DNA of 29,590 bases from a virus, in the IMG/VR virus record IMGVR_UViG_3300042465_005040, positions 1 to 29,590 of that record. One strand, given 5' to 3'. The position numbers were made by a program, and so were the translations under genes. Positions 1 through 29,590 of the stretch are shown one piece after another (the first letter of the stretch is position 1; every line of letters starts with the position of its first letter). The notes below the pieces were generated by a model that ran no database searches, was not told the origin of the DNA, and was given only the letters and a program-made list of their open reading frames with translations.

Positions 1-78
1 GTGTTACTCGTTGAACCTGTAGACATTAAGCATACCCTCCCCTATCACTATCATTAAATCACCCTCCCATTTAATCGC
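1..78. other. left-edge non-coding stretch
   Basis: There is no supportable gene. In the frame of the next gene an open stretch runs from the window edge to a TAA at 55-57. It could be the end of a gene lying outside the window, but it is too short to judge. A single TGAACC at 12-17 resembles the unit repeated at 18303-18365. No convincing promoter was found for the downstream HNH gene. Confidence 0.3.
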
Positions 79-684
79 TTGCTTAATGCAAATTATCTGC
101 GTTACTATGGGGTGAATCCAAAAGCTCCTCTGCCTCTTCCTGATGTGTCGTCCTTGCTTAACTACAACCCAGACACCGGAGAGTTGACATGGCTTGTCAG
201 CGCAGGGCGGATTCGCAGCGGCGATGTCGTAAAGTCCATGGAGTCCCAAGGATACCTTAAGGCAAAGATCAAAGGAAAGACCTACAAGGCCCACAGGTTG
301 GCTTGGTTGCTACATCACGGCGAAAGCCCGCCTCGGCTGATAGACCACATTAACGGTAATCGGTCTGATAATAGGATCGCCAACCTTAGGCTCGCCACCC
401 CGGCGCAGAACTCCGCTAATGCGAAACTCCAATCCAACAGCACCTCATTGCTGAAAGGGGTTTACTACGTGCCAAGCAAGCGGAAGTGGAGAGCGACGGT
501 GAGCAATCAAAGGGTTATCCATAGGCTCGGCTACTTTCATTCCAAAGAACAAGCGGGAGAAGCTGCGGCAAATAAGAGGAGGGAGCTACAGGGCGAGTTC
601 TACAGGGCATTAGATCAATCCTATGTCAGCGACGTAGTCTTGAGCGGCCCATCCAAATACCCCGGCCTGAATGCGCGGGAGTAG
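79..684 (+). CDS. HNH homing-type endonuclease with C-terminal AP2 DNA-binding domain
   Basis: This is a probable free-standing homing endonuclease that nicks or cuts DNA near its insertion site. An HNH_3-type core lies at residues 72-111: an AHRLAW segment, then LIDHINGNRSDNRIANLR with the catalytic histidine at about 90. An AP2-like segment follows at 127-172, with GVYY, KWRA and LGYFHSKEQA. No ATG precedes the HNH core. The likely starts are TTG at 79 or GTG at 112, and the upstream in-frame stop is at 55. The last 21 residues or so are encoded antisense to the 3' end of the tail hub gene (621-684) and look like read-through beyond the normal family end near ELQGEF. It is the only plus-strand gene in this part of the window, as expected of a mobile intruder. 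The family assignment is firm, the start is not. Confidence 0.85.
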   Translation: MLNANYLRYYGVNPKAPLPLPDVSSLLNYNPDTGELTWLVSAGRIRSGDVVKSMESQGYLKAKIKGKTYKAHRLAWLLHHGESPPRLIDHINGNRSDNRIANLRLATPAQNSANAKLQSNSTSLLKGVYYVPSKRKWRATVSNQRVIHRLGYFHSKEQAGEAAANKRRELQGEFYRALDQSYVSDVVLSGPSKYPGLNARE

Positions 685-2240
685 AGCGTGGGTGTCCCAG
701 TATAGATCACCGGCTCAGTGTATTCAGTGCCACCTGCTGATGTCTTAGGGTCACCGGTCAGGCTATACCTGATCCCTGCACCAAGTGTTGTGCAGCTAAT
801 CACGAACGTCTTAGGTGGCCCTGTGAACAGAGTCACCGTGGTGTTGCCCGTCTGCGGCGGGTCAATGCTCAACGCCAGCGGGTCATTGATCGGCTTCTCT
901 TGGCTCACATCCCACGCCCATATGTCAGCATTGGCTTCCATCAAGGTAATGGTAATCCCCGGAGCGCCATCATTGCCGGCGCTCCACCTCCACTCCATCA
1001 CCTTGTAGACCTCCCCATCAAAGTATCGCGGCAGGCTCAACATCACATTACTCCCCACCTTCACCGGCATGGCCTTGAGATTGCACTGCAGCTGCACCGT
1101 CCTGCCCCTCCTCGCCTGCCTGAGCTGGATATTCGCCAGCCTCTGCGCCTGCGATCCACTATCAACCAAGGCAAAGCCCACATCGCTGATCACCTCCTGC
1201 CCATCCATCGCCACCGCAGCGGCGTCCGTGATCGATGGGAAGTCAAACTGCTGCCATGCATTCGCCTCGCTTTGGAAAGTCCCCTTGATAATATTCGCCC
1301 GCGCCGTTCTCGGCTGCAGCGATGAAAAAACAATCCCACCCGCCAGCATATCCTCGTCGATCGTAAAGGTCGGCACCTGATATTCCCCGGCATTAATCAC
1401 AAAGCTCCCGCCCTGCTGGATCATATCCCCCGCCATCGCCTGCACGAATCGCCTGGCGTTATCCTCCACCGTCTCGCTGGAGTCGATCACCCCTTGGCAA
1501 GTGTATCGCGGCTCAGTCCCTGCCAGCGTCACCACGGCCTCATCACACACATCCGCAGCATGAGCCAAGGCATCGGCATCGAGGTCGCTGTAAGCGATCC
1601 CCGGCCCAGTCAACGGCGTCGTCAGGTAGTCCGCCAAGCAAAGCGCCGGATTCCGGCTATACCCGCTCAATCCCGTCCTCGGGTCGTAAATATCCGCCTT
1701 CCCCTTCACCACCGCGGTGATGGCCGGAATCCCCGTAAAAACCTGCAGATTGATCGTCAGCTTAACATAAAGATACGCGATCCCCGTCAGCTTATGATCC
1801 GTCGTCCAGATCGCCGATGCCGCATCCAAAGTAGGATCAGCAGCTTGCCCCGCCGCCCCCAGATATTTCTTCACCACCGCCGCCCCCGCATAAGTCCCCG
1901 TCACATTCCCCGATCCATCAAACGTCACTTCTTCCCCATCAAAATAAACCGTCTCAATCGAATCAATCGGCCCCTCACAAAGCACCTGTATCAAGTGCAG
2001 CACCTCATTGCTGGTCCCCGTCGTCTCCGCATAGGCAGAAATCGTCCCCAGCAAAGCCCGCCCATACACCGTCCTCCGGCTCACCGCGCTATTACTGATC
2101 GTGTCCGTGATCCCTCGCTCTGCCCCCGTCCACTTCGGGTCACTCGCCCGGTATACCCTGCCAAAATAAAGGCGCGACTGCGCCAGCTGCGAAGCCCTCA
2201 ACCGTTGCGCCGCCGTCCCTGTGAATTGCGTGGTGTTCAT
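621..2240 (-). CDS. tail hub / tip attachment protein (gpJ-like) with C-terminal CHB_HEX-like domain
   Basis: This is a 539-residue central tail hub or host-contact protein, last in the late operon and following the distal tail and gpL-like genes as in siphophages. The middle contains hub-like text such as NPALCLADYLTTP, with features resembling the phage tail protein III region of lambda J, and it is much shorter than lambda J. The last 60 residues or so (GIRYSLTGDPKTS, LYSRAFRPGYLDG) match the small beta-sandwich domain found at the ends of chitobiases (CHB_HEX_C), a likely glycan-contact or spacer module. The start at 2240 (MNTTQF) was preferred over 2261: it follows the upstream stop and has the A-rich leader CTTAACTAAT, whereas 2261 would overlap the upstream gene. 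The 3' end overlaps the convergent HNH gene by 64 bp. Confidence 0.75.
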   Translation of the reverse strand: MNTTQFTGTAAQRLRASQLAQSRLYFGRVYRASDPKWTGAERGITDTISNSAVSRRTVYGRALLGTISAYAETTGTSNEVLHLIQVLCEGPIDSIETVYFDGEEVTFDGSGNVTGTYAGAAVVKKYLGAAGQAADPTLDAASAIWTTDHKLTGIAYLYVKLTINLQVFTGIPAITAVVKGKADIYDPRTGLSGYSRNPALCLADYLTTPLTGPGIAYSDLDADALAHAADVCDEAVVTLAGTEPRYTCQGVIDSSETVEDNARRFVQAMAGDMIQQGGSFVINAGEYQVPTFTIDEDMLAGGIVFSSLQPRTARANIIKGTFQSEANAWQQFDFPSITDAAAVAMDGQEVISDVGFALVDSGSQAQRLANIQLRQARRGRTVQLQCNLKAMPVKVGSNVMLSLPRYFDGEVYKVMEWRWSAGNDGAPGITITLMEANADIWAWDVSQEKPINDPLALSIDPPQTGNTTVTLFTGPPKTFVISCTTLGAGIRYSLTGDPKTSAGGTEYTEPVIYTGTPTLYSRAFRPGYLDGPLKTTSLT

Positions 2241-2245
2241 ATTAG

Positions 2246-2815
2246 TTAAGCCTGCCCCCATCTGATCTGAATGTTTTGCAGCGCCGCCACAAACTCCAGC
2301 CCCTTGTCACCCGCCGCCGGGTAGAGCGTCTGCTGGTCCTCATGCGTATAGCGGAAAGCCCGCGCCCTCAGCTGGTCAGACAGTGAAGACTCGATCTTGA
2401 TCGTCACCGCCACCTGCTGCCCATCATCATTGACCGTATCCTGATCCATCAGACCGCGAAACAGGCTCACCGGATCACCGATCACCGCCATGTCAGCATC
2501 AAATACCACCAGCGCCACCTCCGCCGTCCGGTTCTGATAGTCGCCCAGCGTCGCACTCGTAAAAAGGACGGAAGGAATCCCCGAAAGCCGCACCGCGATC
2601 CCCTGCTGGGCACTATCAGTCGTCTCCGTGATGTCCTCTATCGCCAGCAAAGCCCCCGCCCCCTCCCAAGTATACCCCGCCGCCACCAGCGGCCCCTCCC
2701 CGCTCCAGATTCGCACCGTCAGGTCCGGGAAATCAGCATACACCAGCAGCGCCGGCCGGACCAGATTCTCGGCAAACGCCGCCTTGGTATCAGGATGAAG
2801 GGATCGTTCACTCAT
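2246..2815 (-). CDS. tail tip protein, gpL/DUF2163-like
   Basis: This 189-residue protein lies between the distal tail protein and the hub. The C-terminal text FRYTHEDQQTLYPAAGDKG then LEFVAALQNIQIRWG is typical of a phage tip family in which the N-terminal part resembles the hub-like domains of lambda gpL. It probably forms part of the tail tip that joins the tube to the hub. Its ATG overlaps the stop of the upstream gene (ATGA at 2812-2815), so translation is likely coupled. I see no cysteine cluster, so the iron-sulfur site of lambda gpL is absent. The family is recognised from pattern only. Confidence 0.65.
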   Translation of the reverse strand: MSERSLHPDTKAAFAENLVRPALLVYADFPDLTVRIWSGEGPLVAAGYTWEGAGALLAIEDITETTDSAQQGIAVRLSGIPSVLFTSATLGDYQNRTAEVALVVFDADMAVIGDPVSLFRGLMDQDTVNDDGQQVAVTIKIESSLSDQLRARAFRYTHEDQQTLYPAAGDKGLEFVAALQNIQIRWGQA

Positions 2816-3417
2816 GGCAGAATAACTTCAGTCGCAGAAAATTGAAACCCCTCCTGCAATCGGCTGGCGTTCCATGTAAAAGCCGGAACAGAGCTGGCCC
2901 GGAAGACCCCCTTCGGATTCAGCCACACCACCTCCATCCCATCAGTCAGTCCCCGCGCCTGCGGCCAAAACTTGATCAGCGCCTTTCCGTCAGCATCGCT
3001 ATTCGCCGCCTCCGTCACCATCCGCATCCGGCCCGCCACCTCGATGTGTTGCCCCTTCGTCAGCACATTGGCCATGTTCGGCGTCCATCCCCTCGTCGGC
3101 ACCGCCAGTCCCCCAGCGAAATCACCATCCACCTCCGGCGCACCATACCCCACCCCCACCACCTGCAGGAAAGCCGCGTCCTGCACGTAAAAAGTCCCAC
3201 CCATTCCATTGATCTCGGCAAAGAAAGCCTGCCACTCCCGCGCCGCCTCCACACTCATTGTCGGCAGAGACATCACCACACTCCACCGCTGCCCCGGCCA
3301 GGCATACACCTGCTCCGTCAGGGAAAAAGGCGAGACAGACCGGGACACAGCGCTATCCAGAATCCATGAAATCTCACGGTTTCCGGGACTGGATGGGAGC
3401 GGGATGGGAGTTTCCAT
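2812..3417 (-). CDS. distal tail protein-like
   Basis: This 201-residue protein follows the tape measure and fibre genes. The N-terminal part has the pattern of a baseplate or distal tail beta-barrel: SPFSLTEQVYAWPGQRW, then MSLPTMSVEAAREWQAF, then a G-rich turn GMGGTFYVQDAAF. Such proteins cap the tail tube and anchor the hub. The ATG at 3417 directly abuts the stop of the upstream gene at 3418, and its own stop overlaps the next start, which fits one polycistronic message. The function is inferred from motif pattern and position. A generic phage tail protein is the cautious reading. Confidence 0.65.
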   Translation of the reverse strand: METPIPLPSSPGNREISWILDSAVSRSVSPFSLTEQVYAWPGQRWSVVMSLPTMSVEAAREWQAFFAEINGMGGTFYVQDAAFLQVVGVGYGAPEVDGDFAGGLAVPTRGWTPNMANVLTKGQHIEVAGRMRMVTEAANSDADGKALIKFWPQARGLTDGMEVVWLNPKGVFRASSVPAFTWNASRLQEGFQFSATEVILP

Positions 3418-4989
3418 TTAGGAGAGCTGGTAATATTCAGTCAGGGAATCCAAAACCGCACGGGCTTGATCATAGTTCAGCCCCACCCGGTAAACCTGCG
3501 CCCTCGCGACCGTGCAGGCCAGCCAGTTCGACGCACCATCTTTCGACCCCATCGTGGCAGTGTTCCCAGATGTGGCCGTAGGCGTAAAGGATGCCGTCTG
3601 GCCCCCTCCAGTAGCGTCAGTAGTCATCACATAGGCCCCTGCGCCTCCAGGCCGCACCACCGCCACAAATGCGATCGGCGCAGTGCTGTAGCTGGTGGAA
3701 ATCAGCAGCCCCGTTCCAGCCGCACCACCATAGGCTTGCAGCCGCACCCCGTCCGTATCGGTCACGACCTGGATTCCCAGCGCAGAGCTGGAAAACAGCG
3801 CCTTCTGCCCCGTCGATGCCGTCGCGGTGAATACCATGGCCACCGTCATCCCCTGAGCCACCACCGGGGCCTCCATCGCCATGGAATGAGAGCCAGTGGT
3901 GCCGTTATAGGCCACACCCTTAAAGACACTGCCAGCCATCGCAGCGTAGCCCGGCACCGGGGTGGAAGTGCCCAGGATCGGCCTCCCCGTCCGGTCAGCC
4001 ACCAGGTTGGTCCCGTTATGGAATGGAGCCTCCGCGTGCCAGTCGTAGATGGACGGCGGCAAGGCAGGCTGGCGGAACCGGCTCACGTGCACCTTGTAGC
4101 CATCATAGAGCAGGTGGAATTTCTCGTATCCCTCCCCTGTCACCGGGTGCCATGACTTTTTGGCAAATCCGGCAGACCCTGTTCCATTTGTGATAGTGTT
4201 GGGCGGGAAGGAAAAGATCGCATCCCAGTGCGTCACATACCCCTGATCGATCAGCAGCGTGTGCGATGCCCCCACCGCCAGCCCCGGAGGCCGCAGGTAG
4301 AGCACCGTATTCCCATCCGGCACCACCTCAGTCACCCGCGCTTCCTCACCCAGGATCGTGCCCTCAGATGATGGCGATGGCGCACCCGTCAAGGCCTGCG
4401 TCCCCCCAGCAGGCCCCGTCCCATGCGCGATCCGCGTGATCAGCTTGTTCGGCACAGAGATCGCATCGTCATTCATGAAGGTTCCCTTGAACTCATACAG
4501 CGCATCCGCCTCGGCCTTCGTGTAGCTGGTCGGTGCCCCAGGCGTCACTGGCGTAGTCGGGATCAGGTTAGTCACCGTCACCCCCTCGATCAGCCCACCG
4601 GCAAACATCGCCTCGCCCAGCCCGCCCTCATTTGCCCACACCTCCATGGTGAAAAATCCGGCCGGCAGCGTCGCTGTATCGGTGGCTATGATGCTTAGAC
4701 GCAGCAGCGCCGCAGTCCCATTCCTCCACTGCGCGGCGGTCATCGCCGGGTTCAGCGCCGTATTGGCCACGATCTTCTGCATGATCAGAGTCGCTGCCGA
4801 ATTGTAAAACTTCAGCGTCACCGTCGTCACCTCAGACCGCAGCAGCATCCTGCCCGCAGAGAATAACGCCATCTCGATGATCAAGTCCTCCCCCCGGTGG
4901 ATAAACGCCCCCTGCCCCGTCCTCAGGTCTGTCAAGTATCCGCCCCGGCGCGTCCGCTGTTCTGCTTCGATTCTGATTGTTCTGGCCAT
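3418..4989 (-). CDS. tail fibre / receptor-binding protein with C-terminal LamG-like domain
   Basis: This 523-residue protein is encoded just downstream of the tape measure gene. Residues 1-140 form a beta-rich N-terminal domain (MARTIRIEAEQ, RRGGYLTDLRTGQGAFIHRGED) that probably docks on the tail tip. A short linker TPVTPGAPTSYTKAEADALY follows, a typical fibre hinge motif. The last 200 residues look like a concanavalin A/laminin-G jelly roll: TVAMVFTATASTGQKALFSS, then AYVMTTDATGGG, and NWLACTVARAQVYRVGLNYDQARAVLDSL near the end. This is the usual layout of glycan-binding phage adhesins. The leader has the A/C-rich AACAATAACACAC element. I infer a receptor-binding role from fold pattern and position. 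Confidence 0.7.
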   Translation of the reverse strand: MARTIRIEAEQRTRRGGYLTDLRTGQGAFIHRGEDLIIEMALFSAGRMLLRSEVTTVTLKFYNSAATLIMQKIVANTALNPAMTAAQWRNGTAALLRLSIIATDTATLPAGFFTMEVWANEGGLGEAMFAGGLIEGVTVTNLIPTTPVTPGAPTSYTKAEADALYEFKGTFMNDDAISVPNKLITRIAHGTGPAGGTQALTGAPSPSSEGTILGEEARVTEVVPDGNTVLYLRPPGLAVGASHTLLIDQGYVTHWDAIFSFPPNTITNGTGSAGFAKKSWHPVTGEGYEKFHLLYDGYKVHVSRFRQPALPPSIYDWHAEAPFHNGTNLVADRTGRPILGTSTPVPGYAAMAGSVFKGVAYNGTTGSHSMAMEAPVVAQGMTVAMVFTATASTGQKALFSSSALGIQVVTDTDGVRLQAYGGAAGTGLLISTSYSTAPIAFVAVVRPGGAGAYVMTTDATGGGQTASFTPTATSGNTATMGSKDGASNWLACTVARAQVYRVGLNYDQARAVLDSLTEYYQLS

Positions 4990-5007
4990 ATATTTTGTGT
5001 GTTATTG

Positions 5008-6915
5008 TTAAGCTTGCAGGGCATTTCGGAAGCCCCCACCGTTTGAAACTGCATTCAGCACCGCGCCCAGCGTCGCGTCTTTCAGGTCATCCATACTCCC
5101 CGCCAGTTCCGCCCTCGTCACCCCGCTGGAAAAGCTCTGGTTGATCGTCACTGGCCCCAGCGTCCCACCTGCCGCCGCCGTATTCATCCTAGGGGTCTTC
5201 ATCCCGCCCCCACCAAAGAATGACGGAGCCTGCCCATTCATCGATGGCGCAGTGAATGATCCATCAAATGATCCGATTTTCATCCCCCCGCCGATCCCGG
5301 CCTGCCTCGCCGCACTCTTCGCCGCGCTCTCGGCCCGGTTGGCAGATACCCGAGCCGCCTCTCTGGCTTGGCTGGCCTCGCGGGATGCCGTGCTTTTGGC
5401 CATAGCCGCCTCTGCCGGCGAAAGCGGCGCATTGCTCGTCCTCATGCTGTCGAGTGTCGCCTGAGCATCCGCACCCACCCCCTCGTCTTTTCTGGAGCCA
5501 AGGCTCTGCAGCATATCATTCGTCTTCTTCCACCAGTCTGATGCATTCACGTATTGCACGTTGTTCATCAAATTACTGACCGCCAGGAAATTTGAGATCA
5601 TCATCGAAACCCATTCGAAGGTCAGCTCTTTCAGTCCCTTTGTGGTGGCCGTGTATTGCTCCACCACCTGATCCAGCGACGCTTGGACCTTTTCCGGCAT
5701 TACCTTCCATATGGCATCAAAGGACTGACTGAAGTCACCGTTTGCCGCTCTATTGGCCGCCATCTGCGCCTCGTATGCCCGCGTCATTTCCTTGGTAGTG
5801 TCCACGTATCCATCCGCCACCTCTTTATCCAGTTCCTTTTTTTCACGCGCCGCATTCAGGGCTTCCAGCCGCGCTGCCTGGGAGGCCAGCCGTTGCTTCT
5901 CGTATCTTTCCCGGACCACGTCTCCTGCGTTTTTCTCAAGACCTATGATTTTCAACTGCGCCGCATACAGATCCTCCATGGAATTTTTGTAATCCGTTAT
6001 TGGATTAAGCGTAAAAGGATTATCTTTAGCTGCCTCATTCCATTCTTTCCAAACACGCGCAAACTGGCCGACTGCCTGCACTGCCTCAGCAGCAGTGGCT
6101 ACGGTTTCGACAAAGTAAATCGGCCAGTCCCTTACGATGTTCGACACTCCTCCGGCCTCGGTCGCCAAGTCCTTTACGGTATTGACCATGTCCAGCAAGG
6201 CCGGAGCTATCGCCACTGCGATCTGGTCCTTCATGAATCCCCATCCCGTCTGCAGTTTTTCAATATGCTCCTGCGCCATCGTGGCCATGGATCGCTGGGC
6301 ATCAGTCAGGTGTCCGCCCAGCTTTTCTGTGGCGGCACTCATGCCTTCGATCCCCTCCTTGCCCATGTTGATCACGTTCAGGATTTCCACACCGCCCTTC
6401 CCAAAGAAGGACTTCGTCAGGTCGATCTTGTCCCCCGTGTTCTGGATTTCAGACAGCTTCTGCGCGATTTCCGCGAATTGCTTTTCCGGGGCAAGGTCTC
6501 TTAGGTTTTGGGCACTGAGTCCCAGTCTTAGCAGCGCCTCGTCAGCACTGCCGCTGGCCAGATTGGCCTGCATCTTTGCCAGAGCTGAAACCATCCCCTC
6601 AAAGCTCCCGCCAGTCATCTCGGCGGCAAATTTCAGGTCTTGCAGGGCATTGTAGGCAATCCCGATCTTGCTTGCCGCCTCGTCGAGGGCATCGATCCGG
6701 TCCAACCCCTCAAAGGCCAGCCCCACCACCTTTTTTACCCCCGCCATCGCCGCCCCCAGGCCCGCCACCACGCTCACGCCTATAGCCGTCCCCAGAGCCA
6801 CCGCCCCCACACTGGTAGACTGCTGCGCCCCCCGTAGCCCGCTATTGATGTCAGACGACAGCTTGTCCGCCGTCGCCCGGAGTTGGATGGAGAGGTCTGC
6901 AATGGATTCAGCCAT
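5008..6915 (-). CDS. tail tape measure protein
   Basis: The longest late gene, 635 residues, follows the tail chaperone region where a tape measure is expected. It begins with amphipathic helices, has a hydrophobic glycine/alanine-rich segment at about residues 37-68, then long helical stretches (LDEAASKIGI, AEMTGGSFEGMVSALAKMQ, FGKGGVEILNVINMG) typical of TMP N-terminal regions. Residues 500-540 are alanine-rich and charged, likely coiled coil. A C-terminal glycine-rich tail ends in GGGFRNALQA. It sets tail length. At the usual 1.5 angstrom per residue this predicts a tail of roughly 95 nm. No lysozyme or peptidase motif was seen in it. Confidence 0.85.
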   Translation of the reverse strand: MAESIADLSIQLRATADKLSSDINSGLRGAQQSTSVGAVALGTAIGVSVVAGLGAAMAGVKKVVGLAFEGLDRIDALDEAASKIGIAYNALQDLKFAAEMTGGSFEGMVSALAKMQANLASGSADEALLRLGLSAQNLRDLAPEKQFAEIAQKLSEIQNTGDKIDLTKSFFGKGGVEILNVINMGKEGIEGMSAATEKLGGHLTDAQRSMATMAQEHIEKLQTGWGFMKDQIAVAIAPALLDMVNTVKDLATEAGGVSNIVRDWPIYFVETVATAAEAVQAVGQFARVWKEWNEAAKDNPFTLNPITDYKNSMEDLYAAQLKIIGLEKNAGDVVRERYEKQRLASQAARLEALNAAREKKELDKEVADGYVDTTKEMTRAYEAQMAANRAANGDFSQSFDAIWKVMPEKVQASLDQVVEQYTATTKGLKELTFEWVSMMISNFLAVSNLMNNVQYVNASDWWKKTNDMLQSLGSRKDEGVGADAQATLDSMRTSNAPLSPAEAAMAKSTASREASQAREAARVSANRAESAAKSAARQAGIGGGMKIGSFDGSFTAPSMNGQAPSFFGGGGMKTPRMNTAAAGGTLGPVTINQSFSSGVTRAELAGSMDDLKDATLGAVLNAVSNGGGFRNALQA

Positions 6916-6918
6916 AAT

Positions 6919-7434
6919 TTAGGTGCGGACTTTCCGCTTTCTGATTTTAGCCGCCGTCTTCTCAATGGCCGGCCCTAGTTCTGATTTGTATTTGTCCAGC
7001 GTCGTCGTCTTCGTGGAGGCGTAGGCCGTCCGCATGAATGGCCTTGGCGGATTGCCGGGAGTCACTATCTCCCCCTTCCGTCCATATCCACCTCGGGACG
7101 CCGTCCCATACTCCACCAGGTGGGCATACTTGGCAGGCCGCACCGTCGTTATGTTCCCATTCCCGAATCGGTCCACCTGCCCAGTCACATTGTTGGATGG
7201 CCCCACATAGGCCGTCACCATCTGCTTGCGCGTATTGGTCACCACCTTCTGCTTGATGCTCTTCTTCAGCAGCCCGGTCGCCCCCGTTGGCGCACCCCGC
7301 TTCACTGCCGCCGTCATCATCCGCGCCGCCTTCGTCAGAGAGTCACGCATCGCCCCACGCCCTATCTTGTCGGTCAGCTCCTTTACTGCTGCCTCCGCAT
7401 CTCTTGCCCCTGTCACTCTAGTGTTGAATTTCAT
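6919..7434 (-). CDS. HK97 gp10-like tail completion / head-tail joining protein
   Basis: This 171-residue basic protein has the hallmarks of the HK97-gp10 family: an N-terminal helix pair, APTGATGLLKKSI, YAHLVEYGTASRG, and the terminal NPPRPFMRTAY motif. It is thought to act at the connector or tail junction. Its ATG overlaps the stop of the upstream chaperone gene (ATGA at 7431-7434). It is oddly placed. In most siphophages this gene sits between head closure and tail terminator, but here it lies after the tube and chaperone genes and directly before the tape measure gene. The family call is confident. Confidence 0.85.
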   Translation of the reverse strand: MKFNTRVTGARDAEAAVKELTDKIGRGAMRDSLTKAARMMTAAVKRGAPTGATGLLKKSIKQKVVTNTRKQMVTAYVGPSNNVTGQVDRFGNGNITTVRPAKYAHLVEYGTASRGGYGRKGEIVTPGNPPRPFMRTAYASTKTTTLDKYKSELGPAIEKTAAKIRKRKVRT

Positions 7435-7754
7435 GAGTTGATCTGTGTCAGGACATTCATCGCCAGCTCCACCTTCTTGGCCACCACCTCCGGCGGCACT
7501 TCGGTTACAGGTTGAGGCTCAGGCTTTTGGATTTGCGGCAGGAAGTCGTCAGGGGTGAATGGCTCAGGGTGGGATTTAGGATCGCGGTGGCAGTTATACA
7601 GGCAGGCGCAGATCATCGCAGCATTGTAGGACGCCGCTCTCGCCTTGTCCCGCCATTCGCCGATCGCCTCCCGCATGATCTGTTCCACCTCCGCCGGCGT
7701 AAGCCCCCAAAAAAGATCGCCAGAGAGGGACGCGACCCGGTGAGCACGGGCCAC
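7431..7754 (-). CDS. tail assembly chaperone, downstream (T-like) part; possible frameshift product
   Basis: This 107-residue reading from GTG at 7754 includes LTPAEVEQIMREAIGEWRDKA and NAAMICACLYNCHRDP. It lies between the tail tube genes and the tape measure region, where the T part of a G/GT chaperone pair is expected. The same frame stays open upstream of the GTG as far as the end of the preceding gene, reading ANDNQSAREGQSAAYWAGS from 7811, and has no ATG there. So it may be made by a +1 ribosomal frameshift from the preceding gene near 7812, or by starting at GTG within a structured mRNA region. An overlapping ATG-initiated frame (7807 to 7613) is arginine-rich and looks non-coding. The reading frame is confident, the way it starts is open. 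Confidence 0.6.
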   Translation of the reverse strand: MARAHRVASLSGDLFWGLTPAEVEQIMREAIGEWRDKARAASYNAAMICACLYNCHRDPKSHPEPFTPDDFLPQIQKPEPQPVTEVPPEVVAKKVELAMNVLTQINS

Positions 7755-7815
7755 ACTCCCGGCCCAGTAGGCCGCAGACTGTCCCTCTCTGGCAGATTGG
7801 TTATCATTCGCTTTT
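7719..7815 (-). promoter_or_regulatory. candidate frameshift site and 13-bp stem-loop between tail chaperone frames
   Basis: In message sense, the upstream frame ends GGC AAA AGC GAA TGA. The run AAAAG at 7815-7811 could let the lysyl-tRNA slip +1 into the frame of the following gene. From 18 nt downstream of the A run there is a perfect 13-bp inverted repeat: GCCAGAGAGGGAC at 7793-7781 pairs with GTCCCTCTCTGGC at 7731-7719, with a 49-nt loop that itself contains a GGGCC/GGCCC hairpin. The alternative GTG start at 7754 lies within that loop. The repeat is seen directly. The recoding role is inference. Confidence 0.45.
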
Positions 7816-8094
7816 GCCCGTGTCAGCGGCCTTCGCGGTCGCCTCCCGGATAGAGGCTGGCACCAGATCGCGGCGGATCGCCTCCGTCAGCAGCTCGATG
7901 TGTTCACCCGGCGTCATGTCATCGCACGCCTCCGCCACCTTCGCAGCATCAGCATCCGGCATCCCGCCGATCGTGATCTTCTTCCGGCTCTCAGAGTCGG
8001 TGATGGCATCGCCTGACAGCTTCATCAGGTCTATCCCGTGGCATTCAAAAAGCTGGCGGACAGCGCGGGTCGTGAATCGTGGTTTTAGGTCCAT
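7804..8094 (-). CDS. tail assembly chaperone, upstream (G-like) part
   Basis: This 96-residue protein with mixed helices (RAVRQLFECHGIDLMKLSGDA, GEHIELLTEAIRRDLVPAS) sits just after the tail tube genes. In siphophages that place belongs to the gpG-like chaperone that coats the tape measure protein during tail assembly. Sequence alone does not identify it. Position, size and the frameshift-like junction at its 3' end support the call. Its leader is A/C-rich (CCTAATCCACCACAC). Confidence 0.55.
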   Translation of the reverse strand: MDLKPRFTTRAVRQLFECHGIDLMKLSGDAITDSESRKKITIGGMPDADAAKVAEACDDMTPGEHIELLTEAIRRDLVPASIREATAKAADTGKSE

Positions 8095-8132
8095 GTGTGG
8101 TGGATTAGGTGTGTGGTTTTAGTGAATCAGAA

Positions 8133-8570
8133 TCAGGCAAACTTGGTGTAGACCGGCTTGCCGCTCACCTTGATCGTCACCGGAGCCATGATCCCGGATT
8201 TGACAGGGAAGGTCAGGCCGATCTTGGTAAAGATACCCGCAAAGGCGATGTAACCACCAGCCGCAGTGCTGACCCAGCCTGGCATCTTGAGATAAAAGTT
8301 ATGCTTCTGCCGGCCGACCACATCGTTATAGATCGTCTCATGAGCCGCCAGATTCGGATCAAAGACCAGGTCGAACGAGACATCACCACTGTCAGCGATC
8401 CCAGCGAGGAACTCCGTAAAGAAGTCCGCGCTGTCATGAGTGGTGACATCGATCGTTTCGACAGAAACCTCCGGGCCAGAGATGTCGCCCACGTTGGCCA
8501 CATCCGTATAGCTCCCGGTTTGGAGTCGCTGAATCGCCAGTTTAGTGCCGTATGCTGCTTTTTTAGCCAT
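8133..8570 (-). CDS. major tail tube protein, short paralogue
   Basis: This 145-residue protein forms a stack of hexameric rings making the tail tube, as inferred from position and pattern. It shares MAKKAAY at the N-terminus, GDISGPEVSV at residues 28-37, the DVTTHDS segment, LAGIADSGDVSFDLVFDP, and the C-terminal APVTIKVSGKPVYTKF with the gene immediately upstream (8612-9433). It is therefore a tandem paralogue lacking the large insertion of that copy. Size and the pattern GPEVSVETIDVTTHDS fit the lambda gpV/HK97 gp6-like tube family. The leader contains ACTAATATAACACT and no Shine-Dalgarno. It is likely the main tube subunit. Confidence 0.8.
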   Translation of the reverse strand: MAKKAAYGTKLAIQRLQTGSYTDVANVGDISGPEVSVETIDVTTHDSADFFTEFLAGIADSGDVSFDLVFDPNLAAHETIYNDVVGRQKHNFYLKMPGWVSTAAGGYIAFAGIFTKIGLTFPVKSGIMAPVTIKVSGKPVYTKFA

Positions 8571-8611
8571 AGTGTTATATTAGTTTTTTGGTTGGAGAAT
8601 CGGAAAGGGAA

Positions 8612-9433
8612 TCAGACGCGGGTGTAAACAGGTGCCCCGCTGATTTTAACGCTCACCGGAGCCTTTAGCGCATCGCCCACTGGGGCCAGAATCCCCACCT
8701 TGGTGACGAGGCCCGTGAAATTGAACCGGGTGGCCGTGTTGCTGGTGATGCCCAGCATTGAGACGCCAGCGATAGAAAAAGTCTGCAGCGTGCCAATGCT
8801 GGACGGAACCTCAATCCTCAAAAGCAGGCTCGTTGATACCGCATCCCATCGCACATATTGCGTGCCGCCTTCGGATGGGTTCACGGTCCCGACAACGGCC
8901 CCGCCATGCAGCACGTTGATGCTTGCCGTGCCTTGGGTGGTCCCGGTGAATGTAATGGCCACCACATAGCTTTCAGCGATCAGCGGGGCCACCGTCAGCG
9001 TAGCCTCGATGTAATCACCCGCCGCAGGATCGGCTGCCGTGTAGTATGCCACCCCTCCACCTATCGTGAAGTTGCCATTCCTCACCCACCCCACCACCGA
9101 CCCCGCAAAGCTCGTGGTCGGGATTAATTGCGTCGAGTCAGCCGGAAGCCGGATCACAAACGCCGCCGGCCTCCGCTCATCTACCATCGCCAGCAGCCGG
9201 GAGTGTCCGTTGTCATTCGGATCGAAGAACAGCTCAAAGGTCACATCCCCCGCCTCCGCAATCCCTGCCAGCGACTCAGAAAACCCATCAGGACTATCAT
9301 GCGCCGTCACATCCACCACCGCCACGGAAACCTCCGGCCCGGAAATATCCCCCAGATGTTTCACCCGGATCACGGAAGAGTCTGCCGGGTCAGTGATTTG
9401 GATGCGGGTATTGTATGCTGCTTTTTTGGCCAT
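8612..9433 (-). CDS. tail tube protein, long paralogue with inserted beta-sandwich domain
   Basis: This 273-residue protein matches the 145-residue tube protein at both ends: residues 1-100 (MAKKAAYNTR, GDISGPEVSV, LAGIAEAGDVTFELFFDP) and 235-273 (ending ISGAPVYTRV). Between them, residues about 102-234 form an inserted domain with alternating beta strands: GWVRNGNFTIGGGVAYY, YIEATLTVAP, ESYVVAITFTG, YVRWDAVSTS, LLLRIEVPS and FSIAGVSMLGI. The pattern resembles a carbohydrate-binding jelly roll (CBM4/9-like) more than an Ig domain. It could decorate the tube surface or form a distinct ring. Orthodox tail tubes carry extra Ig-like domains at the C-terminus, not an internal insert, so this arrangement is notable. 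The paralogy is seen directly, the fold and role are inferred. Confidence 0.8.
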   Translation of the reverse strand: MAKKAAYNTRIQITDPADSSVIRVKHLGDISGPEVSVAVVDVTAHDSPDGFSESLAGIAEAGDVTFELFFDPNDNGHSRLLAMVDERRPAAFVIRLPADSTQLIPTTSFAGSVVGWVRNGNFTIGGGVAYYTAADPAAGDYIEATLTVAPLIAESYVVAITFTGTTQGTASINVLHGGAVVGTVNPSEGGTQYVRWDAVSTSLLLRIEVPSSIGTLQTFSIAGVSMLGITSNTATRFNFTGLVTKVGILAPVGDALKAPVSVKISGAPVYTRV

Positions 9434-9453
9434 GGTTTGAAAGAGTTATTGTT

Positions 9454-9912
9454 TTAAGCGTCCCGCCACATCAGGCGGTAATCTACAGACAGCCGGTGCG
9501 CCTCCGTCACCCCGTCCCCTGTCTGGTAATCCATCGCCTGGGCAAATCCGCCAGACTCCCGAAAGGCCGCTTGGATGTCAGCCACCCCCGCCGCAGGCTT
9601 CGCCCCATTGAGCGCCTCACTGATCGCATCCGCTACCGCCCTGCACCCAGACAAAGTGCGGGCCTCGATGTCAAATTGCACGATGCTATCCTCGATCCCC
9701 GGATCACTCGTCGTCGCGCTGTCATGCGTATGCTCCGGCGTGCTCGTTATCTCATGCCAGATCACCCTCGGCAGAGCGCTTCCCTGCGCCGCCCTGCCGC
9801 TATAAAGTCGGCAGGCCGTCCCCACCCCGATCAAAGCCGTCAGCGCACCATGGGCCTTCATCGCCACCATCAGTGACGTTGCCATCTTCGCGCTGTGATT
9901 GACGGCAGGCAT
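9454..9912 (-). CDS. tail terminator / completion protein, DUF3168-like
   Basis: A 152-residue protein with start MPAVNHSAKMATSLMVAMKAHGAL. Typical DUF3168 traits are the N-terminal helix followed by ALTALIGVGTACRLYSGRAAQG, LPRVIWHEI, and the strand pair IVQFDIEARTLSGCRAVADAI, ending in HRLSVDYRLMWRD. Family members cap the tail tube and set up head attachment. It lies directly upstream of the tube genes. I chose the ATG at 9912 over the longer arginine-rich extension to 9975, since the upstream gene stops at 9917 and the leader GGAATAACGTC fits the phage's usual pattern. Confidence 0.75.
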   Translation of the reverse strand: MPAVNHSAKMATSLMVAMKAHGALTALIGVGTACRLYSGRAAQGSALPRVIWHEITSTPEHTHDSATTSDPGIEDSIVQFDIEARTLSGCRAVADAISEALNGAKPAAGVADIQAAFRESGGFAQAMDYQTGDGVTEAHRLSVDYRLMWRDA

Positions 9913-9916
9913 GACG

Positions 9917-10252
9917 TTATTCCGTAGGCACCACCGGCACCAAAGCCGCAGCCTCCTTAGCCGCCTGATAAGCAATCAAATCCGGCAAACACAACGCAAC
10001 CGCAGCAAAAGCCTCGGCAGCGGAAGGGATCGCATTCACGGCCTCCCAAAAAGGAAGCCTCACCTCCCGACGATCCGAAAGAAGCCGGTCGCCAGTAGCT
10101 TGGTCGAAGGGAACGTATTCAACGTAAATTGAATCCTGTTCACCCATAGACCGCGCACTGATGGCAAGGTCCATGATGTAAATCTCGTTGTAAACCTTCG
10201 ACGGAACTTCTGGACGTTCTGCCGGAGTATCGAGTGGGATGGTAATAGCCAT
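9917..10252 (-). CDS. hypothetical phage protein
   Basis: This 111-residue protein is not recognised. The N-terminal half reads as beta strands (MAITIPLDTP, VYNEIYIMDLAISARS, SIYVEYVPFDQATGDRL), and the C-terminal half is an alanine-rich helix (SAAEAFAAVALCLPDLIAYQAAKEAAAL). It lies between the coiled-coil gene and the tail terminator gene, just after the fibre gene. The style is that of small fibre-associated proteins that accompany tail fibre genes, but there is no firm evidence for that. Confidence 0.6.
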   Translation of the reverse strand: MAITIPLDTPAERPEVPSKVYNEIYIMDLAISARSMGEQDSIYVEYVPFDQATGDRLLSDRREVRLPFWEAVNAIPSAAEAFAAVALCLPDLIAYQAAKEAAALVPVVPTE

Positions 10253-10257
10253 ATGTT

Positions 10258-10449
10258 TTAGGTAGTGGGTTGTGATTCAGCCTTGGCCTTGTCGGCTTCG
10301 GCTTGATCGATCTGAGTCAGAATGGCAATCGCGCCTTTGAGCTGGGTCTCTTCGGACTCCAGTTGCTTGAGCCGCTCCCGCAGATCATGCTGCTCGGCGA
10401 GGTTGGCGTTGCGACTGGTGACTAGGTTTTGTTTGTAGGTTGGGGTCAT
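10258..10449 (-). CDS. small coiled-coil protein
   Basis: This 63-residue protein is nearly all helix with heptad character (LAEQHDLRERLKQLESEETQLKGAIAILTQI) and a charged C-terminal tail. The function is unknown. It lies immediately downstream of the fibre gene at 10462-11676, so a fibre chaperone or trimer partner is conceivable. The leader CTAATAACAATTCCAC carries the recurring AATAAC element. Confidence 0.6.
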   Translation of the reverse strand: MTPTYKQNLVTSRNANLAEQHDLRERLKQLESEETQLKGAIAILTQIDQAEADKAKAESQPTT

Positions 10450-10461
10450 GTGGAATTGTTA

Positions 10462-11676
10462 TTAGCCGACGTTCCAGGCGGAGCCGGTGCTGTAGACTGG
10501 GACTGTGACACTGCCGAGACCAGACACTGCGCTACCGAAAACCGGAGTCATGGCATCGTTGACAAACGAGCGAGCACCCACGCCAGCAGTTGATGCGGAA
10601 GGGAGTGCAGATACGGCAACGGCAGGAACTTTGATCCAAGACGTTGAGCCTGCTGCGGCTCCGGTGAACTTAATGCCTGCGCCATCACGGGCGATTGCGG
10701 GGTGGGTGTCGGCGGTGTGGCCTAGTTGGATTCGGTTGAAGTCGGTAAAGCCATTGTTCGACAAATACATGACGCCATCGGCTGACGACATAATCCTAAG
10801 CTGACTTGCAAAAGTCAATCCACTGCCGCCGCCTAGTCCGTTGCCAGTTATCAGGTTATTTGCAGTAACCCCACCGGCAACCGAAAGACCACCCGCCGCA
10901 GCAATCGACATCCTCACCACCCCACCAGTCACAAAATCAATCGGCTGCGCTGCCCCAGTCCCAGCTTGTTCCGTCCCGATACGAAGCGTGTTGGTGCCTA
11001 TTGGGAAACCGAAAGTGCCTCGCTCGTAGTTGGTTCCTGCTGTATCGTAGGTATCATAAACCCGAAACGCCTGCGCGCTGGTCCCGTTCCGCTGGGCTAG
11101 GATTCCGTCTGCGTCACGGGCGAGGATGAGGGTGTTTCCCGCAACTGTGGGACCACCGGCTCCAAACCCCAAAACCCCGGCAGGCAGCCTTGCTAGTTGA
11201 GCAGAGTCAAAATCAATGTAGGTCGAAAGGCCGTTCTGACTTACTATGCTAAATCCGTTTCCTCCCGTCCAACTAGGAATTTTCGGGCCGAATGAACCAT
11301 CCCCACTAAGATTTAAGCCGCCTCTTGCTAAAACCGCCCCAGTCGAGGTAAGTCCAGCAAATGTTGGGGCGTCGGTCTGGCCTACGCCTATTGCGCTGCG
11401 GAGAGTCGCCGCATCAGCCGTTGATAGGAGCGCCCGCCCATAAGCGGTAGTCGTCAGCGCAGAGATCGCCGTCAGGTCAGAGTCAAGGGGTTGATACCCA
11501 GCCGCCACCGCTGCCGTCGTCGCGTAGGCGGACAGGTTTTGGTCCCCGGTATTGACCCCCGTATTCGCCGTGTAAATCTCCGTGAAGTTATCATTCACCT
11601 TGCCGAACGCCGCCCGGATAGGATCGCCCGTGCCGTCGTTGGCGGTAGTCCCGATGTTGATGGTTTGTTTTGCCAT
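10462..11676 (-). CDS. tail fibre-like protein placed among connector genes
   Basis: This 404-residue fibre-like protein starts INIGTTANDGTGDPIRAAF then GKVNDNFTEIY, a widely shared phage fibre/neck N-terminus. It continues with the fibre-shaft motif LDSDLTAISALTTTAYGRAL then LSTADAATLRSAIGVG. The middle is glycine/threonine-rich with beta-helix-like repeats, and the C-terminus (SGLGSVTVPVYSTGSAWNVG) is a common fibre tip ending. It probably forms a trimer used for host contact. It is encoded between head closure and tail terminator genes, not near the tail tip genes, so a neck or whisker fibre is as likely as a tail fibre. Confidence 0.75.
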   Translation of the reverse strand: MAKQTINIGTTANDGTGDPIRAAFGKVNDNFTEIYTANTGVNTGDQNLSAYATTAAVAAGYQPLDSDLTAISALTTTAYGRALLSTADAATLRSAIGVGQTDAPTFAGLTSTGAVLARGGLNLSGDGSFGPKIPSWTGGNGFSIVSQNGLSTYIDFDSAQLARLPAGVLGFGAGGPTVAGNTLILARDADGILAQRNGTSAQAFRVYDTYDTAGTNYERGTFGFPIGTNTLRIGTEQAGTGAAQPIDFVTGGVVRMSIAAAGGLSVAGGVTANNLITGNGLGGGSGLTFASQLRIMSSADGVMYLSNNGFTDFNRIQLGHTADTHPAIARDGAGIKFTGAAAGSTSWIKVPAVAVSALPSASTAGVGARSFVNDAMTPVFGSAVSGLGSVTVPVYSTGSAWNVG

Positions 11677-11680
11677 AGGT

Positions 11681-12100
11681 CTAGGTGTGGTCAGCGGTCT
11701 GGAGCGTCATGTCGGCGGTGTATTCGGTGCTATCTGCCGTGAAGTTGTAGCCGGTCGCGTTGATGGCGTTATCCGTGAGGACCGCCGAAATGATGATCTC
11801 AGCCGGCCGGGATGGCGGCAGCGGCAGAGCGCTGGTGATGTCGTAGATAAACCCGCCCCAGCTGATCCGGTCCCGTGGATTCAGGTCATCCAGCAGTGAT
11901 TGATAGCGCACAGAGAAAACCTGTTCCGCTGTGGCATCCCTTGATGAGCCGTTGGTCGTCTCCTTGCCACTCATTGTCTGCGCGTGCGCCCAGACTGTGG
12001 CCAGCGCTGACCAAGTCTGCGTGACAGAGCCTTGATCATCCACCGACTCTGCGGCCCGCTGGATCGTTATTCTGGCGTCCCTGCGTCCGATTGGGGTCAT
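11681..12100 (-). CDS. head closure / head-tail adaptor protein
   Basis: This 139-residue protein belongs by pattern to the SPP1 gp16/HK97 gp7 head-tail joining family. It starts MTPIGRRDARITIQRAAES, then QTWSALATVWAHAQTMSGKE, then FSVRYQSLLDDLNPRDRI and WGGFIYDITSA. These residues are typical of the small barrel that closes the portal channel. Its ATG at 12100 overlaps the stop of the upstream connector gene (ATGA). A longer reading to 12145 would intrude further into that gene and is less likely. The C-terminal 40 residues beyond the barrel are unusual and threonine-rich. Confidence 0.8.
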   Translation of the reverse strand: MTPIGRRDARITIQRAAESVDDQGSVTQTWSALATVWAHAQTMSGKETTNGSSRDATAEQVFSVRYQSLLDDLNPRDRISWGGFIYDITSALPLPPSRPAEIIISAVLTDNAINATGYNFTADSTEYTADMTLQTADHT

Positions 12101-12711
12101 TTGACCGCCCCCTCCCAAGGCACCCGGAAAGAATCGATCAGCCAATCCAGTGATTTCGGAATCTCTGTGACTGTCGCGCCGCTGATTACCATCTCCCGCC
12201 GCTCAAAGAGATGCGCCGTCAGCAGCAGAATAGCATGGCGCAGCGGCCCCGGAACGTCTGTGGCCAGCGCACCATACCCAGCCCAGAACGTCGCCCGCCA
12301 GACCGCATCCTGTGGGCTGCGCGGGGTATCGATATTGTCCGGGTAGGAGGTGATCCAGAGCAGCGCCGGCTCTCTGGCAGGCTGCTGGGCAGTGTTTGTC
12401 CATGCCGTCCAAGTGCCGGCATCGTTGCGGTATTCCAGCAAGAAGGTCTCTGCTGCCATCAGCCTGGCGCGGGGCAGTTCCACGGTCACCCCCTCGGCGA
12501 AATCGCCCGTGATGTAAGCAATCCACTTCTGCCTGACAAAAGCCCTGCGGCATTCGTTTTCGATCCGATCCCGCGCCGCCGTGATGCAAAGCCCGATCAG
12601 CGAATCCTCATCGCTACCATCTACCCGCAGATGCTCCTTCGCTTGAGCCAAGGTGATTGGCTCAAGCGCAGGTGCAGTGACCAGCTGGGAGATGGCAGCA
12701 GAAGGAATCAT
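12097..12711 (-). CDS. head-tail connector (gp6-like, phiE125 gp8 family)
   Basis: This 204-residue protein has ITLAQAKEHLRVDGSDEDSL followed by IGLCITAARDRIENECRRAF, a near-diagnostic N-terminus for the phage connector family that forms the ring below the portal. Later blocks are PQDAVWRATFWAGYGALATDVPGPLRHAILLLTAHLFERRE, again typical. Its start overlaps the preceding stop by ATGA at 12708-12711. It sits just downstream of the capsid region, as expected. Confidence 0.85.
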   Translation of the reverse strand: MIPSAAISQLVTAPALEPITLAQAKEHLRVDGSDEDSLIGLCITAARDRIENECRRAFVRQKWIAYITGDFAEGVTVELPRARLMAAETFLLEYRNDAGTWTAWTNTAQQPAREPALLWITSYPDNIDTPRSPQDAVWRATFWAGYGALATDVPGPLRHAILLLTAHLFERREMVISGATVTEIPKSLDWLIDSFRVPWEGAVK

Positions 12712-12893
12712 TTTTTCGTAGGCTTGGCCGCTTTGGCAGGCTCTTCGGTTGGCGCGGCGTAATCTTCAGGAACCACGCGACCGCGGTTTGCCAGCATCAG
12801 CTCCACGGCCTGGTCATCAGTCACGGTCACCACGGTCCCCTCGGCGATATGTTGGCCACCAATCAGGCAGTCGGAGTTGATCAGGAATTTCAT
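12708..12893 (-). CDS. small protein between capsid and connector genes
   Basis: This 61-residue protein has a compact beta-rich N-terminal part (MKFLINSDCLIGGQHIAEGT, VVTVTDDQAVELMLANRGRV) and a lysine/alanine tail. Small proteins of this style are common next to phage capsid genes and may decorate or stabilise the head, but I cannot name the family. The gene lies directly below the hairpin at 12910-12939, whose T-rich tail runs into its leader, so its dose is probably reduced compared with the capsid protein. Confidence 0.65.
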   Translation of the reverse strand: MKFLINSDCLIGGQHIAEGTVVTVTDDQAVELMLANRGRVVPEDYAAPTEEPAKAAKPTKK

Positions 12894-12895
12894 AG

Positions 12896-12939
12896 CAAAA
12901 AGAAGAAGCGCCGGGGCGGCGACGTATCCCCGCCCCGGC
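12896..12939 (-). terminator. strong hairpin with T-rich tail after capsid gene (partial terminator)
   Basis: A perfect 10-bp GC stem (GCCGGGGCGG at 12910-12919 against CCGCCCCGGC at 12930-12939) with a 10-nt loop is followed, in message sense, by GCTTCTTCTTTTTGCT and then the next ATG. It probably ends most transcripts after the abundant capsid message or protects its 3' end, with read-through feeding the connector genes. The stem is seen directly. Efficiency is unknown because the T tract is interrupted. Confidence 0.65.
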
Positions 12940-12962
12940 TTATCATATGACCACCAACAAAA

Positions 12963-14366
12963 TTAGGCAGTCAGCGCATCGAGCATCGCGGCGAAGGAGC
13001 CAGCGCGGAGCACCGCGTTGTCACCAAAGGCGGCCGCAGTGATGCGGACCAGGCCGGTGGTGTCGAGGCTGTAGGGGTTGACCTGAACGTCAAGACCACC
13101 CCACTGAGCGATAACCAAGTCGGCGAAATTGCCGAAGATGATCGCAGAGCAAACCCCGGAGGAGGTGCCCTTGGTGAGGGTGGAGGAAACGCAGTTGGAA
13201 ACCCCGGTGACGTAGCCGTTGAGCGGGAGTTCTGGGGTGGTGCGGCTCCAGATTTTCTCGGCGTTGGTGCTGGCCTCGATGCTGATCTTCTTGAGAGAGC
13301 CACGCACCTTGGAGTTGGTGAGGTAGGCGAGGTTCCCGGTGGCCGCATCGTTGTTGGCCAAGGCAGTTTCGAGGTCCACGATGTTGGCCCAGGTAGGGGC
13401 CAGACCGTTGGTGCCGCCAGCGACTGAGCCGATGCCGGCAGTGGCAACGATCCCGGTAGGCTGATTGCTGGAGCCGGTGCCGTGGATGACAGCCTTCTCC
13501 CAGATGATGGCGATTTCCTGCAGGAGGTTATTCCGCACCCAGGCTTCGATGCTCGGATCAGTCTGGAGCAGCAGCTGCTTGGAAAGCTCCACATGGGCAG
13601 GGATGCGCTTAGGGCTGAGGGTGATCAGGCTGCTGCTTGGGGTAAGCTCGGTGGATGCACCATTCTCAGCGGCGAAGGCAGGCTTGGTCGAGTCGCGGCC
13701 CATCTTAGGGAACGGGATGTTGCCCTGCAGACCACTGAGGAACTGAGCGCCCAGAGTGCGGGTGACCATGGCCTCATAAAACGGATCGACGATCCCACGC
13801 AAAGGCTCACGGGTCAGGACTTCCAAGCCAGTGCCACTGCCGCCAGCGGTCAGGTCGTTGCGGAAGCGGTTGGCAAACATGGTAGCGAGCACGGCACGGG
13901 GAACATGGCTCCCTTGGCTGGCCAGTTGCACCGCATCTTTAGCGCCCTGCGCCACCATCTCGGCTTCGGCACCGTCGAGCTTGCCACCGGCCAGCTGACC
14001 CACGATCAGGCGGCGGAAGCTGAAGCGCTCGGCGTCAGAAGCATCCTGATTGGACAGGCCAGAGGCATCCAAGATAACCTTGCGCTTCTCGCTGTCAGGG
14101 ACGCTGTCGAGGTAGGCACCAAGCTGGCTCTGGGTTTCCAGGGCTTTGGCGGTAGCTTTGAGGCCATCCACCATGCCGTGGTATTCTTTAACCTTGGCCA
14201 GGTCAGACTCGCTCAAGCCATCCTTGGCCCCGGCGAGGATTTTGTCGGCATCAGCGGCCACAGCCTTGATCTTGGCATGGACGGCATCCAGCGGGCTGGC
14301 GTCCATGGTGAGGAAGGTGAGGGAGAATGCCAAGACTGGCAGGACGATCAACGGTTTCTTTTTCAT
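12963..14366 (-). CDS. HK97-type major capsid protein with signal-like N-terminus
   Basis: This 467-residue protein is placed after portal and prohead protease genes. Residues 22-105 form a helical, charged scaffold-like (delta) region with HAKIKAVAADADKILAGAKD and LAKVKEYHGMVDGLKATAKA. The rest has HK97-fold traits: GSGTGLEVLTREPLRGIVDP, IPFPKMGRDSTKPAFAAENG, then SPKRIPAHVELSKQLLLQTD, LLQEIAIIWEKAVIHGTG, and the C-terminal NPYSLDTTGLVRITAAAFGD. The first 20 residues (MKKKPLIVLPVLAFSLTFLT) look like a signal peptide, which is odd for a capsid protein. The ATG at 14366 has the phage-like leader CACCCATAATAAC. An alternative ATG is at 14306 (MDASPL). The delta region is probably removed by the upstream protease. 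Confidence 0.9.
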   Translation of the reverse strand: MKKKPLIVLPVLAFSLTFLTMDASPLDAVHAKIKAVAADADKILAGAKDGLSESDLAKVKEYHGMVDGLKATAKALETQSQLGAYLDSVPDSEKRKVILDASGLSNQDASDAERFSFRRLIVGQLAGGKLDGAEAEMVAQGAKDAVQLASQGSHVPRAVLATMFANRFRNDLTAGGSGTGLEVLTREPLRGIVDPFYEAMVTRTLGAQFLSGLQGNIPFPKMGRDSTKPAFAAENGASTELTPSSSLITLSPKRIPAHVELSKQLLLQTDPSIEAWVRNNLLQEIAIIWEKAVIHGTGSSNQPTGIVATAGIGSVAGGTNGLAPTWANIVDLETALANNDAATGNLAYLTNSKVRGSLKKISIEASTNAEKIWSRTTPELPLNGYVTGVSNCVSSTLTKGTSSGVCSAIIFGNFADLVIAQWGGLDVQVNPYSLDTTGLVRITAAAFGDNAVLRAGSFAAMLDALTA

Positions 14367-14388
14367 GTTATTATGGGTGTTTGTGTTA

Positions 14389-15153
14389 TCAGTTTGCGGC
14401 GTGTGCGGTGACTGTCGGACGGCCCATCTGAGCCACCAGCAGCCGGGCGGCTGCCAGACGCGCCACGGATTGGTCTTCCAGGTATTCCGGGTCTTTGGTC
14501 TCCGGTTTCCCCTTCAAATTTTCGGATCGGTCAGCGAACCCGCGTTCCACGGATTCCGCCGCCGTCATGTAAGTCTCGGCATCCAACCATCCCTTGAGGT
14601 CGGTTGGCTTCTGGCCAGTGCGGGCCTCATAGGTATCGACAATAATCTGGTCGATGCTCTCCAGCGTGGATGCAGTGCTAAGGTGGTCAGCAGCGTTCCC
14701 CATCGTGATCGTGCTGGCCCGGTGAATCATCATCATGGCATTGCCACCGATCACGATCTCATCGCCAGCCATCGCAATCACCGAAGCAATCGAAGCCGCC
14801 AGCGCGTCGATCTTAACCGTAATCTTGCGGTCATCCTGCCCCGCTTGCCATGCCACCAGAGCGTTGTAGATACCGACTCCCTCAAAGACATCGCCACCCG
14901 GTGAGTTGATCCGCACCGTGATTGCAGAATTAGATGGCTCCAATCCAGCCAGCCAGTCAGTCACGGATTGGTGGGTGATTCCGCCGCCGGTAAAGTAGTC
15001 AGCACCGATCCGGTCGTAGATGAGAAGCTCATGCGAAAGCGCCTGCGGTTTCTGAATCTTCGCCGCATTTTCCCACACCGTCTTGAGCCGCGCCGGGCCT
15101 CCGGTGCGGGTGCTGTCAGTCAGATTAGTGATCTCGTTGCGCTTCTGTTTCAT
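14389..15153 (-). CDS. ClpP-type (S14) prohead maturation protease
   Basis: This 254-residue protein has a ClpP-like fold pattern: SAITVRINSPGGDVFEGVGI at residues 77-96, DALAASIASVIAMAGDEIVI with probable nucleophile Ser121, and MMIHRAST with His144. The catalytic Asp is likely near the RTGQKPTD segment. It cleaves the capsid delta domain and other head proteins during maturation. The C-terminal extension after residue 205 is charged and may be removed in autocleavage. The ATG overlaps the portal stop (ATGA at 15150-15153), and the capsid gene follows after a 22-bp gap, the classic HK97 order. Confidence 0.92.
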   Translation of the reverse strand: MKQKRNEITNLTDSTRTGGPARLKTVWENAAKIQKPQALSHELLIYDRIGADYFTGGGITHQSVTDWLAGLEPSNSAITVRINSPGGDVFEGVGIYNALVAWQAGQDDRKITVKIDALAASIASVIAMAGDEIVIGGNAMMMIHRASTITMGNAADHLSTASTLESIDQIIVDTYEARTGQKPTDLKGWLDAETYMTAAESVERGFADRSENLKGKPETKDPEYLEDQSVARLAAARLLVAQMGRPTVTAHAAN

Positions 15154-16424
15154 ACTGCCGTTTCCATTCTTGCCGGTGCGGCGGCGGTTGCTAAGATGTC
15201 AGCCATATTCAGCTGGCGAACGTGCGTGTCGCCGCCCTCGATCGGGTCGAGGTCTTCGTAGCCCCGCACCTCATTGATGCTGTAGATGCCGTTTTGCAGA
15301 CCCGTGCTGTAGGCGCTAAAGCGGGCCGCAGCATCACCTCGGAGCAGGCCGTTAAGGTTATGCTTCCAATAGTGGTTATCCTGCTCACCCGGCAGCAGTA
15401 GAGCACCAGCAAAAGCCTCCTCCCACCGCTTGCACCAAGGCAGGAACAAGTCCTGCACCGCCTGAATCTGCTGCTGCTCAATGTTGGAAAAGGTCGCGTT
15501 ATCCAGAATCCCCACCTTGTGCGGCGGCACCCCGAACACTTGGCAGATTTGCTGGTGCGTCCGTTTGGCGATCTCATCGAACTGGCTGCTATCATTCGCC
15601 GTCCGCGTCATCTCCATCTTGCCGCCGCCTTCCAAAACCATCGTCCTGAAGAAGTTATCCACTCCCTGATAAGCAGAGTTGAGCTGGTCCTTGAGCGCAT
15701 TCCGCTGCTGCTCCGTCAGGTTGACGCCAGGTGCCGCCGTGTAAACCATCCCAGGCCGCGATCCGTTACTGAAGAACCGGCTGGCATTCTCTTCCAGTGC
15801 CTGCGCCAGTCCGATCAGATTGGCAGAAAGACTGATCGGTCCCTGACCTTTTAGGCCATCCGGCGACATCCCCCGCAGATGCAGCATCTTGTCGAAGCCG
15901 ATCACCTTGCTGCCGCTGTCACTGGTCACCGTATAGCGCGGGAAATTCCCCACCATATCCATCGACACGTTGCGAGTCCGCAGCGGGTAAATCTCCGCGA
16001 TCCGGCCCGACCGATCAAAGACCAGCTGGGCATAAGCATTGTGATGCAGCGCCTGGTTGAAGGCCAGTGCATAGCGGACATCACTGGAAACCATGATCGG
16101 ATTGGGCCGCGTCCGCATCACCCGCCGGGCAGGATGCCCCACGGCCGGCGTCCGGCTGTCCCCATTCTGCACATACAGTTCCAGCGGCAGCGTGCTGACA
16201 ATCTGGGCGATGTAGTGGACACAGGCATATACCGTCGAGACCCCAAGGGCGGTCAGTTCATTCACCTTTGCCCCCAGCGGCCCCGTGCTACCCATCAGGG
16301 CGGCGAGAAACTCACTCCCCGGATTCGTCAGCGGGCTTTCATTCCGAATCGGCGCAAAGCGGGGGCGAATCCCAGTCTGGGAAACGCCTGCCTCACGCAG
16401 AGTCTGGAATTGTCGGTCGCTCAT
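15150..16424 (-). CDS. portal protein, HK97 family
   Basis: This 424-residue protein forms the dodecameric ring at the DNA-entry vertex. Diagnostic segments in order are LTALGVSTVYACVHYIAQIV, STLPLELY, HPARRVMRTRPNPIM, LHLRGMSPDGLKGQGPISLS, FFSNGSRPGMVYTA, and IAKRTHQQICQVFGVPPHKV then GILDNATFSNIEQQQIQAVQ, which is the most typical part. The length fits the family. Its start overlaps the stop of the upstream spanin-like gene (ATGA), so the lysis cassette and head genes share one message. Confidence 0.93.
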   Translation of the reverse strand: MSDRQFQTLREAGVSQTGIRPRFAPIRNESPLTNPGSEFLAALMGSTGPLGAKVNELTALGVSTVYACVHYIAQIVSTLPLELYVQNGDSRTPAVGHPARRVMRTRPNPIMVSSDVRYALAFNQALHHNAYAQLVFDRSGRIAEIYPLRTRNVSMDMVGNFPRYTVTSDSGSKVIGFDKMLHLRGMSPDGLKGQGPISLSANLIGLAQALEENASRFFSNGSRPGMVYTAAPGVNLTEQQRNALKDQLNSAYQGVDNFFRTMVLEGGGKMEMTRTANDSSQFDEIAKRTHQQICQVFGVPPHKVGILDNATFSNIEQQQIQAVQDLFLPWCKRWEEAFAGALLLPGEQDNHYWKHNLNGLLRGDAAARFSAYSTGLQNGIYSINEVRGYEDLDPIEGGDTHVRQLNMADILATAAAPARMETAV

Positions 16425-16705
16425 TGATTCAGTTTCTGGTCGATCCGGTCGAGAATTTTCAGGATGTTAGCCAGCTTCTCATTGTTCGCGCTTTCCTTCA
16501 GCTCCAGCTCGCGGATGCGCGGCTGCACCGCGGCAGTCGTGTGAGTGTTTTCGTTGACCGCGATCTGGATCGTCGCCACCCACACCCCCATGGCGAAGGC
16601 TCCTGTCAAAAGCGCCCAGCCAAGTTTGACCACAATATCAAGAGTCTTGAGTCGGCTGGAAAAGCCCTCTGTCTGTTCTTCACTCATGGTCAGGATTTGG
16701 CTCAT
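16421..16705 (-). CDS. single-TM coiled-coil protein, putative inner-membrane spanin or holin partner
   Basis: This 94-residue protein has one probable membrane helix at residues 25-49 (VVKLGWALLTGAFAMGVWVATI) followed by a coiled coil (IRELELKESANNEKL, then ANILKILDRIDQKLNQ). The cytosol-to-periplasm layout resembles an i-spanin, and also the small hemolysin XhlA-like phage proteins. It lies between endolysin and portal genes, with ATGA overlaps on both sides. The function is inferred from topology and neighbours. Confidence 0.6.
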   Translation of the reverse strand: MSQILTMSEEQTEGFSSRLKTLDIVVKLGWALLTGAFAMGVWVATIQIAVNENTHTTAAVQPRIRELELKESANNEKLANILKILDRIDQKLNQ

Positions 16706-17223
16706 GGCGGCAGCAGTCGGATGAATTTGCGGGACTCCTTAAAGTTGCGGGACTTATCCCACACCCCGTCCCCCTCACGGCCACCACTGGCCCCAGTGTT
16801 TCCTTCGATGGTGCGGATCACTCCACGCGCATCGTCAGCGACAAGGCCCGTATGGCTCATGTCAAAAGTCACAATGTCTCCCGTCCGCAGTGATGGGATG
16901 TCATCAGCGAACAAAACCTGCAGCCCGCGTTTCTTCGCCCAGTCCTCCAGCCCAAACGCCGCCGCCGTCTTCGGCCTCCATTTCTCAAATTGAGCAGCGG
17001 TTAGCTTCAATGCCGCCAGCACTTCCTTGTCCTTGCCCCATTCCTGAATGCACCAGCAAACAAAAGCCGCACACCATGGCCAGCCAGTCGGCTGCTCCTT
17101 CGCCAAATCACAGGCCGCCTGATATTCACGAACCCGCTTCCCGCTATTCCGCCCCACTTCACGCACCCCCACCTCGCGGCGGGCGATCTCGATCAGCTTC
17201 TGGCGGACGGGGAGAGTGCTCAT
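16702..17223 (-). CDS. CHAP-domain endolysin
   Basis: This 173-residue cell-wall hydrolase degrades peptidoglycan for lysis. The N-terminal pattern VRQKLIEIARREVGVREVGR leads to the CHAP core: TGWPWCAAFVCWCIQEWG with nucleophile Cys51, then LRTGDIVTFDMSHTGLVADD with His124, and IRTIEGNTGASGG supplying Glu140/Asn142. These are the expected cysteine, histidine and acid/amide residues of an NlpC/P60-related amidase or endopeptidase. The start at 17223 (MSTLPV) was preferred because it forms an ATGA overlap with the upstream stop. No signal peptide is present, so export probably depends on a holin. Confidence 0.88.
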   Translation of the reverse strand: MSTLPVRQKLIEIARREVGVREVGRNSGKRVREYQAACDLAKEQPTGWPWCAAFVCWCIQEWGKDKEVLAALKLTAAQFEKWRPKTAAAFGLEDWAKKRGLQVLFADDIPSLRTGDIVTFDMSHTGLVADDARGVIRTIEGNTGASGGREGDGVWDKSRNFKESRKFIRLLPP

Positions 17224-17447
17224 GATTTGCGAACCCAAGCCAGCAAAAGGTGGATGATGGTGTCGATGATCCAGCCAGCCTGCCCTTGCAGATAGGAAAC
17301 CGCCTTTGTCCTCACGAACTCCAGCTTCTCAGAGCCGACCCCGAAGCGGGCATCAGCAACACTGATCGCCTCAACAATCGCCGCGATTGCCAGCTTGTTG
17401 TTGTCAGCCAACCAGGTGGCGATGTATTTCAGGAGGAAAACTTTCAT
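17220..17447 (-). CDS. small amphipathic protein of the lysis cassette
   Basis: This 75-residue protein has two hydrophobic stretches at the ends (MKVFLLKYIATWLADNNKLA, then GWIIDTIIHLLLAWVRKS) and a middle AISVADARFGVGSEKLEFVR that recalls the helical region of LL-H type holins. It lies directly before the endolysin gene with ATGA overlaps on both sides, and has a good GGAGG sequence about 9 nt before its ATG. A holin or antiholin is the best guess, but not secure. Confidence 0.55.
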   Translation of the reverse strand: MKVFLLKYIATWLADNNKLAIAAIVEAISVADARFGVGSEKLEFVRTKAVSYLQGQAGWIIDTIIHLLLAWVRKS

Positions 17448-17731
17448 GGGGTAAAGCGCAGGCGCTTCAGGGTTTGCATCGCCGCTTGTTCGTCAGCGGC
17501 TTGGCGTTCCAGTTCGGACTTAGTGTGGGGAATCAGTGGGGTGAATTGGAGTGGTTCGGGTTGGATGGGCTTGGCCCACGAATCGATTTCAGCTATCTTG
17601 AGAGTTTGTTTTGCCGCCTGGTAATCGTGAGAGCAGCTAGTCAGGATCACCGAAAAGATTAACGCTGCCCTTAGTAACCATCCGCAGGCCGACCTGCAGA
17701 ATCCCTGCAGCCATAAGCACAAGGTCCGCAT
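17444..17731 (-). CDS. small lipoprotein nested across the end of the holin-like gene, putative o-spanin
   Basis: This reading has a hydrophobic stretch LLRAALIFSVILTSCSHDYQ with a clear LTSC lipobox, then a mature part of about 60 residues: proline-rich early (KPIQPEPLQFTPLIP), helical later (SELERQAADEQAAMQTLKRL). The probable start is ATG at 17731 (MRTLCLW), inside the upstream gene in another frame, so the two genes overlap by 95 bp. That architecture recalls Rz/Rz1 spanin pairs. The exact start is uncertain: a downstream non-ATG start would give a shorter signal. The lipobox and the reading frame are the solid parts. Confidence 0.6.
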   Translation of the reverse strand: MRTLCLWLQGFCRSACGWLLRAALIFSVILTSCSHDYQAAKQTLKIAEIDSWAKPIQPEPLQFTPLIPHTKSELERQAADEQAAMQTLKRLRFTP

Positions 17732-17855
17732 GGGCTGCGATCCACGGCGCAAGGCCGGGGGCGAAGGAGCCAACCGCACCGGCCAAGGTAACCAAGACCC
17801 CAGCGAAAGCGGTTTTGGATTTGAAGATGGATTTTGAGGAGCTGATTTCATTCAT
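17637..17855 (-). CDS. putative holin (two-TM phage membrane protein)
   Basis: This 72-residue protein has a polar N-terminus MNEISSSKSIFKSKTAFAG, a first hydrophobic helix (AGVLVTLAGAVGSFAPGL), a second (ADLVLMAAGILQVGLRMV), and the terminal text RMVTKGSVNLFGDPD. The layout SKT...two helices...LRxxTKG is common in small phage holin-type proteins. Holins trigger lysis by making inner-membrane holes. It lies in the lysis cassette, with an ATGA overlap to the lipoprotein gene upstream and a nested lipoprotein gene at its end. Confidence 0.65.
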   Translation of the reverse strand: MNEISSSKSIFKSKTAFAGVLVTLAGAVGSFAPGLAPWIAAHADLVLMAAGILQVGLRMVTKGSVNLFGDPD

Positions 17856-18247
17856 GGCTGGATAGGCACTTCCTCAACAGGGTTTAGAATCTTGAGCTTT
17901 TCGACATCAGCCGCCGATGTGGTAGCGGCCCGGGAGGTTTCCTCTTTAGCCAGGATGCGCGTCGTGCTCTCGCTTGTGCGGAACATTGAGGTAGCCGCCT
18001 CAGTCACTGCTTTGACCCCATAGTAATTGGCGATCTTGCCGGGGATCACCGTCTCATCCTTGCCAGTGTCAGAATAACTCAGCGTCCCCAACGGCCCGGA
18101 ATAACTGGCAGTCTCCCCGGCGGACTTCGTAAAGATCGATCCGCCCAAGGAAACCACAGACTCCCCGGAGCGGATCAGAGGCCGCACCGTGCAAGCGGCA
18201 CACGCCAGCGCCGTGAAGGCGGATAGGGCGGCGATTGCTCGGAGCAT
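17852..18247 (-). CDS. lipoprotein, first gene of the late operon
   Basis: This 131-residue protein has an N-terminal export signal MLRAIAALSAFTALACAACT, with a lipobox-like ALAC at Cys16 (or Cys19). The mature part is serine/threonine-rich with a short conserved-looking block SGPLGTLSYSDTGKD and helices toward the end (KAVTEAATSMFR). I do not recognise the family. Being first in the lysis cassette it may act in outer-membrane disruption, or be a superinfection-exclusion lipoprotein. It lies next to the divergent control region, so it is read first when late transcription starts there. Confidence 0.65.
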   Translation of the reverse strand: MLRAIAALSAFTALACAACTVRPLIRSGESVVSLGGSIFTKSAGETASYSGPLGTLSYSDTGKDETVIPGKIANYYGVKAVTEAATSMFRTSESTTRILAKEETSRAATTSAADVEKLKILNPVEEVPIQP

Positions 18248-18302
18248 GGCGGACCTATCGCTTTTTATAGGGGTTCTTGCAATACTGGATTTCTGTCGGA
18301 AC

Positions 18303-18365
18303 TGAAATTAGTGAACCAACTGAACCTTGTGACCCAAAAGAACTTGCTGAACCATCTGAACCCCA
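18303..18365. repeat. 9-bp tandem repeat TGAACC(N3) in the divergent control region
   Basis: Seven consecutive 9-bp units start at 18303, 18312, 18321, 18330, 18339, 18348 and 18357: TGAAATTAG, TGAACCAAC, TGAACCTTG, TGACCCAAA, AGAACTTGC, TGAACCATC, TGAACCCCA. Four keep the exact TGAACC core and three deviate. The array fills the gap between the late operon (start 18247) and the helix-turn-helix gene (start 18378). It is likely a binding array for a regulator that controls both directions. The surrounding 18248-18302 holds a TATAAA-like element read on the minus strand, but no full promoter that I can defend. Confidence 0.7.
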
Positions 18366-18377
18366 TACCATTCAACC

Positions 18378-18533
18378 ATGGCAAAACTCAGTTCGTCCCA
18401 AGCTGCGAAAAAACTTGGCATCTCACAGCAGCACGTTGTCAGGCTGTGCAAGAAAGGGGTTCTGAACGGCTCAAGAATCCACAACAAAAGCTGGTGGCAA
18501 GTCGAGCTGCCTAAAAAGGAGGCCGACCCGTGA
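18378..18533 (+). CDS. small MerR/excisionase-type helix-turn-helix protein
   Basis: This 51-residue protein has a complete winged-helix core: SSSQAAKKLGISQQHVVRLC then KKGVLNGSRIHNKSWWQVEL. The pattern (helix, turn, recognition helix, then wing with K/RxW) is typical of AlpA/excisionase-like and MerR_1-like small DNA-binding proteins. The ATG at 18378 directly follows the 9-bp repeat array and has the leader ATTCAACC. The stop overlaps the next gene (GTGA). It may bind the repeats and control the divergent units. In prophages such proteins often assist recombination, but no integrase is in view. Confidence 0.75.
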   Translation: MAKLSSSQAAKKLGISQQHVVRLCKKGVLNGSRIHNKSWWQVELPKKEADP

Positions 18534-18682
18534 GACTCCTCAACGCCCTGATCAACCTCGGCCTCCAGAGCATCGCCGGCGCCCTCGCCATCATCGCTAT
18601 CCCGCCGGCCATCTGCGCCGCCGTCATCCTTTTATTAGCCTCTACTATCTCCCACCATGCAGACCACCAAGTCCCACGATAG
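18530..18682 (+). CDS. very small membrane protein overlapping TerS
   Basis: A GTG at 18530 overlaps the stop of the helix-turn-helix gene (GTGA) and opens 50 codons. The product is strongly hydrophobic: LINLGLQSIAGALAIIAIPP then AICAAVILLLASTISHH, one or two membrane helices. An AAGGAGG run at 18516-18522, 7 nt upstream, is a genuine Shine-Dalgarno, unlike most genes here, and supports expression. Its end overlaps the first 26 bp of TerS in another frame. Function unknown. Confidence 0.5.
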   Translation: MRLLNALINLGLQSIAGALAIIAIPPAICAAVILLLASTISHHADHQVPR

Positions 18683-19133
18683 CCTCGGCCGCACCCGCCG
18701 CGTCAGCCAGGGCGGCGCCGGTCCCAAGCCCCTGCCCAGCAAGGACGCCCCCAAGGCCGGAGAGTTCGACCCCCGGCCCCCTGACCATCTGGAAGCCCAC
18801 GGCCTGCAGTTCTGGGACGACGCCGTGGAGTGCCTGCTGCTGATGGGCTTCATTGATGCAGCTGACAGAATATTCCTCATCCACGCCGCCGAATCCTTCC
18901 AGCTATACAAAGAATGCCGCGACTCCATCCAGCTGGATGGCCGCACCATCTGCGATAACCAAGGCAACGTGAAGGCCCACCCTCTCATGAATACCATGCT
19001 CAAGTCAGGCAAAGACTGCTTCAGCTACCTGTCCAGCCTCGGCCTCACCCCATCCGCCCGCGCCAAATTTGGCGGCAACGTCAAAGAGGAAGACCCATTC
19101 GCTGAACTCCTCAAAGCCCAGCGGGGTAACTGA
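18657..19133 (+). CDS. terminase small subunit, P27 family
   Basis: This 158-residue protein recognises the packaging site on concatemeric DNA and passes it to TerL. P27-family traits are a proline-rich start (KPLPSKDAPKAGEFDPRPPD), central helices (LEAHGLQFWDDAVECLLLMG, DAADRIFLIHAAESFQLYKE), and the highly typical KAHPLMNTMLKSGKDCFSYL then SSLGLTPSARAKFGG. The length fits the family. It is followed without gap by the HNH gene (stop 19133, ATG 19134) and then TerL. The packaging genes are on the opposite strand to the head genes. Confidence 0.9.
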   Translation: MQTTKSHDSLGRTRRVSQGGAGPKPLPSKDAPKAGEFDPRPPDHLEAHGLQFWDDAVECLLLMGFIDAADRIFLIHAAESFQLYKECRDSIQLDGRTICDNQGNVKAHPLMNTMLKSGKDCFSYLSSLGLTPSARAKFGGNVKEEDPFAELLKAQRGN

Positions 19134-19478
19134 ATGCCCACCAAGCCACCCCAGCATAGCCTGCCCAAGTTCACCGCGCCATCTCATGCCCGGCAGGTTT
19201 ACGACAGGCAGACCCGGCGGATGACCAGCGGCCTGCGGATCGCCTCAGACCTGCGGAACTCCAGCTTCTGGAAGCGCGTCCGACTGACCTACATCTCCAG
19301 AAATCCAATCTGCGAAAACCCCCACGGCTGGCATGGTGAGTTCCCACCCCCGGCGCAGGAAGTCCACCACAAGGAAAGCCTGCAGACCGCCCCTCACCTT
19401 GCCTACACCCATTCCAATCTGATGGCCCTCTGCATCAAGTGTCACGCCAAATTCAGCCAAGAGGAAAGAAACTTATGA
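19134..19478 (+). CDS. HNH endonuclease of the packaging module
   Basis: This 114-residue HNH nuclease has Cys60 in ISRNPICENPHGW, the catalytic pair His78-His79 in AQEVHHKESL, Asn95 in HSNLMALC, and the zinc/CxxC pair Cys100/Cys103 followed by HAKFS. HNH proteins next to terminase genes in HK97-type phages assist TerL in DNA cutting and packaging, so this is more likely a packaging factor than a selfish element. It sits between TerS and TerL. Confidence 0.88.
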   Translation: MPTKPPQHSLPKFTAPSHARQVYDRQTRRMTSGLRIASDLRNSSFWKRVRLTYISRNPICENPHGWHGEFPPPAQEVHHKESLQTAPHLAYTHSNLMALCIKCHAKFSQEERNL

Positions 19479-19663
19479 CACCCAAAAAACGAATTGAGAT
19501 TGCCGCATCTATCCTTAGTGGCCTGCTTGCCAGTGGCCACTATTCCGTAATCGAATCAGACGGCTGCGTGAATCTACGGACTTTGGACGGCGAATACGAG
19601 GCGGTAGAGGACGCCTTGAATTTAACCGACAAACTCATCGCTAAAGCCGGCCAAGACGCATGA
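19475..19663 (+). CDS. small protein between HNH nuclease and TerL
   Basis: This 62-residue protein starts MTPKKRIEIAASILSGLLAS, then GHYSVIESDGCVNLRTLDGE and EAVEDALNLTDKLIAKAGQ: two helices around a beta hairpin. It is not recognised. The ATG at 19475 overlaps the preceding stop (ATGA) and has a Shine-Dalgarno-like GAGGA about 9 nt upstream. A longer start at 19439 was rejected since it lies inside the HNH gene. Confidence 0.6.
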   Translation: MTPKKRIEIAASILSGLLASGHYSVIESDGCVNLRTLDGEYEAVEDALNLTDKLIAKAGQDA

Positions 19664-19667
19664 CCCC

Positions 19668-21383
19668 ATGCCAGCCAAGCGCCACACCGCCCCGGCAGAA
19701 GACCCCGCCACCACCTATGCACGATCCGTCCTGTCCGGTGAGACTCCGGCAGGGAAGCTGGTAAAGCTGGCCTGTCAGCGGCATTTGAATGATCTGGATC
19801 GGCAGGGCAGTGATGCGTTCCCATTTGTGTGGGAGCCACTCAAGGGTGCGATCTTCGCGCAGTTCTGCTCACTGCTCCGGCACTACAAAGGCCGGTTCAA
19901 AAACCAGCCCTTTGAGCTTGCCCCGTTCCAGCTTTTCATTGGTGGCCTGCTGTTTGGCTGGGTGCATAAAGACACAGGCTTGAGGCGGTTTCGGACGGCG
20001 GTTATCCGTGTGCCCCGGAAGAACGGAAAAACTGCCTTCGCCGCCGCGCTTGCCCTCTTCTTGTTATCCATGGACGGGGAAGCCGGAGCAGAGGTTTACT
20101 TCGCCGCCACCAAAAGGGACCAGGCAAAACTCGGTTGGTCAGACGCCTGTCGGTTCCTGAAATACTGCCCCCGCTCCATGAAGGCCCGGTTCGTCGAGCG
20201 CCAGAATATCCTGGAGTTCCCCAGCGCTGACGGAAAACTGGTGCCACTGTCCGGTGATTCCGATACTCAGGACGGACTCAATCCCCACGCAGCCATCTGT
20301 GATGAGGTCCACCAGTGGACGGATCGCAGCCTATGGGACGCCCTAGAGGATGGCATGGGAGCGCGTGAGCAGCCAGTGATGGTGGACATCTCCACCGCAG
20401 GCACAGACACTTCCACGTTCGCGTATGAGACTCACAAGCGCGGCGAAGACATCTTGGACGGCACCCTCGTCGATGAATCCTTTTTGGTTTACATCGCTAT
20501 GGCAGACCCAGAGGACTTGGCGGACTACGCCAATCCCGCCGTCTGGGAAAAAGCAAACCCGGCACTAGGCACCGTCAAGAGTTACGACTACATGGCCCAG
20601 CAGATCAAGGTCGTGGAAGCCACCCCCTCCAAACTGACCACCTTCCTGACAAAACAACTCAACATCTGGGCCAATGCCGATGAACGATGGCTTGATCCCA
20701 CCGACTGGATCGCCGGGAACCACGCAGGGCTGGCGGAAAAACTCCTTGGCCGGAAGTGCCACGGCGCTCTGGATTTGGCCAAGGTCTCCGACTTGTCGGC
20801 ATTCGCCTTGGTCTTCCGCCCTGATGAGGTATTCGCAGCCACCGGCATCAAGGGTAAGTATGCCCTCCTCGCTTGGGCCTGGTGCCCAGGAGATGACATC
20901 ACCAAGCGCAGCCGGGAGCACCGCGTCCCCTACGATGCCTGGGAGCGATCCGGCTGGATCACCAAGACCCCTGGCAACGTCACTGACTTCGGCATTCTCC
21001 GGGCCGGCGTGGAAGCCCTCTGCCAGAAGTATCAGGTAACCGACATCGCCTTTGACCGATGGGGATCGCAAGAGACCGTCCAGCATATGCAGGAGGCCGG
21101 CCTTGCAGTCTTCGCCTTCGGTCAGGGATTCAAAGATATGTCCCCGCCCACCTCCGAAATGGAGCGGCTGGTCAAAGGCGGGAACCTCCTGCACGAGGAT
21201 AACCCACTGCTGGCCTGGTGCGCCGGTAACGTGACCTGCGAAATTGATCCTACCGGAGCGATCAAGCCCAACAAGAAAAAGTCCCGCGAGAAGATCGACC
21301 CCATAGTTTCCGCCGTGATGGCGCTGGGGCGAACGCTGGCGGTCGATGCGGTGGTCGCGGCCCCCACCGTATGGGTCGCTTAG
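19668..21383 (+). CDS. terminase large subunit (TerL)
   Basis: This 571-residue packaging motor and nuclease drives ATP-dependent DNA translocation into the prohead. The ATPase part has Walker A VPRKNGKT at residues 115-122 and Walker B AAICDEVHQ with the DE pair at 212-213, followed by a coupling motif DISTAGT at 240-246. The nuclease part has acidic residues in ALDLAKVSDLSAFA (Asp369), DIAFDRWGS (Asp463) and KIDPIVSAVMALGR (Asp544), the pattern of the Terminase_1 (HK97-like) family. Length is normal. It ends at 21383, one base before the stop of the convergent early operon. Confidence 0.95.
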   Translation: MPAKRHTAPAEDPATTYARSVLSGETPAGKLVKLACQRHLNDLDRQGSDAFPFVWEPLKGAIFAQFCSLLRHYKGRFKNQPFELAPFQLFIGGLLFGWVHKDTGLRRFRTAVIRVPRKNGKTAFAAALALFLLSMDGEAGAEVYFAATKRDQAKLGWSDACRFLKYCPRSMKARFVERQNILEFPSADGKLVPLSGDSDTQDGLNPHAAICDEVHQWTDRSLWDALEDGMGAREQPVMVDISTAGTDTSTFAYETHKRGEDILDGTLVDESFLVYIAMADPEDLADYANPAVWEKANPALGTVKSYDYMAQQIKVVEATPSKLTTFLTKQLNIWANADERWLDPTDWIAGNHAGLAEKLLGRKCHGALDLAKVSDLSAFALVFRPDEVFAATGIKGKYALLAWAWCPGDDITKRSREHRVPYDAWERSGWITKTPGNVTDFGILRAGVEALCQKYQVTDIAFDRWGSQETVQHMQEAGLAVFAFGQGFKDMSPPTSEMERLVKGGNLLHEDNPLLAWCAGNVTCEIDPTGAIKPNKKKSREKIDPIVSAVMALGRTLAVDAVVAAPTVWVA

Positions 21384-21557
21384 TCAATAATCCAACATCC
21401 TCTTCACCATCTCCACCATCTCCCACCGCGTGCAGGTCGTCCGCCCCTCCAGCCTCACAATAATCTGAGCAATCAGCCGGAGCAGGCCCGCGTCAGTCAT
21501 CCCGGCGGCGTGCGCGGCGCGGATCGTTTTGTCTGCGTTGGCTTGGAGGGTGTTCAT
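21384..21557 (-). CDS. small hypothetical protein, last gene of the early operon
   Basis: This 57-residue protein is helical and charged: LQANADKTIRAAHAAGMTDA, then GLLRLIAQIIVRLEGRTTCT and RWEMVEMVKRMLDY. It is not recognised. Its ATG overlaps the previous stop (ATGA at 21554-21557), and its stop abuts the TerL stop tail to tail. The coupling to upstream genes and regular codon use support that it is real. Confidence 0.5.
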   Translation of the reverse strand: MNTLQANADKTIRAAHAAGMTDAGLLRLIAQIIVRLEGRTTCTRWEMVEMVKRMLDY

Positions 21558-21772
21558 TTTGATGGTTTGGCATTGGACAAGGCAAAGCGCAGCCCGTCGT
21601 CAGCCTCGTCACTGGCCAACAGCATCATGGGGATTCCTTCCTCCATCACCGGCTTGGCCCATCGTATCTCGCAGGGCGAGTATTCACCGTGAGATGATTC
21701 GATTTGAACTTCCAAGTCACCATGGGACGCGAGGTAATTACTCAAGACCATTATCAGTTCGGAGGTGGTCAT
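21554..21772 (-). CDS. small hypothetical early protein
   Basis: This 72-residue protein begins MTTSELIMVLSNYLASHGDL then EVQIESSHGEYSPCEIRWAK. The pattern (helix, then VxIxSxxGxYxPxxI) recalls small phage proteins that hold a short beta sheet after a first helix, with no known role. It overlaps both neighbours by ATGA. Confidence 0.6.
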   Translation of the reverse strand: MTTSELIMVLSNYLASHGDLEVQIESSHGEYSPCEIRWAKPVMEEGIPMMLLASDEADDGLRFALSNAKPSK

Positions 21773-22002
21773 CCTGCAATTTGAGTTGCCCGTCTTTCCT
21801 CCGCCGTGAGGAGATACCAGCGGTGGATGGTTGCGTGGAATTTCTTTCCTTCCCTCGCAGCATAGCCACCATCTTTCTTTAGCTTGTTCGGCCCAAGGTA
21901 ATCGTGGAACTCAAATGTGAATCCCTCGTAGGTGTAGACGTTGGCCACACTCAGAATCGTGTGGCATCGGCCCGTCTCGTCTCTTAGGAAATGGTCGCTC
22001 AT
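21769..22002 (-). CDS. small hypothetical early protein
   Basis: This 77-residue protein is not recognised. It reads as beta strands (CHTILSVANVYTYEGFTFEF, HDYLGPNKL) then a helix at the end (HRWYLLTAEERRATQIAG). The start follows the A/C-rich leader CCAAACACAACC. Confidence 0.55.
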   Translation of the reverse strand: MSDHFLRDETGRCHTILSVANVYTYEGFTFEFHDYLGPNKLKKDGGYAAREGKKFHATIHRWYLLTAEERRATQIAG

Positions 22003-22025
22003 GGTTGTGTTTGGTGGGTTGGTAA

Positions 22026-22259
22026 TTATTTGCTCTGCGGATATTCAATCTCCAACAGCAGCCGCAGGCAGTGGATCGCCTTCTCAATATCTTCCCGGCC
22101 ATTTTTCTCTTTATGGCGGGTCACATATCGGATCACGCTGGATTCACAGTAGGGCAGCCGGTTCCTCTGGCAGTATTCCGCAGGCTGGATGGCGAGGGCC
22201 TTGTAATGCCGGCCACCGACTTGGTCGTCGAGGGCGGTTGGTTGGGTGGGTTCGTTCAT
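22026..22259 (-). CDS. DUF3310 protein
   Basis: This 77-residue protein carries the full family signature: HYKALAIQPAEYCQRNRLPY, CESSVIRYVTRHKEKNGRED and IEKAIHCLRLLLEIEY. DUF3310 proteins are common in phage early regions. A nucleotide-metabolism or replication link has been proposed, but the activity is not settled. The gene follows the helicase loader region and overlaps the upstream stop by ATGA. Confidence 0.88.
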   Translation of the reverse strand: MNEPTQPTALDDQVGGRHYKALAIQPAEYCQRNRLPYCESSVIRYVTRHKEKNGREDIEKAIHCLRLLLEIEYPQSK

Positions 22260-22498
22260 GGTCTTGGTTTTGGGTTGCTTGAGATAAATCCCTTCAATGC
22301 TTTTCTGGTCAGCTTCTCCACGTGATGCGGATCAAGGCATCGACCGCCGTCAAATGTTGCCCATGTGTGGATGATTTGCAGAGCCGTAATTGCTGCCTCA
22401 AACTCCTTTGCGTGCGCGATCCATCCGCCTGATTTTAATAGCCTGACTTGCTCGGAAAGGAAGCCGGAATGGATTGGCTTTTGTGGTTTTGCCTTCAT
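22256..22498 (-). CDS. small hypothetical early protein
   Basis: This 80-residue basic protein has a central helix (WIAHAKEFEAAITALQIIHT) and the C-terminal HHVEKLTRKALKGFISSNPK. It is not recognised. It lies between the helicase loader and the DUF3310 gene, with leader CGAACCAAAACC. Confidence 0.55.
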   Translation of the reverse strand: MKAKPQKPIHSGFLSEQVRLLKSGGWIAHAKEFEAAITALQIIHTWATFDGGRCLDPHHVEKLTRKALKGFISSNPKPRP

Positions 22499-22512
22499 GG
22501 TTTTGGTTCGGG

Positions 22513-23208
22513 TTATCCCTCAAAAATAACGGAGTGCTGCACCAGCCGCCGCTCGATGGCGTCAGCCGTCCCTTGATCCACTCCTTTCCCTGCCGCGATC
22601 TTCGCCGCCAATCTCCCCGGCCCATGCTGCGCCGTCCAGCAGGTCAGGAGCAGTGCAGTGTTCCGGTGCTCCAGCAGCTCGAAAAGTTTCTCGGCGAAGG
22701 CTTCCGTGAATTTCACTTCGGCCAGATCATCGATCACCAAAAGCGGCACATTCCGCAAACTGGCCAGAGTTTTCCGCGCATCATCCCTATCCGCGCCATC
22801 CAGCATGGCCGCATTGAGCGCCAGAGCACGCAGGGCGGCTCCGGTGAGCCACCGGAAGGGGATTGCCGCAGACAGCACCATCAACGCCATACAGTGCGTT
22901 TTCCCGCAGCCGGACGGCCCATGGATTCCTAGTCCCGTTTCACCCACCTTCGGAAGCCAGCTTGCGGCTTGCCGGAGCCGCTGCGAAACGGATTCGATTT
23001 GGGCGCACTGGTAGGCTGGCGGGACGATCTTTTCCCAGGCGTCGCGAAAGCTCTTCGCGGCCTTCGCAGTCGCCTCCTCAAGTGCACGTTTGTCATCACA
23101 GGCTTGGCAGAGGCAGGCGAGGCCGGCCAGCAGCTCACGGCCCAGGAAGATCACAGCCTCGCGGGTCACGGCAGTGCCGCAGATTGGACAGGGGGAGGTG
23201 CGGGTCAT
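22513..23208 (-). CDS. DnaC-like helicase loader (AAA+ ATPase)
   Basis: This 231-residue protein loads the replicative helicase at the origin. An N-terminal zinc-binding part (CPIC at 7-10, and Cys32, Cys34, Cys37) precedes an AAA+ core with Walker A GPSGCGKT at 97-104, Walker B PLLVIDDLAE at 155-164, and a sensor-like LLLTCWT segment. The C-terminus DAIERRLVQHSVIF fits the DnaC/IstB group. Its ATG overlaps the initiator stop (ATGA at 23205-23208), the same initiator-loader order as lambda O and P. It must recruit a host DnaB, because no helicase gene is in the window. Confidence 0.85.
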   Translation of the reverse strand: MTRTSPCPICGTAVTREAVIFLGRELLAGLACLCQACDDKRALEEATAKAAKSFRDAWEKIVPPAYQCAQIESVSQRLRQAASWLPKVGETGLGIHGPSGCGKTHCMALMVLSAAIPFRWLTGAALRALALNAAMLDGADRDDARKTLASLRNVPLLVIDDLAEVKFTEAFAEKLFELLEHRNTALLLTCWTAQHGPGRLAAKIAAGKGVDQGTADAIERRLVQHSVIFEG

Positions 23209-24080
23209 GATGGTGATTGCGTCCAGCGGTTGATGATTGGGCCGTATTGGCTTTCGATGGATGAGACGGTCACCGGCTTCCTCCAGAGTCTGGCCTTATC
23301 CACCTCGCCCTGGTAGTTGTTCAGGAAGGTCTGCACCTCAGTCCTGAGGAATGCGTTGCCGCTGGTGCGGTAGTAGCTCTCCACCAGGGCAAAGTCCTCG
23401 GCGTCGAATGGCTCCAGCTTACGGAGGGCTTTCAGTTCCTTGTCTGACCACGATGCCCTTGGGCCGCGATGGAACAGGCTGTGGATTCTTTGGCCGTGAT
23501 CCGTCTTCGGTTGGCGCGGAGCTTTGGGAGCCGATGCCATTTCAGAATCCAGTTCCAATAAATCCCCCCCTGGGGGTAGGGGGGTAACTGCCTTTGTTTC
23601 TGTATCTGCTTCTTGTATCTGTATGGGCTTACTCCCATTACTTTCATTACGCGCCATTACGCGGCCATTACTATTCATTACGCCACCATTACTTTCCCCC
23701 GTAGAGGCCCTCCTTTTGTTCTCGCGAAAGCGTGCTTGAGCCTCCCGGTTCTTCTCCGCACGATCCGCTTCGTTCTTGTAAGCGCGGTATTTTCCGTGGT
23801 TCACCACCCGCCATCCCCAGACCCGGTGCTCGTCCAGCCGGACTAGCCGCGCCCCTTCCTCGTCTGGTGACCGGCTCTCCTCGTCTGGTGATTCCAGCAC
23901 AACGATGGCCTGCTTGACGCGGTCAACACTTAGGCCGGTCTCTTCAGCGATGGCGCGGAAGTGCTTATCAACCTCACCGGCTGCAGAGGTATGGGCCAGC
24001 AGATTTGTAAATACGAGGATTTCATCAGACCTTCCACGGAGAGTTCCTTGGTAAAGGGAGGCAAAGAGTTTACAATACAT
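23205..24080 (-). CDS. replication initiator (lambda O-like, winged-helix) containing origin iterons
   Basis: This 291-residue protein has an N-terminal winged-helix domain (about residues 1-100): MYCKLFASLYQGTLRGRSDE, VDKHFRAIAEETGLSVDRVK and RVWGWRVVNHGKYRAYKN, typical of phage replication initiators. Then comes a polar linker (125-200), followed by a C-terminal domain with LKALRKLEPFDAEDFALVES and ending QYGPIINRWTQSPS, probably contacting the loader. Linker residues about 129-151, rich in Ser-Asn-Gly and Val-Met-Ala-Arg, are the translation of an array of GTAATG repeats (23636-23692). The gene thus likely carries the replication origin, as in lambda O. The loader gene follows with an overlap. 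A candidate promoter lies just upstream. Confidence 0.82.
   Translation of the reverse strand: MYCKLFASLYQGTLRGRSDEILVFTNLLAHTSAAGEVDKHFRAIAEETGLSVDRVKQAIVVLESPDEESRSPDEEGARLVRLDEHRVWGWRVVNHGKYRAYKNEADRAEKNREAQARFRENKRRASTGESNGGVMNSNGRVMARNESNGSKPIQIQEADTETKAVTPLPPGGDLLELDSEMASAPKAPRQPKTDHGQRIHSLFHRGPRASWSDKELKALRKLEPFDAEDFALVESYYRTSGNAFLRTEVQTFLNNYQGEVDKARLWRKPVTVSSIESQYGPIINRWTQSPS
23636..23692. repeat. six CATTAC iterons inside the initiator gene (candidate replication origin)
   Basis: CATTAC (GTAATG in message sense) occurs at 23636, 23645, 23655, 23666, 23676 and 23687. Spacings are 9, 10, 11, 10 and 11 bp, about one helical turn, so all copies face the same side of the DNA. A degenerate copy, CTTAC, lies at 23628. 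This is the layout expected of initiator-binding iterons, as in the lambda ori within gene O. The initiator encoded by the same gene is the obvious ligand. The repeat is directly visible, the origin role is inferred. Confidence 0.75.
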
Positions 24081-24099
24081 TTGGTTTAGGTCGGAAAAA

Positions 24100-24134
24100 T
24101 CTTACAGTAATATTACGTGATTACTTCACATTAC
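24100..24134. repeat. second cluster of ATTAC boxes upstream of the initiator gene
   Basis: Boxes starting at 24100 (TCTTAC), 24111 (TATTAC), 24119 (GATTAC) and 24129 (CATTAC) are spaced 11, 8 and 10 bp. GTAAT also occurs in reverse at 24107 and 24149, and GTAATATTAC at 24107-24116 is a palindrome. They share the core of the iterons within the initiator gene and overlie its candidate promoter, so binding here would block transcription. The stretch 24081-24284 otherwise contains only a promoter, a hairpin and a 9-bp direct repeat GTGGATCGG (24209 and 24229). Confidence 0.6.
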
Positions 24135-24138
24135 GCAA
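24110..24138 (-). promoter_or_regulatory. candidate promoter for initiator and loader genes
   Basis: Read on the minus strand: TTGCGT, a 17-bp spacer, then TAATAT. The start would fall near 24103, giving a 5' leader of about 23 nt to the ATG at 24080. Match to the sigma-70 consensus is modest (3/6 and 4/6). AT-rich surroundings and the probable terminator just upstream support it. The ATTAC boxes overlap it. Confidence 0.4.
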
Positions 24139-24190
24139 ATGGTTTGCAGTAATTTAAGGCTAGCCCGGAAGGCGTATTTTGTGATTCTTG

Positions 24191-24230
24191 AAAAATTTAA
24201 CCTGCTCCGTGGATCGGGACCGACGCAGGT
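24191..24230 (-). terminator. weak intrinsic terminator after the AP2-like genes
   Basis: In message sense, ACCTGC (24230-24225) pairs with GCAGGT (24205-24200), extended by a mismatch and three further pairs, followed by TAAATTTTT. It lies 54 bp after the stop at 24285 and just before the promoter of the initiator gene, so it would separate two early units. The stem is short and the T tract is broken by A's. Confidence 0.35.
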
Positions 24231-24284
24231 GGATCGGCTTATACAGGGGCTAGACTACTCGGCCCTTCCCATCGCTCTCACGGT

Positions 24285-24548
24285 TTACGAGATTGTCTTG
24301 GCCTCCGCCCCAGCCAGGGCCACCGCTGCCGCCTCTGCCACTGTCGCATAGGCACCCAGACTGATCAGCCTCTCGCCCACCTTGATCCGCACCCGCCAAG
24401 GCTTCCCGGCGATGTAGCTATGGTAAACCCCGATGGGCAGACCACGCCCCAGTCTAGTGCGCGGCGGGGGCGGGGCCTGTGGCGGGATTGGTTTCATCCA
24501 GCGCTGCGCCTGTGCGCGGGCCTTGGCGTGTTCTTCAGGAGACATCAT
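24285..24548 (-). CDS. AP2-like small DNA-binding protein, paralogue B
   Basis: This 87-residue protein starts MMSPEEHAKARAQAQRWMKP, has a proline-rich hinge, then RGLPIGVYHSYIAGKPWRVR, LISLGAYATVAEAAAVALAG: three strands and a helix, the AP2/integrase-N-like DNA-binding pattern (GVY..KPWRVRI..LGAYATVAEAA). It is a paralogue of the gene immediately upstream (24578-24901), which has the same N-terminal helix, hinge and C-terminal domain. The chosen start is the first of two adjacent ATGs. The longer reading to 24638 overlaps that upstream gene. Confidence 0.6.
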   Translation of the reverse strand: MMSPEEHAKARAQAQRWMKPIPPQAPPPPRTRLGRGLPIGVYHSYIAGKPWRVRIKVGERLISLGAYATVAEAAAVALAGAEAKTIS

Positions 24549-24577
24549 GGCAGAATCAGATAGTGGTGGTTGAAGGT

Positions 24578-24901
24578 TTAGGGACTTTCCGTTTTCGCTG
24601 CATTCGCTCTCTCCAGAGCCTGCTGTCGGTCCAGCCACTGAGCCAACCGCCGCACCGCCTCGGCGACCGTTGGAAAACTGCCAACGTGGTGGCTCTTGCT
24701 TTTGAGGGACTGCTTGACGTTGACGACGTAAAACGCCTCACCGGAAATGTAGTGCCTGCGGTATATCCATTTTGGCAGGGTCTTGGCGCTCCTTGGTTTT
24801 CCCTTGTGCGATCTGGGCTTGGCGACCAGCTCCGGCTCCGGGGCCTTGGTTATCCACTGTTTCGCCTGCTCCTTGGCGAGAGCTTTTTCTTCGTTGGTCA
24901 T
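24578..24901 (-). CDS. AP2-like small DNA-binding protein, paralogue A
   Basis: This 107-residue protein has an N-terminal helix MTNEEKALAKEQAKQWITKA, then a basic proline-rich hinge (KPRSHKGKPRSAKTLP), then WIYRRHYISGEAFYVVNVKQ and HHVGSFPTVAEAVRRLAQWL, an AP2-type three-strand-plus-helix unit. The TVAEA motif and the N-terminus match the neighbour at 24285-24548, so the pair arose by tandem duplication. It has no nuclease motif. A regulatory or nucleoid-type DNA-binding role is inferred. Confidence 0.6.
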   Translation of the reverse strand: MTNEEKALAKEQAKQWITKAPEPELVAKPRSHKGKPRSAKTLPKWIYRRHYISGEAFYVVNVKQSLKSKSHHVGSFPTVAEAVRRLAQWLDRQQALERANAAKTESP

Positions 24902-24929
24902 GGGGTTGTGGTGGTAACTTTAGTTAAGA

Positions 24930-25511
24930 TCAGCGGCGGCATTTTCGGGCCAGCTCAACAAGCCAGATGGCGAATGCTTCCGGGGTTTTCTCGCGGTCCT
25001 TTTTTAGCAGCTCAGGCTTTTGAATACCGGCTAGAACCTTGTGGCGGCGGGTTGATCCCATCGTTCTGGGAGCCTCCCCCAATACGATCGGCACAGGAGG
25101 CGCATCAGCTGGTTGGCATCCACAGACGTAAAGCCTCGTTGCCTTGTCAGCGAGATGCCCAAACCAGAACTGCGGAAGGATCATGGTAAATCCACCCCAT
25201 GCATCAGTCTCCCCAAGCGCAGGCAGGCCCGCCTCCTTCCATAGCTTGCTGCCGGCTGGATGCTCCAGAACCCCGCCGTTGATCCTGATTTGATTGACCG
25301 AATAAAGGGCCAGTGCTTTTTCATCCGGTCTTGGCTTGGCCATATGGGAAAGGCAGCCCCAAGCCCGGCAAGGCGGATGAGCCACCACCGGACAAGTCCC
25401 GCGCCAGCCCCGTGCATCCCGGTCAATGTCCCAAACATCACAGCCGGGGATTGATTTGTAGATAGAATCAGCGCGGGCAAATAGCACCGCCACTTCTTGG
25501 TTTGTGATCAT
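24930..25511 (-). CDS. phage protein with a C5-methyltransferase-like motif
   Basis: This 193-residue protein contains VVAHPPCRAWGCLSHMA at 42-58, resembling the PPC motif IV of cytosine-5 methyltransferases, and GGVLEHPAGSKLWKEAGLPA then WGGFTMILPQFWFGHLADKA, which fits the region after it. The usual N-terminal SAM-binding FxGxG motif is missing, so it may be a degenerate or minimal enzyme, or act on free nucleotides. It lies in an operon with a nuclease gene, which starts the possibility of a DNA-modification role. Similar proteins are seen in phages, but the activity is not known to me. Low confidence in function. Confidence 0.5.
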   Translation of the reverse strand: MITNQEVAVLFARADSIYKSIPGCDVWDIDRDARGWRGTCPVVAHPPCRAWGCLSHMAKPRPDEKALALYSVNQIRINGGVLEHPAGSKLWKEAGLPALGETDAWGGFTMILPQFWFGHLADKATRLYVCGCQPADAPPVPIVLGEAPRTMGSTRRHKVLAGIQKPELLKKDREKTPEAFAIWLVELARKCRR

Positions 25512-25822
25512 TGGTTTAGTGTGTCCCGAATAGCATTAATGGTTTCCAGCTTGCAGACATCACGCGGCTGGCAGCGCAGAACCCGCCATCCCTGGGTCGC
25601 TGCGGCGTTTTCCTTCTCCCAGGTTTTGAGCATGGCACCCGGTCTGGTATGCCTGCCTCCTGACCAGATTCCGCCGTCGATTTCGAGGAAGACTTTCTGA
25701 TCAATCCACGCCCAGTCCATGCGCCATTTGCGAACCGGGTGAAACTTATACTCGGGAACCGGGGCAGGAATCCCGGCCTGAGCCAGAGCGGCCAAAAAGA
25801 TGCGGTCTTGGATTGGGGTCAT
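25508..25822 (-). CDS. small PD-(D/E)XK / DUF559-like endonuclease
   Basis: This 104-residue protein has RMDWAWIDQKVFLEIDGGIW at 34-53, with Asp36, Glu47 and Asp49 placed as in the D...ExD/K core of DUF559/Vsr-like nucleases. It then reads HTRPGAMLKTWEKENAAATQ and GWRVLRCQPRDV, the second half of this fold. Phages use such small nucleases for recombination or DNA repair. Its ATG overlaps the upstream stop (ATGA at 25819-25822), and its own stop overlaps the methyltransferase-like gene. The start at 25882 was rejected as it would run into the neighbour. Confidence 0.75.
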   Translation of the reverse strand: MTPIQDRIFLAALAQAGIPAPVPEYKFHPVRKWRMDWAWIDQKVFLEIDGGIWSGGRHTRPGAMLKTWEKENAAATQGWRVLRCQPRDVCKLETINAIRDTLNQ

Positions 25823-26250
25823 TGTTGATATGGTTCTATTTCGTCCCGTGTCAGGCCGGTGGCTTCCAGAACCTCGCTCCACTTGGCAAAGGTCTTCCGC
25901 ATGGCTAGTGCTGTTTTCATCGCGGGCGTCATATCGACAGGCTCCGGTGTGGGTGGCTTTGGCGCTACAGGCTCCGCAATCTCACGGTGCCGCCTCGGCG
26001 TTGATGCAGTCCGGGTGAGCGGGTTAAGCCTCGTGATAGCCTTCAAGCTGATCGTATCCCCGGCACTGCACCCGCAGGATTTAGATCGGCCTGAATGCAG
26101 GTTAGCCGCCTTGCACAGCTTGATGGTCCCGCAGACGCATTGAACCTGCCAGTGGTTGTTGCCACTGATGGAAACTGGGCCGACGCCGGTTGTGGTATAG
26201 TATCCAAACCGCGTTCCTTTAGGGGTGTATTTTACTGGTCTGCCGCCCAT
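25819..26250 (-). CDS. zinc-ribbon plus helical protein
   Basis: This 143-residue protein has an N-terminal ribbon with VQCVCGTIKLCKAANLHSGR then SKSCGCSAGD (Cys38, Cys40, Cys46, Cys59, Cys61), a pattern shared by many phage proteins linked to HNH and AP2 nucleases. A proline-rich hinge follows, then a C-terminal helix pair (MKTALAMRKTFAKWSEVLEA, TGLTRDEIEPYQQ). It probably binds DNA. It overlaps the upstream gene by 19 bp and has the leader GGACACAAAACC. Confidence 0.65.
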   Translation of the reverse strand: MGGRPVKYTPKGTRFGYYTTTGVGPVSISGNNHWQVQCVCGTIKLCKAANLHSGRSKSCGCSAGDTISLKAITRLNPLTRTASTPRRHREIAEPVAPKPPTPEPVDMTPAMKTALAMRKTFAKWSEVLEATGLTRDEIEPYQQ

Positions 26251-26456
26251 GGTTTTGTGTCCTCCAGTTGATCGACCAAGTCATCAAAATGCCCCTCTCC
26301 AGTCAGGGTCTTCCGGTTCAACTCAGCATACTGCCGGGGATTGAGCAGCCGCAGCTTTTCATAACGAATGTAGCCAAGGGCGAGCACCTTGATGTGGAGG
26401 ATCGAAACCACTCGGTGGATTTCGGCGTTTCGCTTTTCGTTTTGTTCTGGGGTCAT
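26232..26456 (-). CDS. small hypothetical early protein
   Basis: This 74-residue protein starts MTPEQNEKRNAEIHRVVSIL, then HIKVLALGYIRYEKLRLLNP and RQYAELNRKTLTGEGHFDDL. It is helical and basic and is not recognised. The ATG overlaps the upstream stop (ATGA at 26453-26456). The longer reading to 26555 lies in the upstream gene and was rejected. Confidence 0.6.
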   Translation of the reverse strand: MTPEQNEKRNAEIHRVVSILHIKVLALGYIRYEKLRLLNPRQYAELNRKTLTGEGHFDDLVDQLEDTKPWAADQ

Positions 26457-26950
26457 GCGTTTGGCTGGTTGGTTTGCTTTCCAGTCCCATTGCACTCGGC
26501 GCATTCCCTCATGTATGGTCCGCTCTGAATCTCTACCTGTCCTTGGCCGCAGCATTCGCGGCAGTTTCTGGCGGGCGGTTGCGGTGGCTCAGATTTGCAT
26601 TCATGCCCATGCCCTCGGAACTCCCGGCAATCTGGGCAGTGCGTAAGCGGATGCAGCGTTGCTTCGTCCTCCCAAACTTTGCAGGCTATTCCCATGTGTT
26701 TGGGTATTACGCTGTTCGGCAGAATTTCCCATTCCTCGGGGTGATACATCGCGGCGATCAGGCATCCGTCTCCGGTCAGCAATGCAGACCCTAAGCCGCG
26801 CACGTCGAAGCGGTATCCGTTCCATCGGAGATCATGGAAGTTGTCGCGCGCATCGTTCGGGCCATCAGCAGAGAATCGGCGTAATGCGCCACCCTCCAGA
26901 AGATGCCGAACAAGCCGTGGCTGGATGTGTGTTTCTGGGGTGTCGCTCAT
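26453..26950 (-). CDS. protein with DnaJ-type CxxCxGxG zinc-finger region
   Basis: This 165-residue protein has an N-terminal part (residues 1-90) with strand-like YRFDVRGLGSALLTGDG, and a C-terminal cysteine-rich part: HCPDCREFRGHGHEC at 104-118, then CRECCGQG at 130-137 and CAECNGTG at 150-157, which are DnaJ-like CxxCxGxG repeats. Two such repeats and an extra CPDC pair suggest one or two zinc sites. It lacks a J domain. It is likely a zinc-binding accessory protein. ATGA overlaps flank it on both sides. Confidence 0.65.
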   Translation of the reverse strand: MSDTPETHIQPRLVRHLLEGGALRRFSADGPNDARDNFHDLRWNGYRFDVRGLGSALLTGDGCLIAAMYHPEEWEILPNSVIPKHMGIACKVWEDEATLHPLTHCPDCREFRGHGHECKSEPPQPPARNCRECCGQGQVEIQSGPYMRECAECNGTGKQTNQPNA

Positions 26951-27156
26951 GGTTTTGTTAAATCCCAGTTAGTGAATCCGAAGCTCTTAAGTCGGCCCGT
27001 CTCGTCCCAATATTGGCCAATGAAGATTGACCTGACGCAGGAATCGGTAATCTCTTCGGTTATGCCAAACTGGTCTTCAAGGGCTTGCACCGCTTCGATG
27101 TATTTTTTACAAGCCTGTTTTGCTGATTCGAGGGTTTCGTAGATGGTGTCGTTCAT
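26947..27156 (-). CDS. small hypothetical early protein
   Basis: This 69-residue acidic protein reads MNDTIYETLESAKQACKKYI, EAVQALEDQFGITEEITDSC and RSIFIGQYWDETGRLKSFGF. A helical first half is followed by a short beta hairpin. It is not recognised. The start at 27156 gives an ATGA overlap, with leader TTAACCACAAAACC. Confidence 0.6.
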   Translation of the reverse strand: MNDTIYETLESAKQACKKYIEAVQALEDQFGITEEITDSCVRSIFIGQYWDETGRLKSFGFTNWDLTKP

Positions 27157-27332
27157 GGTTTTGTGGTTAAGGTTTTGGCTCGGCGTGTGCGTTGTCCCCG
27201 GCACCATTGGCAAAGATGAATTTCCATCTCGATGCAGTTGATAACGACGCCGGATGTCATGGCGCGGCATGGGCGGCGGTTAAGGCAGTTATCACACCAA
27301 GTTCTCCAGTTTGGGTCGGAAATGGTTTTCAT
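27153..27332 (-). CDS. tiny cysteine-rich (zinc-ribbon) protein
   Basis: This 59-residue protein starts MKTISDPNWRTWCDNCLNRR, has PCRAMTSGVVINCIEM, and ends HLCQWCRGQRTRR. Two CxxC pairs (WCDNC, LCQWC) and two more cysteines suggest one zinc ribbon. Its ATG overlaps the upstream stop (ATGA at 27329-27332). Function unknown. Confidence 0.55.
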   Translation of the reverse strand: MKTISDPNWRTWCDNCLNRRPCRAMTSGVVINCIEMEIHLCQWCRGQRTRRAKTLTTKP

Positions 27333-27670
27333 GGTTGATGACATTCCTTGTTGTGCCAGCAATTCGCGCAGTATCCGTCGTGCCCGATCAGATATTCGGG
27401 ACAGATCGGAGGGATCACGCAGCAGTAAAATTCGGAAGCATCACACTCACATTTCTGGGTCGTTCTTGACGCCTTCCATTCCTTCAGGACTTTGCCGGAT
27501 GCTTGGAAAATAGCATGAGCGGCTTTTGCTTCCGCCTCTGCCACCTCCGATCCTTGGCAACTCCAGCAGTTCATTTGCTGGCATCCCTCCTCGCCGCAGC
27601 AGATTACTGCGGTGACGACGTAACCCAGTATGTTGTCCAAGGCTTGCGCCAGTTCAGTTTCTGTAACCAT
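27329..27670 (-). CDS. small cysteine-rich early protein
   Basis: This 113-residue protein starts MVTETELAQALDNILGYVVT and carries many cysteines: ICCGEEGCQQMNCWSCQGSE and KCECDASEFYCCVIPPICPE, then HDGYCANCWHNKECHQP. The helix between them (AEAEAKAAHAIFQASGKVLK) separates two metal-binding clusters. It is not recognised. The start at 27670 (leader GGCATAACACA) was chosen because the longer reading to 27739 runs into the upstream gene. Confidence 0.6.
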   Translation of the reverse strand: MVTETELAQALDNILGYVVTAVICCGEEGCQQMNCWSCQGSEVAEAEAKAAHAIFQASGKVLKEWKASRTTQKCECDASEFYCCVIPPICPEYLIGHDGYCANCWHNKECHQP

Positions 27671-27674
27671 TGTG

Positions 27675-27905
27675 TTATGCCTTGAGGTTGTTGGCGATGC
27701 ACCAGAGTTTATGCGCTGCCTTGTCCTCGGCAGAATCATCCATCACCCGCATCACTGACTGATCGTAATGCGGTTCGTTGGCGCGGGTGAAGCTGCGGTC
27801 CTTGATCCCCTCACTGGTTCTGGCTGGGCCGATGCAGAGATAACGGCGGGGATGGGTTTGCGCGGCGGGCTTGGCCTTGGGCTTGGAGAATTTCGGAGGG
27901 GTCAT
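27675..27905 (-). CDS. small basic hypothetical protein
   Basis: This 76-residue protein begins MTPPKFSKPKAKPAAQTHPR then RYLCIGPARTSEGIKDRSFT, with a C-terminal helix SAEDKAAHKLWCIANNLKA. It is lysine/proline-rich at the start. It is not recognised. The ATG at 27905 overlaps the preceding stop (ATGA). The longer reading to 28052 is a shadow of the zinc-ribbon gene. Confidence 0.55.
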   Translation of the reverse strand: MTPPKFSKPKAKPAAQTHPRRYLCIGPARTSEGIKDRSFTRANEPHYDQSVMRVMDDSAEDKAAHKLWCIANNLKA

Positions 27906-28120
27906 CGTTTGCGTTGATTGGTAACGGTTTTCCACCCGGCCAGTGCGGCTGCGTATTCGGCATCTGGGACGGTGAAACTTAGGTGGCAATTCGGACATTG
28001 GATCGTGGTCGATCCGGCTTGATACTGGGCGTAGGCCCCGACCGTCCCGCATCGGCAGGTCTTGTAGTCCAGCTTGAGTTGCAGGACGGTCAGGCTTCTT
28101 TCTTCCAATGTTATCGGCAT
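27902..28120 (-). CDS. small zinc-ribbon protein
   Basis: This 72-residue protein has CRCGTVGAYAQYQAGSTTIQ then CPNCHLSFTVPDAEY, two CxC/CxxC knuckles about 20 residues apart, a simple zinc ribbon. The first 20 residues are charged and helical. It may contact nucleic acid. It lies right after the SSB-like gene. Confidence 0.6.
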   Translation of the reverse strand: MPITLEERSLTVLQLKLDYKTCRCGTVGAYAQYQAGSTTIQCPNCHLSFTVPDAEYAAALAGWKTVTNQRKR

Positions 28121-28123
28121 AGG

Positions 28124-28576
28124 CTAAAACGGGATTTCTTGGTCGTCATCCAATCCGCTTGGGGTAGCCGCCAGCCGACCAGCAGGAGCGCCGGCCACCG
28201 TCCCCTCCGGTTTGGGGCAGTAGTAGTTCACCACGTTCCTCGGATCGTAGCCATCCTTGGCCGGCTGAATCTTGATGCAGACCCAGCCCTGACGGCCTTC
28301 GCAGTCGGAAGCCTCCAGCTCCCCGGCCTCGTATTTTGCCGCCAGTCCCGTGAAGGTGCAGAACTGACTCAAGCGCTGCTGGTTGCTGGCCATCAGGTAT
28401 TCAAAGACGGTGGTCACGCGCTCGCCTTGGCCATAGACCTTCAGCGACAGCTTCACCATCTCATTGCCGGATTTGCTGACGGCGTCCTCGGACTTGATCA
28501 CCTCGAAAGGATATTTTCCGGCAGGAAACAGTCCGTCGAGGGCGAGTTCTTCTGATGATTTTGGAGCGAATTTCAT
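28124..28576 (-). CDS. DUF669-like single-strand DNA-binding protein with SSB-type C-terminal tail
   Basis: This 150-residue protein lies next to a Sak4-like ATPase. It reads DGLFPAGKYPFEVIKSEDAV, SKSGNEMVKLSLKVYGQGER, and CEGRQGWVCIKIQPAKDGYD, resembling the DUF669 group of phage replication proteins, and ends in the acidic LDDDQEIPF tail. An acidic DxxxPF-like tip is what SSB proteins use to recruit partner proteins, so this is a functional SSB analogue. Its leader has CCAACCAAATAACCT. Confidence 0.75.
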   Translation of the reverse strand: MKFAPKSSEELALDGLFPAGKYPFEVIKSEDAVSKSGNEMVKLSLKVYGQGERVTTVFEYLMASNQQRLSQFCTFTGLAAKYEAGELEASDCEGRQGWVCIKIQPAKDGYDPRNVVNYYCPKPEGTVAGAPAGRLAATPSGLDDDQEIPF

Positions 28577-28579
28577 AGG

Positions 28580-29470
28580 TTATTTGGTTGGGGTTGGGAG
28601 TTTTTTCCGCAGGGCGGTAATGATGGCGTTGGCTTGGGTTTCGTTGACTTCAGGGAGGGTTTCGGCAGAAAATTTCTTGAGGCATTTGTCGATGAAATCC
28701 TCATCCACCCTGACGGTTTCCAGCAGACCGGCGATCTCGGCCAGTTGCTCGGCAGTGGCCAGGCTGATGGGCTTGGCCTCTGCCTCGATGAAGTCCTTGC
28801 CGTAGCGGGATGCGAAGTCGGCAAACTCCAGATTGAAAGACTCCCCCTCAGGGAATCCAGTCAGGCGGGACTTGCGGACCACGGCCACCCGTTGCGGCCC
28901 GCGCTTCTGGCAGTGCAGGCCCAGGTCGATTTCATAAATGAGCTTATTCCAAACGTCAGGCTCCTTGCCCACCTCGGACCGCTGGCCATTCACCAGACCC
29001 CATTCAGAAGCCTCATGGGCGATCAGGACCACGTTCATATCCAGCTTGTCGATCCATGCCACCAGACGCCGCATGAAGGCAATGGCCGGCTTCTTTGAGG
29101 CACCGAAGGCATCCTTGTCCCCCAGCTTTTCGGCCTCATTGGAAACCGCGGTCTGATACAGCTTGGTAATGCTGTCGATAATCAACGTCTTGTAGGGGTG
29201 CGATTCCGTGGCCAGTGTTTGGATTTCGGAAAGGACCGTCTGGAAATCCAAGGTGCCATCACTTGGCCCCATGTAGGCCCCGCCGGCTTCTTTCAGTCTG
29301 GCCTGATAGTGCTTCAGATCAGCACCGCCTTCCGTGTCCATATAGTAGGGCTTCGGGAACGACAGTCCGAACCAAGTCTTCCCCACCCCGGAAGGGCCGA
29401 AGATGATCATTTTTGAGTGGCCAGGCTGAACCTCTTCAGGCTCGCGGGCTTTTAGTTTTGATGTTGCCAT
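28580..29470 (-). CDS. Sak4-like RecA-family ATPase (phage recombination)
   Basis: This 296-residue P-loop ATPase has Walker A GPSGVGKT at residues 25-32, a following YMDTEGGADL segment, Walker B YKTLIIDSITK at 93-103, and VVLIAHEASEW as the downstream strand. The length and the adjacent SSB-like gene match Sak4-type phage recombinases/annealing helpers that act with SSB at replication forks. The C-terminal 80 residues are charged helices. It is the first early gene in view, with leader CAAACCACACAAATAA and no Shine-Dalgarno. Confidence 0.82.
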   Translation of the reverse strand: MATSKLKAREPEEVQPGHSKMIIFGPSGVGKTWFGLSFPKPYYMDTEGGADLKHYQARLKEAGGAYMGPSDGTLDFQTVLSEIQTLATESHPYKTLIIDSITKLYQTAVSNEAEKLGDKDAFGASKKPAIAFMRRLVAWIDKLDMNVVLIAHEASEWGLVNGQRSEVGKEPDVWNKLIYEIDLGLHCQKRGPQRVAVVRKSRLTGFPEGESFNLEFADFASRYGKDFIEAEAKPISLATAEQLAEIAGLLETVRVDEDFIDKCLKKFSAETLPEVNETQANAIITALRKKLPTPTK

Positions 29471-29590
29471 TTATTTGTGTGGTTTGTGTATTCAGTTAAG
29501 AAAGCTGTGCCCCCGGCCCCGTTAGATTTCTCCGTTAAGAGCGGGACCGGAAGGCATTCCGCCAGAAACATTCTGATCGGAAATTGATTG
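29471..29590. other. upstream region of the early operon at the right edge
   Basis: No gene is seen. There is an imperfect 9-bp hairpin (29513-29521 against 29542-29550, one mismatch) and three GTTA(A)GA-type boxes at 29495, 29521 and 29534. They could be operator sites or a leader structure for the early operon, but the region is cut by the window edge. No promoter that I can defend was found. Confidence 0.3.

Follow-up and report, generated by a model that had tools for sequence, protein, structure and literature searches.

How ribosomes enter a reading frame that has no evident start codon at its opening is the question raised by a tail gene locus in the window, the whole 29,590-nucleotide stretch of viral DNA that was analyzed. 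A first-pass annotation had proposed a programmed frameshift in a tail chaperone, in the +1 (or -2) direction and accompanied by a stem-loop, and its other option was initiation at GTG 7754, exposed or hidden by the same structure. Comparison with relatives supports a programmed +1 shift in a tail chaperone of uncultivated phages, with a conserved stem.

A tail chaperone locus with an overlapping downstream frame

The minus strand carries the structural genes of virus record IMGVR_UViG_3300042465_005040, in the order large coat protein, two major tail proteins, G, T, neck or tail-completion protein, and tape measure. The two major tail proteins are tandem paralogues (8133-8570 and 8612-9433, both PHROG 158), the second of which has a large insertion. 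Just downstream of the large coat gene, we also observed a 20-nt inverted repeat (12632-12676) that is 90% complementary and has a 5-nt loop. The reading frames of the G/T region are as follows.

7804-8094, minus strand: G-like tail assembly chaperone open reading frame (96 aa)
7804-7806, minus strand: UGA stop of G
7431-7886, minus strand: T-like open frame, +1 (or -2) relative to G
7431-8094, minus strand: predicted GT fusion (220 aa), with AAAA taken as a single Lys step

The G-like protein has relatives at 46 to 99% identity in the same gene position. Its 3' end reads GGC AAA AGC GAA TGA, and it therefore ends soon after AAAAG (7811-7815), as the first-pass annotation had it. The T frame runs uninterrupted from 7886 down to a stop codon at 7431-7433. 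It is placed at +1 (or -2) and not at -1 with respect to G, and it has no ATG until well within the T domain, the first usual start codon being GTG 7754; on both points, the open reading frame positions agree with what had been claimed. Sequencing error was rejected as the source of the frame offset, since the same frames occur in eight contigs besides the window.

The T frame of the window matches Pfam PF06223 (Phage_tail_T) above cutoff, and so do the predicted GT fusions of two divergent relatives, L072 and L073. The overlapping frame pair sits between the major tail protein and the tape measure, the downstream frame lacks a start of its own, and its coding reaches towards the frame junction. 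Judged from its relatives, the locus encodes the G/GT tail assembly chaperones of a long-tailed phage. A Foldseek search with a model of the T frame gave no significant match in the PDB; in BFVD, it gave weak matches to phage proteins, "Minor tail T" among them.

The +1 members form one branch among -1 relatives

With T, G, and the major tail protein as queries, a broad family of 71 distinct relatives was gathered. T lies in the -1 frame in 61 of them, that is, 60 as scored plus L055, which was initially scored as +1 but proved to be -1 once its true G was used. An X XXY YYZ heptamer stands in the correct frame in 51 of the 60 scored -1 relatives, although those distant from the stop may be due to chance. 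In a single case (L010:2602-3225), G and T are fused in one frame and a frameshift is unneeded. The +1 arrangement is confined to the window's group (seven distinct sequences), L072, and L073, which are the only three independent +1 lineages in the collections. The canonical -1 arrangement, which combines a -1 T frame with an in-frame heptamer, is not the one found in the window, and a -1 heptamer is absent from the G/T overlap of all three +1 lineages.

In a midpoint-rooted T tree that included six of the nine +1 members, these form one branch with a support of 100/100, placed among -1 relatives. The simplest account of this topology would be a single change of direction, in the ancestor of the +1 clade. 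One -1 subfamily (L093, L096, L098, L099, L101, L103, L107, and L110) carries AAAAAAC or CCCAAAC touching the G stop, with a hairpin of 70 to 72 nt span 5 to 6 nt downstream whose excess stability is strong in some members.

A shared AAA AGC motif as candidate slip site

The motif AAA AGC G is present in the G frame of all nine +1 members, and its Lys-Ser codons form a conserved island within an otherwise variable G tail; they could, however, be kept for the G protein alone.

7810-7815, minus strand: candidate site of the +1 slip (AAA_AGC), kept in frame by each of the three +1 lineages

Because of an upstream T-frame stop in L072, its T frame becomes open just one codon before AAAA. This late opening restricts the entry point to 8 codons, with AAAA at their start. 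A lysine tRNA that slips by +1 on AAAA regains full pairing, while no re-pairing common to the +1 lineages exists for a -2 slip. Of the two directions left open by the first-pass annotation, +1 is thus the one favored over -2. The forward "four" criterion of PRFect asks for four identical bases over the P-site codon and the next base and for a new A-site codon that is the commoner one (PMC10885494). The window has AAAA at this place, and GCG is commoner than AGC (215 versus 96). Transcriptional slippage was rejected as well, the A run being just 4 nt (5 in L072).

Two further elements were noted in this region. In the window, L072, and L073 alike, GGGAGG (7842-7847 in the window) precedes AAAA by 26 nt and encodes R-E within REA; this constant spacing differs from the known distance of Shine-Dalgarno stimulators. 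In L073, GGGGAGGCGGAGGCC (L073:3380-3403) stands immediately before UGA and is Shine-Dalgarno-like, as is the element ahead of the RF2 shift site.

A stable and covarying hairpin downstream of the G stop

A 13-bp perfect inverted repeat had been noted 18 nt downstream of AAAAG. The repeat search found exactly this, with perfectly complementary 13-nt arms at 7719-7731 and 7781-7793 separated by 49 nt. The structure was characterized by folding, shuffles, and covariation.

7719-7793, minus strand: 75-nt hairpin, outer helix of 13 bp (7781-7793 with 7719-7731)
7732-7775, minus strand: inner helices (7758-7775 with 7732-7750)
7712-7854, minus strand: block in which synonymous sites are frozen across eight close relatives, from 4-fold site counts

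Folding of the minus-strand RNA gives a single rod with an energy of -54.9 kcal/mol (z -5.65), and none of 200 dinucleotide shuffles was as low. When synonymous codons were shuffled so as to preserve the T protein, 0 of 1,000 sequences reached the hairpin's energy (z -3.53). Among 507 coding windows of 96 nt, the hairpin has both the lowest energy (-54.3, the next being -44.5) and the lowest z. No match was found in Rfam up to E = 1. A segment upstream of AAAA could pair with the hairpin loop in each lineage, at differing places.

Between close relatives, 4-fold degenerate sites are unchanged in the G tail (0/9) and in the hairpin (0/18), as opposed to 22 of 42 and 30 of 45 changed outside. 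The sole varying hairpin site is an unpaired internal-loop CC (7739-7740), which is replaced by AA. L072 carries a hairpin in homologous columns with an outer-stem sequence largely different from that of the window, and nevertheless 12 of the 13 outer pairs are kept, four of them by compensatory double changes (4 of 500 shuffles reach that). The L072 hairpin also has excess stability of its own (z -3.65, 2/1,000). The compensatory changes, together with the synonymous freeze, indicate selection on the structure; recent recombination might contribute to the freeze seen between close relatives, but it would not account for the compensatory changes. L073 retains AAAAGCG but just 4 of the 13 outer pairs, and its hairpin is only modestly stable (z -2.1 and -1.5 in two computations). 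The covariation that had been proposed as a check is therefore borne out by L072 and not by L073, so that the structure is conserved in two of the three +1 lineages.

Spacing of the hairpin and its relation to -1 signals

The 13-bp stem begins about 16 nt past the AGC codon in the window, and the distance is 26 nt in L072 (15 to 26 nt overall). A canonical 3' structure lies 5 to 9 nt from the slip site, and hairpins block the A site only at 11 to 12 nt from the P-site codon (PMC7282821). The hairpin is thus too far from the proposed slip codon for a classical stimulator or for the known pausing mechanism, and for this reason a shift at the UGA has to be weighed as a rival.

Several -1 relatives carry a 68- to 76-nt hairpin at the start of T, about 6 nt past the heptamer. 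Among the 51 heptamer relatives, the stem starts exactly 6 nt past the heptamer in 12 and at 4 to 8 nt in 20, many of these being close kin. A spacing of 6 nt corresponds to the contact distance found for pausing. From these comparisons, the hairpin of the +1 members appears to be inherited, having been kept from the -1 signal of the ancestor.

T-frame coding extends upstream of GTG 7754

The alternative to a frameshift would be a separate T protein, made either by initiation at GTG 7754, which the hairpin would hide or expose, or by re-initiation past the G stop.

7752-7754, minus strand: GTG codon within the apical hairpin, in the middle of predicted T helix 1; an unlikely start

The position of the codon in the apical hairpin would suit such control, and all three +1 lineages use GTG for the corresponding Val; GTG is, however, simply the commonest Val codon (190/308). 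Upstream of it, the T frame encodes EGQSAAYWAGSVAR. Between the window and L072, the T-frame differences in this upstream part number 3, 1, and 7 at codon positions 1, 2, and 3, being thus mainly at third positions. An AYWAG stretch just upstream of the GTG is common to the three +1 lineages, and its Trp is found in most T domains. In an AlphaFold model of the T frame only (mean pLDDT of 87), helix 1 is predicted as AAYWAGSVARAHRVA, with the middle Val encoded by the GTG. A start at GTG 7754 would cut both helix 1 and the upstream T-frame coding, and frameshift entry is therefore better supported. As to re-initiation, an ATG does overlap the G stop (ATGA), but it is in another frame whose protein is unconserved. 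The relatives, moreover, rely on frameshifts. Independent initiation, as the first-pass annotation had suggested for 7754, is thus unsupported, given the T-frame conservation, and is very unlikely in either form.

Proposed mechanism and rival explanations

The best explanation, and a probable one on comparative grounds, is a +1 shift at AAA_AGC in a G/GT pair that descends from a -1 signal and has retained its hairpin. We infer that the majority of ribosomes would translate G and terminate at the UGA at 7804, while a minority would shift by +1, most likely when peptidyl-tRNA-Lys occupies AAA (7813-7815) and AGC (Ser) is the A-site codon. The tRNA-Lys would re-pair perfectly on the overlapping AAA, GCG would be read next, and translation would then continue across the hairpin to the T domain. 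The signal would derive from a -1 frameshift signal, its direction having switched once, in the ancestor of the clade. As for the hairpin, it may act by making ribosomes pause where G ends or by holding terminating ribosomes in place. More tentatively, the flip from -1 to +1 might have come about by replacement of the heptamer by AAA_AGC, with the kept 3' hairpin stimulating a forward shift from 15 to 26 nt away by a mechanism undescribed for classical stimulators; we regard this fuller account as possible but doubtful.

The main rival to a shift at AAA_AGC is a +1 shift at the G stop itself, in the style of antizyme or release factor 2, with UGA in the A site and the ribosome slowed by the hairpin. 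G ends with UGA in each of the nine +1 members, and the outer stem begins at a near-constant 8 to 10 nt past this stop in the three lineages, its distance from AAAAGC being variable. Weaker pairs in the window may lengthen the stem to 3 nt past the UGA. The codons directly 5' of the UGA, however, are not conserved (GAA, CCA, and GCC) and would re-pair poorly one base on. The stem also lies 14 to 16 nt from the first P-site base, past the contact distance of 11 to 12 nt (PMC7282821), and the conserved AAA-AGC-G would be left unexplained. On balance, we consider a shift at the stop unlikely.

The hairpin could also have no present role, being a relic of the ancestral -1 signal, with AAA_AGC alone setting the level of the shift. 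The overlong spacing and the weak stem of L073 would fit, but the compensatory changes and the synonymous freeze imply that the structure is under selection in the window's group and L072, and we rate the relic as unlikely. Even further from our expectation, and highly improbable, is a decoding-independent terminator or attenuator of transcription, a GC stem followed by UCUUUUUU. The U run does adjoin the stem in the window, but it corresponds to Phe-Trp codons and is lost in L072 (ACUUUUGG), the hairpin was not called by a terminator scan, and homologous hairpins stand at classical -1 spacing in relatives. Bypassing of the hairpin was rejected, as the T frame running through it encodes conserved protein.

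Comparison with known systems

The shift at AAA_AGC that we favor can be set beside several known systems. Lambda-type G/GT genes use a -1 programmed frameshift for tail assembly (Xu, Hendrix and Duda 2004; reviewed in PMC5009743). The present locus resembles them in gene position, in its two predicted products from frames overlapping near the end of G, and in its PF06223-family T domain; it differs in the +1 direction, in having no X XXY YYZ heptamer, and in a hairpin farther from the slip site. A +1 frameshift has been proposed for the tail chaperone of the haloarchaeal myovirus HSTV-2, as cited in PMC5009743. According to that citation, the direction and the kind of gene are the same, and the virus group is different. 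In Listeria phage PSA, +1 frameshifts occur at CCC_UGA in tsh and at ACA_CCC, with a 3' pseudoknot, in cps (PMC5009743). These are likewise +1 events in phage structural genes, one of them with a 3' RNA structure, but they use a proline codon rather than AAA_AGC, and the gene is not the chaperone. Antizyme (UCC_UGA) and RF2 shift +1 at UGA, antizyme with a 3' structure. Here too a UGA is near the proposed shift and a 3' structure is present as in antizyme, but their shift codon adjoins the UGA, while the motif shared by the +1 members stands a few codons upstream of the stop.

Both directions are found in one gene family with homologous T domains and with a hairpin in both, so that the determinants of direction (slip codon, spacing, and stop) could be tested by segment swaps. 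Bacterial +1 sites are few and have no agreed general motif (PMC10885494). AAA_AGC is a candidate +1 motif for annotation pipelines, which otherwise would call G alone or a truncated T. Since +1 shifts in phage tail chaperones have already been reported or proposed (PMC5009743), the kind of event is known; the new parts are the AAA_AGC motif, the spacing of the hairpin, and the switch of direction inside a largely -1 family.
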